Program-made: the position numbers and the translations under genes
Shown: positions 1 through 64,000 of the stretch, one piece after another
How the letters are laid out: each line of letters starts with the position of its first letter
Position numbering within the stretch: position 1 is the stretch's first letter
From: Gemmatimonadota bacterium
Lineage (GTDB): Bacteria > Gemmatimonadota > Gemmatimonadetes > Gemmatimonadales > Gemmatimonadaceae
Reading direction: 5' to 3'
Assembly (NCBI GenBank): GCA_021299375.1
Contig: JAJTGR010000027.1
Span: 1 to 64,000, forward strand
Length of the DNA stretch: 64,000 nucleotides
The notes under the pieces: model-generated
Databases searched by the model: none
The model's input: only the letters and a program-made list of their open reading frames with translations
What the model was told of the DNA's origin: nothing

Positions 1-336
1 AAGAAGTACCTCGCCGCCGCACGACTGGTGCGGGCCGCGCGTCTGCTCGAGAACCCCGGCTACTCCATCACGCACGTCGCCTTTCTGCTCGAGTACTCTT
101 CGCCGCAGAGTTTTTCGCGCCACGTGCATGGCATCCTCGACATCGGCGCGGCCGCATTCCGCCACCGCTTCAACGGCGAGCGCATGCTCGAGCACATGCG
201 CCAGACCCTCGTGCTGCCGTATCGCCCCGCGCTGCTCGACTTCGATCCGTTCCACTCGCCGCCACCGTGGATTCCGGCCACCCGCGCGGCGGTCGAGGCG
301 ACGACCCGCGGTACGCCCATCAGCAAGGCCGGGTGA
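1..336 (+). CDS. AraC-family transcriptional regulator, C-terminal fragment
   Basis: The reading frame is open from the first base of the window, so only the last 111 residues of a longer protein are present. The first ~60 residues look like the second half of an AraC/XylS DNA-binding domain: 'AARLLENPGYSITHVAFLLE' followed by 'YSSPQSFSRH' matches the usual helix-turn-helix pattern in which the second recognition helix carries S-x-x-S-F-x-R. The remaining ~50 residues are a proline-rich tail with no recognised domain. The sensing domain lies upstream of the window, so the effector and targets cannot be inferred. Confidence 0.7.
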   Translation, partial: KKYLAAARLVRAARLLENPGYSITHVAFLLEYSSPQSFSRHVHGILDIGAAAFRHRFNGERMLEHMRQTLVLPYRPALLDFDPFHSPPPWIPATRAAVEATTRGTPISKAG

Positions 337-347
337 GCAGGAGGGGG

Positions 348-1979
348 TTACGCCGCCGCGTTGCCGGTGCGCCGGCTGGCCAGGGCCCGCAAGCGTGACG
401 CGGTGAGCGTGAGCTGCGCCGCACTGCGCGATAACGCCTCGAGGCTGGCCTGATGGGCCGCTGCTCCACCCGCGGCCAAGCGGGCCGTTGCCGCCTGATG
501 GGCCGCGCTGTCGACGGCGCCGAACGCCGCGGCGGCCGCCGCCGCCAGCTGCGACTGCGTCTGGGCCAGCGCCGCGACGTCGTCACTCCGCCTGGAGACG
601 CGGCCGATGCCGTCCACCATGGTGGCGAGCGCGCGGGTCGCGTCCCGGGCGATCGACTCGGCGCCATCGACGTCGTCGGCCGTGGCATCCATGGCCAGCA
701 CGGCGGCGCCGATGTCGTCGCGCACCCGTTGCACCGTGCGGGTGACCTGGCGCGCGGCGTGAGCACTCTCCACCGCCAGAGCGCGGATCTCGTCCGCGAC
801 GACCGCGAAACCGAGTCCGTCCTCCCCGGCGCGCGACGCTTCGATGGCGGCGTTGAGGGCCAGCAGGTTCGTCTGTTTCGCCATGCGCGAGATGGCGTCC
901 ACGAAGTGGCCGATCTGCTCGGAGGCTGGCGCGAGCGCGCGGACCTGAGTGGCCGCCTCGGTCACCGTGTAGCCGACCTGCAGTAGCGTCCGAGCGGCCC
1001 GGTCGATGGCTTCGCGGCTGGCCACCGCCATGTCATCCAACGCGCGCGCCTCGGTGGCCGTGACCTCGGCCGTACGGCGGGCCGCCTCGGCGGTCTGCTG
1101 CGCCTCCTGGCCGGTCCTGGCACCGACTGCGGCCTGCTCGTACTGCCGGTGCAGCACGTCGCGCAGCTCCTCGCTCCCGCTGGCCACCTGCGCCGCCTGC
1201 TGCTGCAGGGTGGTGGCGGCGGCCTGCATCTGGGCCGCCACGGTCGCCAGATCGTCGGCATCGCGGCGCACCGCGTCGATGACGTGTCCGAATTCCTCGA
1301 CGAGGCCGTTCAGGCTGCGTTCGAGAAATCCGAGGTCGTCGGCATGCCGGGCGTCCGCGCGCGCCGAGAGATCGCCGCGCTCCACCAGCGCCAGGCGCTC
1401 CCGGGTGCGGCGCAGCCGCTGCATGAGCCGCGCGGGGATCTGGATGACCTGCTGGGCCACCACCACCAGCAACCCGGCGGCAAGCGCCACCTGAGGCCAC
1501 GACACGGCGCCGGGGGGGCGGGCGTCGGCGTACACCCCCATGGCGGTGACGAAGCCCACGACGGATGCCGCCGTGGTGGCGTACCCCAACGTCGGTCCGC
1601 GGTCGAGGGCGTACGGCAGGATGGCGAGGATGTACGCCACGACCAGCACCGGCGCGCCGAAGAGGGCGACCACGCTGCTGAGCAGCGCGGTATCGACGAG
1701 AGCGAAGCCGTACGGCAGCCACGGCCGGTGCATCGACGGGCGACTGCCGACGGCGGCGAGTACACCGTTGAGGGCGAGTGCCACCGCGAACGTGGCGCCG
1801 ACCAGGTAGGGCGAGACGTCGGCGAGCCCGAGTCGCAGCCCGGCCACGAGAACACCGGCGATCAGGATGGTACTCCAGAACCGCCGCCGGGCGGCGACCG
1901 CAAAGGCCCGCAGGTCTCTCGCCCGACTTTCGTCGTCGAGGGTCCCGGAACGGGGGAGGGGAACGCTGGAGGCAGCCAT
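348..1979 (-). CDS. Methyl-accepting chemotaxis protein with multi-TM N-terminus
   Basis: 543-residue chemoreceptor. Residues ~35-190 hold about six hydrophobic segments without a large periplasmic loop, so sensing is probably in or at the membrane. A charged HAMP-like segment (~190-240, 'RLALVERGDLSARAD') follows, then a long Ala/Gln-rich coiled coil. The signalling tip near residues 360-385 reads 'MAKQTNLLALNAAIEASRAG' and continues 'GFAVVADEIRALA', the signature that contacts CheA and CheW. No che gene lies in the window, so this is an orphan receptor. It converges on the AraC fragment with only 11 bp between them. The ATG start at 1979 is the most upstream plausible one and precedes the first TM segment. 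Confidence 0.9.
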   Translation of the reverse strand: MAASSVPLPRSGTLDDESRARDLRAFAVAARRRFWSTILIAGVLVAGLRLGLADVSPYLVGATFAVALALNGVLAAVGSRPSMHRPWLPYGFALVDTALLSSVVALFGAPVLVVAYILAILPYALDRGPTLGYATTAASVVGFVTAMGVYADARPPGAVSWPQVALAAGLLVVVAQQVIQIPARLMQRLRRTRERLALVERGDLSARADARHADDLGFLERSLNGLVEEFGHVIDAVRRDADDLATVAAQMQAAATTLQQQAAQVASGSEELRDVLHRQYEQAAVGARTGQEAQQTAEAARRTAEVTATEARALDDMAVASREAIDRAARTLLQVGYTVTEAATQVRALAPASEQIGHFVDAISRMAKQTNLLALNAAIEASRAGEDGLGFAVVADEIRALAVESAHAARQVTRTVQRVRDDIGAAVLAMDATADDVDGAESIARDATRALATMVDGIGRVSRRSDDVAALAQTQSQLAAAAAAAFGAVDSAAHQAATARLAAGGAAAHQASLEALSRSAAQLTLTASRLRALASRRTGNAAA

Positions 1980-2062
1980 ACACCCACAGGACGCCCGAGC
2001 AGGGCTCGGGTTGCGGGATGGCGGGGTTGGGCGCCGCCTGGGGAAGCAGCAGCGCCCGTGCG

Positions 2063-2650
2063 TCAGCCGGCCGCGGCGGGGAGGTGCGGCTGCAGGTCGG
2101 TGGCTGTCACCAGTGCCAGCACCTCGAGGCCGGCGGCCTCGAGGGCCTGCCGCCCGCCTTCCTCCCGGTCCACCAACGCCAGAACGCCCAGAATCTCACC
2201 ACCAGCCGCGCGGACGGCGTCGACCGCCTTGAGCGCCGATCCGCCGGTCGTGATGACGTCCTCGACGATCACCACCTGGTCGCCGGGCAGGAACGGGCCC
2301 TCGATGAGCTTCCCGGTGCCATGCTGTTTGGCTTCCTTGCGCACGGTAAAGGCCCGAACGATCTCGCCGGTGCCGGCTTCGCGCGCCAGGGCGCTGGCGT
2401 GGGCAATGGCGTAGGCAATCGGGTCGGCGCCCAGCGTGAGGCCGCCCACGGCGTCCACGGGCCACCCGGTGGCACGCAGCGCGGCGAGGCCCGCCCGCCC
2501 GATGAGCAGCTGCCCCTCGGGGTGCATGGTGGTGAGCCGACAGTCCACGTAGAGCGTCGACCGGCGGCCGGAGGCCAATACGAAATCGCCCCGCTTGGCC
2601 GACCGTTCGGCGAGCAGGGCGATGAGACGGGTCTTGATGGGATCAGTCAC
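2063..2650 (-). CDS. pyrE: Orotate phosphoribosyltransferase
   Basis: 195 residues, the normal length for PyrE, which joins orotate to PRPP to give orotidine 5'-phosphate in UMP synthesis. The PRPP-binding loop 'VVIVEDVITTGGSALKAVDA' has the acidic pair and TTG(G/S)S typical of type I phosphoribosyltransferases. The N-terminal segment 'GDFVLASGRRSTLYVDCR' matches the orotate-binding part. Translation begins at a GTG that follows the kinase gene stop by 16 bp, so the two are probably co-transcribed. No other pyr gene is in the window. Confidence 0.93.
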   Translation of the reverse strand: MTDPIKTRLIALLAERSAKRGDFVLASGRRSTLYVDCRLTTMHPEGQLLIGRAGLAALRATGWPVDAVGGLTLGADPIAYAIAHASALAREAGTGEIVRAFTVRKEAKQHGTGKLIEGPFLPGDQVVIVEDVITTGGSALKAVDAVRAAGGEILGVLALVDREEGGRQALEAAGLEVLALVTATDLQPHLPAAAG

Positions 2651-2666
2651 AGGAACCGCGCAGGAG

Positions 2667-3614
2667 TCAGCCTCGGCCGAAGAGCCCCTTCACCTTGCCG
2701 AAGAGCCCGCCCTTGTCCTTCTCCGCCTCACCGGAGACGGCCGCCGAGCCACCCGAAGGCATTGCCGCCGCACTGCACGCCTCGGTGAACGCGTCCGAAA
2801 ACGCCTTCACCGACGCGTACCGCTCTGCCGGCACCTTCGACAGCGCCTTCATGATGACCGCTTCGAGCGCGACAGGGAAGACGAGCCCCGGCTTGGCCTT
2901 GTTGAGCGCCACCGGCGGCTGGGTGAGGAGCTGCGAGAACAGCTCGCGCGGTGACTTGCCCGTGTAGGGCAGGCAGCCGGAGAGCAGGAAATAGGCGATC
3001 GTGGCCAGTGAGTACTGGTCAGCGGCCGGCCCGACGAGTTCGCCAGAGAGTGCTTCGGGGGCCACGTACATGAGGGTCCCAACGAAGAAGCCGGCTCGGG
3101 TCAGGCGCTGGTCGGGGGCGGCGTCGGTGTCGGCCGCAATACCGAAATCGAGCAGCTTCACGTGTTTCGTGGCCGGATCGTACATGACGTTTTCCGGCTT
3201 GAGGTCGCGGTGCACGATGCCGACATCGTGGGTGGCCTGCACGGCGCTGCAGATCTGCGACAGAATCGACGCCACCTCGGCGCTCGGCAGCGGCCCGCTG
3301 CGGTCGGCGTACTTGTCGAGAATCTCGCCACCGGCCCACTCGATCGCGAGGAAATAGCGATCGGAATCGGACTGCCCGTAGTCTAGGGTCCGCACGATGT
3401 TCGGGTGTTCCACCCGAGCACCGAATTGCGCTTCACGCAGGAACCGCTGCACGGCCGTCTTGTCGTGCTGCAGCTTCTCGCGCAGCACCTTGAGCGCCCC
3501 CGTACCGTGCTGCGGATGCTCAGCACGGAAGACCGTTGAGGTTCCACCCTCGCCGACCTTTCCTCGCACGGTATATCCCGCCAATGTCGTTCCGACTAGC
3601 GTCTCGATGGCCAC
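2667..3614 (-). CDS. Serine/threonine protein kinase (Hanks type)
   Basis: About 315 residues with a complete eukaryotic-like kinase domain: glycine loop 'GEGGTSTVF', ATP-binding lysine in 'GALKVL', catalytic loop 'IVHRDLKPENVM', Mg-binding 'LLDFGIAAD' and 'YVAPEAL' of the activation segment. There is no PASTA, WD40 or clear transmembrane segment, so it looks cytosolic. The tail 'KGGLFGKVKGLFGRG' is short, glycine-rich and possibly amphipathic. The GTG at 3614 was chosen because it places the protein start ~20 residues before the glycine loop. An upstream ATG at 3671 would add 19 residues but would nearly abut the divergent gene. It lies 16 bp upstream of pyrE; substrates are unknown. Confidence 0.88.
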   Translation of the reverse strand: MAIETLVGTTLAGYTVRGKVGEGGTSTVFRAEHPQHGTGALKVLREKLQHDKTAVQRFLREAQFGARVEHPNIVRTLDYGQSDSDRYFLAIEWAGGEILDKYADRSGPLPSAEVASILSQICSAVQATHDVGIVHRDLKPENVMYDPATKHVKLLDFGIAADTDAAPDQRLTRAGFFVGTLMYVAPEALSGELVGPAADQYSLATIAYFLLSGCLPYTGKSPRELFSQLLTQPPVALNKAKPGLVFPVALEAVIMKALSKVPAERYASVKAFSDAFTEACSAAAMPSGGSAAVSGEAEKDKGGLFGKVKGLFGRG

Positions 3615-3674
3615 GGGGCGAACGTAACGCCAGTTCGCAACAGCAGCAAGACAAATCTCAGCAGGGCACATTCC

Positions 3675-5129
3675 ATGAGCCGGGATGGTAGCATGCGTAC
3701 CGTGAACACTCGCGTCGAACCATCCGCATGGCGTCTCACCGCCCGGGCTGGCCTGTGCCTCGCCGCCGTGGTGGTGGCGGCTGGGTGTGCCGGTGCTCGG
3801 CCACCGGTGGGCAGCGGGCCAGCCGGACCGGCTCCGAACCCCGGCGGTCCCGGCGCGGCAGCCATGCCCGGCACCGCCAGCGACATGCAGCGCCTCTATC
3901 GCTCGATGGGCCTCATTGCCGGCAGCGGCGCCATCCCGTTTGCCGCCTCGGTGTCGTTCCTGCGCGCTCCCTCGGCCGACAGCACGCTGATGCTCGTCGC
4001 GCTGTCCATTCCATCACGCTCCCTGGGGTTTGCCCGCGAGGGAGATCGGTACGCCGCCAGCTATACCGCCCGACTCGAACTGCGGCAGGGGGCCGCCATC
4101 GTCCGCTCGGTGCAAGCCACCGAGGCCGTGCGCGTACCGACGTTCCGGGAAACGGCGCGCACCGATGAAAGCGTCATCTGGCAGCAGTATCTGCGCCTGG
4201 CGCCGGGTCGCTACGCCATGACGGTGAGCGTGAAAGACGAGTCCAGCATTCGCGGTGCGACGGAGGAGGTCAGCGTCGAGGTGCCGCGTTTGCCCGGCAA
4301 TGGCCTCAGCTCGCCCATCCCGGTGTACGAGGCGATTCCCCGCGTCGCCATCGATTCACTGCCGCGCCTGCTCGCCCGCCCGCGAGCCACGGTGGTGTTC
4401 GGTCAGGACTCGGTGTTGCCGGTGTATCTCGACGCGCTCGGCGCCTCGGCGCCGGGGCGGGTGCACGTGCGCGTGATCGGCGACGGCGACATCACGCTCT
4501 GGGACAGCACGAGCGACCTGGCCGCCCGAGGGACCTCGCGCAGCACGACCGTGCCGATTCCGGTGACCCGCCTCGGTGTCGGCATCAACACGGTGCAGTT
4601 CTCCGTGCCCGGTCAACCCGACACCGTGCGCACCCGCGTGCTGGTCAGCCTTGGCGACGATCTTCCCATTGCCAGCTTCGACGAGATGCTCACCTACCTG
4701 CGGTGGTTCACCTCCCCCGACCGGCTCGCGAAGCTCAAGGCGGCGGCGCCGGCGGATCGGGCGACGACGTGGGCTGGCTTCCTGAGGGAAACCGACCCCG
4801 TGCCCGGCACCGCTGAACACGAAGGGCTGCGCGATTACTTTGCACGCATTCGTGTCGCCAACGTGCGCTTCCGCGATGATGCGCAGGTGGGCTGGCAGTC
4901 GGATCGCGGGACCGCCTACGTGGCGCTCGGCGATCCCGACAACATCATCGACACCGGGATGATCGATCCGAATGCGCGCGTCCGCCAGCAGATCTGGGAA
5001 TACCGTGAGCTGCGCATCCAGCTCAACTTCGTCGACCAGACGGGCTTCGGTCGCTGGCGCCTCAACACGCAAGGGCGCGCCGATCTCGACGCCGCCATTC
5101 GCCGCAAGCTCGCGCTGCAGCAGCGCTGA
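3675..5129 (+). CDS. GWxTD-domain lipoprotein
   Basis: 484 residues. A basic N-terminus and hydrophobic stretch end in 'VVVAAGCAGA', a lipobox, so the mature protein is probably lipid-anchored. The middle is beta-rich and resembles secreted domains that accompany GWxTD proteins. Near residue 400 the motif 'VGWQSDRGTAYVALGDPD' is the GWxTD signature (GW-x-T/S-D-R-G followed by G-x-P-D), found mostly in Gemmatimonadota, Acidobacteriota and related groups and of unknown function. The gene is divergent from the kinase and 11 bp upstream of polA. An alternative ATG at 3693, preceded by GGGATGG, would shorten the leader by six residues. Confidence 0.85.
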   Translation: MSRDGSMRTVNTRVEPSAWRLTARAGLCLAAVVVAAGCAGARPPVGSGPAGPAPNPGGPGAAAMPGTASDMQRLYRSMGLIAGSGAIPFAASVSFLRAPSADSTLMLVALSIPSRSLGFAREGDRYAASYTARLELRQGAAIVRSVQATEAVRVPTFRETARTDESVIWQQYLRLAPGRYAMTVSVKDESSIRGATEEVSVEVPRLPGNGLSSPIPVYEAIPRVAIDSLPRLLARPRATVVFGQDSVLPVYLDALGASAPGRVHVRVIGDGDITLWDSTSDLAARGTSRSTTVPIPVTRLGVGINTVQFSVPGQPDTVRTRVLVSLGDDLPIASFDEMLTYLRWFTSPDRLAKLKAAAPADRATTWAGFLRETDPVPGTAEHEGLRDYFARIRVANVRFRDDAQVGWQSDRGTAYVALGDPDNIIDTGMIDPNARVRQQIWEYRELRIQLNFVDQTGFGRWRLNTQGRADLDAAIRRKLALQQR

Positions 5130-5140
5130 GCGCCCCGCGG

Positions 5141-8095
5141 GTGACGTCCATGGCTGACGTGACCCGCCCCGGGGCGCCGCGCCTCTTCCTGGTCGACGGC
5201 TACGCGCTGATCTACCGCGCGTTCTTTGCGCTGATGCAGCGCCCGCTCAGCACCAGCCGCGGCGAGAATACCTCGATCGCGTGGGGTATCGCGAATTTCC
5301 TCAAGCGCCTGCTGACCACGCACCAACCCGAGCTCCTGGCGTGGGTGCACGACTCGGGCGCGACGTTCCGCGATACGCTGTATCCCGACTACAAGGCCAC
5401 GCGCGAGAAGCTGACCGACGACCTGCAGGCGGATTTCGACCAGGGGCTGCAACGGGTGCTGCAGCTGCTTGCCGCGTACGACATTCCGGTGCTGACGGCG
5501 GAGGGCTTCGAGGCCGACGACGTGATCGGCACGATGGCGAAGAAGGGCGTCGAGGCTGGCTACAACGTGGTCATCGTCTCGGGCGACAAGGATTTCCAGC
5601 AGCTGGTGCGTCCTGGCGTGTGGCTCCTCAACCCCGGGCGCGGCGGCCCGGCGAGTGTCGAAGAGAGCTGGGTCGGAGTGGAGAACGGCAGCGAGCGCCT
5701 CGGGGTGCCGCCCGAGCGCGTCGTCGACTATCTCGCGCTCGTGGGGGACAGCTCGGACAACGTGCCTGGCGTGAAGGGCATCGGGGAGAAGGGCGCCCAG
5801 GAGCTGATCGCGCAGTACGGTCCGCTCGAGGAGATCCTCACGCACGCGCACGAGATCACCAAGAAGCGGCCGCGCGAGGCGCTGCTGGCACAGGAGGCCG
5901 AGGCGCGGTTGTCGAAGCAGCTGGTGACGATCCACTGCGACGTGCCGGTGGCGCTTGAGCCGGACAGGCTGCACGTGGGCGCTCCGGACATCGAGGCTCT
6001 GCGGGCGCTGTACCTCGAGCTCGAGTTCACCTCGATGCTCAGGGAGGTCGGTGGCGCGTCGCCCGGGCCGGCACCCCTTGCCGAGCGATCGGGCGCCGGC
6101 GCGGCGGCAACACCTGTGGCCACCAGTCCCGGGCGACCGACGCCCCCATCGGTGGTGCGCGGTGACAGCGGCGTGACGGTACTGGCCGACGCGCGCTACC
6201 TGACGGTCGACTCGACCGAGGCGCTCAGCGCCCTGCTCGCGCGCGTGCGCGAGGTGCCGTACATCGCCATCGACACGGAGACGGTGCTGGAAGCCGGCGC
6301 GCCCGACGTGGTCGACGCCATGCGGGCCGTCCTTGTGGGGCTGTCCATTGCCGTGGCCCCGGGCGAGGCATACTACCTGCCGTTTGCCCACCGCCGCGAC
6401 GACGGCAGCGGCAACCTCGCGCTGCTGTCGGGCGACGCCGGCATTGCGGGGGCCCGCATCAACGCCGGCGTGCCGGAACCGGTGAATCTGCCGCCGTTTG
6501 CCAGCGAGGCCTGTGCGCCATTGCGGGCCATGCTCGAAGACCCGGCCGTGAAGAAGATCGCCCAGAACGCCAAGTATGATGTGCTCGTGCTGCGGGGCGC
6601 CGGCGTACGCCTGGCCGGCCTGTCGTTCGACACCATGCTGGCCAGTTATGTGCTGGACCCGGGGCGTCGCTCGCACGGCCTCGACTTGCTGGCGCTGGAG
6701 TTCCTCGGCCACAGCATGACGGCCTACGAGCAACTCTGCGGCAAGGGCAAGCAGCAGCTCCCGTTCGATGTGGTGCCGGTGGACGCGGCCCGCGACTACT
6801 CGTGCGAGGATGTCGACGTGACCATGCGGCTGCGCGCCGCGCTCGAGCCCCTGCTGGCCGAGCACGCGATGCTGACGCTGTTGCAGGACATGGAGGTGCC
6901 GCTGGTGACGGTGCTGGCCGACATGGAGTGGGAGGGCATCGCGATCGACATGGACTGGTTCGCGTCGCTGAAGACGCGGTTCAAGGGCGAGCGAGAGCGG
7001 GTGGAGCAGGCCATCTACGCCGAGGCGGGGCACGAGTTCAACATCAACTCGAATCCACAGCTGCGCGTGGTGCTCTTCGAGGAGCTCGGGCTGCCGGTGA
7101 AGAAGAAGACCGCGACGGGGCCGAGCACCGACGCCAGTGTGCTGCAGGAGCTGGCGGAGGAGGGGCACACCCTGCCGACGCTGCTCATGGAGTACCGTGA
7201 AATCTTCAAGCTCGAGGGCACGTACATCGACGCCTTGCCCCGGCTGGTGCATCCGCGCGATCACCGGCTGCACACGTCGTACAACCAGACCGTGGCGGCG
7301 ACCGGGCGGCTGTCGAGTTCCGACCCCAACCTGCAGAACATTCCCATCCGCCGTGAACTGGGACGTGACATCCGCCGCGGGTTCGTGCCGCGGCCCGGGT
7401 GGCGCCTGCTGAGTGCCGATTACTCGCAGATCGAGCTGCGCCTGCTCGCGCACCTGTCGGGCGACCCGGCATTCGTGAGCGCCTTCAAGGCGGGCGGCGA
7501 CATCCACAAGCAGACGGCGGCGATCATCTTCGGTGTGCCGCTGGCCGACGTCACGAGTGAGATGCGCGCCCGCGCGAAGACGATCAACTTCGCGACCATC
7601 TACGGGCAGGGCGCGCATGCGCTGTCGCGGCAGCTGCGCATCTCGAATGCCGAGGCGAAGGCGTTCATCGAGACGTACTTCGAGCGTTTTGCCGGCGTGC
7701 GCGCCTTCCTCGAGCGGTGCGTGGAGGTGGCGCGCCAGCAGGGCTACGTGGAGACGCTGTTCAAGCGCCGTCGCTACATCCCCGAGCTCAAGGACCGGAA
7801 CTTCAATATCCGCGCCTTCGGGGAGCGGGTGGCCGCGAATGCGCCCATTCAGGGGTCGGCGGCGGACCTCATCAAGATCGCCATGATCCGGGTGCACGCC
7901 GCCCTGGCGGCAAACGGGCTCGCGTCGCGGATGCTGCTGCAGGTACACGACGAACTCGTCTTCGAGCTGCCGCCTGAGGAGGAGCTGGTGCTGTCCGCCC
8001 TGGTGAAGCGAGAGATGGAGGGGGCGGCGACGCTGGACGTACCCTTGCTGGTGGAGATGGGGATCGGGACCGACTGGGTTTCGGCCAAGTCCTGA
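5141..8095 (+). CDS. polA: DNA polymerase I
   Basis: 984 residues, slightly longer than usual. The N-terminal 5'-3' exonuclease domain (~10-290) starts 'LFLVDGYALIYRAFFAL' and contains 'EADDVIGTMA' and 'GDSSDNVPGVKGIGEKGA'. The 3'-5' exonuclease domain (~345-540) keeps the metal ligands: 'IAIDTET' (Exo I), 'NAKYD' (Exo II) and 'YSCEDVD' (Exo III), so proofreading should be active, unlike Taq-type enzymes. The polymerase domain has motif A 'DYSQIELR', motif B 'RARAKTINFATIYGQG' and motif C 'QVHDELVFE'. GTG at 5141 gives MTSMADV; ATG at 5150 is equally possible. Confidence 0.96.
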   Translation: MTSMADVTRPGAPRLFLVDGYALIYRAFFALMQRPLSTSRGENTSIAWGIANFLKRLLTTHQPELLAWVHDSGATFRDTLYPDYKATREKLTDDLQADFDQGLQRVLQLLAAYDIPVLTAEGFEADDVIGTMAKKGVEAGYNVVIVSGDKDFQQLVRPGVWLLNPGRGGPASVEESWVGVENGSERLGVPPERVVDYLALVGDSSDNVPGVKGIGEKGAQELIAQYGPLEEILTHAHEITKKRPREALLAQEAEARLSKQLVTIHCDVPVALEPDRLHVGAPDIEALRALYLELEFTSMLREVGGASPGPAPLAERSGAGAAATPVATSPGRPTPPSVVRGDSGVTVLADARYLTVDSTEALSALLARVREVPYIAIDTETVLEAGAPDVVDAMRAVLVGLSIAVAPGEAYYLPFAHRRDDGSGNLALLSGDAGIAGARINAGVPEPVNLPPFASEACAPLRAMLEDPAVKKIAQNAKYDVLVLRGAGVRLAGLSFDTMLASYVLDPGRRSHGLDLLALEFLGHSMTAYEQLCGKGKQQLPFDVVPVDAARDYSCEDVDVTMRLRAALEPLLAEHAMLTLLQDMEVPLVTVLADMEWEGIAIDMDWFASLKTRFKGERERVEQAIYAEAGHEFNINSNPQLRVVLFEELGLPVKKKTATGPSTDASVLQELAEEGHTLPTLLMEYREIFKLEGTYIDALPRLVHPRDHRLHTSYNQTVAATGRLSSSDPNLQNIPIRRELGRDIRRGFVPRPGWRLLSADYSQIELRLLAHLSGDPAFVSAFKAGGDIHKQTAAIIFGVPLADVTSEMRARAKTINFATIYGQGAHALSRQLRISNAEAKAFIETYFERFAGVRAFLERCVEVARQQGYVETLFKRRRYIPELKDRNFNIRAFGERVAANAPIQGSAADLIKIAMIRVHAALAANGLASRMLLQVHDELVFELPPEEELVLSALVKREMEGAATLDVPLLVEMGIGTDWVSAKS

Positions 8096-8344
8096 TGGGG
8101 TGTGGGCTTGCCTCGAATCTCGAAGCTCACGTGTTGCACTTTGCCGCAAACCCCCGAGGCTGCGAGAGGGGCGGCGGGCGCGTATGGGGGCGATGCCCGC
8201 ATAAGTCGTTCACCGACAGACACTTGCAGTGCGCCAACGGGGCGGCATCAGGATTGCTGTACGTAGCGACGTTTCGGGGTATGTCACCCCGCCCATGACC
8301 GAGTCTGACCATGGCCGGCCGACTTCCGCACTTGAGGATTGTCC

Positions 8345-8734
8345 TTGCGCACCCATCGAATTGGCAGGGGCTTCACCCTCATCGAGCTGCTCGTTGTGAT
8401 GCTCATCATTGGGGTGTTGGCCTCAATTGCGGTGCCGAAGTACCAGAGCACCAAGAACAGGGCCTACCTGTCGAACATCAGGAGCGACCTGCGCAACATC
8501 TCGTCGCGGCAGGAGGAGTACTACAATTCCAACGAGACCTACACGACGGACCTGACCAAGCTGGGGTTCGATGGCTCGAATGGCGTCAAGATCACCTTGG
8601 TCGAGGGCAATCAGGGTGGCTGGTCGGCTTCCGCCACACACCCCTCGGTCTTTCCCATGGTGTGCGCCGTGTACTTCGGACGGGCTGCTCCAGTTGCCCC
8701 GGCAAGCGAAGACAGGGTCATCGACTGCAAGTGA
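8345..8734 (+). CDS. Type IV pilin / type II pseudopilin-like protein
   Basis: 129 residues with a class III prepilin signal: a nine-residue basic leader ending in Gly, then 'FTLIELLVVMLIIGVLASIA'. Cleavage before Phe and N-methylation by a prepilin peptidase are expected, with Glu at mature position 5. The C-terminal part is a short globular pilin head with two cysteines ('MVCAVYF' and the last-but-one residue) that could form a terminal disulfide. TTG at 8345 was chosen because TGAGGA at 8333-8338 sits at proper Shine-Dalgarno spacing; TTG at 8339 is too close. No pilus or secretion assembly gene is nearby. A terminator follows at 8798-8844. Confidence 0.87.
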   Translation: MRTHRIGRGFTLIELLVVMLIIGVLASIAVPKYQSTKNRAYLSNIRSDLRNISSRQEEYYNSNETYTTDLTKLGFDGSNGVKITLVEGNQGGWSASATHPSVFPMVCAVYFGRAAPVAPASEDRVIDCK

Positions 8735-8797
8735 GGCAGCGCCGAGACACGACGTGAACGACCCCGAACCGTTTCTTCTCCCACCCATCGTGCAGGA

Positions 8798-8844
8798 CCC
8801 CGACTCCCGCCGGCGCACCACGCGCTTGCGGGAGTTGGGGTTTT
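8798..8844 (+). terminator. Intrinsic terminator after the pilin gene
   Basis: A 13-bp stem (8798-8810 with 8828-8840, one G-T type mismatch) closes a 17-nt loop and is followed directly by TTTT at 8841-8844. It lies 64 nt past the pilin stop codon. It also argues that the next gene starts downstream of it. Confidence 0.75.
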
Positions 8845-8882
8845 CGCATGGGTGTCGCGAATTCCGCCTGCGGCGGGAGGGG

Positions 8883-9260
8883 ATGATCCACGCCATGGAC
8901 GGTGGGCTGTGGCTGCACCGTCATGTGTGGCAGGGTTGTCCGCTGGTGCACCTGGTGAGTACCGATCGGGCACGCCTGGTGGCGTACGGTGAGGCCTGCG
9001 GCCTCCCCATCGCCCGGCTGCAGTACAAGCCGCTCAAGGATCCGCGCACCGGAACGCGCCGGGAGGCGTGGCACTGGGATCTGGGCGGGCCGGTGTACCC
9101 GCCCGTGGATGCGCGGCTGCTCGAGACAACGATCGGCGGCTCCCGGGACGGGGGTACCCAAGGCGGCGGTTCCCCGAACGGCGGTAGGCCGAACGGCGGT
9201 ACCCCCGACGGCGGTACTCCCAACGGCGATACGGAAAGCGGAGCGATGGAGATGACGTGA
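8883..9260 (+). CDS. Small hypothetical protein with C-terminal GGTPN repeats (DUF4031-like?)
   Basis: 125 residues from the ATG at 8883. The body ('PLVHLVSTDRARLVAYGEAC' ... 'AWHWDLGG') faintly resembles DUF4031 proteins, which carry HLVS/T-D and HYD/HWD motifs; this is a weak visual match only. The last ~40 residues are seven five-residue units ending GGTPD-GGTPN-GDTES, encoded by 15-nt tandem repeats. The frame stays open upstream to a GTG at 8754, but the pilin terminator lies inside that extension, so a start after it is preferred. ATG at 8895 is another option. The convergent acyltransferase ends with the same repeat. Confidence 0.55.
   Translation: MIHAMDGGLWLHRHVWQGCPLVHLVSTDRARLVAYGEACGLPIARLQYKPLKDPRTGTRREAWHWDLGGPVYPPVDARLLETTIGGSRDGGTQGGGSPNGGRPNGGTPDGGTPNGDTESGAMEMT
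9135..9239 (+). repeat. 15-nt coding minisatellite, seven units
   Basis: Seven consecutive 15-nt units of consensus GGCGGTACCCCGAAC, in frame, encode pentapeptides GGSRD, GGTQG, GGSPN, GGRPN, GGTPD, GGTPN and GDTES. Outer units are more degenerate than inner ones. The same unit occurs in opposite orientation at 9334-9378. Confidence 0.9.
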
Positions 9261-9297
9261 TGGGTACCCGCAGGGCGTCAGGACGGCAGTATGCGGA

Positions 9298-10752
9298 TCA
9301 CACCGTCTCCATGCCGTCGTGTTCACGGCCGCCGTTCGGGGTACCGCCGTTGGAGGTACCGCCTTTGGAGGTACCGCCGTACGTCACGCCGGGCGCTGCC
9401 GTCAGCTGTTCGAGTTGCCCCGCCTCCTGTCTGATCGCGTCTGCCTCCGCCAGGAGCGCCTGCTGGAGCGAGGGGTTCCGGCGGTACGTGAAATAGGCTC
9501 GGGCTCTCGCTCTGGCGCGGCGGGTGCGGTCGCCGTATCGCAGGTCGCTGCTCGCCGAGGGCACCAGCGTCAGCAGGAACGCCGCCGCCCACCACGGGCC
9601 GGCGATGAGCCACACGAGCGTGGTCTGCGCGCCATAGGCCACGAGCACGAGGATCAGGCCGATGACGAGCGTGTTCATCGCCGGCTCGTCTCGGCTCCGC
9701 ACGTTGCGCAGCGCCAGACGCCGTGCGAGCTGGATGGGCAGGACGTGTGTGATCCGGCCCCAGAGCCCGACCGGCGCCAGCAGCCCGGCCAGCAGCGCCT
9801 CCCGCACGGCGAAGCGCATGCCTGGCGCCGCCGCCGCGCTGATGCCGACATCGTGCACGTCGAGTCGTCGCGCGTCGAGGTCGGCACGGAACCGGCGGAC
9901 ACGCGCCTCGAACGCGGAGGCACGCGCCTCGAGCGCGGCATCGCCCTGTGCGCGCACCGAGGCCAGCCCGCGGTCGAGACGGCGAACGATGGCGAGCGTC
10001 CGCGCCAGTGGCGTTTCGCCTTCGCCGAGCGTCGGCGGCGGATCGAGCAGGGCGGCGAGCGTCCGCCCCACCAGCTGCAGCCGCTCGGCGTCTTCCGCCG
10101 ACGCGAAGTTGAGCGTGACCGCCGCGAGCCGGGTGGCCACCAGTTGCGTCATGGCCGCCACGGTGCGCTGTCCCACCGGGAGGGCGTCGAATTCGAGCGG
10201 CTCTCCAACTTGCAGCAGGATGCGCGACCGGGGCTGCTCCTTGTGCTCGAAGAGCAGACCGACGGGCACGACGCGCAGGCCGGTCACCCCGAGCTCGGTG
10301 TACGCGTGCAGCGCCATGCGCGCGAGCCCCGTGCGCAGCGGCGCCAACTTCGGGTCGTCATGGCTCTTTCCCTCGGGGAAGATCACGACGGCACTTCCCG
10401 CGGCGAGCGCCCGGGCGACGGCGTCGAAGGACGCCTGGTTGCGCGACAGGTCGATCGCGCCGCCAGATGACCCCGCGCCCTCGTCGCTGGCCCGTCGCAG
10501 CGGCACCACGCCCACCCCTGTCAGACACCGCGCGACCAGCGGATTGGCGAAGAGCGTGGCCTTGGCGGTGAAGCGGACACGGCGCGGTGCGCACCAACCC
10601 ACTACCATGGCGTCCACGAGCGCGTTGGGGTGGTTGACGGCCAGAAACACCGGCCCGCCCCGGGGAATCCGCTCGAGGCCCGTGGTGGTGATGCTGCGAT
10701 AGTACCAGCGCAGCGCCACGCCGCCGACCAGTCTGAGCAGCCCATACAGCAT
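9298..10752 (-). CDS. 1-acyl-glycerol-3-phosphate-acyltransferase-like protein (PlsC family)
   Basis: 484 residues. The N-terminal half is a lysophospholipid acyltransferase domain: 'AVNHPNALVDAMV' (catalytic His/Asp block, with five residues between H and D rather than four) and 'VVIFPEGKSHDDP' (substrate-binding FPEG). The C-terminal half has Arg/Ala-rich helices and two or three hydrophobic segments ('LVIGLILVLVAYGAQTTLVW'). The protein ends in GGTSK-GGTSN-GGTPN-GG repeats shared with the convergent gene. It starts at ATG 10752, 17 bp after the MFS gene, so the two probably form an operon. A paralog with the same architecture is at 53400-54752. Confidence 0.83.
   Translation of the reverse strand: MLYGLLRLVGGVALRWYYRSITTTGLERIPRGGPVFLAVNHPNALVDAMVVGWCAPRRVRFTAKATLFANPLVARCLTGVGVVPLRRASDEGAGSSGGAIDLSRNQASFDAVARALAAGSAVVIFPEGKSHDDPKLAPLRTGLARMALHAYTELGVTGLRVVPVGLLFEHKEQPRSRILLQVGEPLEFDALPVGQRTVAAMTQLVATRLAAVTLNFASAEDAERLQLVGRTLAALLDPPPTLGEGETPLARTLAIVRRLDRGLASVRAQGDAALEARASAFEARVRRFRADLDARRLDVHDVGISAAAAPGMRFAVREALLAGLLAPVGLWGRITHVLPIQLARRLALRNVRSRDEPAMNTLVIGLILVLVAYGAQTTLVWLIAGPWWAAAFLLTLVPSASSDLRYGDRTRRARARARAYFTYRRNPSLQQALLAEADAIRQEAGQLEQLTAAPGVTYGGTSKGGTSNGGTPNGGREHDGMETV
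9334..9378 (-). repeat. 15-nt coding minisatellite, three units, inverted relative to 9135-9239
   Basis: Three 15-nt units, reading on the minus strand GGCGGTACCTCCAAA, GGCGGTACCTCCAAC and GGCGGTACCCCGAAC, encode GGTSK-GGTSN-GGTPN just before the stop of the acyltransferase. They are complementary to units of the convergent gene and could pair with them as a long stem. Confidence 0.9.
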
Positions 10753-10769
10753 GGCGGGGCCGCCGCGCG

Positions 10770-12146
10770 TCAGGCGGCGCGGGTGCGCGCGTCGGCGTCG
10801 CGCGCCATGCGCTCCCCTTCCGTGATGTTCACCAGCGACAGCAGCGCGCCGCCGATCACGAAGAAGGCGATGACCCAGAGAATGGCGCCGCGGCTGCTCC
10901 CCGTCTGCCCGATGGCCACGCTGAACACCAGCGGTCCGAGAATGCCGCCGAACTTTTCGAACACGCTGTAGAAGCCGAAGAACTCGCCGCTCTTGTGCTT
11001 GGGCACCATGCTCGCGAACAGCGAGCGGCTGAGCGCCTGGGTACCGCCCTGTACCGTGCCCACGAGGACCGCGAGAATGTAGAACTCGCGCGCGCTCTCG
11101 ATGCCGTAGGCGAAGACGCAAATGCCGGTGTACACCGCGAGGCCGAAGAGAATGGACAGCTTGGGCCCGAGTTTGCCGGCCAGTGATCCGAAGGCAAACG
11201 CGAACGGAATGCCCACGAACTGCACGATGAGAATGGCGGTGATGAGGTCGCTGCGCCCGATGCCGATCTCGGTGCCGAACGCCGTGGCCATCCTGATGAT
11301 GGTCTGGATGCCGTCGTTGTAGATGGTGAAGGCCAGCATGACGAGAAAGGCCTGCTTGTACTGCCGCAGTTCGCGCAGCGTCTCGCCGAGTCGGGTGAAC
11401 GCGACGACGAACGCGTTTCCCTTCGGCGCCTCGTCGCTTTCGAGGGCGCGCGCGGGTTCCGGCACGCCGCGGAACATCGGGAGGCTGAACAGCAGCCACC
11501 ACACGCCCACCGACACGAAGGCAAGCCGGGCCGGCAGCGTCGCCTGCTCGCGCGGCAGGTTGTCGCTGGTGGGGAGGCCGATCAGTGCCGGGTTGCTGAT
11601 CCACGCCAGGTTGAGCGCCAGCAGCAGCCCGCCGCCGATGTAGCCGAAGGCATAGGCGGCGGTGGAGACGCGGTCGATTTCATCCTCGCGCGCGATGTGC
11701 GGCAGCAGCGACTCGTAGAACGTCATGCTGCCGGTGGCCCCGGCCATGGACAGGATGAACAGCGTGGACGCCAGGAACAGGTCGCCGTGCTGCACGAAGT
11801 ACATGCCGAGCGTGGCGAACACGCCCAGCATCATGAACACGGCGAGAAAGCGTTTCTTGGCGGCGCGATAGTCGGCCACCGCCCCGAGGATGGGGCCAAG
11901 GACGGCGATGACGATGGCCGCCACGGTGTTGGCGTTGGCGAGCGACTGGGTGGCGGCTTCGGGCGGGCCGTCGGCGCCGGCCACCGAGATGTAGTAGATG
12001 GGAAAGACCGCCGTCATGATGACGGTCTGCATGGCCGACACGGCCCAGTCGTACATGGCCCAGCTGCGCAGCTCGCGGCGGTGCAGCCCGAGGGCAAACA
12101 GCAGGCCGCGCGAGGTCGGCGGGGAAGCGGAGGGTCCGTCGAGCAT
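10770..12146 (-). CDS. MFS transporter, UMF1 (Atg22-like) family
   Basis: 458 residues, about twelve hydrophobic segments. The opening 'RRELRSWAMYDWAVSAMQTV' followed by 'FPIYYISVAGAD' is characteristic of UMF1/Atg22-type permeases, a branch of the major facilitator superfamily whose bacterial substrates are mostly unknown. The ATG at 12146 gives the usual length; the frame is open further upstream but that part is proline/arginine-rich and overlaps the divergent gene. It is directly upstream of the acyltransferase with 17 bp between them. Confidence 0.85.
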   Translation of the reverse strand: MLDGPSASPPTSRGLLFALGLHRRELRSWAMYDWAVSAMQTVIMTAVFPIYYISVAGADGPPEAATQSLANANTVAAIVIAVLGPILGAVADYRAAKKRFLAVFMMLGVFATLGMYFVQHGDLFLASTLFILSMAGATGSMTFYESLLPHIAREDEIDRVSTAAYAFGYIGGGLLLALNLAWISNPALIGLPTSDNLPREQATLPARLAFVSVGVWWLLFSLPMFRGVPEPARALESDEAPKGNAFVVAFTRLGETLRELRQYKQAFLVMLAFTIYNDGIQTIIRMATAFGTEIGIGRSDLITAILIVQFVGIPFAFAFGSLAGKLGPKLSILFGLAVYTGICVFAYGIESAREFYILAVLVGTVQGGTQALSRSLFASMVPKHKSGEFFGFYSVFEKFGGILGPLVFSVAIGQTGSSRGAILWVIAFFVIGGALLSLVNITEGERMARDADARTRAA

Positions 12147-12238
12147 GCGCGGGCTGGGGGACGTGGCGGGAAAGCGGTCGGCGAATTGTCCGACGGGGCG
12201 CGTTCGCTGTCCAGTCCGTGGCATGCCATACTTCGGGC

Positions 12239-13213
12239 ATGCACCTGCCGTCGCGACTTCGTCTGTGCCTGTTCCGGTCGGCCGCCGTGGGCACCGCCGT
12301 GAGCAGCCTGGTGCTCTCCGCGGCGTGCGACCGTCAGGCGCCGCCGGTGCTGGAGGACACGGCGCGGCCATCGACCGGGCGAGCGCCCGCGCCGCGCCCG
12401 GTCACGCGGGCCGACACCCGGGGCTGGGATGTGGACGCCGGGCCATTCCTGGTGCTGCCGACCACGGCCGACGGCTACGGCACCGGTTCGCTGCTGCTGC
12501 CGGATGCGACCGAACTGACCGTCGGGGACACTGCCGGCGTCGGGCCGCTGCTGGGCGACGGGCGGCTCGATCTGTTCACGCGCGGGGGGACGGTGGGCAT
12601 CGCACGACTCACGGTCGAGGCGGCGGCACGTGTCGACCCCGGGTGCACCGCGTGGCCAATGGCGCGAGTAACAATCGATGGTGGCGCGGCAGTGTTGCCA
12701 TGGACAGCGGCATTCAAGACTGGAAAGGTCACCGCCATCCCCCTCGATTCCATCGAAGGGCTCTCGCCCCGCGACTCGGCGCGGCTGGCCGTGGACCTGG
12801 CCCGGATCGCGTCCCGGCTCCCCGACGACACCAGCGCCACTTTTCGGGGGCTCCCGTTCGTGGTGCTGCGTGCGTGGCAGACGCGTGGCCTCGACAGCGG
12901 CTTCGTGGTGGCGACGATGGTTCGGCGCGTGAACCAGGAAGACGCGCCGCAGGAGGAGCGCGTGGTGCTGGTGGTGGATACGCCGGCGGCGGACGCGAAG
13001 CGCTGGACCGTGGGGTGGCACGAGCGCGCCGCCGGCTTCGAGGACGAGCTGGTGGTGGCCGAACCGCTGCTGGCGTTTCGTGCTGCGTCAGGTGGCCTGG
13101 TGCATCTGCTCTTTGGCCGCGACGATGGGGTGGCGCTGAGCGCGGCGGTGCTGTCGCGCGAGGGCGGCGCGTGGCGGGTGCGCTGGGAGAGCGCGATCGC
13201 CGGCTGCGGCTGA
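12239..13213 (+). CDS. Hypothetical lipoprotein
   Basis: 324 residues from ATG 12239. The leader 'SRLRLCLFRSAAVGTAVSSL' runs into 'VLSAACDRQ', a lipobox, so export and lipidation are predicted. The mature protein is rich in beta-prone and Gly/Asp segments and has no recognisable domain; repeated 'RVDPGCTAWPMARVTIDGGA'-type strands suggest a beta-rich fold. It is divergent from the MFS gene, with 92 bp between their starts, and is followed by the tricorn-like protease 96 bp on. Confidence 0.6.
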   Translation: MHLPSRLRLCLFRSAAVGTAVSSLVLSAACDRQAPPVLEDTARPSTGRAPAPRPVTRADTRGWDVDAGPFLVLPTTADGYGTGSLLLPDATELTVGDTAGVGPLLGDGRLDLFTRGGTVGIARLTVEAAARVDPGCTAWPMARVTIDGGAAVLPWTAAFKTGKVTAIPLDSIEGLSPRDSARLAVDLARIASRLPDDTSATFRGLPFVVLRAWQTRGLDSGFVVATMVRRVNQEDAPQEERVVLVVDTPAADAKRWTVGWHERAAGFEDELVVAEPLLAFRAASGGLVHLLFGRDDGVALSAAVLSREGGAWRVRWESAIAGCG

Positions 13214-13309
13214 GGGGCTGGGCGCAGCGGGTCGCCGGGCGGCAACTGGCGAGGGGGCGGGACGCGCCACACAATAGCGTCGGTTGTCCCACCCTTCCCG
13301 GAGTCCGTC

Positions 13310-16300
13310 ATGCCCGTTCTTCGCTCTCTCGGCTACGCCGCGCTCGCGGCGATGGCCGTTCCCTACTCCGGCGGTGCCCAACCGTCGGCGGAACCCATCA
13401 AATTCGCGCGCTACGCCCACGTCGCCAACGACGGCACCCTCGCCTTCACCTGGCAGGACGACATCTGGGTGGCCGACCAGAACGGGGGCAACCCGCGGCG
13501 TCTCACGGCCCACGTGGCGCGCGACTTCATGCCGCGCTTCTCCCCCGACGGGCAGTGGATCGCGTTCACCAGCAATCGCCTGGGGAACAACGATGTGTAT
13601 GTCGTGCCGGTGAGCGGCGGCGAGCCGAAGCAACTGACCTGGTTCACCGGGGACGACCAGGCGCTGAACTGGACGCCCGACGGCAAGGCGATCGTGATGT
13701 CGAGCGCGCGCGGCGCCCAGGCGTGGGGCTCGCCCCTCTACCTGCTGCCGCTGGACGGCTCGCAGCCGCGCCCCATGGGCATGGATATCGGCCGCAGCGG
13801 CATGATCAAGCAGGATGCCACCCTGGTGGCGTTCAACCGCTCGCTGCCGAGCTACTGGCGCAAGGGCTATCGCGGCAACAGCAACGCCGATATTGCGGTG
13901 CAGGACCTCAAGACGGGGCAGATCACGGAGCTCACGGACACCGATCTCCAGGCGTTCAAGGGCTTCACGCACGATGTGCACCCCATGTGGGGCGCCGACG
14001 GCATGATCTACTTCGCCTCCGAGCGCGACGGGATCTTCAACCTGTGGCGTATTGCCCCCACCGGCGGCGCGCCGCAGCAGGTCACCCGCCACACGGACGA
14101 CGGCGTGCAGTTCCCGGCCATTTCGCCCGATGGCCGCCGCATCGTGTACGAGAACAACTTCGACCTGTGGACGGTCGATGTGCCGGGCGGCGCGCCGCGC
14201 CGCTTGAGCCTGCGCATCGCGGCCGACCAGAAGGAAAACGCCATCAGCACGCTCACCACCACCAATCGCGCCGATGGCTTTGCGCCGTCGCCGTCCGGCG
14301 ATTACGTGGCGGTGGACTTTCGTGGCGAGATCGTGATCGTGCCCACGGAGAGTGGCATCGGTGAGCGCACGGTCGTGACGCAGTCGCCGTGGCGCGAGCG
14401 CTACCAGACGTATTCGCCCGACGGGCGGCGCCTGGCGTACGTGAGCGACGAGTCGGGCGAGGAGGAGGTGTGGGTGTACGACCTCGCCACCGCCCAGCGC
14501 CGCAAGCTCACCACGCAGCCGTCGGTGAAGGGCGACCTCACGTGGGCGCCCAACTCGCAGAAGCTGGCGTTCACCGGCAACAACCGGCTGTGGGAGGTGG
14601 ACGCGAGCGGCGGCGCGGTGCGCGAACTGGCGTACAACCAGGCGGGCGGCTTCGTGGTGGGGCAGTACAGCGCTGACGGCAACTGGCTCACGTACACCAA
14701 GCGCGACGACGACCAGAACGCCGACGTATTCGTGTTCGACGTGCGCACGCGCCGCGAGGTGAACGTCACGCGCAATCCGTTCAACGACAACAACGGCGTG
14801 ATGACGCCCGACGGCAAGCATGTGCTGTTCACGTCGAACCGCGACAATGGGGTGGCCCAGCTGTTCGCGGTGTCGCTGGCGAAGCTCAGGGAAGACCCGA
14901 ACGATCCGCTGGTGCGCGAGCGGCTGCGCCGGGCCGCCAATGGCGGGGCGCGTGGTGAACGGGGCGACAGTGCTGCGGTACCCGCCGGTGCCGGGGCCGC
15001 TGCGGGTGCCGCGGCGGCGCCGGCCGGCCTCACGGTCACCATTGACGCCGATGGCATCGATGGTCGCGCCCTGCAGCTCACCCGCGGCGCGCAGGTGGTG
15101 GGCGCGTTCTTCCTGTCGCGCGACGGACGCACGGTGTACTTCACCGTGGGCGGCGGCGGCGGGTTCGGTGGCGGCGGGCAGCAGCCGGCCGTGGACCCCG
15201 AGAGCCCCAACGTGGGCATGTTCGCCATGAATGTGGATGGCACCAACCGGCGGCGCATTGCCGGCGGACTTTTTCCGCAGCTCACGCCCACCGCCGACCG
15301 CCGCGCCGTGTTCTTCCGTCGTGCGTCACGTGGCGGTGACGGCGAGGGCGGCAGCGGCGTCGAGATCAGCAAGCTGGTGCTGGCCACGCCGCAGCGCGCC
15401 GAGCCGGTGAACTTCGCGTTTCCGGTGATGGTCGATCACCGCGCCGAGCGGGAGCAGCTGTTCGAGGAAGCGTGGCGGGTGATGAAGTACCGCTTCTACG
15501 ACGAGAAGATGCACGGGCGCGACTGGGACGCCATCAGGCAGCAGTACAAGCCGCTGCTCAAGCACGTGGCCACCAACGAGGACGTGTACGATCTCGCCAA
15601 CGAGATGATCGGCGAACTCAATGCCTCGCACACGGGGGTGAACGGGCCGCCGTCGCGCGAGATGCCGAGGGTGTACACCACGCGGTATCTGGGTGTCGAG
15701 CTGGAGCCGAGTGAGGCGGGGCGCTACCGCGTGGGGCACATCTACAAGGCGGGGCCGGCCGACAAGGAGTGGCTCGATATCGCGAAGGGTGACTACGTGC
15801 TGGCCATCAACGGCCAGGAGCTCAAGTCGGGGGAGAACTACGAGCGGCTCATGGCCACCGCCATGAACGAGTACATCCCGGTGCGGCTGGCCAAGTCGCC
15901 AAGCGGAGAAGGCGCGCGCACGGTGCGCATTGCGAGCGTCACGTCGCTCACCGACATCAAGTACGAGGAGTGGGTCGCCACCCGGCGCGAGCAGGTGGAG
16001 AAGGAGACGAACGGCGAGATCGCCTACGTGCACATCCGCGCCATGAACCAGCCGTCGCTGGCGCGCTTCCGCAACGAGATCGACCAGTACTCGAACAAGA
16101 AGGGGATCATCGTCGACATTCGGTACAATGGCGGCGGCAACATCGACCAGGAGCTCATCGACATTCTGGAGCGGCAGCCGTACCAGTTCTGGAACAACCG
16201 CAACGGCTCGCGCACGTGGGGGCGTCGCCCACGCCAGGCCATTGCCGGCCCCAAGGTCATGATGATCAACGCCCGCAGCGGCTCGGACAGCGAAGTCACC

Positions 16301-16618
16301 CCGATGGCGTTCCGGCAGCTGGGGCTCGGGCGCATCGTGGGTAATCCCACGGCGGCGGCAGTGATCGCGACAGGCTCGTACACGCTCATCAACGGCGGCA
16401 CGATTCGCACGCCGGGCTCACTGGTGGTCACGTATGACCCCACCAAGCCCAACAACTACGGCGAGAACCTCGAGAACCTCGGCGTGCCGCCCGACGTGTG
16501 GGTGAAGAACTCGCCGAACGACGAGGTGAAGGGCATCGATCGCGAGCTGAAAACGGCGATCGAGGAGGCAATGAAGATGCTGAAGGCGATGCCGGGAAGA
16601 ATCTCGAGCGACAACTGA
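13310..16618 (+). CDS. Tricorn-like S41 protease
   Basis: 1102 residues with a signal peptide ('AALAAMAVPYSGGAQ'), so secreted or periplasmic. Two beta-propeller regions (~30-330 and ~350-690) carry TolB/WD40-like repeats such as 'RFSPDGQWIAFTSNR'. A PDZ segment follows ('YLGVELEPSEAGRY', ~790-850), then an S41 fold with 'GIIVDIRYNGGG'. The catalytic residues fit tricorn rather than CtpA: His774 in 'GELNASHTGV' and Ser992-Asp993 in 'NARSGSDSE'. Tricorn-type enzymes degrade peptides, and a secreted form may trim peptides for uptake. A glycine-rich insert near residues 615-630 is unusual. It ends 14 bp before the plug-only gene. Confidence 0.9.
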   Translation: MPVLRSLGYAALAAMAVPYSGGAQPSAEPIKFARYAHVANDGTLAFTWQDDIWVADQNGGNPRRLTAHVARDFMPRFSPDGQWIAFTSNRLGNNDVYVVPVSGGEPKQLTWFTGDDQALNWTPDGKAIVMSSARGAQAWGSPLYLLPLDGSQPRPMGMDIGRSGMIKQDATLVAFNRSLPSYWRKGYRGNSNADIAVQDLKTGQITELTDTDLQAFKGFTHDVHPMWGADGMIYFASERDGIFNLWRIAPTGGAPQQVTRHTDDGVQFPAISPDGRRIVYENNFDLWTVDVPGGAPRRLSLRIAADQKENAISTLTTTNRADGFAPSPSGDYVAVDFRGEIVIVPTESGIGERTVVTQSPWRERYQTYSPDGRRLAYVSDESGEEEVWVYDLATAQRRKLTTQPSVKGDLTWAPNSQKLAFTGNNRLWEVDASGGAVRELAYNQAGGFVVGQYSADGNWLTYTKRDDDQNADVFVFDVRTRREVNVTRNPFNDNNGVMTPDGKHVLFTSNRDNGVAQLFAVSLAKLREDPNDPLVRERLRRAANGGARGERGDSAAVPAGAGAAAGAAAAPAGLTVTIDADGIDGRALQLTRGAQVVGAFFLSRDGRTVYFTVGGGGGFGGGGQQPAVDPESPNVGMFAMNVDGTNRRRIAGGLFPQLTPTADRRAVFFRRASRGGDGEGGSGVEISKLVLATPQRAEPVNFAFPVMVDHRAEREQLFEEAWRVMKYRFYDEKMHGRDWDAIRQQYKPLLKHVATNEDVYDLANEMIGELNASHTGVNGPPSREMPRVYTTRYLGVELEPSEAGRYRVGHIYKAGPADKEWLDIAKGDYVLAINGQELKSGENYERLMATAMNEYIPVRLAKSPSGEGARTVRIASVTSLTDIKYEEWVATRREQVEKETNGEIAYVHIRAMNQPSLARFRNEIDQYSNKKGIIVDIRYNGGGNIDQELIDILERQPYQFWNNRNGSRTWGRRPRQAIAGPKVMMINARSGSDSEVTPMAFRQLGLGRIVGNPTAAAVIATGSYTLINGGTIRTPGSLVVTYDPTKPNNYGENLENLGVPPDVWVKNSPNDEVKGIDRELKTAIEEAMKMLKAMPGRISSDN

Positions 16619-16632
16619 TTCCGGAGTGCGCG

Positions 16633-17454
16633 ATGCCACGCGGAAGGAGGAGGCGTGTCTTCCGATCTGTTGTCGCGGCGCTCGTGATGCTGCCGGTGTG
16701 GCTGGGCGTTGTCGTTGCCCAGCCGCCGCCGGCCACGCTGTCGGGACGGGTTGTCGAGGATTCGTCCTCTCGACCGGTGGCTGGCGCACAGATCACGATC
16801 GGCGCTACCGGTCGCGCGGTACTGAGTGACAGTCTGGGCGCCTTCACTGCGGTCGGCGTGCCCGTGGGCGTCCACATTGTCGGTGTTCGCGCCGTGGGTT
16901 ACGTGCCGACCGAGCTGCGCATGGTCTTCGGCGAAGGCCAGCGGATCGAGGTGGACCTCGTCATCAGTCAGCAGTCGCGGACCCTGGCAGGGGTGACGGT
17001 GACCGCGCGATCGGTGCCCGCCTTCCTGCGGGATTTCGATGCCCGTCGCCAGATGGCGCAAGGGCGCTTTCTCGACACGACCGACATTGCGCCCTATGTG
17101 AACAGTCAGCTCGCGACGCTGCTGGCGTCGAAGGTGCCGGGCGTACGTCAGGTGCGCTTCGGGGGACGGACGGCGCTGGCCTCGAGTCGCGGCATTGCCA
17201 GCATGGAGCGGATCCCCGGCGGCGATGTGATGGATCAGCAACTGGGCGCGCCGAAGGCCTGTTACGTGCAGATCGTCATCGACAACGTGAGCGTGTACCA
17301 GGGGCAGGTCGACGAGCCGCTGTTCAATGCGGACAACGTCAACCTGCAGGCGCTGGCGGCGATCGAGTACTACACCGTGTCCAACCGTCCCAACGAATTC
17401 AAGCGGGCCGGCGGGGGGGCGTGTGGCACGCTGGTGTTGTGGACGAAGCGGTGA
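16633..17454 (+). CDS. Carboxypeptidase-regulatory-like plus TonB plug-type protein without barrel
   Basis: 273 residues with a signal peptide (basic 'MPRGRRRRVFRS' then a hydrophobic segment to 'VVVAQ'). Residues ~35-115 form a carboxypeptidase regulatory-like (CarbopepD_reg_2) domain: 'SGRVVEDSSSRPVAGAQITI' ... 'VRAVGYVPTELRM'. Residues ~125-270 resemble a TonB-receptor plug ('ASKVPGVRQVRFGG' ... 'IEYYTVSNRPNEFK'), but the beta-barrel that normally follows is absent and the protein simply stops. It begins 14 bp after the tricorn-like gene with AAGGAGG inside the 5' coding region, so it is probably co-transcribed. The function of such stand-alone proteins is unknown. Confidence 0.75.
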   Translation: MPRGRRRRVFRSVVAALVMLPVWLGVVVAQPPPATLSGRVVEDSSSRPVAGAQITIGATGRAVLSDSLGAFTAVGVPVGVHIVGVRAVGYVPTELRMVFGEGQRIEVDLVISQQSRTLAGVTVTARSVPAFLRDFDARRQMAQGRFLDTTDIAPYVNSQLATLLASKVPGVRQVRFGGRTALASSRGIASMERIPGGDVMDQQLGAPKACYVQIVIDNVSVYQGQVDEPLFNADNVNLQALAAIEYYTVSNRPNEFKRAGGGACGTLVLWTKR

Positions 17455-17475
17455 CGCGGCGTTGCTGAGCGCGGA

Positions 17476-17826
17476 TCAAGGCTCCCGCGCGGCCCGGTAG
17501 CTCGCGCCCCAGGCGCGTAAGGTCTCGATAGCGGGTAAGGCGGTGCGCCCGAGGTCGGTGATGGCGTAATCCACGTGCGGCGGCACCACCGGGTGCACGG
17601 TGCGGGTGAGCAAGCCGGCCTCCTCGAGCTCGCGCAGCTGCTGGGTGAGCATCTTGTGCGACACGCGCTTGAGGTCGCGGTGCAGCTCGTTGTAGCGCCA
17701 GTCGCGCTGATTGAGCCGCCAGAGAATGGGCATCTTCCATTTGCCGCCGATGGCGTGCAGCGCGAGCTCCACCGGACTCTGGAAGGTGTGGCCTTCGAAC
17801 ACGAATTCCGGCACGGCACTCCCCAA
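17476..17826 (-). CDS. HxlR-family transcriptional regulator
   Basis: 116 residues, a single winged helix-turn-helix of the HxlR/MarR-like type: 'IGGKWKMPILWRLNQRDWRY' then 'RVSHKMLTQQLRELEEAGLL' and 'PPHVDYAITDLGR' are all signature segments. There is no cysteine, so the thiol-based sensing seen in YodB or HypR is not expected. It is divergent from the DJ-1/PfpI gene across 89 bp containing an AGTAT-N15-ATACT palindrome, and probably represses that gene and itself. Confidence 0.9.
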   Translation of the reverse strand: MGSAVPEFVFEGHTFQSPVELALHAIGGKWKMPILWRLNQRDWRYNELHRDLKRVSHKMLTQQLRELEEAGLLTRTVHPVVPPHVDYAITDLGRTALPAIETLRAWGASYRAAREP

Positions 17827-17832
17827 GTGGTA

Positions 17833-17857
17833 AGTATCACTCCAAAAGGTGCATACT
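17833..17857. promoter_or_regulatory. Putative HxlR operator
   Basis: AGTAT-N15-ATACT, with the inner bases CACTCC and GGTG partly continuing the dyad, lies in the divergent gap between the HxlR regulator and the DJ-1/PfpI gene. HxlR proteins bind dyads in such positions; binding here is inferred. Confidence 0.45.
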
Positions 17858-17915
17858 GTCGTGAATCGCTGTGCAATCGTACCCTCCGGCCGTCTCTTCC
17901 AACAGGAGCGGTTCC

Positions 17916-18662
17916 GTGAGTGCCAATGCCAACGTCACCAACCCCGCGCAGCCCAAGCGCATCCTGCTCATCGCCGCCAATCCGGCCGTGTCCCCCGTCA
18001 CCCAGTGGCCGGTGGGCTTCTGGTGGGCCGAGCTGACGCACCCGTACTGGGAGTTCACCGAAGCCGGGTACATCGTCGAGATCCGCAGCCCCGACGGCGG
18101 CGCGCTGCAGGCCGACGGCTACTCCGACCCCGAAGACGCCAGCGGCTACTCGGCCCACGACGTCCTGTCGCTCGGCTTCAAGAAGTCGCCGGCCCACTCG
18201 GCGCTGCTGGCCGACACGCCGTCCATCGCCGCTGTGGACGTGGCGGGGTACGACGCGCTGTTCGTGGCCGGCGGCCAGTCGCCCATGATCACCTTTCGCG
18301 GCCACGCCGGCATGCAGGCGCTGGTGGCGCGCTTCCATGAGGCGGGCAAGGTGGTGGCGCTGGTGTGCCATGCCACCTGTCTGCTGCTCGAGACGCGCGT
18401 GCCCAACGGAGAGCTGCTGGTGCGCGGGAAAACGTGGACGGGCTTCGCCGACAGCGAGGAGGCCTATGCCGACGCTTTCGTGGGCATGCGTATTCAGCCC
18501 TTCTGGATCGAGACCGAGGCGCGCAAGATCGAGGGCACGAACTTCGTGGTCGACCAGCGCTTCCGGCCGTTCGCGGTGCGCGACGGGCGCCTGATCACGG
18601 GGCAGCAGCAGTTCTCGGGCGCGGCGGCGGCGCGGCTCGTGATCGAGACGTTGGGGCGGTGA
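17916..18662 (+). CDS. DJ-1/PfpI-family protein (type 1 glutamine amidotransferase-like)
   Basis: 248 residues. The fold is that of Hsp31/YajL-like DJ-1 proteins: 'LLIAANPAVSPVTQWPVGFW', 'YDALFVAGGQSPM' and the nucleophile elbow 'VVALVCHATCLLLE' with Cys as the likely catalytic residue. Members act as glyoxalase III, chaperones or deglycases. GTG at 17916 was chosen because AGGAG lies seven bases upstream; the frame is open 15 codons earlier to an ATG. With the HxlR regulator and the oxidoreductase it forms a module typical of electrophile or carbonyl stress response; this role is an inference. Confidence 0.85.
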   Translation: MSANANVTNPAQPKRILLIAANPAVSPVTQWPVGFWWAELTHPYWEFTEAGYIVEIRSPDGGALQADGYSDPEDASGYSAHDVLSLGFKKSPAHSALLADTPSIAAVDVAGYDALFVAGGQSPMITFRGHAGMQALVARFHEAGKVVALVCHATCLLLETRVPNGELLVRGKTWTGFADSEEAYADAFVGMRIQPFWIETEARKIEGTNFVVDQRFRPFAVRDGRLITGQQQFSGAAAARLVIETLGR

Positions 18663-18746
18663 GCGCGTTCGCGTGCTGTTGTGATCGGTCTCGCATGCGT
18701 CGCCGTTGAACGGCGGTGACGTTCATCATCTCTCGCTTCACCACAC

Positions 18747-19355
18747 ATGTCCATGGCCATTCTCGGTGCCGGCCGCGTCGGCACCACGCTGGGGCGCCGC
18801 TTCGCCGAGGCGGGTCACGCGGTGCGTTACGGTGTGCGCGCGCCGGATGACCCGAAGCATGCGTCGGTGCCGGGTCCGGTATGGTCCATTGCCGACGCTG
18901 CGGCGCGTGCGGACGTGGTCGTGCTCACCACCTCGTGGGCCGGCGCCGAAGCCACGCTGCGCGCCGCCGGCGATCTTGCGGGGAAGGTGCTCATCGACGC
19001 CACCAACCCCATTGGTCCCGGCATGGTGCTGACGCACGGCACCACCGACTCCGGCGCCGAACAGGTGTCGCGCTGGGCGCCGGGCGCGCAGGTGGTGAAG
19101 GCGTTCAACAGCATCGGCATGGAAGTGATGGCCAACCCGCGCTTCGGTGAAGCGCGCGCCGTACTGTGGCTGTGCGGAGACGATGTGCCAGCGTGCGACG
19201 CCGTGTCGCGCCTCGCGGCGGACATCGGCTTCGAGCCGGTACGCCTGGGTCCGCTGGCCCGCGCCCGCTTCATCGAACCCGCGGCCCTCGTGTGGATTAC
19301 CGCATCGGCCACGCTGGGGCGCGAGTTTGCGTGGGGGATCCTGCGGCGCGACTAG
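18747..19355 (+). CDS. NADPH-dependent F420-reductase-like oxidoreductase
   Basis: 202 residues. The N-terminal Rossmann motif 'MAILGAGRVGTTLGRRFAEA' and downstream 'VLIDATNPIGPGM' and 'VVKAFNSIGMEVMANPRF' match the family of F420:NADP oxidoreductases, the NAD(P)-binding COG2085 group. Most bacterial members are annotated by fold only; there is no evidence in the window for F420 biosynthesis, so the electron partner is unknown. It follows the DJ-1/PfpI gene by 84 bp on the same strand. Confidence 0.82.
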   Translation: MSMAILGAGRVGTTLGRRFAEAGHAVRYGVRAPDDPKHASVPGPVWSIADAAARADVVVLTTSWAGAEATLRAAGDLAGKVLIDATNPIGPGMVLTHGTTDSGAEQVSRWAPGAQVVKAFNSIGMEVMANPRFGEARAVLWLCGDDVPACDAVSRLAADIGFEPVRLGPLARARFIEPAALVWITASATLGREFAWGILRRD

Positions 19356-19365
19356 CCGTTTGTCG

Positions 19366-19496
19366 GATGTCGGACTTCTGCGCTCGCTCCGGATTCGCAC
19401 ATCCGGCTCCCGCGGATGTCGGGCGGCATCTGTGCGTGCTGAGTGAACCAGAGGTCCGAATCCGGATCGCGCCTCAGAAGCCCGAACTCCGACATC
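19366..19496. repeat. Imperfect inverted repeat downstream of the Uma2 gene
   Basis: Arms at 19366-19397 and 19457-19496 begin and end alike (GATGTCGG ... ATCCGGATTCG on one strand, its reverse complement on the other), with an 8-nt insertion in the second arm. The CCGAA/TCCGA motifs recur on the far side of the Uma2 gene at ~20254-20398. It lies between two convergent genes and may also act as a terminator. Confidence 0.6.
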
Positions 19497-19528
19497 TCAC
19501 GGCGCGCGGGGAACGCCCGGCGCCCGAC

Positions 19529-20170
19529 CTATGCCTCCCCGTGCACCCGCGCGAAGTACTCCGGTACCTCGAGCAGGAACTCGTCGGGGTGCCCGGACAA
19601 CCGCCACGTCAGCCGCTCGGTGAGCACCTCCGGGCGCTCGTCGGCGGTCCAGCGCTCGATCAGCCGCGCCTCCACATCCACGATCCAGTACGCCACGCCC
19701 TCACGCTGATAGCGCGACCGCTTCACCACGCGATCGTAGCGAGCCGTGCTTGGTGACAGGACTTCCACGAACAACACCGGCGGCTCGCACTCCTCGTCGC
19801 GCCGCGGCGCGCGGCCGGCGGGCGTGGGGACCACCGTGATGTCCGGTTGCACCACCGTGAACGGGTCGAGCACGTAGTCGTGCGGGGCCGGCAGCACGAG
19901 GGCGCGGTTGTCACGGCGCGCGTAATCGGTCAGCGCGGTCATCAACAACGCCAGCGCAATCTGATGCGCACGCGACGGGCTCGGGCTCACCAGCAGCTCC
20001 CCGTCCACGCACTCGAAGCGCTTCCCCGGCTCTTCCGGCAACGCTTGTACCTCAGCCGCTGTCCAGCGGCGCTGCTCCACGGCAGGCATACCCATCATGT
20101 GCTCGGCGCTCGGGACAGTCGGCAAGACGGCATGGGCCACGGTAGCGCTCGGAGGGGGAAGCGCGGTCAT
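19529..20170 (-). CDS. Uma2-family restriction-endonuclease-fold protein
   Basis: 213 residues. Uma2 (DUF820) motifs are clear: 'KRFECVDGELLVSPSPSRAH', 'VVQPDITVVP', 'PVLFVEVLSPSTARYDRVVK' and 'YQREGVAYWIVDVEARLIER'. The PD-(D/E)XK core (E of 'GEL', D of 'QPDI', E-V-L-S) appears intact. The family is abundant in some genomes and often near repeats, but its biological function is not settled. ATG at 20170 gives the usual family length; the frame stays open upstream through repeat sequence that is unlikely to be coding. Related palindromic repeats sit on both sides. A broken second copy is at 52072-52498. Confidence 0.82.
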   Translation of the reverse strand: MTALPPPSATVAHAVLPTVPSAEHMMGMPAVEQRRWTAAEVQALPEEPGKRFECVDGELLVSPSPSRAHQIALALLMTALTDYARRDNRALVLPAPHDYVLDPFTVVQPDITVVPTPAGRAPRRDEECEPPVLFVEVLSPSTARYDRVVKRSRYQREGVAYWIVDVEARLIERWTADERPEVLTERLTWRLSGHPDEFLLEVPEYFARVHGEA

Positions 20171-20471
20171 CAATGCATTGCGCGTGGGACCACGCGAGTG
20201 CGCCCCATCACACGCCGAGCCGTGATCTCCGAGCTCGACCATGGCGACTCCGACTTCAGACCTCTGAGCCCGATCCGGCTTCCCACCTCCATCATCGTCT
20301 GAGGTCAGGATCTTCAGTCCGCTGTGCGTCTGCATACGCCATCGGATGCCGGTATCGAAGTCCGAATTCCGATCGGGCTCGGAGGTCCGAGGTCTGAGCA
20401 GGAACGGCGTGAGAAGAACGCCCAAACGCAAGACCTCCATTTCCCCCCACCGCGCGCATAAACTGCGCGCC
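20171..20471. repeat. Gap between Uma2 and tex with palindromic repeat
   Basis: This 301-bp divergent gap holds an imperfect inverted repeat (about 20254-20278 with 20369-20398) built from CTCAGACCTC and GAGCCCGATC motifs and their complements. These resemble the CCGAA/TCCGA-rich repeat on the other side of the Uma2 gene. Promoters of both genes must lie here, but no convincing -35/-10 pair is visible. Confidence 0.55.
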
Positions 20472-22820
20472 ATGACCGCACCCACCCTCGATACCCTCGC
20501 CCCCGCCATCGTGGCGCGCGTGGCGACGGAACTCTCGCTGAACCCGCAGCAGGTTCAGCGCACGCTCGCCCTCTTCGCCGAAGGCGCCACCCTCCCCTTC
20601 ATCGCCCGCTACCGCAAGGAAGTCACCGGCGGCCTCGACGAGGTGCAGCTCCGCGATGTGCGTGAGCGCGCCGACTACCTCACCGAGATGGAGGACCGCC
20701 GTGCCGCGATCCTCAAGAGCATCGACGAGCAGGGCAAGCTCGACGACGCGCTCAAGGCGTCCATCCTCGCCGCCGACACCAAGCAGGCGCTCGAGGACCT
20801 GTACCTGCCCTTCAAGCCCAAGCGCCGCACCCGCGCCATGATCGCCCGCGAGCGTGGCCTCGGGCCGCTGGCCGAGCTGCTCTGGGCCGGCACCATCGAC
20901 GACGCCGCTGCCCTGGCCAAGGCCGCCGAATTCGTGCTCCCCGACGCCGACGGCAAGCCCAGCGAAGTGCCAAGCGCCGAAGCCGCCCTCCAGGGCGCCC
21001 GCGACATCCTGGCCGAGCAGATCGCCGAAGACGCCGTGGTGCGCGGCTGGGTGCGTGAAGTCACCCGCGCCAAGGGCGTGGTGAAGAGCACCGTGCTCGC
21101 CGACAAGAAGAGCGACGACTCGAAGTTCAAGGACTACTTCGACTTTGCCGAGTCGCTGGGCACCATTCCCAGCCATCGCATGCTCGCCATCCGCCGCGGC
21201 GAAACCGAAGGTGAACTCCTGTGGCGCATCGAAGCGCCGGTGGATGACATCAACGCCCGCCTGCTGAGTGACGTGGGCGCGGGCAAGCAGGCGCAGCAGC
21301 AGTTCACGCTCGTGTGCGCCGACGCCTACAAGCGCCTGCTCTCGCCGGCCATCGAGGTGGAGCTGCGCGTGGAGCTCAAGACGCGCGCCGACGACGAAGC
21401 CATCACCATCTTCGGGCGCAACCTGGAGCAACTCCTGCTGGCCAGCCCCGCCGGCGAGAAGAAGGTCATCGGCCTCGACCCGGGCTTCCGCACCGGCGTG
21501 AAGGTGGCCGTGGTGAGCGCGACCGGCGCGCTCGTGCACACCGACACCTTGTACCTGCATCAGGAAGACCGCTTCGCCGGCGCCGTGCGCGCCATGGTAC
21601 AGCGTTTTGCACCGGAGCTCATTGCCATAGGCAACGGCACCGCCAGCCGCGAGACCGAGACGCTCACCAAGGCCGCGCTGCGCGAAATGGACGCCCCGCG
21701 GCCGCAGGTGGTGGTGGTGAACGAAGCCGGCGCCTCGGTGTACTCGGCGTCCGACCTCGCGCGCAGTGAGTTCCCCGAGCTCGACGTGTCGCTGCGCGGC
21801 GCGGTGAGCATTGCGCGTCGCCTGCAGGACCCGCTGGCCGAACTGGTGAAGATCGACCCCAAGAGCATCGGCGTGGGGCAGTACCAGCACGACGTGAATC
21901 AGTCCAAGCTCAAGCAGCGCCTCGACGACACGGTGGAAAGCGCGGTGAACCGTGTGGGCGTGGAGGTGAACACCGCGTCCGCGGCGCTGCTGGGCTACGT
22001 GGCCGGCATCGGGCCGAGCCTCGCGCAGGCCATCGTGACGCTGCGCGACAAGCAGGGTGGCTTCAGGTCGCGCCAGGACCTGACCGACGTGCCGCGCCTG
22101 GGCGCCAAGGCGTTCGAACAGGCCGCCGGCTTCCTGCGCGTGCGGGGCGGTGCGCATCCGCTCGACGCGAGTGCGGTGCACCCGGAGCGCTACGCCCTCG
22201 TGGAGCGCATGGCGCAGGACCTCGGCGTGGAGGTGGGTGAGCTGGTGGGCAACGAGGCGCTGGTGGACCGCATCGACCTCCGCGCCTACGTGAGCGGCGA
22301 CGTGGGCATTCCGACGCTGCAGGACATCGTGGCCGAGCTCAAGAAGCCCGGGCGCGACCCCCGTGCGGCGTTCGAACCGCCCGCCTTCCGCGACGACATC
22401 CAGAAGCCCAGCGATCTGCTGCCGGGCATGGTGCTCGAGGGGGTGGTCACCAACATCGTGGCGTTCGGCGCCTTCGTGGACATCGGTGTGCACCAGGATG
22501 GCCTCGTGCATGTGAGCCAGCTGGCCGACCGCTACGTCAAGGATCCCAACGACGCCGTGAAGGTGGGGCAGAAGGTGAAGGTCACCGTGCAGAGCATCGA
22601 CCTGCCGCGCAATCGGATCGCGCTCAGTATGCGCAGCGACGGCGGCATGGGCCCCAAGGGGGGCAGCGCCGAAGGCGGCACGCGCCGCGATGTGGAGCAG
22701 AACAACCGGCAGACCAACCAGCAGCAGCGTTCCCCGCTCAAGGGTGGCTTCAAGCCGGCGGCCAAGCCGTTCGTGCCCACCAAGGGCGCGGTCGCGCCCA
22801 ATGGTATCCGGTTCAAGTAG
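20472..22820 (+). CDS. tex: Tex-family RNA-binding transcription accessory protein
   Basis: 782 residues, the expected length. The N-terminal segment 'ALFAEGATLPFIARYRKEVT' is the family signature. A YqgF/RuvC-like region ('IGLDPGFRTGVKVAVV'), helix-hairpin-helix motifs ('YVAGIGPSLAQAIV') and a C-terminal S1 RNA-binding domain ('GMVLEGVVTNIVAFGAFVDI' ... 'NRIALSMR') follow in normal order. Tex affects transcription and is broadly conserved, though its mechanism is incompletely known. A ~60-residue basic, Gln/Asn/Gly-rich tail after S1 is an extension. ATG 20472 was chosen because homologs begin shortly before the signature. Confidence 0.93.
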   Translation: MTAPTLDTLAPAIVARVATELSLNPQQVQRTLALFAEGATLPFIARYRKEVTGGLDEVQLRDVRERADYLTEMEDRRAAILKSIDEQGKLDDALKASILAADTKQALEDLYLPFKPKRRTRAMIARERGLGPLAELLWAGTIDDAAALAKAAEFVLPDADGKPSEVPSAEAALQGARDILAEQIAEDAVVRGWVREVTRAKGVVKSTVLADKKSDDSKFKDYFDFAESLGTIPSHRMLAIRRGETEGELLWRIEAPVDDINARLLSDVGAGKQAQQQFTLVCADAYKRLLSPAIEVELRVELKTRADDEAITIFGRNLEQLLLASPAGEKKVIGLDPGFRTGVKVAVVSATGALVHTDTLYLHQEDRFAGAVRAMVQRFAPELIAIGNGTASRETETLTKAALREMDAPRPQVVVVNEAGASVYSASDLARSEFPELDVSLRGAVSIARRLQDPLAELVKIDPKSIGVGQYQHDVNQSKLKQRLDDTVESAVNRVGVEVNTASAALLGYVAGIGPSLAQAIVTLRDKQGGFRSRQDLTDVPRLGAKAFEQAAGFLRVRGGAHPLDASAVHPERYALVERMAQDLGVEVGELVGNEALVDRIDLRAYVSGDVGIPTLQDIVAELKKPGRDPRAAFEPPAFRDDIQKPSDLLPGMVLEGVVTNIVAFGAFVDIGVHQDGLVHVSQLADRYVKDPNDAVKVGQKVKVTVQSIDLPRNRIALSMRSDGGMGPKGGSAEGGTRRDVEQNNRQTNQQQRSPLKGGFKPAAKPFVPTKGAVAPNGIRFK

Positions 22821-22844
22821 GCCGACCTCGCCAATGGAGTGCGT

Positions 22845-22874
22845 GGGGGGCGGTGCCGCGAGGCGTCGCCCCCC
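22845..22874 (+). terminator. Terminator after tex
   Basis: GGGGGGCG at 22845-22852 pairs with CGCCCCCC at 22867-22874 around a 14-nt loop, starting 25 nt past the tex stop codon. Only two T residues follow, so it is a GC-rich, U-poor hairpin. Confidence 0.6.
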
Positions 22875-22924
22875 TTGCTCGTGCGGTGAGTGGACGCGTG
22901 GCCACCGATTAGACTTCTCAGGTT

Positions 22925-25900
22925 ATGATCCCGGTCGCCCTGGCCCAGTGCTATCCCTACGAGGTCCGCCAACGCGCGCAGCCGTATCTGCTGCCTCACG
23001 CCATCCGGTGGCGGCGGGTGGACGCCGCCGGTGTCGAGGCGTTCGTGCTGGGCACGCAGGAGTATCTGGTGCTGATGGCCGTGGTTGCTGGCGAGATCCA
23101 GCTCGGGTGCTCGTGCCCGTATGCGATCGATCACGGCTACTGCAAGCACCAGTGGGCCGTGCTGTCTCGGCTCGATCAGCAGCGTCAGCTCGACGCCGTG
23201 CTGGAGGTGGCGGGTCCGCGCGCCAGCGTGGCGTTCATGTCCGATGACATGGAGGACGTGTTTCTGGACGACGAGGAGGTCGGCGCCGAGGACGACGCCG
23301 ATGACCGTGGCGACGGCCGCCGTCCGCTGATCATGGCTCCGCCGCCGAACGCCCCCGACTGGAAGCTCGCCCTCGTGGAGACGAGCCGGCGGCAGCTGGC
23401 CGACGCGACGCTCCCCGAACCCGGGCGGTCCACCTCGCTCCCTGCCGATCGCCGCCTGGCGTACCTGCTCTACCTCACCGAGCCGCCGCGGGAGCGCGGG
23501 CTGCGCGTGGAGATCGCCACCCAGCGCCGCGATCGCGACGGCCAGTGGGAAGAACCGAAGCACTTCCAGTTTGCTGGTCCCGCCTGGTTCAATGCGCCCG
23601 ATACTGCCGACCGCCAGATCGCCGAAATGCTGCTTGGCAGTACCGAAGCGCCGGGCGTCACGGGCATGCCGGCGAGCGGCTTCATTGTCCGGCCACGCGC
23701 GTACGGCACCACGCTGCGCGCCATCTGCGATACCGGGCGGGCCCGGCTGCGCAGCCAGCGCCCATCGCTCGACGGTCGCCTGCTCCGCTGGGACGACGGC
23801 GAGCCGTGGCAGGTGCACGTGCGCATGGAGCGCACCGCCGAGGGCTACCAGCTCGTGGGCGACCTGCACCGCGGTCAGACCACGCGCCCACTTGGCGACG
23901 CGCAGTGGGTGCATGAGTCGGGGCTGGTGCTGCTAGGCGATGTACTCGCGCGTCTTGACGCCCAGCGCATCTGGCCGCTGGTGCAGCGCCTGTGGACCGT
24001 TGGCCAGTTCGAGCTGGGCGAAGATCCGTCGCCATTTCTGGCTGAATACCACGAGCTGCCGAACGCCCCCAAGCTCACGCTGCCCCCAGGCGAGATGCAG
24101 ACCGAGGCTGACGCCGCGCCGGTGCCGACGCTGCAGGTCTCGCGCGGCCCCGATCTCGGGCGCCGGTCGCAGGCGTGGCTCCACCTGCGGTTTCGCTACG
24201 GTGCGGCGTTCGTGGAGTCGTCATCCACAGCCCCCACCTGTTTCGATCGCCGCACGCGCACCCTCTACCGCCGCCGGCAGGCCGCGGAGCGCCACGCCGT
24301 CACCAAGCTCAAGTCGCTCGGCGCACAGGAGCTGTATTCGTTTACCGACCGGCGCATGGCCATGACGGTGCCGGTGCTCGCGCTGCCGCGCCTGCTCTCC
24401 ACGCTCGTGCGTGAGGGATGGGCCGTGGAGGCCGACGGCAACAGCTATGTGGCGCCGGGCCGGTTGCAGGTGCGGGTGCGCTCGGGAATCGATTGGTTCG
24501 ACCTCGAGGGTTCGGTGCGCTACGGCGAGCACGAGGTGTCGTTGCCGCAGCTGCTGGCCGCGGTGAAGCAGGGCACCGACCTGCTCGAGTTCGGCCACGG
24601 GCAGGTGGGCTTCCTGCCGCAGGAGTCGTTGGACGAGTTGCGTACGCTGCTGGCCATTGGTGAGCGGCGCGGTGACGGCATTCGCTTCAAGGCCTCGCAG
24701 CTCGCGCTGCTCGACGTGTTGCTCGATGCGCTCCCCGAGGTGGACGTTGATGCGCACCTCGAGCGGGCGCGTGCCCAGCTGCGCGAGTTCCGTGGCGTGG
24801 CCACCGAGCCCGTGCCACCCGGTTTCGTGGGCACGCTGCGCGGCTATCAGTGCGACGGGTTGTCGTGGTTCGGCTTCCTGCGGCGCTTCGGGCTGGGCGG
24901 CTGCCTCGCCGACGACATGGGGCTCGGCAAGACCGTGCAGGTGCTGGCCATGCTCGAGGGGCGGCGCGCCGAGGGCAAGGGGATGACGCTGCTGGTCGTG
25001 CCGCGCTCGCTGGTGTTCAACTGGGTCCAGGAGGCAGCGCGCTTCACGCCGCAGTTGCGTGTGCTCGACCTGAGCCACGCCGAACGCGACATCGAGGCGA
25101 TCGATGCGGCCGGAGCGCATGTGGTCGTCACCACCTACGGCACGCTGCGGCGCGACATCACGCGCCTCGGTGCCCGGCAGTTCGACTACGTGGTGCTCGA
25201 CGAAGCGCAGGCCATCAAGAACGCCGGCACGGCCACTGCCAAGGCGGCGCGGGTGCTGCAGGCCGACCATCGGCTCGCGCTCACGGGTACGCCCATCGAG
25301 AACCGCATCGAGGAGCTCTGGAGCCTGTTCGAGTTCCTCAATCCCGGCATGCTGGGGGCGGCAACGACCTTCTCGAACGCGACCCGCACGCTGGGGGTGG
25401 AGCGGGCCGCGTTGCCGCCCCTACCGGGCACACCGGCCGACGATGTGCTCTCGCGTGCGCTGCGGCCGGTGATCCTGCGTCGCACCAAGGCCATGGTGGC
25501 CACCGAACTGCCGCCACGCATTGAGCAGACGCTGGAGGTGGAGCTCGAGCCCAAGCAGCGCGCCTACTACGACCAACTGCGCGAGCAGTACGTGGCCAGC
25601 GTGTTCGCGCGCGTGGAGCGTGAGGGGATGGCCAAGGCTCGGATGCATGTGCTGGAGGCACTGCTGCGGCTGCGGCAGGCGGCCTGCCACCCGGCGCTGG
25701 TGGACCCCGCCAAGGGCGGGCTGCCGTCGGCCAAGCTCGACGCCGTGGTGCCGGCGCTGCAGGAGATCGCGTCCGAGGGGCACAAGACGCTCGTGTTCTC
25801 GCAGTTCACGAGCTTCCTCGCATTGTTGCGCCCTCGCCTTGATGCACTGGGAATCCGCTATGAGTACCTGGACGGTCGCACCAAGGACCGACAGGTGCGC

Positions 25901-26233
25901 GTGGAGCGTTTCCAGTCGGCCGATGGTCCACCGCTGTTCCTCATCAGCCTCAAGGCCGGCGGGCACGGGCTCAATCTCACGGCGGCCGAGTACGTCTACC
26001 TGCTCGACCCGTGGTGGAACCCGGCGGTGGAAGCGCAGGCTATCGACCGCGCGCATCGTATCGGGCAGACGCAGCAGGTAATCGCCACCCGCGTGGTGGC
26101 GCGCGACACGATCGAGTCCAGGATCCTCGAGTTGCAGGCCAGCAAACGGGCACTCGCCGACGCCATCCTCAGCGAAGACAAGGGGGGGCTGGGCGGCATC
26201 GGCCGGGCGGAGCTGGAGCTGCTGCTGGGCTGA
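22925..26233 (+). CDS. SWIM zinc-finger SNF2-family helicase/ATPase
   Basis: 1102 residues. A SWIM zinc finger sits near the N-terminus: C62-x-C64-x8-C73-x-H75 in 'CSCPYAIDHGYCKH'. An acidic linker and a poorly conserved middle (~120-640) follow, then the SNF2 motor: motif I 'DDMGLGKT' (~residue 665), DEAQ box 'VVLDEAQAIKN', 'LALTGTPIENR', 'LRLRQAACHP', motif V 'SLKAGGHGLNLT' and motif VI 'QAIDRAHRIGQ'. Such proteins translocate on double-stranded DNA or remodel protein-DNA complexes; the bacterial targets of this type are mostly unknown. It is transcribed alone, 104 bp after tex. Confidence 0.92.
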   Translation: MIPVALAQCYPYEVRQRAQPYLLPHAIRWRRVDAAGVEAFVLGTQEYLVLMAVVAGEIQLGCSCPYAIDHGYCKHQWAVLSRLDQQRQLDAVLEVAGPRASVAFMSDDMEDVFLDDEEVGAEDDADDRGDGRRPLIMAPPPNAPDWKLALVETSRRQLADATLPEPGRSTSLPADRRLAYLLYLTEPPRERGLRVEIATQRRDRDGQWEEPKHFQFAGPAWFNAPDTADRQIAEMLLGSTEAPGVTGMPASGFIVRPRAYGTTLRAICDTGRARLRSQRPSLDGRLLRWDDGEPWQVHVRMERTAEGYQLVGDLHRGQTTRPLGDAQWVHESGLVLLGDVLARLDAQRIWPLVQRLWTVGQFELGEDPSPFLAEYHELPNAPKLTLPPGEMQTEADAAPVPTLQVSRGPDLGRRSQAWLHLRFRYGAAFVESSSTAPTCFDRRTRTLYRRRQAAERHAVTKLKSLGAQELYSFTDRRMAMTVPVLALPRLLSTLVREGWAVEADGNSYVAPGRLQVRVRSGIDWFDLEGSVRYGEHEVSLPQLLAAVKQGTDLLEFGHGQVGFLPQESLDELRTLLAIGERRGDGIRFKASQLALLDVLLDALPEVDVDAHLERARAQLREFRGVATEPVPPGFVGTLRGYQCDGLSWFGFLRRFGLGGCLADDMGLGKTVQVLAMLEGRRAEGKGMTLLVVPRSLVFNWVQEAARFTPQLRVLDLSHAERDIEAIDAAGAHVVVTTYGTLRRDITRLGARQFDYVVLDEAQAIKNAGTATAKAARVLQADHRLALTGTPIENRIEELWSLFEFLNPGMLGAATTFSNATRTLGVERAALPPLPGTPADDVLSRALRPVILRRTKAMVATELPPRIEQTLEVELEPKQRAYYDQLREQYVASVFARVEREGMAKARMHVLEALLRLRQAACHPALVDPAKGGLPSAKLDAVVPALQEIASEGHKTLVFSQFTSFLALLRPRLDALGIRYEYLDGRTKDRQVRVERFQSADGPPLFLISLKAGGHGLNLTAAEYVYLLDPWWNPAVEAQAIDRAHRIGQTQQVIATRVVARDTIESRILELQASKRALADAILSEDKGGLGGIGRAELELLLG

Positions 26234-26564
26234 GCCAGCGGCGCGTATCGATCTGGCGGCGGCGCTGGGCGGGACGGGCTGGTTTGGAGAGAGAGTATCC
26301 CGTATTGGCATGTTCCGGGTGCGAACGTGCGGGCGATACACCACGGCTCTCGGAGTACGCCATAACCGGATACCTCTCGTCCAAACGCACCCGTCCCGCC
26401 CCCGCGCCCCACACGGGCATCAGCTGCACCGCCGGCGCAGCCCGGCTGAAGGCAACTCTCAGGCCGCGGCCACTGTCGAAACGGAGGGCGGGGTGGCAGC
26501 GTAGGATCGTGCGCGGCGACCCGCCCCTCCCTCATCCTATCCCAGCGGAGTCAGCACTCCCCTC
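26234..26564. repeat. Intergenic region with 50-nt imperfect inverted repeat
   Basis: Between the SNF2 gene and tldD. Arms 26268-26317 and 26351-26400 are about 70% identical as inverted copies without gaps and share the ends GGCGGGACGG and CTCCG/TTCCG. The 33-nt centre is unrelated. No open frame with coding character was found. It could be a miniature inverted-repeat element or an extended terminator; the rest of the gap up to 26564 should hold the tldD promoter. Confidence 0.6.
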
Positions 26565-28205
26565 ATGACCTCCCGACGTGATTTCCTGAAGCAGGGCAGC
26601 ACCGCTTTCGGTGGTGCTCTGCTGGCCGGCAGTGCGCTCGCCGGCATTCCCCGGCTCTTGGCTGCGGCACCTGCGCCAGACCCGCGCGCCCTCGAGGCGT
26701 TCACCGACATCGCCAACGTGCGTGCGCTCATGGATGCCGCGCTCAACGCCGCGAAGATGGCCGGTGCCACCTACGCCGATGTGCGGTGCAGCCGACAGCG
26801 GCAGAACTTCGTCTTCACGCGCGAACAGCAGATTCAGCAGGTCGTCGATACCGACACCGTGGGCATCGGCGTCCGCGCGCTGGTCGACGGCACGTGGGGC
26901 TTCGCCGCCACGCGCATCCTCACCACCGACGGTGCTGCGGCGGCGGCACGCGAAGCCGTGGCCATCGCCAGAGCGTCCCGAATCGCCCGCGCCACGCCCA
27001 TCGAGTGGCTGCCGGCGCCGGTCGTGAAGGACGGCGTGTGGAAGAGCGCCTTCACGCAGGATCCCTTCGAGATCCCGGTGGAGCAGAAGGCGGAGCTGCT
27101 GCTCAAGGCCAACGCCGCGGCGCTCAAGGCGAAGCACGTGAAGTACGTCTTCAGCGGCTTCTTCTTCGTGAAGGACGAGCGCAACTACGCCAACACCGAC
27201 GGGACCGTCACGAAGCAGGACGTCGTGCGCTCGTGGCCCACCCTGCAGATCACGGCGGTGAGCAGCGACTTCACCGACTTCCAGAACCGCAGCAACATGG
27301 TCGCGCCCATGGCCCGCGGGTGGGAATACGTGCTGCAGCAGGACCTCGTGAGCAACGCGCAGCAGTGGGGCGAGGAAGCCGCCGCCAAGCTCACCGGCAA
27401 GCCGGTGGAGCAGGGCCGCTACGATCTCGTGCTCGACCCCATGAACCTCTGGCTCACCATCCACGAAAGCATCGGGCACCCCACGGAGCTCGACCGCGCG
27501 ATGGGCTACGAGGCCAACTTCGCCGGCACCAGCTTCATTGCGCCGCCCGACAAGATGCTGGGCACGCTCAAGTACGGCCCGGCCATGATGAACATCCAGG
27601 GCGACCGCACGCAGGAAGGCGGCCTCTCCACCATCGGCTGGGACGACGACGGCGTGAAGCCCGATGAGTTCCTCATCGTGAAGAACGGCATGTTCAACGA
27701 CTACCAGACCACGCGCGAACAGGCCCCGTGGTTGCGCTGGTGGTACGAGCAGAACGGCGCGCCGGTGCGTTCACACGGCTGCAGCTACGCGCAAGGGTGG
27801 GACAACGTGCAGTTCCAGCGCATGCCCAACGTGTCGCTGTTGCCCGGTGAGAAGGATCTCACCATGGACGACCTCGTGTCGGCCACCGACCGCGGTATCC
27901 TCATTCAGGGCGACGGCAGCTTCTCCATCGACCAGCAGCGCTACAACGCGCAGTTCGGCGGCCAGCTCTATCACGAGATCAAGGGCGGCAAGATCGTCGG
28001 CGTGCTGAAGGACGTGGCGTACCAGATTCGCACCCCGGATTTCTGGAACAGCATGGACATGATCGGCGGCAAGCGCAGCTATCGGCTCGGCGGTTCGTTC
28101 TTCGATGGCAAGGGCCAACCGCCGCAGGTGAACGCCGTGAGTCACGGGTCGCCACCGGCACGCTTCCGCAACGTCACCGTCATCAACACGGGGAGGAAGG
28201 CGTGA
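26565..28205 (+). CDS. tldD: TldD-family metalloprotease
   Basis: 546 residues. The leader 'MTSRRDFLKQGSTAFGG' is a twin-arginine (Tat) signal, which is not present in E. coli TldD and points to export of a folded metalloprotein. The zinc-binding motif HExxxH appears as 'HESIGHPTELDRAMGYE'. TldD works with TldE (PmbA) to cleave peptides, including antibiotic precursors and CcdA. The stop overlaps the start of the tldE-like gene by 4 bp, so they are translationally coupled, supporting a heterodimer. Confidence 0.9.
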   Translation: MTSRRDFLKQGSTAFGGALLAGSALAGIPRLLAAAPAPDPRALEAFTDIANVRALMDAALNAAKMAGATYADVRCSRQRQNFVFTREQQIQQVVDTDTVGIGVRALVDGTWGFAATRILTTDGAAAAAREAVAIARASRIARATPIEWLPAPVVKDGVWKSAFTQDPFEIPVEQKAELLLKANAAALKAKHVKYVFSGFFFVKDERNYANTDGTVTKQDVVRSWPTLQITAVSSDFTDFQNRSNMVAPMARGWEYVLQQDLVSNAQQWGEEAAAKLTGKPVEQGRYDLVLDPMNLWLTIHESIGHPTELDRAMGYEANFAGTSFIAPPDKMLGTLKYGPAMMNIQGDRTQEGGLSTIGWDDDGVKPDEFLIVKNGMFNDYQTTREQAPWLRWWYEQNGAPVRSHGCSYAQGWDNVQFQRMPNVSLLPGEKDLTMDDLVSATDRGILIQGDGSFSIDQQRYNAQFGGQLYHEIKGGKIVGVLKDVAYQIRTPDFWNSMDMIGGKRSYRLGGSFFDGKGQPPQVNAVSHGSPPARFRNVTVINTGRKA

Positions 28206-29554
28206 TGCAACGGAACACGGCCATCCTCACCCGCGAGCAGGCCCAGGCCATCGTCGAGAAGGCCATCAAGCGGTCCAGGGCCGACGCGGTCGACGTGCAG
28301 GTCAACACCTATACCGCCGGCAACATCCGCTTTGCCGACAACCAGGTGAGCACTGCCGGCTCCACCACCGATGCGCAGCTCGGTATCCAGAGCGCGTTCG
28401 GCCCCAAGCATGCGGTGGTCACCACCAATGACCTGTCCGACGAATCCATCGCACGCGCCGTGCGGGAAAGCGAGCGGCTGGCGAAGCTTGCCCCCGACGA
28501 TCCGGAGTCGATGCCGCAGCTCGGCGCCCAGACGTATACGCCGGTCAACGCGTTCTTCGACGCCACCGCCGACCTCACCGCCGAGGAGCGCGCCAAGGCA
28601 GCGCTGAGCGCGCTGGAGCTGGCACGCCAGAGCGGCGACATGAAAGCGGCGGGCTACCTCGTAACCACCGCCGGCGCCCTCGCCATTGGCAACAGCACCG
28701 GGATGTTCGCGTATCACCGCAGCACCAACGCCAACTACTCCCTCACGGTGCGCACCACCGACGGCACCGGCTCCGGCTGGGCGGCGGCGGACCATGCCGA
28801 TTGGGCGCAGCTCGACGCGCGGCGCGTGGCCGAAACGGCGGTGAACAAGGCGCGCTTGTCGCAGAAGCCGGTGGCCATCGAGCCGGGGCGCTACACCGTC
28901 ATTCTCGAGCCGCAGGCGGTGGGCGACCTGGTGCAGCTCATTGCCAATTATGCCGACGCCCGCAGCGCCGATGAGGGGCGCAGCCCGTTCGTGAAGGAGG
29001 GCGGCGGCAACAAGGTGGGCGAGAGAATCGCCGATGAGCGCGTCACGCTGTACTCCGACCCCGCCGACCCGCAGCTGCTGGGCCGCCCCTGGGACTTCGA
29101 GGGCATGCCGCTCGGCCGCCAGGTGTGGATCGAGAATGGCGTGCTCAAGCAGCTCATCTACTCGCGCTTCTGGGGCAAGAAGCAGGGCAAGACGCCCACC
29201 GGCGGCCCGAGCACGCTCAAGATGGCCGGCGGCACACAGAGCGTGGAGGAGCTCATCAAGGGCACCACGCGCGGCATTCTGGTCACGCGGCTGTGGTACC
29301 TGCGCGAAGTGGACCCGCGCACGATTCTCTACACGGGGCTCACCCGCGACGGCACGTTCCTCATCGAGAACGGCACCATCACCAAGTCGCTCCGCAACTT
29401 CCGCTTCAACGAGTCGCCGCTGTTCCTGCTCAACAACCTCGAGGCACTGGGCCGTGCCGAGCGGCTGGCCGGCACCGAGCAGGGCGGCGATGTCGTCATG
29501 CCGTCACTCCGGGCGCGTGACTTCAACTTCACGTCGCTGTCCGAGGCGGTGTAA
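28202..29554 (+). CDS. pmbA: TldE/PmbA-family protein
   Basis: 450 residues, length typical of TldE/PmbA. It shows 'VNTYTAGNIRFADNQVSTAG', the substrate-channel region of the family, and 'YTGLTRDGTFLIENGTITKS' near the C-terminus; it lacks the HExxxH motif, as expected for the non-catalytic partner. Start GTG 28202 overlaps the tldD stop; ATG 28205 would also serve. Unlike the TldD partner no Tat signal is visible, so it may be exported as a complex with it, or TldD may in fact be lipid- or membrane-associated; this point is unresolved. Confidence 0.88.
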   Translation: MMQRNTAILTREQAQAIVEKAIKRSRADAVDVQVNTYTAGNIRFADNQVSTAGSTTDAQLGIQSAFGPKHAVVTTNDLSDESIARAVRESERLAKLAPDDPESMPQLGAQTYTPVNAFFDATADLTAEERAKAALSALELARQSGDMKAAGYLVTTAGALAIGNSTGMFAYHRSTNANYSLTVRTTDGTGSGWAAADHADWAQLDARRVAETAVNKARLSQKPVAIEPGRYTVILEPQAVGDLVQLIANYADARSADEGRSPFVKEGGGNKVGERIADERVTLYSDPADPQLLGRPWDFEGMPLGRQVWIENGVLKQLIYSRFWGKKQGKTPTGGPSTLKMAGGTQSVEELIKGTTRGILVTRLWYLREVDPRTILYTGLTRDGTFLIENGTITKSLRNFRFNESPLFLLNNLEALGRAERLAGTEQGGDVVMPSLRARDFNFTSLSEAV

Positions 29555-29584
29555 CGGCGGCGGGTGTGTGAACTGATCACACGA

Positions 29585-29645
29585 AGAAAAGGAGAACGGG
29601 AGAAAAGGAGGGCAACCTGCTCCGTTTCTCCCGTTCTCCTTTTCT
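29585..29645. terminator. Bidirectional terminator with 21-bp perfect stem
   Basis: 29585-29605 is perfectly complementary to 29625-29645 (A/G-rich arm, AGAAAAGGAGAACGGGAG core), with a 19-nt loop that can pair further. It sits between the convergent tldE and dipeptidase genes and has T-rich or A-rich flanks on both strands. Confidence 0.8.
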
Positions 29646-29648
29646 CTG

Positions 29649-29708
29649 TGTGGTCGGTTCAGTATCCGAAGGCTTCGCTGTGGTCGGTTCGGTAGCCGAA
29701 CGCTTCGC
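29649..29708. repeat. Two tandem 30-bp repeats at the end of the dipeptidase gene
   Basis: 29649-29678 and 29679-29708 are direct 30-bp copies with three differences, both starting TGTGGTCGGTTC and ending GCTTCGC. The second copy ends exactly against the dipeptidase stop codon (29709-29711). Confidence 0.8.
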
Positions 29709-31040
29709 TCAGCGCCGGCTCCCAGCCGCGACCTGTTCCACCTGCGCCATGACGCGCAGCAGGTTGCCGCCCCAGATCTTCGCGATCTCGGCGTCGCTGT
29801 AACCGCGGCGCACCAGCTCGGCGGTCACGTTCAGCGACTCGCTCGCGCTGCGCCAGCCGTCCACGCCGCCGCCGCCGTCGAAGTCGCTGCTGATGCCCAC
29901 ATGGTCGATGCCGATGCGCTTCACCACGTAATCGATGTGGTTCACGAAGTCCTGCACCGTGGCCGCCGGATCACTTGGGTAGCGGCGCGCCGTGATGTCT
30001 TCCTGCTTCGCCAGATACTCGTTGCGCTTGTCATTCGGGAGCGCCTCGATGGCGCGCTGCACGTCGGCGCGTCCGGTGACCGTGATGCCGTACTCCTGGC
30101 GCAGCGCGTCGATGGCGGCGGCGCGCTCGGCATCGCGCGCCGGATTGCACTTCACGTAGCTGTTGAACGCCACCAACTGGATTACGCCGCCGTTCTTCTT
30201 GAGCGCGTCGAGCTGCTCGTCGTCCATGTTGCGGCTGTGGCCGCACAGCGCCCGCGCGCCCGAATGCGAGGCGATGATCGGCGCCTTGCTGATCGCCACC
30301 GTCTGCAGCATCGACTGCTTGGACGGATGCGACACGTCGATCATCATGCCCAGCCGGTTCATCTCGGCGATGACCTGCCGGCCGAGCGGGCTGAGTCCAT
30401 TGTGCAGCCACACGCCATCGCGCTCGCCGGTGTTGCTGTCGGAGAGCTGGCTGTGCCCATTGTGCGCCAGCGACATGTAGCGGCCGCCGCGCTCGTAGAA
30501 CTTCTGCACGTTGGTGATGTCGCTGCCGATGGGGAAGCCGTTCTCGACGCCAATGAAGATCACGCGCTTGCCAGCCTTGTGGATGCGGCGCGCGTCGGCG
30601 GCGGTGTAGGCAATCTCGGCGCGCGCGGGGGCCAGCTGCTCGGTGAGGCGGTGGATGGCGTCGAACTTCTCGATGGCCTGCGCATTCGCGCGCGCGAAGC
30701 CGGCGCTGTCGAGGTTGGGCGTCTGCCCCACGTACACGATGAGGAACGCGCCAACGAGGCCGCCTTCTTCCATCTTCACGAGATCCACCTGCGTGCGCGG
30801 CAGCTTCTGCGTGTAGTTGGGGCCGCTCGCACTGAAGTTCGCGGGTGCGATGTCCACGTGGGTATCGATGGACAGCACCGTGGCGTGGATCGCGCGCGCG
30901 GCGGCCAGTGCGGCGGCCTCGTCGGTCACCGGCCGACGCGATTGGGCACCAACGCCGAGTGGGGGCAACAGCGCCGGCAGCAGCGCGGAGGCAACGAGGC
31001 GCGGCAGGGCGCGGGCGGGGCGGACCTTTCGAGCGGTCAT
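29709..31040 (-). CDS. Membrane dipeptidase-like peptidase, M19 family
   Basis: 443 residues with a signal peptide ('LVASALLPALLPPLGVGAQS'). Metal-site motifs of renal dipeptidase/M19 enzymes are present: 'SIDTHVDIAPANF' (H-x-D), 'FIGVENGFPIG' (bridging Glu), 'DVSHPSKQSM' and 'IIASHSGARAL' (His ligands), and 'HVGISSDFDGGGG' (Asp). These di-zinc enzymes hydrolyse dipeptides, including D- or dehydro-residues. It is exported and probably periplasmic. It is divergent from the hibernation-factor gene and convergent with tldE. Confidence 0.9.
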   Translation of the reverse strand: MTARKVRPARALPRLVASALLPALLPPLGVGAQSRRPVTDEAAALAAARAIHATVLSIDTHVDIAPANFSASGPNYTQKLPRTQVDLVKMEEGGLVGAFLIVYVGQTPNLDSAGFARANAQAIEKFDAIHRLTEQLAPARAEIAYTAADARRIHKAGKRVIFIGVENGFPIGSDITNVQKFYERGGRYMSLAHNGHSQLSDSNTGERDGVWLHNGLSPLGRQVIAEMNRLGMMIDVSHPSKQSMLQTVAISKAPIIASHSGARALCGHSRNMDDEQLDALKKNGGVIQLVAFNSYVKCNPARDAERAAAIDALRQEYGITVTGRADVQRAIEALPNDKRNEYLAKQEDITARRYPSDPAATVQDFVNHIDYVVKRIGIDHVGISSDFDGGGGVDGWRSASESLNVTAELVRRGYSDAEIAKIWGGNLLRVMAQVEQVAAGSRR

Positions 31041-31196
31041 GGGGTATCAGGCGGGAGACGTTGGTGCGCCGACGTCACTGGCGCAGCGACGCGCCGGCCA
31101 CACGGTGGCGCGTCCCTGCAAACTACGCACGGCGGGTGGCGCACGCTGTTTGCGCGTGGGCAGGGTCGTGCGTGCCATCCTGAGGGAGGTCACGAC

Positions 31197-31544
31197 ATGC
31201 TGGTCCAGGTCAACACCGACAACCACGTCCATGGCCATGCGCGCTTTGCCGAGTACGTCGAGGGCGAATTGCGCCAGGCGCTCGAGCGCTTCAGCGCCTT
31301 CGTCACGCGCGTCGAGGTGCATCTGCACGATGCCAATGCCGACAAGTCCGGGGCGACCGACAAGCGCTGCACGCTCGAGGCCCGCGTCCGTGGGCGCGAT
31401 CCCATTGCCGTGCACCATGCGGCCGACCGCGTCGAGGTGGCCTTCGCCGGCGCGCGCGACAAGCTGGTCCGGCTGCTGGGCCGGCAGGTCGACAAGGCGC
31501 GGCCACCCAAGGGGCTGGACCCGTTTGACGCGGTGATGGCCTGA
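31197..31544 (+). CDS. Ribosome hibernation factor-like protein (HPF/RaiA family)
   Basis: 115 residues, short HPF type. The pattern 'VNTDNHVHGHARFAEYVEGE', 'VTRVEVHLHDANADKSGATD' and 'CTLEARVRGRDPIAVHHAAD' matches the beta-alpha-beta-beta-beta-alpha fold of HPF/YfiA, which binds the 30S decoding region in stationary phase. There is no C-terminal dimerisation domain of long HPF. GAGGGAGGT at 31182-31190 is a strong Shine-Dalgarno seven bases before ATG 31197, one of the best in the window, which suggests high expression. Confidence 0.83.
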   Translation: MLVQVNTDNHVHGHARFAEYVEGELRQALERFSAFVTRVEVHLHDANADKSGATDKRCTLEARVRGRDPIAVHHAADRVEVAFAGARDKLVRLLGRQVDKARPPKGLDPFDAVMA

Positions 31545-31551
31545 AGGGCGG

Positions 31552-31576
31552 CGGACTGAAAATCCGTGGCCTTTTT
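31552..31576 (+). terminator. Weak terminator after the HPF-like gene
   Basis: A 4-bp stem (CGGA 31552-31555 with TCCG 31563-31566) with a 7-nt loop, followed by TTTTT at 31572-31576. The stem is short, so confidence is low. Confidence 0.35.
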
Positions 31577-31711
31577 CCTTGGTGCGGTGTGACAGCGCGC
31601 GACGCGCTGTGGCGGAGAACGACGACGGGAACCCGATAGCGGCATCCCGTTCGGGCACGGACGTCGGAACTCCGAGAGGCAGGCGGCTCGCGCGTGCCGA
31701 CAGGGGTGGGG

Positions 31712-32626
31712 CTAACGCTGGCCGAGGGCGGCGGGCGCGGCCGCCCGGCCGCTGGCACCGGCCAGTACCAGCAGTGTCAGCCCGTAGGGCAGGGCCAGGA
31801 ACAGCTGGTAGGGCACACCGCTCCACCCCATTGCCTGAAAGAGTGTCTGCAGCGAGTTCGCGGCGCCGAACAGCAGCGCCGCCGCGGCCACGCCCAGCGG
31901 CTGCCACCGCCCCAGCACCACGATGGCAATGGCGATGAAGCCACGCCCGGCCGACATTCCCTCCACGAACGTGCCCGCCTGCGCCAGCACCAGTGTCGCC
32001 CCGGCCAGTCCGGCCATGCCTCCCGCAAAGAGCACGGCCAGCACCTGCAGGCGCCGCGTGCCGACCCCCGCCGCCACCGCCGCGCCGGGATACTCACCGA
32101 TCGCCCGCAGGGCGAGCCCGGCATGCGTGCGCTGCAGCCACCACGCCAGCAGCGGTGTCGCCACCATCACCAGATAGGTAATCCACGGCTGGGAAAAGAA
32201 CGCCGGTCCCACCAGTGGCATCGCCGACAGCCCCGGTACCGGCAGCACGCCCGAGGTGGGCGTCGACAGCGCCACCCCCGACGCCCCGAACAACGTGCGG
32301 TACAGTGTCCCCGTCAGTCCCAGGGCGAACATGGTGATCGCCGTGCCGGTGATGATCTGGTCGGCCCTGAATCCTACCGTAAACAGCGCGAACAGCGCCG
32401 CCACCGCCACGCCGGCCAGCGCGCCCACCAGAAACCCGCCGCCCACGCCGATCACCCCGGCCGCCACTGTGCCACCCAGCGCGCCAGCGATGATCGATCC
32501 TTCCAGTCCGATGTTGATGACCCCGGCGCGCTCGCTGATGCACTCCCCGAGCGCCGCCAGCGCCAGTGGCGTGGCGGTGCGCACGGTGGCCTCGAGGAAG
32601 CCCGTGCCGATGTCGAGCGCGCTCAT
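31712..32626 (-). CDS. ABC nucleoside-type transporter permease 2
   Basis: 304 residues, eight to ten hydrophobic segments. 'GECISERAGVINIGLEGSII' is the signature of branched-chain-like (BPD_transp_2) permeases of the nupQ/RnsD type, and 'GRGFIAIAIVVLGRWQPLG' is the conserved later loop. It pairs with the permease just upstream (4-bp overlap), the ATPase and the BMP lipoprotein to import nucleosides or related ligands. It is the last gene of the operon. ATG 32626 was chosen to match family length. Confidence 0.88.
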   Translation of the reverse strand: MSALDIGTGFLEATVRTATPLALAALGECISERAGVINIGLEGSIIAGALGGTVAAGVIGVGGGFLVGALAGVAVAALFALFTVGFRADQIITGTAITMFALGLTGTLYRTLFGASGVALSTPTSGVLPVPGLSAMPLVGPAFFSQPWITYLVMVATPLLAWWLQRTHAGLALRAIGEYPGAAVAAGVGTRRLQVLAVLFAGGMAGLAGATLVLAQAGTFVEGMSAGRGFIAIAIVVLGRWQPLGVAAAALLFGAANSLQTLFQAMGWSGVPYQLFLALPYGLTLLVLAGASGRAAAPAALGQR

Positions 32627-33672
32627 GTGCCAGCCTCCGCCCGCGACCGTGTGGCCACGGAGTCGGTCCATCGATCCGCGGCCACCACCAGCAGGATCAG
32701 CGTGGCCTCCACCACCGACACCACCACACTGGGCACCCCGGCATCCCGCTGCATGGCGTTCGCACCCGCCTCCAGCGCGCCGAACAGCAGCGCCGTACCC
32801 AGCACCCCCAGGGGATGTAGCCGCGCCAGCAGCGCCACCGCGATCGCCGTGTAGCCGTACCCCGGCGAGAAGTTCTCGTACAGCGCATACGTGATGCCGG
32901 CGTACTCCACTGCCCCGCCCAGCCCGGCCAGCAGGCCACTCAGCAGGAAGGCCCCGAATACCGTGCGCGATACCCCAATGCCCCCCGCCGACTGGGCCGC
33001 TGCCGCGTTGGCGCCCACGGCGCGCACCCGGAAGCCGCTGGCGGTATTGGCCAGCCACCACCACACCGCGACCGCCACCAGCAGCATGAGCAGCACCCCG
33101 GCGTGCAGCCGTGTGCCCTCGAGCAGTACCGGCAGGTGCAGCGCGTCCGGCAGCGACGCCGACTGCGGATTGACGCGCGTGGGTTCCTGCAGCGGCCCGC
33201 GCACCAGCCACCCGGTGAGATACAGGGCCACGAAGTTGAGCATGATGGTGCTGATCACCTCCAGCACGCCAAAGCGAAGCCGTAGCGTGGCCGCGATGCC
33301 CGCCCACAGTGCGCCGGCCAGCGCCCCGCCCACGAGCATCACGGGAATGGCGATCAGCGCCGGCGCCAAGGCCAGCGGCGCCGCCAATGCTGTCGCGGCC
33401 ACGGCGCCCACCAGCAGCTGCCCCTCGGCCCCGATGTTGAGAATGCCGGCCCGGAAGGCCAACGACACGGCAAGGCCAGCGAAAGCCAGCGGCACCATGC
33501 GCACGATCGTCGCCGACGTGATGGCGTAATACGAGCCGAACGCGCCACGCAGCAGGGCCCGGAGCGCGGGTGCCACCTCGTGTCCCGTCGCCACCAGCAG
33601 CAGGGACAGCAGGGCGAAGCCGGCAACCAGGACGAACCCCAGCTGGGCCAGCAGTCGAAGGCGTCGGTTCAT
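32623..33672 (-). CDS. ABC nucleoside-type transporter permease 1
   Basis: 349 residues, the longer NupP/RnsC-type permease. 'SLAFRAGILNIGAEGQLLVG' is the conserved signature, and 'VRAVGANAAAAQSAGGIGVS' matches the cytoplasmic loop that contacts the ATPase. The start ATG overlaps the end of the ATPase gene by 4 bp, and the stop overlaps the next permease by 4 bp, indicating tight translational coupling. Confidence 0.88.
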   Translation of the reverse strand: MNRRLRLLAQLGFVLVAGFALLSLLLVATGHEVAPALRALLRGAFGSYYAITSATIVRMVPLAFAGLAVSLAFRAGILNIGAEGQLLVGAVAATALAAPLALAPALIAIPVMLVGGALAGALWAGIAATLRLRFGVLEVISTIMLNFVALYLTGWLVRGPLQEPTRVNPQSASLPDALHLPVLLEGTRLHAGVLLMLLVAVAVWWWLANTASGFRVRAVGANAAAAQSAGGIGVSRTVFGAFLLSGLLAGLGGAVEYAGITYALYENFSPGYGYTAIAVALLARLHPLGVLGTALLFGALEAGANAMQRDAGVPSVVVSVVEATLILLVVAADRWTDSVATRSRAEAGT

Positions 33673-35135
33673 GCCCCGCCCTCGACACCGCCCAACATCG
33701 CGCGCCCCACCGCCTCTCGGTCGCCGGTCACCTCGTACACGCGACCCGCGTGCATCGCGTAGACGCGGTCAGCCAACAGGAGTACCTCGTCGAGGTCGCT
33801 GCTGTACATCACCACCGCCGTCCCGGCGTCGCGGGCCACGCGCAGCGCCTGCTGCACTGCGGCGGTGGCCCGGAAATCGAGACCACGTGACGGGTTCTCG
33901 ACCACCAGTGCCGGCGGGGTATCGGCGAGTTCGCGGCCGAGCACGAACTTCTGCTGGTTGCCCCCCGACAACGTGCGGACGGCAACACCAGGATGCGGCG
34001 CCCGCACGTCGAACGCCGACAGCAGCGACGCGGTGCGGCTCCGGAACGCACGCCAATCCATCCGGCCCTGCCGGCGCCCGGCATCGCGCAGCGCCGTGTT
34101 CTCGAACAGCGGGGCGTCGAGCAGCAGCGCATCGCGATGCCGGTCCTCCGGCACGAACCCGACGGCGTCGGGACGCACGAGACGGCCACTGGTGGGGGGC
34201 AGCCGGCCGGCCAGCAGCCGCAGCAGCTCATGCTGGCCGGCGCCCTCCACCGCCGCCAGGCCGACGATCTCGCCGGCGCGTACCTCGAGCGACGCGTCAC
34301 GTACGCGCTGCACACCGCGCGCGTCGCGCCACGACACCGCGTGCGCCGACAGCACGGCCGTACCGGTATGCGCACGGGCGGCGGTGTGCGTCGCCGTTTC
34401 CGTCAGCGTCGGCGCCGTCGTACTGCCGGAGGTGGCCCGGGCGCCGAGCATCGCGGTGGCCAGTGCCTCCTGCGTGGTCTCGCGCGCCGGCGTGGTGAGC
34501 ACCGTGTGCCCCTTGTGCAGCACGGTGATGTCGTCGGCCACGGCAAGCGCGTCGCGCAGCTTGTGCGTGATGAGCACGACGGCGTTGCCGGCGTCGGCGT
34601 GGCGGCGCACCCAGGCCAGCAGCTCGGTTGCTTCCGCCGGGGCGAGCACCGCGGTGGGTTCGTCGAGAATGAGCAGCTGCACGTCGCGCGCAAGCGCCTT
34701 CACGATCTCAGCGCGTTGTTGCGCCCCCACCGGCAGCGTATCGACGCGTGCGTCGGGGTCAAGTACGAGCCCGGCGCGCGCGGCCACGTCGCGAACGCGC
34801 GCCGCGGCCGCCGCCGGGTCGAAGCGGCCGTGCCCACCCAGGGCGACGTTCTCGGCCACCGTCATCGCGCCCACGAGGGTGAAATGCTGGTGTACCATGC
34901 CGATGCCGCTGGCCAGGGCGGCCGCCGGCGAACGCAACGTGACCGGGGCCCCCTGCCAGCGGATCACGCCGGCGTCGGGTTGCAGCAGTCCGAACGCGAC
35001 GCGCATGAGCGTCGACTTGCCGGCCCCATTCTCGCCGAGCAGCGCATGGACGGTGCCGCACCGCACGGTGAGGCTGGCTTCGTCGAGCGCACGCACGACG
35101 CCGAAGGAGCGGGTGATGCCTTCGAGCGAGAGCAT
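33669..35135 (-). CDS. ABC transporter ATP-binding protein, double NBD (nucleoside/sugar type)
   Basis: 488 residues with two nucleotide-binding domains in RbsA/NupO style. NBD1 has Walker A 'GENGAGKST', a signature-like 'LPVGAQQRAEIVKAL' and Walker B 'LLILDEPTAVL'. NBD2 has a degenerate Walker A ('VEGAGQHELLRL'), signature 'LSGGNQQKFVLGREL' and 'VVENPSRGLD'. This asymmetry is normal for the group. About 70 residues near the domain junction ('TSGSTTAPTLTETATHTAAR') form a Thr/Ala-rich linker not usual in the family. ATG 35135 gives standard length; the frame is open farther upstream in non-homologous sequence. Confidence 0.9.
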   Translation of the reverse strand: MLSLEGITRSFGVVRALDEASLTVRCGTVHALLGENGAGKSTLMRVAFGLLQPDAGVIRWQGAPVTLRSPAAALASGIGMVHQHFTLVGAMTVAENVALGGHGRFDPAAAAARVRDVAARAGLVLDPDARVDTLPVGAQQRAEIVKALARDVQLLILDEPTAVLAPAEATELLAWVRRHADAGNAVVLITHKLRDALAVADDITVLHKGHTVLTTPARETTQEALATAMLGARATSGSTTAPTLTETATHTAARAHTGTAVLSAHAVSWRDARGVQRVRDASLEVRAGEIVGLAAVEGAGQHELLRLLAGRLPPTSGRLVRPDAVGFVPEDRHRDALLLDAPLFENTALRDAGRRQGRMDWRAFRSRTASLLSAFDVRAPHPGVAVRTLSGGNQQKFVLGRELADTPPALVVENPSRGLDFRATAAVQQALRVARDAGTAVVMYSSDLDEVLLLADRVYAMHAGRVYEVTGDREAVGRAMLGGVEGGA

Positions 35136-35173
35136 CACGGCGCCTGCGGGTGCCGCTCCCGCTGCCGCGGGTG

Positions 35174-35959
35174 TCACGAGCCGGTGGGCAGGTGCAGGAA
35201 GGTCCACGGGACGCCGAAGCGGGCTTCGATCCACGCGCCGAGCGCCTGCACCCCCAGCGTTTCGGTGGCGTAATGGCCGGCGTACACCACGCACAGGTCG
35301 TGCTCGACGGCGTCGACGGTGGTGTGATGGGGGCCCTCGCCCACGATGAGCGTGTCGATCCCCCGTTCGCGGGCTTCCTGCAGCGTTTCCGCCGAGGCCC
35401 CGCCGCCGGTGCAGATGGCCCACCGCTGCGTGGTGCGGCCGTCTACCGGCACCGACGTGCGCACGGTCCCGCCGTATTGCGCCGAGAAGGCGCGGACACG
35501 GGCGACGAGATCCGTGGTCGGCTCGTGCGACGCGCCCGAGACCCCGATGTCGATGGACTTGTAGCGCGCGAAGCCGCTGTTCGGTGTGAGGGCGAGCGCA
35601 CGGGCGAGGCGCACGTTGTTGCCCAGCTCCGGATGGCAGTCGAGCGGCAGGTGCGACGCGTACACGGCCAGGTCGGCGCCGAAGAGCGTTCGATACTTCT
35701 CGTAGCGCACACCGGTGAGCGGCTGGGCGCCGCTCCAGAACAACCCATGGTGAACGATGAGGAGATTCGCCCCCGCGGTTGCCGCGTCGGTAATGGCCGC
35801 GCGCGACGCGTCCACCGCGACGGCCACGCGGCGCACCGTACCGCCGTTGGCCACCTGCAGCCCGTTCACCGCGCCGCCGTAGTCGGGGATCTCGGCCGTG
35901 CGCAGTTCGGCGTCGAGTGCCGAGACGAGGTCGCGCAGGGCGACGTGGGGTTCCGTCAC
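35174..35959 (-). CDS. Nif3-like dinuclear metal centre protein
   Basis: 261 residues. NIF3/YbgI/YqfO family motifs are clear: 'NGLQVANGGTVRRVAVAVDA', 'ANLLIVHHGLFWSG' (metal-binding His pair), 'VYASHLPLDCHPELGNNVRL' and 'LIVGEGPHHTTVDA'. Some members are called GTP cyclohydrolase I type 2, but the function of most is unknown. It starts 4 bp inside the end of the BMP lipoprotein gene and precedes the ATPase by 38 bp, so it is embedded in the nucleoside importer operon. That position suggests, but does not prove, a role on an imported nucleoside or its derivative. Confidence 0.87.
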   Translation of the reverse strand: MTEPHVALRDLVSALDAELRTAEIPDYGGAVNGLQVANGGTVRRVAVAVDASRAAITDAATAGANLLIVHHGLFWSGAQPLTGVRYEKYRTLFGADLAVYASHLPLDCHPELGNNVRLARALALTPNSGFARYKSIDIGVSGASHEPTTDLVARVRAFSAQYGGTVRTSVPVDGRTTQRWAICTGGGASAETLQEARERGIDTLIVGEGPHHTTVDAVEHDLCVVYAGHYATETLGVQALGAWIEARFGVPWTFLHLPTGS

Positions 35960-36999
35960 GGCGCCTTGGGCAGCGGCTTGGCGCTGTCGGCGCTCACGGT
36001 GAGGTCTCTGAGGGCCGTGAAGGTGCCGGCGCGCAGCAACGCGCCCACCGAGTCCGACGCGGCTCTCGCCGCGGCCGGGATGCTGGTCTCGAGCGCCGGG
36101 TTGAGCACGAGGCGCACCACATCCTCCTTGACGCCGAGGCTGATCACGCGGCCGGTGAACGTGCCCTGTTTGACCTCGCGGCCGATAAGGAGGAACGCCT
36201 TGGGCAGGTCGATCACCACACTGCCGACGATCACGTCGGGAGCGACGTCGTTCTGGTTGGCGTTGGTGCCGAAGGCCAGCACCTTCTTTTCGCGCGCGGC
36301 CTGAAAGATGCCCAGGCCCGCGGCATCGGCATTCTGGAAGATCACGTCCACGCCGCGGCTGATCTGGGCGAGCGCTTGCTCCTTTCCGGCGCTGACGTCG
36401 TCCCAGTTGCCGATGTAGGACGTGATGACGTCGACCCGCGGATTGGTGGCGCGGGCACCGCGGGCGAAGGCTTCGAAGCTCGCCTTCACCGGGGGGAGTT
36501 CGGTGCCGGCAATGAGTCCGAGCTTGTTGGTCTTCGTCATGGCGCCGGCGATCATGCCGGCCTGGTACGAGGCTTCCTCGAAGAGAAAGGCGACGCCGGC
36601 GAGGTTGGCACCGGTCACGCGACCCGACGTGACGACGAAGGTGGTCTTCGGATAGCTCGGCGCCACGCGCGCGGCGGCGTCCTGGAATTCGAAGCCATGC
36701 CCCACGACGAGGGAGTAGCCCTGCGCTCCGTACTGCCGGAAGTTCTCCTCGAACTCCGCCGGGGTCTTGGTCTGGATGTGTGAGATCTGGGCGCCGAGGG
36801 CGTCTCGCAAGGCGGTGAGGCCATCGTAGGCGCCGCCGTTCCAGGACTTGTCGGAGATCGGGCCTGGCGTGAGCAGGGCGACTCGGAAGGTGGGGGCGCC
36901 GGTGCTGTCGGCGGTACCGGTCTTGTCGCCACCGCAGGCGATGGCGGCCAGGGCGGCGGCGGCGAGCGCGAGGGCTCGGAGGGCGGGAGAGATCTGCAT
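35956..36999 (-). CDS. BMP/PnrA-family nucleoside-binding lipoprotein
   Basis: 347 residues with a lipobox in 'AALAAIACGGDK', so a lipid-anchored binding protein. The family pattern is present: 'FRVALLTPGPISDKSWNGGA', 'GYSLVVGHGFEFQDA', 'VAFLFEEASYQAGMIAG' and 'GVDVIFQNADAAGLG'. BMP proteins deliver purine nucleosides to the partner permeases, which here are encoded downstream on the same strand. It is the first gene of the operon. Three perfect 11-bp repeats lie 12-44 bp upstream of its start and may be a regulatory site. Confidence 0.9.
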   Translation of the reverse strand: MQISPALRALALAAAALAAIACGGDKTGTADSTGAPTFRVALLTPGPISDKSWNGGAYDGLTALRDALGAQISHIQTKTPAEFEENFRQYGAQGYSLVVGHGFEFQDAAARVAPSYPKTTFVVTSGRVTGANLAGVAFLFEEASYQAGMIAGAMTKTNKLGLIAGTELPPVKASFEAFARGARATNPRVDVITSYIGNWDDVSAGKEQALAQISRGVDVIFQNADAAGLGIFQAAREKKVLAFGTNANQNDVAPDVIVGSVVIDLPKAFLLIGREVKQGTFTGRVISLGVKEDVVRLVLNPALETSIPAAARAASDSVGALLRAGTFTALRDLTVSADSAKPLPKAP

Positions 37000-37010
37000 G
37001 ATATGTCGAT

Positions 37011-37043
37011 AATGGCGCTTTAATGGCGCTTTAATGGCGCTTT
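37011..37043 (-). repeat. Three perfect 11-bp direct repeats before the BMP gene
   Basis: AATGGCGCTTT repeated three times without interruption (AAAGCGCCATT on the transcribed strand) between the parB stop and the BMP start. The period is close to one helical turn, so bound proteins would face the same side of DNA. It could be an operator or a slipped-strand expansion. Confidence 0.85.
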
Positions 37044-37049
37044 CGTGTT

Positions 37050-38024
37050 TCAGTCCAGTGACACGCCCAGCAGCTCGAGCAGACGCTCGAGATCGTCGTT
37101 CGAAAAGAAGGCGATACGTACCTCGCCCTTGTCTTTGGCTGACAACGAAATGCTGACACCGGTCTGCAGTTTCCGCCGGAGCTTCTCTTCGATCTGGCGC
37201 ACCACGGCGCCCGAGGCGCCGGGGGGCATAGCCGCGGCGCTGTCGCCCACGGTCGGCTTCCTGCCGGCGGCAGGGGGCTTTGGGCGACCGGCCTGCACGC
37301 GGCGCTCGACTTCACGCACCGAGAGCTGATTGGCCGCGATTTCGCGGGCGAGATCCACGATGGCCCGTTCAGTGCCCAGCGGCAGCAGGGCACGGGCGTG
37401 TCCGGCGGTGAGCTGCTTGTCCTGCAGCATGCGGCGCACCGACGCCGGGAGCTGCCGCAGGCGGAGGGCGTTGGCCACCGTCGAGCGGTCCTTGCCCACC
37501 ACGTCGGCCACTTCCTGGTTGGTGAGCGCAAACTCGTCGATGAGGCGCTGGTAGCCGTCGGCTTCTTCGATGGGGTCGAGGTCGGCGCGCTGGAGGTTCT
37601 CGATCATCGCCAGCGTGAGCAGCGTCCGGTCGTCGACGGGCTTCACGAGTGCCGGGATGTCGGTCCACCCCAGTCGCGTCGCGGCGCGGAAGCGGCGTTC
37701 GCCGGCGATGAGCTCGAACCCTTGCCCGTTGGGGGCCGGGCGCACGGTGATGGGCTGGAGCAGCCCGTTCACACGGAGGCTGGCTTCGAGGTCGGCCAGC
37801 TCCTCGGGGCGAAACTCTTGCCGCGGCTGATACGGGTTGGCGCGGATCTGCGACAGGGGCAGTGTACGGAGGCTGCCGGCTTCGTTCGGTTCCTCGACCG
37901 CGGGGGTCGCCGCCGCAGGCGTGGCGCTGGATGGGGCAGCGGCAGCGGGCGCCCGAGGCGGCTCCTTGCGCGCCAGCAGGGCGTCGAGGCCGCGTCCGAG
38001 CCGGCGCGGTGGTTCAGGCGTCAT
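37050..38024 (-). CDS. parB: Chromosome-partitioning protein ParB
   Basis: 324 residues. N-terminal CTPase domain with 'YQPRQEFRPEELADLEASLR', 'GERRFRAA' and 'ENLQRADLDPIEEADGYQRL'; central HTH 'TNQEVADVVGKDRSTVANAL' that recognises parS; C-terminal dimerisation segment. It loads at parS and slides as a CTP clamp. The start overlaps parA by 11 bp, and the N-terminus carries an Ala/Pro-rich stretch (~20-45). Confidence 0.95.
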   Translation of the reverse strand: MTPEPPRRLGRGLDALLARKEPPRAPAAAAPSSATPAAATPAVEEPNEAGSLRTLPLSQIRANPYQPRQEFRPEELADLEASLRVNGLLQPITVRPAPNGQGFELIAGERRFRAATRLGWTDIPALVKPVDDRTLLTLAMIENLQRADLDPIEEADGYQRLIDEFALTNQEVADVVGKDRSTVANALRLRQLPASVRRMLQDKQLTAGHARALLPLGTERAIVDLAREIAANQLSVREVERRVQAGRPKPPAAGRKPTVGDSAAAMPPGASGAVVRQIEEKLRRKLQTGVSISLSAKDKGEVRIAFFSNDDLERLLELLGVSLD

Positions 38025-38907
38025 GCGGGGCCTCCCTGAGGGGCGACTGGCTCGGCGCCAATGAGGGCGACTGCAGGGCCGTCTGCCGGTCGATGAGTTC
38101 GCGGGCCACGGCCATATAGGCCTGGGCGCCTACGGACGCCACGTCGTACACTACGATCGGCTTGCCGAAGCTGGGTGCTTCGGCCAGGCGGATGTTGCGC
38201 GGGATGACGGTGCCGAAGACCCGTGAGCCGAAGTGGCTGCGGGCGTCGGCGGCCACCTGTCTCGAGAGGTTGAGGCGGGCGTCGTACATGGTCAGCAGCA
38301 CAGCGTCCACGTCGAGGGCGGGGTTCAGGGAGTCCTGAACGCGTTGCACGGTCTCCAGGAGCTGGGAGAGTCCCTCGAGGGCGTAGTACTCGCACTGCAG
38401 CGGAATGAGCAGGGCGTCGGCGGCCACCAGCATGTTCAGCGTGATCAGCCCAAGGCTCGGAGGGCAGTCGATCAGGATGAAGTCGTAGCGGTCGCGAATG
38501 GGGGCCAGTGCGTTGCGCATGCGGGCGACGCGATCCTCGGCATCCACCAGTTCCACCTCCACGGCCGCGAGATCTGGCGTGGTGGGGAGAAGGTCGAGGT
38601 GCCGGAACTGCACGCCGCGCAGGAGCGCCTGATCGATGGTGGCTTCCCCGAGCAGGACGTCGTACGTGTTCAGGGTGAAGGTGTCGCGCGCGACGCCGCA
38701 TCCGGAGGTGGCGTTCCCTTGCGGATCGGCGTCGATGAGCAGCGTCCGTTGCTCCGCGACCGCGAGGGAGGCGGCGAGGTTCACGGCGGTGGTGGTCTTG
38801 CCGACTCCACCTTTCTGGTTGGCGATGGCGAGGATGCGTCCCACAGGCTTGGCAGGAGGGGGTTCGGGGGGACGCGTAGTATAGGGCGGGCGGGCGCTGC
38901 GGACCAT
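38014..38907 (-). CDS. parA: Chromosome-partitioning ATPase ParA (Soj)
   Basis: 297 residues. Deviant Walker A 'NQKGGVGKTTTAVNLAASLA', 'LIDADPQGNATSG', 'FILIDCPPSLGLITLNML' and 'PLQCEYYALEGLSQLL' define a ParA/Soj ATPase that moves ParB-parS complexes over the nucleoid. ATG 38907 gives a ~37-residue proline-rich extension before the Walker A motif; the upstream open frame runs through the parS sites and is not expected to be coding. It forms an operon with parB. Confidence 0.94.
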   Translation of the reverse strand: MVRSARPPYTTRPPEPPPAKPVGRILAIANQKGGVGKTTTAVNLAASLAVAEQRTLLIDADPQGNATSGCGVARDTFTLNTYDVLLGEATIDQALLRGVQFRHLDLLPTTPDLAAVEVELVDAEDRVARMRNALAPIRDRYDFILIDCPPSLGLITLNMLVAADALLIPLQCEYYALEGLSQLLETVQRVQDSLNPALDVDAVLLTMYDARLNLSRQVAADARSHFGSRVFGTVIPRNIRLAEAPSFGKPIVVYDVASVGAQAYMAVARELIDRQTALQSPSLAPSQSPLREAPHDA

Positions 38908-38950
38908 GGCGCGCGGGCAATTCGGCGACATTCTGCGTCGTCGGTCGCCG

Positions 38951-38964
38951 GTTTCACGTGAAAC
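38951..38964. promoter_or_regulatory. parS site 1
   Basis: GTTTCACGTGAAAC is a perfect palindrome matching the core of the consensus parS (TGTTTCACGTGAAACA), 44 bp upstream of parA. ParB is expected to nucleate here. Confidence 0.95.
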
Positions 38965-38981
38965 GTGGATGCTGCACGATC

Positions 38982-39020
38982 GTGAGCGCACGCGGTGAGC
39001 GCACGCGGTGAGCGCACGCG
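38982..39020. repeat. Three perfect 13-bp direct repeats between the parS sites
   Basis: GTGAGCGCACGCG occurs three times in tandem, midway between the two parS sites, in the non-coding leader of parA. Confidence 0.9.
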
Positions 39021-39047
39021 CGGCTACTCGTTCGGGGCGATCACAGC

Positions 39048-39061
39048 GTTTCACGTGAAAC
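39048..39061. promoter_or_regulatory. parS site 2
   Basis: A second perfect GTTTCACGTGAAAC, centred 97 bp from the first. The pair in front of parAB would form a local ParB loading centre. Confidence 0.95.
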
Positions 39062-39149
39062 GGTTTCGCACATGGCGCGGGCGGCGCCGTTGTCTCCCGG
39101 GTTGGCCGGGCCACCAACGGCCGACGGCATTCCCGCCCTGAAATGCCAC

Positions 39150-39179
39150 GCGGGCCCAGCGGAGGTCCGCCGGGCCCGC
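39150..39179 (-). terminator. Terminator between the SIMPL gene and parA
   Basis: GCGGGCCC at 39150-39157 pairs with GGGCCCGC at 39172-39179, and inner GCGGA/TCCGC extends the stem. It lies 22 nt after the SIMPL-domain gene stop on the minus strand and is followed by a short T-rich stretch. Confidence 0.7.
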
Positions 39180-39201
39180 GCTCACGACCAGCGAGGAGTC
39201 C

Positions 39202-39966
39202 TCAGGGTTGCTTGACGAACTTCCAGCGCGTCTGCACGCTCACCGCGACCGTCGTCGTTCCTTCTGCCAGCGGCGTGGGCGTGGGAGCCTCCGCCATCTC
39301 GGCTCTCGCCATAGCCATCATGGGGCGCGGCTCGGGGCGCTCGAAGTCGTTGATGGCGAGCTCGATCAGCTCGGCCACCTGGCCCCCCGCCGCCTTTGCC
39401 GCGACCTCGGCCTGACGGCGGGCCGACGCCACGGCCATGGCCAAGGCCTCGTCCTGTGCCTTGGTGCGATTCTTGGTAAAAAAGTCGAGGCCCGCCACCC
39501 GGTTCGCGCCGTTGCTGAGCCCGGCGTCGATGATCGGGCCTGCCAGCTCCATCCGCTCCGTCTCCACCTGCACGATGTTGCTCACGGTGTACCCGTCGAT
39601 CACCACGCGGCGCAGCTTCTCATCGTACCGCTGCATGGGCATGACACTGTAGTTGAGCGTCTGGATCTGCGCCGCCGGCACGCCAAGCGCGCGAATGGCC
39701 GCCAAAATCGCGGTCTGCTTCCGGTTGTTCTCCTGCGAAGCAAGGCCAGGGGTCTTGGCCTGCGTCTCCACACCGACCTGGACACGAGCCCGGTCGGGGG
39801 CCACCTGCACCTCGCCGCGCGCACTCACCGCGATCGTCGGGGGCTGCGGTGGCATCATCATCTGCGCCCCAGCCGGTCGTGCGACGAAAACACTCAAGCC
39901 GGCGGCGAACGCCGCCCAGCGAGACATCGTTCGGCGCAAAACGCGCCCGGACACTACACGCGACAT
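39202..39966 (-). CDS. SIMPL-domain periplasmic protein
   Basis: 254 residues with a signal peptide ending 'ARPAGAQ'. The SIMPL/DUF541 domain is recognisable from 'TIAVSARGEVQVAPDRARVQ', 'NRKQTAILAAIRALGVPAAQ', 'YTVSNIVQVE' and 'ANRVAGLDFFTKN'. Family members are exported and often tied to stress, but no clear biochemical role is established. The first 12 residues before 'MSRWAAF' may be untranslated; an internal ATG there would still keep the signal peptide. Confidence 0.85.
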   Translation of the reverse strand: MSRVVSGRVLRRTMSRWAAFAAGLSVFVARPAGAQMMMPPQPPTIAVSARGEVQVAPDRARVQVGVETQAKTPGLASQENNRKQTAILAAIRALGVPAAQIQTLNYSVMPMQRYDEKLRRVVIDGYTVSNIVQVETERMELAGPIIDAGLSNGANRVAGLDFFTKNRTKAQDEALAMAVASARRQAEVAAKAAGGQVAELIELAINDFERPEPRPMMAMARAEMAEAPTPTPLAEGTTTVAVSVQTRWKFVKQP

Positions 39967-40522
39967 AGATCAGATTCCGGTTCACGAGGGGGAAGGAACC
40001 AACGGAGTCACCGCCTTCTATGCTACCCCGGAAACGCCACTTCGTCACGCTCCGCCGTACTCCTGGCGCACCGTGTGGAAGGTGGATGTGCACTGTTCAA
40101 TCAAAAATACAATCATCATCAATACAGTATTCGGTCACTATCAGATCATCAAAATACAAAACACCAAAACTCGACAAGAAGTCGAATCCGCTCTCCCTGG
40201 CGAAATGGCGAAGAGCGATCCCGTTGGAATCCAGCAGGTATCGCGCGGCCGCAGGCCGCGCCCTGATATCACCGGACCGCGAGCCGATGAGAGGTCATTC
40301 GGGGCAAGGCCTACACCACACAGGCGTCAGCGCGAACCGACGGTCCAACCGGGTGCGCGGCCTGCGGCCGCGCGATGACTGCCGGATAGCAACAGGAGGC
40401 ACCGCCGCCGGAGCGACTCGGTCGCCCGACGGCACGATGCCGTGCGCACGGCGGAACGCATCACCACCGCCGACCCATCGTTCGCTGGCGCACCTCTATA
40501 TAGACGCGTCGGGATCTGCCGC
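39967..40522. other. Intergenic region with AT-rich island and paired palindromes
   Basis: A 556-bp gap between the SIMPL gene and mnmG. About 40090-40185 is strikingly A/T-rich for this window, with runs such as TCAAAAATACAATCATC and AAAATACAAAACACCAAAAC. At 40240-40376 two GC-rich hairpins face each other. No DnaA box (TTATNCACA) was found and no convincing gene; the open frame across it has no coding character. Confidence 0.7.
40240..40376. repeat. REPIN-like pair of inverted palindromes
   Basis: Two 22-nt arms, 40240-40261 and 40355-40376, are perfect reverse complements. Each contains its own hairpin, GCGCGGCC-gca-GGCCGCGC and GCGCGGCC-tgc-GGCCGCGC. The 93-nt spacer is not repetitive. 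This is the architecture of a REP doublet (REPIN). Confidence 0.75.
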
Positions 40523-42478
40523 CTACGTCCGCTGGCGCCGCAATTCGAGCAACAGGTTCTGCAGGTCGGCCGGGCTGACACCCGGGATGGCACTCGCCTG
40601 GGCCAGGGTAGACGGTCGCACGCGGGTCAGCTTGTGCCGCGCCTCGATGGAGATGGTGAGCATCGCCTCGTAGTCGAGCGTGGCCGGGAGCGCGATCCCA
40701 CCCTGGGCCGCGAGCCGCTCGGCGCGCGCCCGCTCCTTGTCGAAGTAGCCGGCGTACTTGATCTCGAGCTCCGCGCCGATCACCGCATCCCCGGGCAAAT
40801 CACCACCCACGCCCGCGGCCGCGAACAGCGGCGCCAGCGAGATATCCTGGCGCTTCGCCAGTTCGGCCGCACGCACCGCGTGCACCAGCGGACGCGATCC
40901 CGCCGCGTGCAGGACCGGGTCGGCAACCGTCGGGCTCATGCTGGTCTGTTCGGCCAGACGCCGTGCCTCGCGTACCGCGCCCAGTCGAGCGTTCATGGCC
41001 TCCCGTTCCTCCTGGCGCCACAGCCCCGCGCGGTCGGCAATCGGGCCAAGCCGCGCCAACGCATTGTCCTGCCGTACGGTGAGGCGGAACTCGCTGCGCG
41101 AGGTAAACAGCCGGTACGGCTCGTCGACCCCGCGGGTCACGAGATCGTTCACCAGCACGCCGATGTAGCTCGTCTCACGGCCCAGCAGGAGGGGCTCGCG
41201 CGCCTGGGTGAAGCGCGCCGCGTTGAGGCCGGCGATGACGCCCTGTCCGGCCGCCTCTTCGTAGCCGGTGGTGCCGTTCACCTGACCCGCCAAGAACAGC
41301 CCCTCCACCGCGCGCGAGCCGAGCGATGCCGTGAGCTGCGTGGGCGGGTAGAAGTCGTACTCGATCGCGTAGCCGGCGCGCGTCATGCGCACCTGCTCCA
41401 ATCCCGGGATGCTGCGCAAGACATCCCGTTGCACAGCTGCGGGCAACGAGGTCGAGAGCCCGTTCACGTACAGCTCGGTTGTGTCGTGCCCCTCGGGCTC
41501 GAGAAAGAGCTGGTGCCGCGTCTTGTCGGGAAACTTGACCACCTTGTCCTCGACGCTCGGACAATAGCGCGGCCCGCGGGAGGCAATCGCGCCGCCATAC
41601 ATGGCCGACTCGTGGCGGTGTTCGCTGATCAGCGCCGTGCCGTCAGCCTCGAGCCACGTGATCCAGCAGGGCAGCTGCGCGGGATGGCGCACGATCTCCC
41701 CGTGCGCCGAGCGTTGCCGACGCGGCGTTGGCCAGAAGTGCGACCACGAGTAGTCGAACGCCTCGATCTCGCTGTCCTGCTGCTCGAGCTGCGCGGTGTG
41801 CACGCTCCGCCCGTCGATGCGCGGCGGGGTGCCGGTCTTGAAGCGATCGGTGGTGAGCCCGATCGCATCGAGCTGCTCGCCGAGCAGCACCGACGGCGCC
41901 TCGCCGGCACGGCCGCCACTGACGCGCGTGCCGGTGCCGATGTGCATCGTGCCGCGTCCGAACGTGCCCGTGGTGAGCACCACGGCGCGTGCCCCGAAAC
42001 GACGACCCTCCACCGTCTCCACGCCGGATACGCGGGGCGGGCTGCCGTCCGCGTGGTCGAACAGCAGCCGAGCGACCATGCCCTGTATGGTCGTGAGCGT
42101 GGGGTGCGCTTCGAGCAGTGTGCGCACGGCGCGTCGATACAACCCGCGGTCGCACTGCGCCCGCGGCGCCCACACCGCCGGCCCCTTGCCACGATTGAGC
42201 ATCCGGAACTGCACGGTGGCAAGATCGGTCGCGCGGGCGATGATGCCACCGAGGGCGTCGACCTCGCGGACGACGGTGCCCTTCGCGATGCCGCCGATGG
42301 CCGGGTTGCACGAGAGCTGCCCGATCTGCTCGAGGGCACCCGTGACCAGTGCCACCTGCGCCCCGCTTCGCGCCGCCGCCACGGCGGCCTCGGTCCCCGC
42401 GTGCCCGCCCCCGATGACGAGGACGTCGAACGACGCCTCGAGGGCTGCGCTGGTGGGCGACGGGATGCGATCAGCCAT
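40523..42478 (-). CDS. mnmG: tRNA uridine-5-carboxymethylaminomethyl modification enzyme MnmG
   Basis: 651 residues. FAD-binding 'DVLVIGGGHAGTEAAVAAAR', 'LSCNPAIGGIAKGTVVREVD' and 'VVLTTGTFGRGTMHIGTG' are GidA signatures, and 'RAGYAIEYDFYPPTQL' and 'SRSEFRLTVRQDNA' appear in the normal order. With MnmE it modifies wobble U34 of several tRNAs. It is a usual neighbour of parAB near the origin, but here rsmG is not beside it and mnmE is not in the window. Confidence 0.96.
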   Translation of the reverse strand: MADRIPSPTSAALEASFDVLVIGGGHAGTEAAVAAARSGAQVALVTGALEQIGQLSCNPAIGGIAKGTVVREVDALGGIIARATDLATVQFRMLNRGKGPAVWAPRAQCDRGLYRRAVRTLLEAHPTLTTIQGMVARLLFDHADGSPPRVSGVETVEGRRFGARAVVLTTGTFGRGTMHIGTGTRVSGGRAGEAPSVLLGEQLDAIGLTTDRFKTGTPPRIDGRSVHTAQLEQQDSEIEAFDYSWSHFWPTPRRQRSAHGEIVRHPAQLPCWITWLEADGTALISEHRHESAMYGGAIASRGPRYCPSVEDKVVKFPDKTRHQLFLEPEGHDTTELYVNGLSTSLPAAVQRDVLRSIPGLEQVRMTRAGYAIEYDFYPPTQLTASLGSRAVEGLFLAGQVNGTTGYEEAAGQGVIAGLNAARFTQAREPLLLGRETSYIGVLVNDLVTRGVDEPYRLFTSRSEFRLTVRQDNALARLGPIADRAGLWRQEEREAMNARLGAVREARRLAEQTSMSPTVADPVLHAAGSRPLVHAVRAAELAKRQDISLAPLFAAAGVGGDLPGDAVIGAELEIKYAGYFDKERARAERLAAQGGIALPATLDYEAMLTISIEARHKLTRVRPSTLAQASAIPGVSPADLQNLLLELRRQRT

Positions 42479-42578
42479 GACCCGAAAAAGCTAAGGCCGC
42501 CGCGAAGGCCGCGAAGGCCGCGCGGTGGCCGCCGCCGCCGCCTCCCCCCCACGCGCCGGCCGACACATCTTTCGCGAC

Positions 42579-42869
42579 ATGCCACTGACGCTTTCCCACA
42601 CCGCGCCCACGCTGCTCATTCGCCGGAACGCGTTCGAGCGCGCTGGCCTCACGCGCGCGCTGTTCGACGAGGTGCTCAACCTCACGGCCGACGAATTCCG
42701 CGTGGAGGGCAGCCTCATCGCGGTCGGGCCACTTGTGGGCGAGGAGGCGGTGGGTGATCTCATTGCCCAGCTCGAGGAGGCCGGGCTCGTGTATTACGAC
42801 GACTTCTTCGAGCTGAGCGGCAACTGGCCCGAGTGGCTGCAGCTGTTCGTCATGGACGCGCGCGCCTGA
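42579..42869 (+). CDS. Small conserved-looking hypothetical protein
   Basis: 96 residues from ATG 42579. Acidic and compact, with 'LLIRRNAFERAGLTRALFDE', 'NLTADEFRVEGSLIAVGPLV' and 'GLVYYDDFFELSGNWPEWLQ'. The regular hydrophobic/acidic pattern and normal codon use support a real gene, but no family is recognised. It is divergent from mnmG (100 bp) and overlaps the tail of the next minus-strand gene by 20 bp. Confidence 0.65.
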   Translation: MPLTLSHTAPTLLIRRNAFERAGLTRALFDEVLNLTADEFRVEGSLIAVGPLVGEEAVGDLIAQLEEAGLVYYDDFFELSGNWPEWLQLFVMDARA

Positions 42870-43179
42870 CACGCTCCACCTGACGCCAGGCGCGCCGGCG
42901 CTCGCGTTCGCGCGCGACCCAGGCATCGCTGCGCCGCAGCAGCCCCTCCCAGCCGCAGCTCAGGCACCAGCTGCGACGGTTGCGGAGGCCGAAGCTGATC
43001 AGGCGCCACCACCCCTGTCGCTCGATCGCCTGGGTTTCGCCATCGCAGACGGGGCAGCGGTCCCCCTCGGTGATCATACCCAGGAAGACCTTGGTGAGCA
43101 GCAGGAACATGGCGAGCTGGAGCGCGGTGATGACGGCGATGAAGATCGCCGCGTCGGTCCACGTCCAGCGCCCGGGCAT
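42850..43179 (-). CDS. Small membrane protein with zinc-ribbon motif
   Basis: 109 residues. One N-terminal TM helix ('AAIFIAVITALQLAMFLLLT') is followed by 'RCPVCDGETQAI' and 'SWCLSCGWEG', two CxxC knuckles that would make a zinc ribbon facing the cytoplasm, and an Arg-rich tail. The start ATG shares one base with the stop of the upstream gene (TAATG), so the two are coupled. Function unknown. Confidence 0.62.
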   Translation of the reverse strand: MPGRWTWTDAAIFIAVITALQLAMFLLLTKVFLGMITEGDRCPVCDGETQAIERQGWWRLISFGLRNRRSWCLSCGWEGLLRRSDAWVARERERRRAWRQVERVRRARP

Positions 43180-43742
43180 TACAGCCGCTGCTCCACGACT
43201 GTCCACAACTCGGCGTAGGCCACGCCGTTCTCGACCCGGTCGATGACCACGTCGACGCCCGCCGTGAGGGCCGAGCCGTCGATTGCGCGCACGGGCAGCG
43301 CATACTCCTGCCCGTCGAGCGCGTACACCAGGGTCCCCATGCCCTCCGCCGGGGCATCGCCCGTGACGCGGGCGAGGGTGCCCTGCAGCAGGAATCGCTG
43401 GTCGATGCTGTCGGCGCGCGCCCCGGGAATGGCCCACCGGCTGATGAGCAACGCCTGCAGGGTGAACGCCGCCCCACCGGCCACCAGCGCCAGCGCCAGT
43501 CGGCCACCCCAGTGCCAGGCGGTGTACCGGCTGAGCAGGTAGCCGGCGAGGCCGAAGCCCACGGCACACGCGGCGATGCTGGCCAGATTGAACAGGGGCG
43601 ATGGTTCGGCGGCCGGGTCGTGCTCACTGCGGCGCTCGTGCGGCGCGACGGCCGACGCGATCGGGCGTTCGGTGCCGTAGAGCATGGCGAAGACGCCAAG
43701 GACGAGGCCGGTGACGAACAACGAAAGCGCAACCGCAGTCAC
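43179..43742 (-). CDS. NfeD/OB-fold-like membrane protein
   Basis: 187 residues, GTG start. Three hydrophobic segments ('LSLFVTGLVLGVFAM', 'IAACAVGFGLAGYLL', 'LALALVAGGAAFTLQALL') precede a C-terminal beta domain, 'GTLARVTGDAPAEGMGTLVY' ... 'VVIDRVENGVAYAELWTVVE', that resembles the OB-fold of NfeD/YqiJ proteins. NfeD-type proteins accompany flotillins, but no flotillin is present here. Coupled to the following zinc-ribbon gene. Confidence 0.65.
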   Translation of the reverse strand: MTAVALSLFVTGLVLGVFAMLYGTERPIASAVAPHERRSEHDPAAEPSPLFNLASIAACAVGFGLAGYLLSRYTAWHWGGRLALALVAGGAAFTLQALLISRWAIPGARADSIDQRFLLQGTLARVTGDAPAEGMGTLVYALDGQEYALPVRAIDGSALTAGVDVVIDRVENGVAYAELWTVVEQRL

Positions 43743-43805
43743 GGGGGAGCAGGACGAAGGGTGTCAGGGGGCATGGAACAGGACGAACGTGCCGCCCCGC
43801 GGAAG

Positions 43806-44843
43806 CTAGGGTGCAACCGCAGCGTCGTGTAGCACGGGATGGAACGCGGAAAACCCTTGGCCAAGGAACTCGGCGGCCCGCCACTCGCCATAGTACCACG
43901 GCCGCCAGGGCGGGCCGGCGGTGAAGCCCACGTGGCCGCCGCGCCTGGGAAACTCGACCTCGACGAACGGGGTCCGTGCCACCTCGTTCCGCACCTCATC
44001 AAGCACCGACGGTGGCAGAAACGGGTCATCGACTGCGCTCAGGAGCAGCGTGGGGTGCGTGATCCGCGAGAGCACGGGCAGGGAGCTGGCCCGGGCGTAG
44101 TAGTCGGCGGCGTTGCGGAACCCGTGCAGGGGCGCGGTGAAGGCATCGTCGAATTCCCAGAGGGTTCGGGCGCGGGCCACGACGCGCAACGGGGCCAGCT
44201 CGGGGTGGCGGTCGATCTTGCGCAGCGCCTTGGGAATGAGCGAGCGGAGAAACGCCCGTTCGTAGACGGCCCCAACGCCGCGCCCGATGTGGCGCGAGGC
44301 GCGCGCGAGGTCGAATGGCACCGACATGGCGACCGCGCCGGTCACCTGCGGTGGGAGGCCGGGGCCGTGATCACCCAGGAGTTTGCAGAGCACATTGCCG
44401 CCCAGCGACACCCCCACCATCCCCAGAGGGGCGTCGGGAAAGGCGCGGGTGATCTGCTGGACTACCCACAATGGGTCGCTGGTCTCACCGGAGTGGTAGC
44501 TGCGGGGCAGGCGGTTTGGCTCCGAACCGCAGGTGCGGAACAGCAGCAGGTCGGCGGCCCACCCGCGGGCGCGCGCTTCGCGGAACATGGCCCTGGCATA
44601 GTGCGAGTGCATGCCGCCCTCGAGGCCGTGCAGCAGCAGAAGGCGGGGGCTCGTGGGCCCGTGGGCACCCGCAAGGCGGGCGACCTCCACGAAGTCACCG
44701 TCCGGGGTGTCCCAGCGTTCCACGGCCGTCGAGAGCGGTGGCTCACGGCGCCCCAGGCGCCCCCACAGCGTGGCGCTGTGCGGGTCGGGCAGCCACCAGG
44801 CGGCGCGGTAGCGGCGGGCGGAAGGTGTGCGGGACATGGACAC
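43806..44843 (-). CDS. Alpha/beta hydrolase, YheT family
   Basis: 345 residues. 'LLLHGLEGGMHSHYARAM' (oxyanion region), 'FRTCGSEPNRLPRSYHSGET' and the nucleophile elbow 'GMVGVSLGGNVLCKLLGD' are typical of YheT/ABHD1-3-type hydrolases, with Asp in 'SAVDDPFLPP' and His in 'RRGGHVGFTAG' completing the triad. The physiological substrate is unknown. GTG 44843 and ATG 44837 are both possible starts; the latter leaves more room for the divergent promoter. Confidence 0.88.
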   Translation of the reverse strand: MSMSRTPSARRYRAAWWLPDPHSATLWGRLGRREPPLSTAVERWDTPDGDFVEVARLAGAHGPTSPRLLLLHGLEGGMHSHYARAMFREARARGWAADLLLFRTCGSEPNRLPRSYHSGETSDPLWVVQQITRAFPDAPLGMVGVSLGGNVLCKLLGDHGPGLPPQVTGAVAMSVPFDLARASRHIGRGVGAVYERAFLRSLIPKALRKIDRHPELAPLRVVARARTLWEFDDAFTAPLHGFRNAADYYARASSLPVLSRITHPTLLLSAVDDPFLPPSVLDEVRNEVARTPFVEVEFPRRGGHVGFTAGPPWRPWYYGEWRAAEFLGQGFSAFHPVLHDAAVAP

Positions 44844-44918
44844 AAAACATAAGTGTTATGCTTGGCGCACCTGTCCCCACCGGCCTCGGCCGGTCCCGTC
44901 GCCCTGGCCCCCCTCGTC

Positions 44919-46169
44919 GTGTTCACTCGCCTGATCCGCAACCTGACGTTTCAGGTGCTGGTGGCCGTCTCCTGCGGTGTCATGCTGGGCGTGGTCGCCC
45001 CCGACTTCGCCCGATCGCTCAAGCCCATTGGTGACACCTTCATCAATCTCGTGAAGATGGTGATCACCCCGATCATCTTCCTCACGATCGTGCACGGCAT
45101 CGCCAGCATGGCCGATCTCAGCAGGCTGGGGCGCGTGGGTGGCAAGGCGCTGCTGTACTTCGAGGTCGTGTCCACCATTGCCCTCGCCATCGGGCTGGTG
45201 GTGGTGAATGTCACCAAGCCCGGCGTCGGCCTGGACATCGCCCTGCTCGCCAAGGGGGATGTGAGCAAGTACACCACCGCCGGCGAGCAGCAGAGCATGC
45301 TGGAGTTCTTCCTGCATATCGTGCCGAGCAACGTGGTCGCCGCTTTCGCGAGCGGCGACCTGCTGCCGGTGGTGTTCTTCTCGGTGCTCTTCGGCGTGGC
45401 GCTCACGGCCGTGGGTGACGCCGGGCGCGATCTCGCCGATCTGCTCGTGCGGCTGCAGGCGGTGTTCTTCCGCATCGTGGCCATCGTGATGAAGGTGGCG
45501 CCCATCGGCGCATTCGGCGCCATGGCGTACACCGTGGGCGCGTTCGGCCTCAGGACGCTGTTGCCGCTCGGGCGCCTGATGCTCGACGTGTACCTCACGA
45601 TGGCGCTGTTCATCTTCGTGGTGCTGGGGCTGATCTGCCGAGCGTATGGATTCCGGCTGTGGCCGTTCCTGCGCTACATCAGGGAGGAAATCCTTCTGGT
45701 GCTTGGCACCTCCAGCAGCGAGCCGGCGCTGCCGCGGATGCTCGAGAAGCTGGAGCGCTACGGCTGCGCGAAGCCGGTGGTGGGGCTGGTGATTCCCACG
45801 GGATACTCGTTCAACCTCGACGGCACGAGCATCTACCTCAGCATGGCGGCGATCTTCATCGCGCAGGTGTACGGCATCGAGCTGCCGCTCGGGGAGCAGC
45901 TCACGCTGCTCGGCATTCTCATGCTCACGAGCAAGGGCGCGGCCGGCGTGACCGGCTCGGGCTTCATCGTGCTGGCCAGCACGCTGGCGGCCACGCGCAC
46001 GGTACCGGTGGAAGGGGTGGCCCTGCTGCTGGGCGTGGATCGGTTCATGAGCGAGGCGCGCGCCGTCACGAACCTCATCGGCAACGGCGTGGCGACGCTG
46101 GTGGTCTCGCGCAGCGAAGGGGCGTTCGACGACGGCATGCGAGCAACCGCGGAGGCGGCGTCGGGGTAG
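44919..46169 (+). CDS. Dicarboxylate/amino acid:cation symporter (DAACS family)
   Basis: 416 residues with about eight TM segments and two re-entrant loops. Family motifs: 'SSSEPALPRMLEKLERYGCA' (serine-rich HP1), 'PTGYSFNLDGTSIYLSMAAI' and 'LTSKGAAGVTGSGFIVLA' (HP2), 'VDRFMSEARAVTNLIGNGVA' near the end. It imports C4-dicarboxylates, glutamate or aspartate with Na+ or H+. GTG 44919 was chosen because homologs begin directly with 'FTRLIRNLTFQVLVAV'; an upstream GTG at 44853 would add 22 residues and nearly touch the divergent hydrolase gene. CATAA-N3-TTATG at 44848-44860 in that gap could be part of its control region. Confidence 0.9.
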   Translation: MFTRLIRNLTFQVLVAVSCGVMLGVVAPDFARSLKPIGDTFINLVKMVITPIIFLTIVHGIASMADLSRLGRVGGKALLYFEVVSTIALAIGLVVVNVTKPGVGLDIALLAKGDVSKYTTAGEQQSMLEFFLHIVPSNVVAAFASGDLLPVVFFSVLFGVALTAVGDAGRDLADLLVRLQAVFFRIVAIVMKVAPIGAFGAMAYTVGAFGLRTLLPLGRLMLDVYLTMALFIFVVLGLICRAYGFRLWPFLRYIREEILLVLGTSSSEPALPRMLEKLERYGCAKPVVGLVIPTGYSFNLDGTSIYLSMAAIFIAQVYGIELPLGEQLTLLGILMLTSKGAAGVTGSGFIVLASTLAATRTVPVEGVALLLGVDRFMSEARAVTNLIGNGVATLVVSRSEGAFDDGMRATAEAASG

Positions 46170-46200
46170 CCGCCGGGGCCGTGGGGCCAGCCGCGCGCGA

Positions 46201-46240
46201 GTCCACCGGCGTCCACTGCGGTCCACTGCCGTCCACTGCC
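46201..46240. repeat. Four 10-bp tandem repeats before the ArsC-like gene
   Basis: GTCCACNGNC repeated four times with exact 10-bp spacing (GTCCACTGCC the best copy), ending 32 bp before the start of the ArsC/Spx-like gene. The period is near one helical turn. Confidence 0.7.
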
Positions 46241-46272
46241 GTGGGCGGCGTGATGACGCCAGCTTTGACGTC

Positions 46273-46632
46273 ATGCCGCCAGCCGACTTGCAGGTGCAGA
46301 TCTTCGGCACCAAGAAGAGTGCCGACACGCGCAAGGCGCTCCGCTTTTTTGCGGAGCGCCGGGTGAAGACCCATTTCGTGGACCTCGCCGAACGGGCCGC
46401 GTCGCTCGGGGAGCTCAAGCGCTTTGCCCAGAAGTTCGGGGTGGAGGCCATCCTGGACCGGGAGTCGAAGCGCTTCGCCGACCTGGGATTGCGGACGGCG
46501 CTCTACGGCGAGGAGAAGTGGCTCTCGATCCTCGCCGATGAGCCGTTCCTGCTGCGGCAACCGCTGGTGCGGCTGCAGCACCAGCTGTGTGTGGGCGTGG
46601 ACGAGCAGCGGTTCAAGGAGTGGTTGGGGTAG
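46273..46632 (+). CDS. ArsC/Spx-like protein lacking the catalytic cysteine
   Basis: 119 residues with an ArsC/Spx/YffB-type thioredoxin fold: 'VQIFGTKKSADTRKALRFF', 'RVKTHFVDLAERAASLGELK' and 'PFLLRQPLVRLQHQLCVGVD'. The N-terminal position that holds Cys in arsenate reductase or Spx reads K-S-A-D, so no redox cysteine is present; the only Cys is near the C-terminus. It therefore cannot be a normal arsenate reductase and may be a binding or regulatory member. The ATG lies inside an ATGACG-N10-CGTCAT dyad (46253-46274). It converges on the Bax1-like gene, overlapping by 20 bp. Confidence 0.78.
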   Translation: MPPADLQVQIFGTKKSADTRKALRFFAERRVKTHFVDLAERAASLGELKRFAQKFGVEAILDRESKRFADLGLRTALYGEEKWLSILADEPFLLRQPLVRLQHQLCVGVDEQRFKEWLG

Positions 46633-47827
46633 CGACCCGTTCCACCACCCGCATCACGTCGGCAAGTCGCGGCTGCTTCGTGCACCACAGCACCCGGTCA
46701 CCGGCTGCCGCGGTCAGCGCATCGGCGCCCGCGCCGACGGCCAGCGCCTTCGCCACCACCAGCACCAGCGGCACGTCACCCACCCGCGCGACCATCGCCG
46801 CCTTCTCCTGCAGATACTCGGCCGTCCAGAATCCCACGAGTTCGACGCATGCTTCGCGACCATCGGTGTGGCGCAGCGTGAAGTCGGGGAGCGCCACCCG
46901 GCCGTCGGCCACGAGCGGGGTGTGCTCGCGCGCCAACGTCCACCCGGCCGTGAGCCCGTCACGCGCGGCGCGAAAGTCGCGGGCAAAGCGTCGCTCCCAC
47001 GCGCTGTCGAAGCGGGCGCGTGACGGCTCGGGCCCGACGCGGCCGGTCGCTGCGCGCGCCCGCCCGCGCAGCACGAAGGTGCCCACCTGGTCGTCGCGGT
47101 GCACCGTGGCCCGCAGCTGCCATGCGGTGGCCCGCGAGAGCGCGGGGACGATGCGGGCAAAGCGGGACCCATAGCGCGACCGTCGGGCGACGAACGCGGC
47201 CGCTGGTCCGGTCAGCGTGAGGCGATAGCCTCGGCCCACGCGCTCCACGTGGTACATGAGCCGCGCCAGCTTGATCGACGCAAACAGCGCCCGCCAGCCG
47301 CCGCGCACCCGGATCTCCACCCGCTCGGCGTCACGCAGCACCGCCCGCCCGAGTTCGAGATGATACTGGGCCAACAGCTGGGCGCCGCTCCACGCCGGCG
47401 CCCCGCGCAGCGGCCACGCCGCCTGCCGATCGGCGTAGAATGTCTCGTACAGCGCCTGCGGTTCACCGTCGATGGCGTAGGGCAGCAGCGTGTCACCCGG
47501 CACCGGCGGCCACATGCCGCCACGGGCGCGAAACACGGCAGCCCGGCGCGCCGGCAACGCCTCCACATCAGCGGGCGGCTCGAATCGGCAGGCCATGAGC
47601 AGCGTGCCCGCCAGCCCGCCGAGTCGTGAGGTGTCGCGCACCCGCCGTTCCTGCCGGCGCAAGGCTTCCTCGACGGTGGCCCGCGGCCTGCCCTCGAGCT
47701 TGCGCACGAGGCGGCAGAGCCGGTCGGCGAACCGTGTGACGCGCCCGTCGGCATCGAGGAGGGGCTTCACGATGAGACGGCCCCGCTCCACGACCACGAA
47801 CGGGTCGACGTCGGCGCGCTTCAGCAT
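46613..47827 (-). CDS. DUF790/Bax1-like nuclease
   Basis: 404 residues from ATG 47827. 'CRLVRKLEGRPRATVEEALR', 'LYETFYADRQAAW', 'LLAQYHLELGRAVLRDA' and the C-terminal 'LPDFTLRHTDGREACVELVG' ... 'FWTAEYLQEKAAMVARV' match DUF790, the family of archaeal Bax1. Bax1 is a structure-specific nuclease that binds XPB helicase; the D...E-x-V arrangement at the C-terminus fits its PD-(D/E)XK site. It starts 16 bp after the stop of the XPB-like helicase on the same strand, the same pairing as in archaea, so a helicase-nuclease repair complex is likely. Confidence 0.85.
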   Translation of the reverse strand: MLKRADVDPFVVVERGRLIVKPLLDADGRVTRFADRLCRLVRKLEGRPRATVEEALRRQERRVRDTSRLGGLAGTLLMACRFEPPADVEALPARRAAVFRARGGMWPPVPGDTLLPYAIDGEPQALYETFYADRQAAWPLRGAPAWSGAQLLAQYHLELGRAVLRDAERVEIRVRGGWRALFASIKLARLMYHVERVGRGYRLTLTGPAAAFVARRSRYGSRFARIVPALSRATAWQLRATVHRDDQVGTFVLRGRARAATGRVGPEPSRARFDSAWERRFARDFRAARDGLTAGWTLAREHTPLVADGRVALPDFTLRHTDGREACVELVGFWTAEYLQEKAAMVARVGDVPLVLVVAKALAVGAGADALTAAAGDRVLWCTKQPRLADVMRVVERVATPTTP

Positions 47828-47843
47828 GGGGACGCCTGTGCCA

Positions 47844-49259
47844 TCACAAGCCGAACCCGAGCTGCGGCTCCGACACCCGTCGTACGCCGGCCGATCGCTT
47901 CTGCGCGGCGTAAAACTCCCACGTTCCTGCCGCCACCACCTCGAACAGCGACGCGACCTGCTCACCCTGTCGTCGCAACAGCCGCCCCAGACGCTGCGTG
48001 TGCTGCCGCACACCGCCGCGGGTGGAATCGCCGAGCACGATGCCGAGCTTCGCATTGGGCACATCCCAGCCTTCATCGAGCACCTGCACCGTCGCGACGG
48101 CGCGGATGGTGCCATCGCGCATACCGTTCAACACGGCGTGGCGCTCCGATGCGGGCGTACTGGCGGTGATCATGGGCACCGCGAATCGGCGCGAGACCTC
48201 CATGGCCATGTCCACGCCGCCGCAGAAGAGCACCGACTGCTCACCCGGAAACAGCCGCAACAGGCGGGACGCCTCGTCGAACTTGGCATCTGCCATGCGC
48301 ACGATGCGCTCCCGTTCGAGGAAGTCCAGCCAGGCGCGCCGAGCCGAGGGGTCGCGTCGGGTGCTGGCCACGAACCGCTTCCAGGCCTCGCGTGCCGTGG
48401 GGGCGCCCTCGCGCCACCTGGAGCGTTCGGCATGGGCCTCGAAGCGCGCCGTGCAGACGTCGTAGCGCGCGCGCTCGGCGCGCGTGAGATCGACGTAGCG
48501 GCGTTCGATGGCAAAGCGCGCCAGCTCGGCGTCGGTCATTTCGCCGATGGTACGTCGATACACCACCGGCCCGACGAGGCGCGTGAGCACCGTGTCGCGG
48601 CCGTCCGGGTAGGTGGCCGTGAGTCCAAGCCGCGCCGCGGCCGGGGCAATGGTGAGCGCGTCGTGCCAGCTGCGCGCGCCGCCCTCGGCGCTGTCAACGA
48701 GATGGTGCACTTCATCGCAGACCACGAGGCCGAAGCGTGCGCCGTCGCGCTCGAGCAGCGGAAAGGCCGAGTGATAGGTGGTGACGGTGATTGCGCGGCG
48801 CGTCTTCTCGTCACCGTAGTAGGCCCCGACGCGCTCGACGCCGAAGGCATCGGCGAGCTGGGTGAACCACTGCGTGACCAGCGCGCGCGTGGGGACGATG
48901 ACGCACGTTTCGGAGGCGGTGGCGGCAATGGCCAGCATGGCCACGAACGTCTTGCCGGCCCCGGTGGGCAACACGACGGTGCCCCGCGAGCCTGCGGCCT
49001 GCCACCGCGTCAGGGCCTCGCGCTGCGCCTCGCGCGGGGCACGCCAGTCGAGTGCGGACGGCACGGGCAGCGCCGTGGGTGCGGACTGCTCGAGCAGGCC
49101 ATGGGCGGCGGCCCAATCGCGGAGCAGCGGGTAGTGTACCCCTGCAGCCACGTGTGCATCGAGCCGCGGATCCCAGAGCAGGCAGGACGGGAGGGCAGGC
49201 AGCGCGGTGCCGCGTACCACGGCCAGGCCGTTCTCGAAGGCGAGGGTGGGGGCGGTCAC
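47844..49259 (-). CDS. XPB/Rad25-like DEAD/H-box helicase
   Basis: 471 residues. Superfamily 2 motifs: 'PTGAGKTFVAMLAIA' (I), 'VPTRALVTQWFTQL' (Ia), 'VCDEVHHLVDSA' (II, DEVH), 'LGLTATYPDG' (III), 'QVLDEGWDVPNAKLGIVLGD' (V) and 'QRLGRLLRRQGE' (VI). The segment between the two RecA lobes ('REAWKRFVASTRRDPSARRA') corresponds to the thumb insertion of XPB proteins. GTG 49259 was chosen because it starts 'TAPTLAFENGLAVV' and homology does not extend upstream. It is followed by its probable partner nuclease. Confidence 0.87.
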   Translation of the reverse strand: MTAPTLAFENGLAVVRGTALPALPSCLLWDPRLDAHVAAGVHYPLLRDWAAAHGLLEQSAPTALPVPSALDWRAPREAQREALTRWQAAGSRGTVVLPTGAGKTFVAMLAIAATASETCVIVPTRALVTQWFTQLADAFGVERVGAYYGDEKTRRAITVTTYHSAFPLLERDGARFGLVVCDEVHHLVDSAEGGARSWHDALTIAPAAARLGLTATYPDGRDTVLTRLVGPVVYRRTIGEMTDAELARFAIERRYVDLTRAERARYDVCTARFEAHAERSRWREGAPTAREAWKRFVASTRRDPSARRAWLDFLERERIVRMADAKFDEASRLLRLFPGEQSVLFCGGVDMAMEVSRRFAVPMITASTPASERHAVLNGMRDGTIRAVATVQVLDEGWDVPNAKLGIVLGDSTRGGVRQHTQRLGRLLRRQGEQVASLFEVVAAGTWEFYAAQKRSAGVRRVSEPQLGFGL

Positions 49260-49543
49260 GCGCGAGAGAGTCTGCGGCACACCACAGAAGGTAGCGCCTG
49301 GCGCTCCGTCGGGCGGGTCGCCGAGGGTGTCCGGGAGGGGAGTGGCGAGTATGGCCGCGCGCTGCGGGATTCGCCCTGCAAGGTCGGCGGGGCGCCGACG
49401 GCATACCCTAGCCTGGCGGCGGCGGTGGTGGCACACTCGTGGCATGGCTGGGTCGCACACAGATTGCCGGCCGTGTCCAACCATGCACGCGGTTCACTCG
49501 GTGACGACGATCGCGTCACCGTCACCATTCGATCTTCCGTTCT

Positions 49544-50425
49544 GTGACGAACTCCCTCGATACCTTGTCCCCCGTCGTGGCCGGTGTCTGGCGCATGGCG
49601 GCCTGGAACTGGACGCCGCAGGAGCGGTTGCGCTGGATCGAGGCTTGCCTCGACCTTGGGGTCACCAGCTTCGACCACGCCGACCTCTACGGCGGGTACA
49701 CGGTGGAAGCGCTGTTCGGCGAGGCGCTTGCGCTCGCCCCCGGGCTGCGTCAGCAGATGCAACTGGTGACCAAGTGCGGCATCCAGCTGCGGGTCCCGGC
49801 TCGCCCCGGCACGCGCATCAAGCACTACGACACCTCGGCGGCGCACATCACGGCGAGCGTGGAACGGTCGCTGCGCGCGCTGCGCACCGACGCGATCGAA
49901 CTGCTGCTGCTGCATCGGCCCGACCCGCTCATGGACGCCGACGAGGTGGCCGGGGCGTTCGAGCGCCTGTACGACGAGGGCAAGGTGCTGCGCTTCGGCG
50001 TGTCGAACTTCACGCCGGCGCAGTTCGAACTCCTGCATGCCCGCTATCCGCTGGTGACCAACCAGGTCGAGTGTCACCCGCTGCACCGGGCGCCGCTGCA
50101 CGACGGGACGCTCGATCAGGCGCAGCGGCTCCGCGCGCGCCCCATGATTTGGTCGCCGCTGGCGGGCGGCCGGCTGTTCACGAGCGACGCGGACGACGCC
50201 ATGCGTGTGCGTGGTACCTTGGCGGCCATTGGCGAGGCGCACGGCGTAAGTGCGGCCACGGTGGCCTTTGCGTGGCTGATGCGATTGCCCAGCCGGCCGC
50301 ACCCCATCGCGGGGTCGCGGCGGATCGAAGCGATGCGGGAGGCGGTGGCGGCGACCCGGGTGCCGCTGGATTCGCAGGAGTGGACGGAGATCCTGGTGGC
50401 GGCCAGCGGGGAGGACGTGGCGTGA
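49544..50425 (+). CDS. Aldo/keto reductase
   Basis: 293 residues, YdhF-like. 'GVTSFDHADLYGGYTVEALF' holds catalytic Asp and Tyr, 'LVTKCGIQLRVPA' the Lys, and 'LLLLHRPDPLMDADEVAGAF' the His; 'RFGVSNFTPAQFELL' and 'HPIAGSRRIEAM' bind NADP(H). It would reduce aldehydes or ketones or oxidise alcohols. Its stop overlaps the GTG start of the DUF1080-TPR gene by 4 bp, suggesting a shared pathway, possibly sugar-derived substrates. Confidence 0.92.
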   Translation: MTNSLDTLSPVVAGVWRMAAWNWTPQERLRWIEACLDLGVTSFDHADLYGGYTVEALFGEALALAPGLRQQMQLVTKCGIQLRVPARPGTRIKHYDTSAAHITASVERSLRALRTDAIELLLLHRPDPLMDADEVAGAFERLYDEGKVLRFGVSNFTPAQFELLHARYPLVTNQVECHPLHRAPLHDGTLDQAQRLRARPMIWSPLAGGRLFTSDADDAMRVRGTLAAIGEAHGVSAATVAFAWLMRLPSRPHPIAGSRRIEAMREAVAATRVPLDSQEWTEILVAASGEDVA

Positions 50426-52005
50426 ACACGACCGTGCTATGCGGCGCGTTGCTGCTGGGTGTGTCGGTCGTGCGCGCACAACAGGCCCCGCTCGGCGGCT
50501 GGCCGCAACACTCGCGGGCGCGGCCGACACCGGTGGTGGTCACGCCTGGCGCCCCGGTGTTCACGGCGCCGCCGAGCGATGCGGTGGTGCTGTTCGATGG
50601 GCGGTCGCTGGACGGGTGGATGCATGGCGACAGCACCCCCGCGAGGTGGCGCGTGGTGGACGGCGCCTTCGAAGTGACGCCGGGGACTGGCGGCCTCATG
50701 ACGCGCGCCACGTTCGGCGACGTGCAGCTGCACATCGAGTGGATGGCGCCCAATCCGCCGCAGGGGCGCGACCAGGATCGCGGCAACAGCGGTGTCTTCT
50801 TCGGGGGCGGGCGCTACGAGGTGCAGGTGCTGGACTCGTATCGCAATCCCACCTACGCCGACGGGCAGGCGGCCGCGCTGTACGGGCAGTACCCGCCGCT
50901 GGTGAACGCGAGTCGTCCGCCGGGTGAGTGGCAGGCGTACGACATCACCTATCGTCGGCCACGTTTTGCCAACGGCAAGGTGGTGGCACCGGCGGTGTTC
51001 ACCGTGTACCACAACGGCGTGCTGGTGCAGGATCATCGCGCGCTCATCGGCCCCACGGCCAACGGTGCGCGCCCCCCGTACGAGGGGCACGAGGACCGTC
51101 TGCCGATTTCGTTGCAGGACCATGATCACCCGGTGCGTTTTCGCAACGTGTGGCTGCGGCACCTGGAGCCGGTGCCGCAGGCGTCGGTGCAGTACCGGTC
51201 GCCCGAGGGGGAGACGTATCGTGCGCAGCCGGAGAATGCCGCGGTGGTGGCGGCGCGCGCGGCGCTGGGCGGCGACTATCGTGACGTGGCCAAGGTGATT
51301 GCGCTGGGCGTGGCGCAGAGTGGCGTCCTGCAATATCGCGAGGCGATCGCGACGTTCACGCGCGGCCTCGCGGCGCTTCCGGGAACCGCCGCGTCACGCC
51401 CGGTGACCGCGCGAAAGGACGAAGCCATGCTGCTGCGCTGGCGCGGACACCGGTACATCTCGGTGCGCGAGTTTGCCAGGGCCGATGCCGACCTCACGCG
51501 CGGGCTCGCGCTCGATGGCACCAATTACGGCGTGCTGTTCCACCTGGGGGTGCTGCGCTTTTCCCAAGGGCGCTTTGCCGACGCGGCGGCCCTGTTCGCG
51601 CGCGCGCAGCCGTTGGCGCCCGATGGCGGTGAGCGGGCGGGCAGCACCGACTGGCTGTGGATGTCGCTCGCGCGCGCCGGACGGCGTCCCGAGGCCGATG
51701 CCATGCTGGCGCAGCGTATCGACACATTGCCCGACCCCAAGCCGGCACCGCCGGGCTACGCGTACGTGACGCGGCTCACGCTGTATCGCGGTGAGATCAC
51801 GCCGGAGCAGGTCGTGCCGCCGGGGGAAACCGACGCGACCACTCTGGCCACGCTCAACTACGGGCTGGGCAACTGGTACGTGGTGCGCGGCGACACCGCA
51901 AAGGCGCGCGACGCGTGGGAACGTGCCGTGCAGAGCGGTGGCTGGCCGGGGTTCGGATTCAACGTGGCGGAGGCGGAGCTGCGGCGGTTGCGGGGGCGAC
52001 GGTGA
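50422..52005 (+). CDS. DUF1080 (3-keto-disaccharide hydrolase-like) and TPR fusion protein
   Basis: 527 residues, GTG start overlapping the aldo/keto reductase stop. Signal peptide 'LLLGVSVVRAQ'. Residues ~45-250 are a DUF1080 domain: 'VVLFDGRSLDGWMHGD', 'GNSGVFFGGGRYEVQVLDSY' and 'PISLQDHDHPVRFRNVWLRH'. Members hydrolyse 3-keto-glycosides or bind glycans. Residues ~280-525 are TPR-like helices ('YREAIATFTRGLAALPG', 'ADADLTRGLALDGTNYGVLF', 'GLGNWYVVRGDTAKARDAWE'), an unusual addition. Co-transcription with a reductase fits keto-sugar metabolism, but that is inference. Confidence 0.85.
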   Translation: MNTTVLCGALLLGVSVVRAQQAPLGGWPQHSRARPTPVVVTPGAPVFTAPPSDAVVLFDGRSLDGWMHGDSTPARWRVVDGAFEVTPGTGGLMTRATFGDVQLHIEWMAPNPPQGRDQDRGNSGVFFGGGRYEVQVLDSYRNPTYADGQAAALYGQYPPLVNASRPPGEWQAYDITYRRPRFANGKVVAPAVFTVYHNGVLVQDHRALIGPTANGARPPYEGHEDRLPISLQDHDHPVRFRNVWLRHLEPVPQASVQYRSPEGETYRAQPENAAVVAARAALGGDYRDVAKVIALGVAQSGVLQYREAIATFTRGLAALPGTAASRPVTARKDEAMLLRWRGHRYISVREFARADADLTRGLALDGTNYGVLFHLGVLRFSQGRFADAAALFARAQPLAPDGGERAGSTDWLWMSLARAGRRPEADAMLAQRIDTLPDPKPAPPGYAYVTRLTLYRGEITPEQVVPPGETDATTLATLNYGLGNWYVVRGDTAKARDAWERAVQSGGWPGFGFNVAEAELRRLRGRR

Positions 52006-52071
52006 CCGGCGGGACGTCATCGGCCCGTGCCGTACGGCCGCATCTGTCCTCTCCGGGCCCAATACGTCCCA

Positions 52072-52498
52072 TCAGCTCAGGACAGCGCTGAGGCGGATCC
52101 GCAGCCCCGGCAACACGGCACCACCATCGAGCGCACCCTCCTTACGGCTGGCGCCCTCTCGGCCATCGGCGAGGTGCATACGGGCCGTCCGGGATACCGG
52201 GTCGACGACCCATACGAGGTGTGTGCCGGCGCGCTGCCAATCGGCCACCGTGTCGCATACCTTGCCGGGACGCTCATCGGGTGACAGCAGTTCGACGACG
52301 AGATCGGGGGCACGTTCGGCGACGCGACGCGACGCGACGCGACGCGACGCCACGACGCGATCGACCGGCCGCGTCGTGGGTGGCCAGTGTGGCATGACTG
52401 ACGAAGGCTACGTCGGGGGCGTGCACGGTGTCGGGGCGGCGGTGGAGGGTGACGCCGGTTTCGCCGGCCGGCCCCCGACCTGACCTGGTGGCCTGCAC
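52072..52498 (-). pseudogene. Uma2-family gene remnant, truncated and frameshifted
   Basis: Two frames together give most of the Uma2 C-terminal half: 52498-~52350 reads 'GETGVTLHRRPDTVHAPDVA' and 'FVSHATL', and from ~52330 to 52072 a different frame reads 'ERAPDLVVELLSPDERPGKV' then 'WQRAGTHLVWVVDPVSRTAR' and 'LPGLRIRLS'. The frame changes inside six GACGC units (52321-52350). Seven or four units would rejoin the frames. The first ~50 residues of the family are missing; the remnant starts 27 bp after the SGNH gene stop in the same frame. Confidence 0.75.
52321..52350. repeat. Six-copy GACGC pentanucleotide repeat
   Basis: Six perfect GACGC units inside the Uma2 remnant. On the minus strand they encode V-A-S-R-R repeats in more than one frame. 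A change of one unit alters the reading frame. Confidence 0.95.
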
Positions 52499-52525
52499 AT
52501 GGTTGGCGCCACCCCGAGCGCGGCG

Positions 52526-53236
52526 CTACCGGGGCAATGCGAGCGCGGCGCGAATGCCCGTTTCGACCAGCGGTGCCATGACGCGATAGCCGGCTTCGTT
52601 GGGGTGTACGCCATCGTCGCCGTACTCGGCGCGCAGCCCCTGGCGCGCGTCGGCCATGGGCGTATGGAAGTCCACGAACACCGCGCCGCGCCGGGCCGCA
52701 TACTCACGGATCCAGGCGTTGAGCGCGACGATTTTCGGAGCCGGCTCGAGCCCCGGCTTCCACGGGTAGTCGAACACCGGGAGCACCGCGCAGAGTACCA
52801 CGCGGATGTCATTGGCCTGCGCCAGCTCGGTCATCGCCGCGAGGTTGTCCTGGATCATCGGCAGCGTGACGGGCCCCGTGTTGCCGGCAATGTCGTTGGT
52901 CCCGGCAAGGATCACCACCGCTGCTGGTCGCAGGGCGACGACATCCTGCCGGAAGCGCAGCAGCATCTGCGCGGTGGTCTGTCCGCTGATACCGCGCCCC
53001 ACGTACGATTTACCGGGAAACTGCACGGCGAAGTACCGGGCCCAGCCCTCGGTGATGGAGTTGCCCATGAACACCACGCGCTGCTCGCCCGGGCGCGGCG
53101 CTGCGAGCTCGGCGTTCAGGGTGCGATAGCGGCCGAGGTTGGCGAACTCGGAGGCCGAGATCGGTTGGGCGGCGAGCGGCGTGGCGAACAAGAGTGCGGA
53201 GAGCGCGGCAGCAGTGGTCGTGGCGGCTGAAGTCAT
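52526..53236 (-). CDS. SGNH/GDSL-family hydrolase
   Basis: 236 residues with a signal peptide ending 'FATPLAAQ'. SGNH blocks are complete: 'VVFMGNSITEGWA' (Ser), 'GRGISGQTTAQMLLRFRQ' (Gly), 'VVILAGTNDIAGN' (Asn) and 'YGDDGVHPNEAGYRVM' (Asp-x-x-His). It is a secreted esterase or acylhydrolase, closest in style to sialate or rhamnogalacturonan acetylesterase-like proteins, but the substrate cannot be told. ATG 53236 was chosen because the signal peptide begins there. Confidence 0.9.
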   Translation of the reverse strand: MTSAATTTAAALSALLFATPLAAQPISASEFANLGRYRTLNAELAAPRPGEQRVVFMGNSITEGWARYFAVQFPGKSYVGRGISGQTTAQMLLRFRQDVVALRPAAVVILAGTNDIAGNTGPVTLPMIQDNLAAMTELAQANDIRVVLCAVLPVFDYPWKPGLEPAPKIVALNAWIREYAARRGAVFVDFHTPMADARQGLRAEYGDDGVHPNEAGYRVMAPLVETGIRAALALPR

Positions 53237-53399
53237 GGCGGCGAAGGTGCCGTGCCGCTGGCCGTCCCACAAGCGGCACGGCGCGTGAGCACCGAGTGCA
53301 CACGTCACGCCTGTGGTCGCTGCCGCTGGTCGAGCGACCGCTCACCTGCGAGCCCGGAGTCGTTGTCCCGTACCGGGCGAATCGTTTTCTTTGCCCGCC

Positions 53400-54752
53400 A
53401 TGTCCCGCCGACTCGTGTCCTGGGTAGCCGCCCGCTGCCTGCGCTGGTTCTACCGCGCGCATCGCATCATGGGGCGCGAGCGGGTGCCGGCAACCGGTCC
53501 CGTGCTGCTGATCGGGAATCACCCGAACGACCTGCCGGACGTGATCGCCGGGCTGTCCACCACGACGCGGCCGGTGCGGTACATCGCCACGGTGTCGGTG
53601 ACGAGCTCCGCGGCGGCGCGGCGCACCTACGAGGCCATGGGGGTGATTCCGGTGGCCCGGGTGCGGGATGCCCGGGCCATGAAAGCGCGCGGGGTGGACA
53701 TGGTGGCGGTGAATGCCGCGGCGGCGGCGTTGGTGGTGCAGGCGCTGGCAGGCGGCGACGTGGTGGGGGTGTTCCCGGAAGGCGGCGTGCACGACGTGCC
53801 GGAAATCGGGCGACTTCGCACTGGTGTCGCTGATATGGTCCTTCGCTATCTGCATGCTGACGCAAAAAACGATGTCCATATCGTGCCGTTCGGCCTGCAG
53901 TATGAGGCGCCGCGGACACCGGGGAGCGATGTGATCGTTCAGGTGGGGGAGCCCTTCTCGCTTCGGGCGTGGTTGCAGAGCCAGCCCGCGGGCCAGACCG
54001 GCGCTGCGGCGCTGACGGCCCGCTTTCGCGAGGCGCTGCGCGCGGTTACCCGAAACGCCGCGACCTGGGAGGAGGGAACAACGCGGGACGAACTGGTGGC
54101 GGCCCGTGCCGCACAGCTGGCGCCGTGCGACCCACTTGCAGCCGCGCCCGCGCTGGTGGCACACGCGCAGCGGGTGGCCGCTGCCGCCCACGCCGACGGT
54201 CCGGGCCCGCATGCGGTTCGTCTCCGAACGGTGGCCCATTCCTTGGCCCGCGCCGTGGAGCGTGCCGGCGGCATTGGCACCTCGGCGCTCGACCACGCCC
54301 GACTGCTGTATGCGCTCGACCTGCAGCGACAGCCCGATCCCGTGCCGAGGGGGGCACCGTGGACGGGGCTGCCCGCCGCACTGATCGGCGGCGTGATGCA
54401 CGCGCCGGCGTGGTGGCTGGTCTGGCATCTGGCCCATCGGTCTGCGAAGGCCCGCGCCGACGTCGTGGCGCGCAGCTTCGTACCCGGGCTGTACATCATG
54501 GTGGCCTGGTATGGGCTGGTCACGCTCGCTGCCGCCGGCGCGCTGATGGCGTGGGGGCGCTCGCCGCTGTGGGCGCTGTTCCTGCTGGTGACGCTCCCGC
54601 GCTTCGGCGATCTGGCTATGGGGTGGCGGGCACGGTACCGGGCGTATCGTCTGGTGGCGCGTGTGCAGGGCTGGTCGACCCCGGAGCGGCAGGCGTTGTG
54701 CGCCGCCGCCGCTGCGCTGCGCGAGGCGTGGGAGGCCACGCCACTCGATTAG
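53400..54752 (+). CDS. PlsC-type acyltransferase with C-terminal membrane domain
   Basis: 450 residues, paralogous to 9298-10752. Motifs: 'LIGNHPNDLPDVIAG' (catalytic block with five residues between H and D), 'VVGVFPEGGVHDVPEIGRLR' and 'IVPFGLQYEAPRTPGSDVIV'. The C-terminal half has hydrophobic segments ('YIMVAWYGLVTLAAAGALMA' and the next 'SPLWALFLLVTLPRFGDLAM') followed by an Arg-rich helix, as in the paralog, but without GGTPN repeats. Probably a lysophospholipid or glycerol-phosphate acyltransferase at the inner membrane. Confidence 0.85.
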   Translation: MSRRLVSWVAARCLRWFYRAHRIMGRERVPATGPVLLIGNHPNDLPDVIAGLSTTTRPVRYIATVSVTSSAAARRTYEAMGVIPVARVRDARAMKARGVDMVAVNAAAAALVVQALAGGDVVGVFPEGGVHDVPEIGRLRTGVADMVLRYLHADAKNDVHIVPFGLQYEAPRTPGSDVIVQVGEPFSLRAWLQSQPAGQTGAAALTARFREALRAVTRNAATWEEGTTRDELVAARAAQLAPCDPLAAAPALVAHAQRVAAAAHADGPGPHAVRLRTVAHSLARAVERAGGIGTSALDHARLLYALDLQRQPDPVPRGAPWTGLPAALIGGVMHAPAWWLVWHLAHRSAKARADVVARSFVPGLYIMVAWYGLVTLAAAGALMAWGRSPLWALFLLVTLPRFGDLAMGWRARYRAYRLVARVQGWSTPERQALCAAAAALREAWEATPLD

Positions 54753-54825
54753 ACTGCCCGGGGCGCCGCCGGCGCAACGTGGCCGCGCCGCGACGACCCT
54801 CTTTTCTGGCAGATCCGCAGCAGGC

Positions 54826-56808
54826 ATGACCCTCATTTCCATCGGCAACGCCGGCGTGGATTTCGGCGCCACCGAGATCTTCCGCGACATCACCTTCACC
54901 GTGGCGGCGGGCGATCGCTGGGCGATCGTGGGGCGCAACGGCACCGGCAAAACAACCCTCGTGAAGCTGATCACGGGGGCGTTGTCGCCCACGCGCGGGA
55001 CGGTGGCCCGGTCGCCCGGACTGCGCGTGGCGCTGATGGACCAGCACCGGAAGTTCCCGGACGACCAGTCGCTGTGGGAGATCGTGGCCGATGCCTTCGG
55101 CGACCTGCGGGCGCTGGAGCACTCGCTGGCGGAGCAGGCGGCCAACCTCGAGCACGATCATAGCGAAGCAGCCATGGAGAAGTATGGCCGCGACCTCGAG
55201 CGCTTCGAGCGTGAGGGCGGTTACGAGATGGCCTCGAAGGTCGATGCAATCCTCATGGGCGTCGGCTTCGATCCGGCCATGGCGCGCATGACCCGCATCG
55301 GCACGCTGAGTGGGGGAGAGCGTGGGCGTGTGGCGCTGGCTCGGCAGCTGGCCACGCCGGCCGACATTCTGCTGCTCGACGAACCGACCAACCATCTCGA
55401 CCTCGACACGACGGCGTGGCTCGAGCAGTACCTCGCCACCACCGATCGCACGGTGCTGTGCATCAGCCACGACCGCGCATTCCTGAACGCGATGGCCGAC
55501 CACGTGCTGCACTTCGAGGGCGGGACGGCGTTCGCGTATACGGGGGGCTACGAAAGCTTCATCCAGCAGCGCGAGGAGCGGCGGCTCACGCAGCAGCGCC
55601 AGTTCGACCAGCAGCAGAAGAAGATCGCCGCCGAACAGGACTACATCGCGCGCAACCTGGCGGGGCAGAACACGCGCCAGGCCAAGGGGCGTCGCAAGCT
55701 GCTGGCGCGCATGCCGCGCATCTCCGCGCCCATCGGCGCCGACGGTGTGATGGCGCTGCGCCTCGATGCCGGCCATCGCAGTGGTGACCGGGTGATGGAG
55801 GCCAGGGATGTCGTGGTGGGGGTGCCGAGCCCCACTGGCCCGCGGGTGCTGGTGCGCGATGTGAGCGTGGTGCTCGAGCGCGGCGAGGTGGTGGCGCTGG
55901 TGGGGCCCAACGGCGCGGGCAAGAGCACGCTCATCAAGACGCTGCTGGGCGAACACCCGGCCATGGCAGGCGAGGTGAAGGTGGGCCCCAGCACCACGGT
56001 GGCGTACTACCGGCAGGACCTCGGGCACCTGCCGCTCGACACGACCATCTACGAGGCGATCGCCACGCAACGTCCGCTCTGGGAGCGGCGTCAGGTGCAG
56101 GGGCACCTCGGGCGCTTCGGCTTCAGTGGCGACGAGGTGCAGCGCACGGTGGGCACGCTTTCCGGCGGCGAGCGGGCGCGCGTGGCGATGGCGCTGCTCA
56201 CCCTGTCGACCAACAACCTGCTGATTCTCGACGAGCCCACGAATCATCTCGATGTCGAAAGCATCGAGGTGCTCGAGGACGCCGTCGAGGACTACGACGG
56301 GAGCGCGCTGATCGTGAGTCACGACCGGGCGGTGTTGCGGGGGCTGGCGACGCAGGTGTGGGAGCTGCACGACGAACAGCTCACGGTGTTTCCGGGCCCG
56401 TTCGTGGAGTGGGAAACCTTGCGCGCGGAGCGGCGCCGGCAGGCCGTGGGCGAGGCGCGGGCGGAATCGCAGCGGGAGGCGGAACGGGCGGCGCGGCAGC
56501 GCGAGAAAGCCGCGCACAAGACGGCGGTCGCGAACGGTGGCGCGCCGACCGGCGACGTGCGCAAGCTGCTGAAGGCGGCGGAGAAGGCACTGGCTGACGC
56601 CGAGCTGCGCGTGTCGACCATCGACGCGCGCATCGCGGAGCTGACGGCAGTCCTCGACGATACCTCGCTCTACGATACGCCGGCTGGAGTGCAGAAGGCG
56701 GTGGCGCTCGGCAAGCAGCTCGATGACGAGCGGGACCAGCTGGAGCAGGCCATGCACGAGTGGACGACGGCGGAGGAGTATCTGTCGTTGTTGCGCCGAG
56801 GGCACTGA
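54826..56808 (+). CDS. ABC-F family ATPase
   Basis: 660 residues, soluble, two ABC domains. NBD1: 'GRNGTGKTTLVKLI', 'LSGGERGRVALARQLA', 'LLLDEPTNHLDLDTTAWLEQ'. A linker with 'QQREERRLTQQRQFDQQQKK' forms the P-site-tRNA-interaction helices. NBD2: 'GPNGAGKSTLIKTL', 'LSGGERARVAMALL', 'LILDEPTNHLDVESIEVLED'. A charged C-terminal coiled coil (~550-655) resembles Uup. ABC-F proteins act on ribosomes rather than as transporters. ATG 54826 is preceded by GCAGG at weak spacing. Confidence 0.93.
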   Translation: MTLISIGNAGVDFGATEIFRDITFTVAAGDRWAIVGRNGTGKTTLVKLITGALSPTRGTVARSPGLRVALMDQHRKFPDDQSLWEIVADAFGDLRALEHSLAEQAANLEHDHSEAAMEKYGRDLERFEREGGYEMASKVDAILMGVGFDPAMARMTRIGTLSGGERGRVALARQLATPADILLLDEPTNHLDLDTTAWLEQYLATTDRTVLCISHDRAFLNAMADHVLHFEGGTAFAYTGGYESFIQQREERRLTQQRQFDQQQKKIAAEQDYIARNLAGQNTRQAKGRRKLLARMPRISAPIGADGVMALRLDAGHRSGDRVMEARDVVVGVPSPTGPRVLVRDVSVVLERGEVVALVGPNGAGKSTLIKTLLGEHPAMAGEVKVGPSTTVAYYRQDLGHLPLDTTIYEAIATQRPLWERRQVQGHLGRFGFSGDEVQRTVGTLSGGERARVAMALLTLSTNNLLILDEPTNHLDVESIEVLEDAVEDYDGSALIVSHDRAVLRGLATQVWELHDEQLTVFPGPFVEWETLRAERRRQAVGEARAESQREAERAARQREKAAHKTAVANGGAPTGDVRKLLKAAEKALADAELRVSTIDARIAELTAVLDDTSLYDTPAGVQKAVALGKQLDDERDQLEQAMHEWTTAEEYLSLLRRGH

Positions 56809-56825
56809 CGGGGCGTGGTCAGTGG

Positions 56826-56862
56826 AGAGGTTGAGAGGTTGAAAGGTTGAGAGGTTGAGAGG
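56826..56862. repeat. Four and a half 8-bp tandem repeats
   Basis: AGAGGTTG repeated four times (third copy AAAGGTTG) plus AGAGG, starting 18 bp after the ABC-F stop codon. It immediately precedes the 39-nt inverted repeat. Confidence 0.85.
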
Positions 56863-56876
56863 GTCAGACCTTACCT

Positions 56877-57004
56877 GATCACGCAGAGGCAAAGAGGCAG
56901 GGAGGCAACGACATCGATGGGTAGGCGTAGTTCCGATTCTTGCATTGACACGGCGCCAAACTCGTGATGTCGTTGCCTCTTTGCCTCCACGCTTCTGCGT
57001 GCTC
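56877..57004. repeat. Long inverted repeat with 39-nt arms
   Basis: Arms 56877-56915 and 56966-57004 are imperfect reverse complements sharing ends GA(T/G)CACGCAGA and GAGGCAACGACATC, with a 50-nt spacer. It occupies most of the gap between the ABC-F gene and the outer-membrane protein gene and is purine-biased. A similar purine-rich stem lies at 29585-29645. Confidence 0.8.
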
Positions 57005-57078
57005 GGTCAACCGCTTCTGTCTGTCATCTGACCCGGCCCGCCTGCAACTTCTGCCAGTCCAGCAGCGTAGAAGCTGCC

Positions 57079-59280
57079 ATGCCCTTCACCCTCCTCCGCC
57101 GTGTCACCGCTGCCGCCGCCGGTAGCGTTCTCATCAGCGCCTCGACGCTGGTGGCCCAGACCCCACTCCCGCTGCAGCGCCTGCTCGAGGACGCGAGCCG
57201 CCGGAACCGGCTTCCCGACAGCCTGATCTCGTACCGCGCGAATGTGGAAACCGAGGTGGCTGTCCTGCTTCGGCGCGAGGAGGGGACGGAGGCGGTGGCG
57301 GCCATCGAGCAGGTGGCTAGCGGTCTTCGCTGGAACAGGGCGGGGCAGTACGAGCAGCGTGTGACCGGGTACCGCGCCCAGCAGATCGGCGCCAACGTGT
57401 CGATGCTGTCGCTGTTCCAGACGGGGTGGCTCAATCCCGTGCTCTACGGGAATCGCCTGCGGATCCGGTCAAGCACGGGGGGCGGCAACCGGGGGCGACG
57501 CGGCAACCGGGCCGATGGCGCCGACACGCTGCCCGCGGTGCATCCACTCGCCACCGACCGCGATGGCTACTACCTGTACAGCGGCGGCGATACCGTGGTC
57601 ACCATGCGGGCTGGCGACCGCACCATTCCCATCGCGCACGTGCGGGTGCAGCCACGGCCCGGCATCACCCAGGACGTGGTGCTGTTCGATGGCGAAATGG
57701 ATCTCGATGCGTCGCGTGGGACACTGGTGCGGCTGCGGGGCTTCTTCGTGCGTACCCGGGGCGCCCGTTCCCTGATGGCGCGCACACTCGCCGATGCGGT
57801 GGCGTTCGTGGAGTACGAGAATGGCGAACGCTATGGTGCCTACTGGCTGCCGGCGCGGCAACGCATCGAATTGCAGGCCAACGTGCCGATGCTGGGCGAC
57901 GGCCGCGCCGTCATCCGCATCGCGTCGAGGTTCAGTGACATGCAGGTCAACGACACGACGCTCGAGGCCGAGACCCTGGCGCAGGCGGACTCGCTGCGGG
58001 CCCTCGCCCAGCGGCGGCTGACGTTCGCCTCGACCGATTCGCTCGCCCGCTTCGGCGCCTGGCGCAACACGCTCGGCAGCATCACCGAGGGGATGCACGC
58101 CGACGACTTCAACGACATTGCGCCCGACCGGTGGCGGCCAACGGGACGTCCGCGGTTTGACCTCGCCGCACCACGGGCCGCCGACGTGTTCCACTTCAAC
58201 CGCGTCGAGGGCGCGTTCACGGGCCTCGGGGCCAAGTGGTCGCTGCGCGACCTGGCGCCGGGCGTGGTGGTGCGCGTGAATGGCGGCTACGCCTGGAGCG
58301 AACAGACGGTGCGGGGCCGCGTATCGGCAGAGCGCGTGCGTGGCCCGTGGACGCTGGAGCTGCGCGGCGGTCGCTCGATGGACAACACGAACGATTTCCG
58401 GGTGCCGTTCGACTCCGGTAACTCGCTCGGCGCCGTGTTCGGCTCCCTCGATCCCTACGACTACGTCTCCCGAGCGGGCGCCACGGTGGCGGCGGTGCGG
58501 CGGGTCGGCTCGCGCACGGCGCTGGTGCGCACCGAGCTGGGGATCGGCGACGATCGCTATCGCCCCTCGCAATACGTGCGTGGGCCGTTCGGCGGCGGCG
58601 CGTACCGCGAAAACCGCGGCGTGGACGAAGGCAGCTACGTGCGCAGCGCGGCGCTCATCGAGTGGCATCCCGACAACAGTCCCGAATTCCTGAAGCCCGG
58701 CATGAGCGCGCGCCTCAGCTACGAACGGGGCGACGGTACCCTGTCCTGGCAACGTACCGAGCTGCGGATCACGGGGCGCCAGCCGATTGGGCCATTCGTG
58801 GCCTTGGCCCGCGGTGACATCGGGGTGGTCACGGGGGCGCGCATTCCGGCGCAGCAGCTCTTCGAGATGGGGCAGTACCAGAACCTGCCGGGCTATGCCG
58901 ACAAGGAGTTCGCGGGGTCGCGGGCGGCGGTGCTGCGGGCGTCGCTGCAGTACACGAGCCCGTTCCTGCGGAATCCCATTCGCCTCGGCCGCCAGCTGTG
59001 GCTGCCGGCCGTGGCGCCCGGGCTGAGCATGGGGGTGCAGGGCGGGTGGGCCGATGCGACGTCGGCCGCGGCGCGTTCGGCGATCGACCGCTTGAACCCG
59101 GCGTACGACCCGAGGTCGCCAGCGCAGTTCGTGCCGGTGTCACGCCCCACCGAGCGTGTACGGGCCAGTGTAACGGCGGGGCTGCGCTTTTTCGGCAACG
59201 CGCTGTTCCTCGGGGCGACGCGCCCGGTGGATCAGGCGGCCCCATGGACGGCGTTGGTGGGCTTTGGGCAGCCGTGGTAG
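57079..59280 (+). CDS. Predicted outer-membrane beta-barrel protein
   Basis: 733 residues with a signal peptide ending 'STLVAQ'. The first ~330 residues are a periplasmic-type domain with alternating strands. From ~370 on, alternating amphipathic strands and aromatic-flanked turns look like a beta-barrel, and 'MGQYQNLPGYADKEFAGSRA' resembles the 'RGY' loop of Omp85/FhaC and DUF5686-type proteins. The last residues 'TALVGFGQPW' end in an aromatic residue, as in many outer-membrane proteins. No family assignment is firm; a role in surface assembly or export is possible. Confidence 0.7.
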   Translation: MPFTLLRRVTAAAAGSVLISASTLVAQTPLPLQRLLEDASRRNRLPDSLISYRANVETEVAVLLRREEGTEAVAAIEQVASGLRWNRAGQYEQRVTGYRAQQIGANVSMLSLFQTGWLNPVLYGNRLRIRSSTGGGNRGRRGNRADGADTLPAVHPLATDRDGYYLYSGGDTVVTMRAGDRTIPIAHVRVQPRPGITQDVVLFDGEMDLDASRGTLVRLRGFFVRTRGARSLMARTLADAVAFVEYENGERYGAYWLPARQRIELQANVPMLGDGRAVIRIASRFSDMQVNDTTLEAETLAQADSLRALAQRRLTFASTDSLARFGAWRNTLGSITEGMHADDFNDIAPDRWRPTGRPRFDLAAPRAADVFHFNRVEGAFTGLGAKWSLRDLAPGVVVRVNGGYAWSEQTVRGRVSAERVRGPWTLELRGGRSMDNTNDFRVPFDSGNSLGAVFGSLDPYDYVSRAGATVAAVRRVGSRTALVRTELGIGDDRYRPSQYVRGPFGGGAYRENRGVDEGSYVRSAALIEWHPDNSPEFLKPGMSARLSYERGDGTLSWQRTELRITGRQPIGPFVALARGDIGVVTGARIPAQQLFEMGQYQNLPGYADKEFAGSRAAVLRASLQYTSPFLRNPIRLGRQLWLPAVAPGLSMGVQGGWADATSAAARSAIDRLNPAYDPRSPAQFVPVSRPTERVRASVTAGLRFFGNALFLGATRPVDQAAPWTALVGFGQPW

Positions 59281-59292
59281 GGCCACGGTGAC

Positions 59293-59811
59293 ATGCCCGT
59301 GCTGACGATGCGCCTGAAGCGCCACACCGATGGCGCCGTGTCGTTGAGTGGCACGCGCCGCGACGGCAGCGTGACGTGGCAGCGCCTCGAGGGGGCGACG
59401 GCGATGGTGATGCCACTGCACGATCTCACGCATTACGCGGTCGAAACGACGCTGGGGTTTTCCGGGGGATTCTACGGCTTGCTGGCCGAGGGCTGGGCCA
59501 TTCAGGACTTCGCGAAGCCGTGGCCGCGGGGGCCGATTCCCGACGAGGCGCGCGAGGTGGAGCTGATCGTGGGGTTCCTCGACGCCGAGCGGCGCGAGGG
59601 GGTGACGTGGAGTGAGGCGGAGTTCGCGCATCACGCGGCGCTGTTCATCGAGGCGGCGCGGGCGCGGGGCAAGGCGGTGCCGGACGGCGTGCGGCTGCCG
59701 ACGACCGCGGAGCTGGTGCAGGTGCGGGCGGTGCGCGACGACCTGCTGGCGTGCTGGGCGGCAGTGGAGCCCGGAGGTGAGCTGGTGCGGGAGTTCAGGG
59801 CGGGCGACTGA
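59293..59811 (+). CDS. Hypothetical protein
   Basis: 172 residues, cytosolic, acidic. 'SGTRRDGSVTWQRLEGATAM', 'LHDLTHYAVETTLGFSGGFY' and 'SEAEFAHHAALFIEAARARG' suggest an alpha/beta protein with a conserved His-D...H-Y segment that could bind a metal or ligand. No known family is recognised. It starts 12 bp after the barrel gene stop and may be in its operon. Confidence 0.68.
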   Translation: MPVLTMRLKRHTDGAVSLSGTRRDGSVTWQRLEGATAMVMPLHDLTHYAVETTLGFSGGFYGLLAEGWAIQDFAKPWPRGPIPDEAREVELIVGFLDAERREGVTWSEAEFAHHAALFIEAARARGKAVPDGVRLPTTAELVQVRAVRDDLLACWAAVEPGGELVREFRAGD

Positions 59812-59840
59812 GTGGGGAATGGCCCTGAGATCGATACATT

Positions 59841-61064
59841 GTGCGGATGGACGCTCAAGCCCATCTCCTGCCCAGCCGCCGTGAGTTCGCCGGCGACGAC
59901 CTGATCTTCACGCTCAACGGGCGGGCGCAGAAGCGCGCGGCCGAGGGGGTGCCGGTGATCAACGCGACCATCGGGGCGTTGTACGACGATACCGGCACGC
60001 TCGTCGTGTTGGACACGGTGATGGCGCAGTGGCAACAGCTCACGAGCGCCGAGATCGCGCCCTACGCGCCGATCGGGGGCGACCCCACGTATCTGCTCAA
60101 CCTTGTGCAGCGGCACTGGCCAGCGCTCACCTCCGTCGGCGTGGGCGTGGCCACACCAGGCGGCTCAGGGGCGCTGGCGCTGACGCTCAAGAACCTGCTC
60201 GAGCGGGGGCAGACCGTGCTGACGGTGGCTCCGTACTGGGGCCCGTACAGCACGCTCGCGGTGGAGGCGGGCATGTCGCTGGCCACCGTGCCGTATCCCG
60301 ACGTGCACACCGGGCTCGATCTGGGCGCCTGGGAGGCCGCCTGCCGCGATCTGCTCGACGCGCAGGGGCGCCTGGTGCTGTGGCTCAACGACCCGTGCCA
60401 CAATCCCACCGGGCGCAGCTTTGCCGCCGCCGATCGCCGCGCCCTCATGGACATGTTGCGCGACGTATCGAGTCAGGGGCCGGTGACGCTCATCCTCGAC
60501 CTGGCGTACCTGGATTACGCGCGCGATCCGCGCGAGGTGCGCGCCGCGCTCGACGAGTACGCGGCGTTCGCCGCCGAGGGCGCGGTGCTGGTGGGCGCGT
60601 GCCTGAGTCTCAGCAAGGCGTACACGCTGTACGGCGCGCGCGCCGGGGCGCTGGTGTTTCCGTGGTCCACCGATCGGGCGCTGCAGGCGGCGCTCGTCAC
60701 GAGCTGCCGCGGCACATGGAGCAACTGCGCGCGCGGGCCCATGAGTGTGCTCAATCGCATCAGCAAGGACCCGGCGCTGCAGGCGCGCCTCGAAGCGGAA
60801 CACGCGCAGTGGCGCACGCTGCTGGCCGAGCGCGCGCAGGCACTGGACGCGGCGCTCAAGGGCGAAGGGCTCGCGGGGTGTGCGTACGACGGCGGTTTCT
60901 TCGTGACGCTCGACGGCGGCGCGGACCCGTTTGCGACGTGCGAGCGGCTGCAGCAGCGCGACGTGTTCGTGGTGCCCATGCCCGAGGGGCTGCGAGTGGG
61001 CATCTGCGCCATGAAGGCCAGCGACGCGCCGCGCTTCGCGGCGGCCTATCGGGCGTCGCGGTAG
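59841..61064 (+). CDS. Class I/II (AspC/TyrB-like) aminotransferase
   Basis: 407 residues (401 if ATG 59847... is replaced by the second Met codon two residues on). PLP enzyme motifs: 'WLNDPCHNPTGRSF' (NPTG), 'LILDLAYLDYAR' (Asp and Tyr to the PLP ring) and 'LSLSKAYTLYGARAGALVF' with the Schiff-base Lys. The sequence 'FVVPMPEGLRVGICAM' holds the carboxylate-binding Arg. It resembles aspartate/aromatic aminotransferases; the exact substrate is not evident. It is 29 bp after the hypothetical gene and ends before a convergent small gene. Confidence 0.88.
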   Translation: MRMDAQAHLLPSRREFAGDDLIFTLNGRAQKRAAEGVPVINATIGALYDDTGTLVVLDTVMAQWQQLTSAEIAPYAPIGGDPTYLLNLVQRHWPALTSVGVGVATPGGSGALALTLKNLLERGQTVLTVAPYWGPYSTLAVEAGMSLATVPYPDVHTGLDLGAWEAACRDLLDAQGRLVLWLNDPCHNPTGRSFAAADRRALMDMLRDVSSQGPVTLILDLAYLDYARDPREVRAALDEYAAFAAEGAVLVGACLSLSKAYTLYGARAGALVFPWSTDRALQAALVTSCRGTWSNCARGPMSVLNRISKDPALQARLEAEHAQWRTLLAERAQALDAALKGEGLAGCAYDGGFFVTLDGGADPFATCERLQQRDVFVVPMPEGLRVGICAMKASDAPRFAAAYRASR

Positions 61065-61103
61065 CCCGGGTGCCGGGCCGCCGGTTGCGGCCAACGCGGG
61101 CCG

Positions 61104-61132
61104 GCGTGACGCGGGTCGTGCGAACGTCACGC
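61104..61132. terminator. Hairpin between convergent genes
   Basis: GCGTGACG at 61104-61111 pairs with CGTCACGC at 61125-61132 around a 13-nt loop, 40 bp after the aminotransferase stop and 59 bp from the end of the convergent gene. No T run follows. Confidence 0.5.
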
Positions 61133-61190
61133 ATGCACCGCCATGAGCGGCGGTGAGGCTGGTGGGCGGAAGCCGGATCCGACTCGGCGG

Positions 61191-61487
61191 TCAGCGGGGG
61201 AAGAAGACGTCGCGGTACTTCACGCTGTGGCGGGGCTCGGCCATCATGGGCTCCACCGCGTCGCGCCAGCGGGCGTAATGCGCGGTGGCCTTGTGGGCGG
61301 CGGGGGCGTCGGCGGAGGTGTACGCCTCGATCAGTGTGAAGCGGGTCGGGTCGTCGTCCTGCTGCAGCACGTCGAAGCGGGCGATGCCAGGTTCCTGCAC
61401 ACTGTGGGTGGCGTTGTCGAGCGTCGCGGCCCGGAAGGCGTCGATATGCTCGGGGTTGACGTGCACGAAGACCTGGACGATGAGCAT
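61191..61487 (-). CDS. Antibiotic biosynthesis monooxygenase (ABM) domain protein
   Basis: 98 residues, one dimeric ferredoxin-like ABM domain: '[20 protein letters not shown]', '[20 protein letters not shown]', '[20 protein letters not shown]'. Relatives include YgiN/LsrG-type proteins, which act on quinols or signalling molecules without a cofactor. ATG 61487 was chosen; upstream residues are not homologous. It is divergent from the amidohydrolase by 64 bp. Confidence 0.85.
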
Positions 61488-61551
61488 GGGGCGAGGGTTG
61501 AGGGGGTGCGCGGAAGCTACGCGGCGCGCGAGGGGCCTGCATATTCCGTCC

Positions 61552-63243
61552 ATGCGCCTGCGCCGCCTGCTCCCAGCGACCTGCCTCCTGTTCCCTCATG
61601 CGGGAGTCTCTGCACAAGCGGCCGGGCCCGCCGATGCGGTGTATGTGAACGCTCGCATCTGGACCGGCGATTCGCTCATGCCCTCGGCAGAGGCGCTGGC
61701 TGTGCGGGACGGGCGCATCGTGCGCATCGGGCGCGACGCCGCGGTGCGCGCCCTGGCTGATGGTTCCACGCGGGTGGTGGACCTTGGTGGGCGGCGGGTG
61801 GTGCCGGGTTTCATCGACGCGCACTGGCACCTGCCCACGGCGGCGCGGGCCGATCTCGTGGACGCCGGCAGCGTGCCGGAGATCGTGCGGCGGCTGCAGG
61901 CGTGGGCGGCGCGGCTTCCAGCGGGAGCGTGGGTGGTGGGGCGCGGCTGGACGCCGACGGACTTTCCGGGGAACGCGCCGCACAAGCGGTTTCTCGACGC
62001 GGCGTTTCCCGATCGCCCGGTGCTGATCACCGACCGGGACGGGCACCAGGCGCTGGCGAACAGCGTGGCGCTGCGCCGCGCCAATGTCACGGCCGCCACG
62101 AAGGACCCCGTGCAGGGGGTAATCGAGCGCGGGGCGGGTGGTGAGCCGACCGGGCTGCTCAAGGAGAGCGCGAGCGGGCTGGTGAGCCGGCTGGTGCCGC
62201 CACCAACGGCGGCCGACGTGGCGCGCCGTGTCGACGACGAATCCCGGGCGGCTGCGGCGCTGGGCATCACCATGGTGCACGAGGCGTCACGGCGGGTGCC
62301 GAGTGGGGCGGTGTTCGACGCGCTGGCCGCGGCGGCGCGGGCGGACACGCTGCGGCTGCGGTGGTATGTGAGTGTGCCGTTCGACCCCGGCGCCACGCGG
62401 GCGCAGTTGGCGCGCTACGTGCAGCTGCGCGACGCCTATCGTGGCCCGTGGCTGCGGTATGGCATCGCCAAGGGCATGCTCGACGGCACCGTGGACGCGC
62501 AGACGGCGGCGATGCTCGAGCCGTACGCCAATACGGACGCCACGGGGCTGCCGTTCTGGAGCGCCTCGGTGCTCAAGCGCGGTGTGGCGCGCTACGACAG
62601 TGCGGGGTTGCAGGTAGAGCTGCACGCCATCGGCGACAAGGCGGTGCGCATGGCGCTCGATGCCTATGCGCACGCCCGGCGCGTGAACGGCACGCGCGAC
62701 AGCCGGCACCGCGTTGAGCATGTCGAGGTGCCGCACCCGAGTGACCTGCCGCGGTTCAAGGCGCTGGGGGTGATTGCGAGTACACAGGCAATTTTCGCCA
62801 CGCCCGACGTCACGACGCTCACCAACTACGCGCCGTTGCTGGGACCCAAGCGGGCAGCGCTGAGCAACAACTTCCGGCAGTTCGACGACGCGGGGGCGGT
62901 GCAGGCGTTCGGCAGCGACTACCCCGTGTTTCCGATGGACGTGATGCGCGGGATCTACACGGCGGTGACGCGCCTGACGCCCGAGGGGACGCCACGTGGC
63001 GGGTGGTATCCGGCGGGGCGCATCACGGTGGAGGCGGCGCTGCGGCACTACACGCGCGATGCCGCCTACGCGGCGTTCATGGAGCAGGAAGTAGGCACGC
63101 TGCGGGCCGGCATGCTCGCGGATTTCGTGGTGCTGAGCGACGACCTGCTGGCGGTGCCGCCGGCGGAGCTGCTGCGGGTGCGCGTGGAGCGTACGGTAGT
63201 GGGGGGACGCGAGGTGTATGTGCGCACGGGTCCGCAGGAGTGA
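61552..63243 (+). CDS. Secreted amidohydrolase, YtcJ-like (amidohydrolase family 3)
   Basis: 563 residues with a signal peptide ending 'HAGVSAQAA'. Metal motif '[12 protein letters not shown]' (HxH), '[16 protein letters not shown]', '[18 protein letters not shown]', '[17 protein letters not shown]' and '[17 protein letters not shown]' follow the YtcJ/N-substituted formamide deformylase pattern. The Lys and His that bridge or bind metals are replaced or shifted as in other amidohydrolase-3 members. The substrate is unknown. ATG 61552 gives the complete leader. Confidence 0.9.
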
Positions 63244-63403
63244 ACGGGCCTCCGGTGGAACCGGAGCGGCGTGCCCTGGCTGGGCGCCTGCGTCGCCGTC
63301 CGTGCGTCTACGTCATGTGACGCATGTCAGGCCCCTCGCCGCCGGGGTATGGTGGTGGCAACTTCACACCGGATCACGCCCCGTGCCCACCAGTCGCCCG
63401 CAT

Positions 63404-64000
63404 ATGTCCCCGCCGCGCTGCCGCTCGCTCGCGCCGCTTATGGCCGTCGCGTTCGCCGGCTGCACACCCTACGCGGTGCACACCTCTGCCCGCCCTCTGC
63501 AGGAGGGGGACCGCTCGCGGTCCATGATCGTATCCGTGGTGCCCGGCGGGGCGCGAATCGACGAGGACAGTACCCAGGAGTCGATCGCGCTCCCGAGCTT
63601 CGATGTCGATTGGCGCTACGGTCTCGACGATCGCTCCGACATCGGCTTTCGGCTCAACACGGCGAGTGGGGGCATCGTCACCTGGCGGCGACGCCTGGAC
63701 GGGCCGTCGAGCCGGCCGACCACGGCCACAGCCCTCATGCTCGGCGCCGGCCTCGTGAACTTCGGGCAGCATGCGCATGTCGAGGCCACCCTCATCCGGT
63801 CCGGGCGCGAGGGCGGGTCGGTGGTCCCGTATGGCGGCCTGCGCGCCATCCAGATCGCCCCCCTCAGCAGCACCGCTGTCCACGACCGACCGACGCTTGG
63901 AGCCTTCGGCGGCGCGCGGTTCGGCGGCGCCGCCGCCCGGATCGGCGTGGAGGTCGGCGTCTTCTACGATCGGTCGGCGCTGGGGCTGCGGAGGAACGAC
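63404..64000 (+). CDS. Predicted outer-membrane-associated lipoprotein, 5' part
   Basis: 199 codons run open to the window end. The start 'MSPPRCRSLAPLMAVAFAGC' is a lipoprotein signal with a lipobox AFAGC, so Cys20 would be lipidated. The body alternates short strands ('IALPSFDVDWRYGLDDRSDI', 'ARIGVEVGVFYDRSALGL') as in small beta-barrel or porin-like proteins. A GTG at 63383 would add seven residues. The 3' end lies outside the window. Confidence 0.65.
   Translation, partial: MSPPRCRSLAPLMAVAFAGCTPYAVHTSARPLQEGDRSRSMIVSVVPGGARIDEDSTQESIALPSFDVDWRYGLDDRSDIGFRLNTASGGIVTWRRRLDGPSSRPTTATALMLGAGLVNFGQHAHVEATLIRSGREGGSVVPYGGLRAIQIAPLSSTAVHDRPTLGAFGGARFGGAAARIGVEVGVFYDRSALGLRRND

Follow-up and report, generated by a model that had tools for sequence, protein, structure and literature searches.

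A long palindromic element across the 3' ends of a convergent gene pair, and its dispersed relatives at gene 3' ends in a Gemmatimonas-like bacterium

How did two convergent genes come to end in the same kind of repeat? In the window (the whole 64,000-nt stretch analysed), a small conserved plus-strand gene and a minus-strand acyltransferase both finish in repeat tails that face each other, with their stops 37 nt apart. The original prediction described a coding minisatellite of 15-nt units that the two genes share in inverted orientation, and suggested either a mobile repeat that captures 3' ends or a two-way terminator. We asked what the arrays are, where else they occur, and whether relatives carry them.

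One inverted repeat spans both gene ends

The two facing arrays of 15-nt units, at 9135-9228 (+) and 9329-9380 (-), were recovered by Tandem Repeats Finder (4.6 copies at 9164-9232 and 3.5 copies at 9329-9380). They are not separate arrays but the arms of one inverted-repeat element of about 210 bp (9175-9261 and 9297-9383), with arms of 87 nt, a complementarity of 72% and a 35-nt loop (Table 1). The unit is shared by both arms, as predicted, but the outer plus-strand copies are degenerate. Also part of the element is the inner end of each arm (GATGGAGATGACGTGA and CATGGAGACGGTGTGA); the inner tail of the left arm resembles the family tail GGCGTCATGGAAACGACGTGATC. The region is predicted to fold at -151.6 and -137.1 kcal/mol for the two strands, with z-scores of -6.0 and -4.3 against dinucleotide shuffles, in agreement with the proposed long stem, which faces both genes. 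Rfam gave no match above the gathering score over 14 loci. The window family has no constant outer end, and no target duplication was seen when the flanks were inspected by eye; the motif GCTGYTCGAG, which flanks the window element, was considered as a duplication and dismissed, since both copies correspond to native codons in relatives.

Table 1. Positions of the two genes and of the parts of the element in the window
Feature	Position	Strand	Remarks
Small conserved gene	8754-9260	+	Codon-usage gene call; no Pfam match; ORF ends ...GGSPNGGRPNGGTPDGGTPNGDTESGAMEMT*
Left arm, outer part	9135-9228	+	15-nt units GGCGGTACCCCGAAC; outer end degenerate
Left arm, inner tail (..GATGGAGATGACGTGAT)	9229-9261	+	Contains stop TGA of the plus gene, 9258-9260
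Loop	9262-9296	.	From inverted-repeat detection
Right arm, inner tail (CATGGAGACGGTGTGATC)	9297-9328	-	Contains stop TGA of the minus gene, 9300-9298
Right arm, outer part	9329-9383	-	3.5 units GGCGGTACCTCCAAC / GGCGGTACCCCGAAC
Acyltransferase (PF01553)	9298-10752	-	Pfam 4.6e-13; ORF ends ...GGTSKGGTSNGGTPNGGREHDGMETV*
Whole hairpin element	9130-9390	.	RNA of either strand predicted to form a single long stem

Element-derived residues start after about position 9122 in the small gene and make up the last ~28 residues of the acyltransferase. Both genes stop at a TGA at the inner end of an arm (ACG TGA TGG and GTG TGA TCC); at this place other family members have CGTGATC. The arms are T-poor and thus largely free of stop codons, which accounts for the added protein tails; the unit of the window family is, from its sequence, stop-free in all three frames. 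Because the element spans both converging 3' ends, each gene takes a fresh stop signal from it and each protein an incidental C-terminal extension. The orthologues of the small gene in 15 genus genomes (68-82% identity) all finish ahead of the array. Alignments of the acyltransferase orthologues reach only residue ~400-420 of 435, and most of these proteins stop a few residues from there. As had been pointed out, the repeat is missing from the paralogous acyltransferase (53400-54752; C-terminus ...REAWEATPLD*). None of the 15 genus orthologues examined has the repeats, which bears out the proposal that the two genes acquired them.

The family and other long inverted repeats at gene 3' ends

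A search of the 4.48-Mb genome with the tandem pattern GGNGGNAC-N4-AANGGNGGNAC gave 28 matches, against 1 for the reversed control, and the unit is therefore not a chance occurrence. Inspection of the matching sites yielded about 17-20 loci that bear the window unit, among which certain paired contig ends probably represent a single locus. The copies share a layout in which outer units GGCGGYACCNNNAAC are followed by GGCGTCATGGAAACGACGTGATC and a loop, usually with the same again inverted. In nearly all tabulated arms the unit reads in the sense direction of the gene directly before it and points toward the loop. It commonly lies 10-70 nt past the stop of that gene, and most copies lie beyond stop codons. 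The inner tail had 16 matches at ≤3 mismatches and is largely species-specific. Seven contigs of the window's genome, G000 (C88, C41, C61, C64, C51, C40 and C109), terminate within an array; because contigs break inside arrays, assemblies probably under-count the copies. Further copies of the unit at gene 3' ends, together with the long stem that faces both genes, bring both suggestions of the original prediction, a repeat dispersed at 3' ends and a two-way terminator, close to what we found.

The same genome holds other repeats of this kind. A second 15-nt family is represented by an array of ACGGCGCGAGCTAGA that makes up an inverted repeat of ~240 bp and is flanked by convergent genes (locus L225, G000:C27:12311-12549). 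Arrays of ACGGCGCGAGCTNGA were considered as coding pentapeptide repeats, but the one at C27:12311-12549 forms an inverted repeat where two genes converge, so that some of them belong to another family. Within the window, a long inverted repeat (TGAACTGATCACACGAAGAAAAGGAG...) sits exactly between convergent genes at 29569-29661; the repeat at the acyltransferase junction of genome G003 is similar to it in composition. Additional long inverted repeats of the window lie at 19382-19472, 20248-20398, 40219-40397 and 56877-57004, the last of a family, GATCACGCAGAGGCAAAGAGGCAACGACATC, also found at G000:C1:142995 and C109:152752.

To survey the gaps between genes, we called genes by codon usage and scanned for inverted repeats without gaps. 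At a score of ≥22 over 856 kb, inverted repeats occupied 10 of 75 convergent, 6 of 257 co-directional and 0 of 102 divergent gaps, and at score 22 none was found within genes or in shuffled sequence. The contigs of this first survey were partly selected for carrying the repeat, and we therefore added a blind set of 315 kb and a count that excludes the family. With the window family excluded, over 1.17 Mb and at score 18, the counts were 11/107, 14/342 and 2/141, respectively (p = 0.004); in the blind 315 kb alone, too small a set, the convergent excess was not significant (p = 0.10). Rates per 3' end were similar in convergent and co-directional gaps, so that these are elements of 3' ends rather than of convergent gaps. 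About 4-5% of 3' ends have one. The 5' arm was purine-rich in 27 of 30 elements (A ~27%, T ~10%) drawn from several sequence-unrelated families, and tandem periodicity in the arms was clear for only some families.

Orthologous junctions, pairing and termination

Among named relatives, Gemmatimonas sp. UBA2094 and a Gemmatimonadaceae MAG are the closest. In 16 of the 16 genus genomes in which the pair was found (G000 included), the acyltransferase gene and the small gene converge. A long inverted repeat occupies their junction in four (G000, G003, G021 and G029), with a different sequence in each; nearly all the remaining junctions are gaps of 15-90 nt without a hairpin, and two have a longer unrelated stretch. 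Two further junctions (C36 and C77) behave in the same way: there, the sister-clade genomes G006, G009 and G017 have in common a different family, and G029 carries at the C36 junction the same family as at the acyltransferase junction. At an orthologous junction in G005 and G015 the element is kept with a different number of units. Each sister-clade genome carries at least 40 copies of that clade's family. Of 25 distinct sampled copies, convergent gaps held 11, co-directional gaps 13 and a divergent gap the remaining one; 24 adjoined a 3' end.

Is the stem itself selected? Among 25 elements of the sister family, arm identity was 81.9% within and 80.1% between elements (p = 0.04), and matching double changes numbered 61 against 45.5 ± 6.8 expected. 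For the five arm pairs of the window family, the comparison of likeness within and between elements gave p = 0.13. The arms are barely more alike within than between elements, and these figures lend weak support to a stem under selection for pairing. Compensatory change, which had been expected to be strong, was not so in either family.

The flanks of the listed elements contain no T-run or U-tract next to the arms, so that these elements depart from the intrinsic terminator defined by a GC-rich hairpin plus U-tract. In a strict scan, hairpins with a U-tract followed only 1 of 678 genes. Rho is present in the host genome and, with some 4-5% of 3' ends carrying an element, the element is not a general terminator. 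Two strong Rho matches occur in one genome, at G000:C4:57871 and C24:10855, one above and one below the family cut-off. The literature searched gave no account of terminators in Gemmatimonas, nor of these features in combination.

Explanations and known systems

We consider it somewhat probable that the window holds a long palindromic element of a lineage-specific, dispersed 3'-end family, with a probable role as a two-way terminator or 3' stabiliser. It would behave as a palindrome of the REP/MITE type that is retained at transcript ends. Its anatomy, dispersal, 3'-end position, lineage-specific gain and independence of reading frame are shown by the analysis; we infer that it is mobile and that its hairpin acts in termination or stabilisation. 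Each arm comprises an outer tandem array of 15-nt units and a conserved inner tail beside the loop. In this Gemmatimonas-like bacterium the element was gained where the two genes converge; neither native stop is left, and each gene runs through its own arm to the TGA at the inner end. On transcription of either gene, the RNA past the loop would fold into a long hairpin, which may end or insulate transcription and protect the 3' end of the mRNA. More tentatively, each Gemmatimonas lineage might make its own long palindromes with T-poor arms, which would repeatedly colonise the same convergent junctions, act as two-way terminators free of a U-tract and sometimes rewrite the C-termini and stops of both genes.

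A functionless, selfish, non-autonomous palindromic repeat of the REP or MITE kind is quite possible, if not our preferred reading. Its 3'-end bias would arise because insertions elsewhere were purged, the protein tails being tolerated damage. The families are lineage-specific, with tens of copies, the same junctions were gained by different families, and pairing conservation is weak; this slight enrichment of pairing-preserving changes keeps a tolerated selfish repeat a serious rival. The Y1 (RAYT-type, Y1_Tnp) transposase domain PF01797, however, was absent from G000 (95.9% complete), where control profiles matched, and the window family shows neither fixed outer ends nor a visible target duplication. 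Moreover, a purine-rich polarity common to sequence-unrelated families would not be expected of unrelated parasites.

Growth in place at ordinary small terminators, by replication slippage and hairpin template switching, would need no transposition, apparent dispersal being due to gene conversion. Consistent with this, the number of units varies between orthologous copies (L086 and L088). At the C36-orthologous junction, G017 (L256) has the spacer between its arms in the opposite orientation to that in G009 (L255) and G006 (L258), which points to recombination between the arms or to re-insertion. This explanation is nevertheless unlikely, given the 15-90-nt orthologous junctions without any hairpin and the full-length copies of ~150 bp that the sister clade carries at dozens of sites.

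It is very improbable that the GGTPN tails are a selected coding minisatellite useful to both proteins. Both ORFs do remain open and have similar end tails, but orthologues lack the repeats and most copies lie past stop codons. Five genes enter an arm, in three different frames: GGTxN (both window genes and C77), ..QTAAPQTAS (C21) and ..EQRHREQRHR (C42). The tail peptide is thus incidental, and frame-independence largely refutes the coding minisatellite as originally proposed. Inverted DNA-uptake sequences that double as terminators, as in Neisseria and Pasteurellaceae, are known to pair up in tail-to-tail regions, but they generally number ≥1,000 per genome (PMC1852404), a copy number that refutes this reading against the 16 matches to an inner tail that is, besides, largely species-specific.

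As a comparative example, the locus shows a hairpin repeat that was acquired between neighbouring genes and supplies new protein ends to both. It directs attention to long hairpins as a class of transcript-end structure in a phylum in which termination of transcription has received little study, and accounts for unusual low-complexity C-termini in annotated proteins and for contigs that break during assembly. Pneumococcal BOX elements are likewise stem-loop repeats with a variable number of internal modules; their sequence is unrelated, and here the modules are of 15 nt and lie in both arms. REP and BIME sequences of the GTAG and CGTC superfamilies are dispersed palindromes, mostly of convergent and unidirectional gaps near 3' ends, that are thought to act as RNA hairpins, and CGTC REPs too lack a dedicated RAYT transposase (PMC3733652). 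The window-type elements are also dispersed and mostly adjoin 3' ends. In contrast to REPs, which are 20-40 bp long with a tetranucleotide tag, they have long arms (~40-110 nt) of 15-nt tandem units, with CGTC within the tail rather than in an unpaired end tag and, in G000, no RAYT domain found. Rickettsia palindromic elements and MITEs (ERIC, Correia/NEMIS) resemble them as stem-loops of ~100-200 bp, with open frames that fuse to host genes (PMC2229807), but here no fixed terminal repeats were seen, the arms are tandem arrays, and in the window a single element closes the genes on both sides. Every bacterium surveyed has its stem-loops concentrated at 3' ends and in convergent gaps (PMC1590033), positions shared by bidirectional intrinsic terminators and our elements, whose stem is much longer and has no U-tract; paired uptake signals are also known to serve as terminators (PMC1852404). 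Thus, the 3' bias of stem-loops and REPs and the fusion of palindromes to host frames are already known, and the variant features are arms of tandem units, the turnover, from one species to the next, of the sequence families found at a given junction, and the fact that both C-termini are rewritten together. Taken with the lack of an Rfam match and of a RAYT-type domain, these parallels and differences lead us to regard the element as a variant of the dispersed 3'-end palindrome that is not a REP and probably not a MITE.
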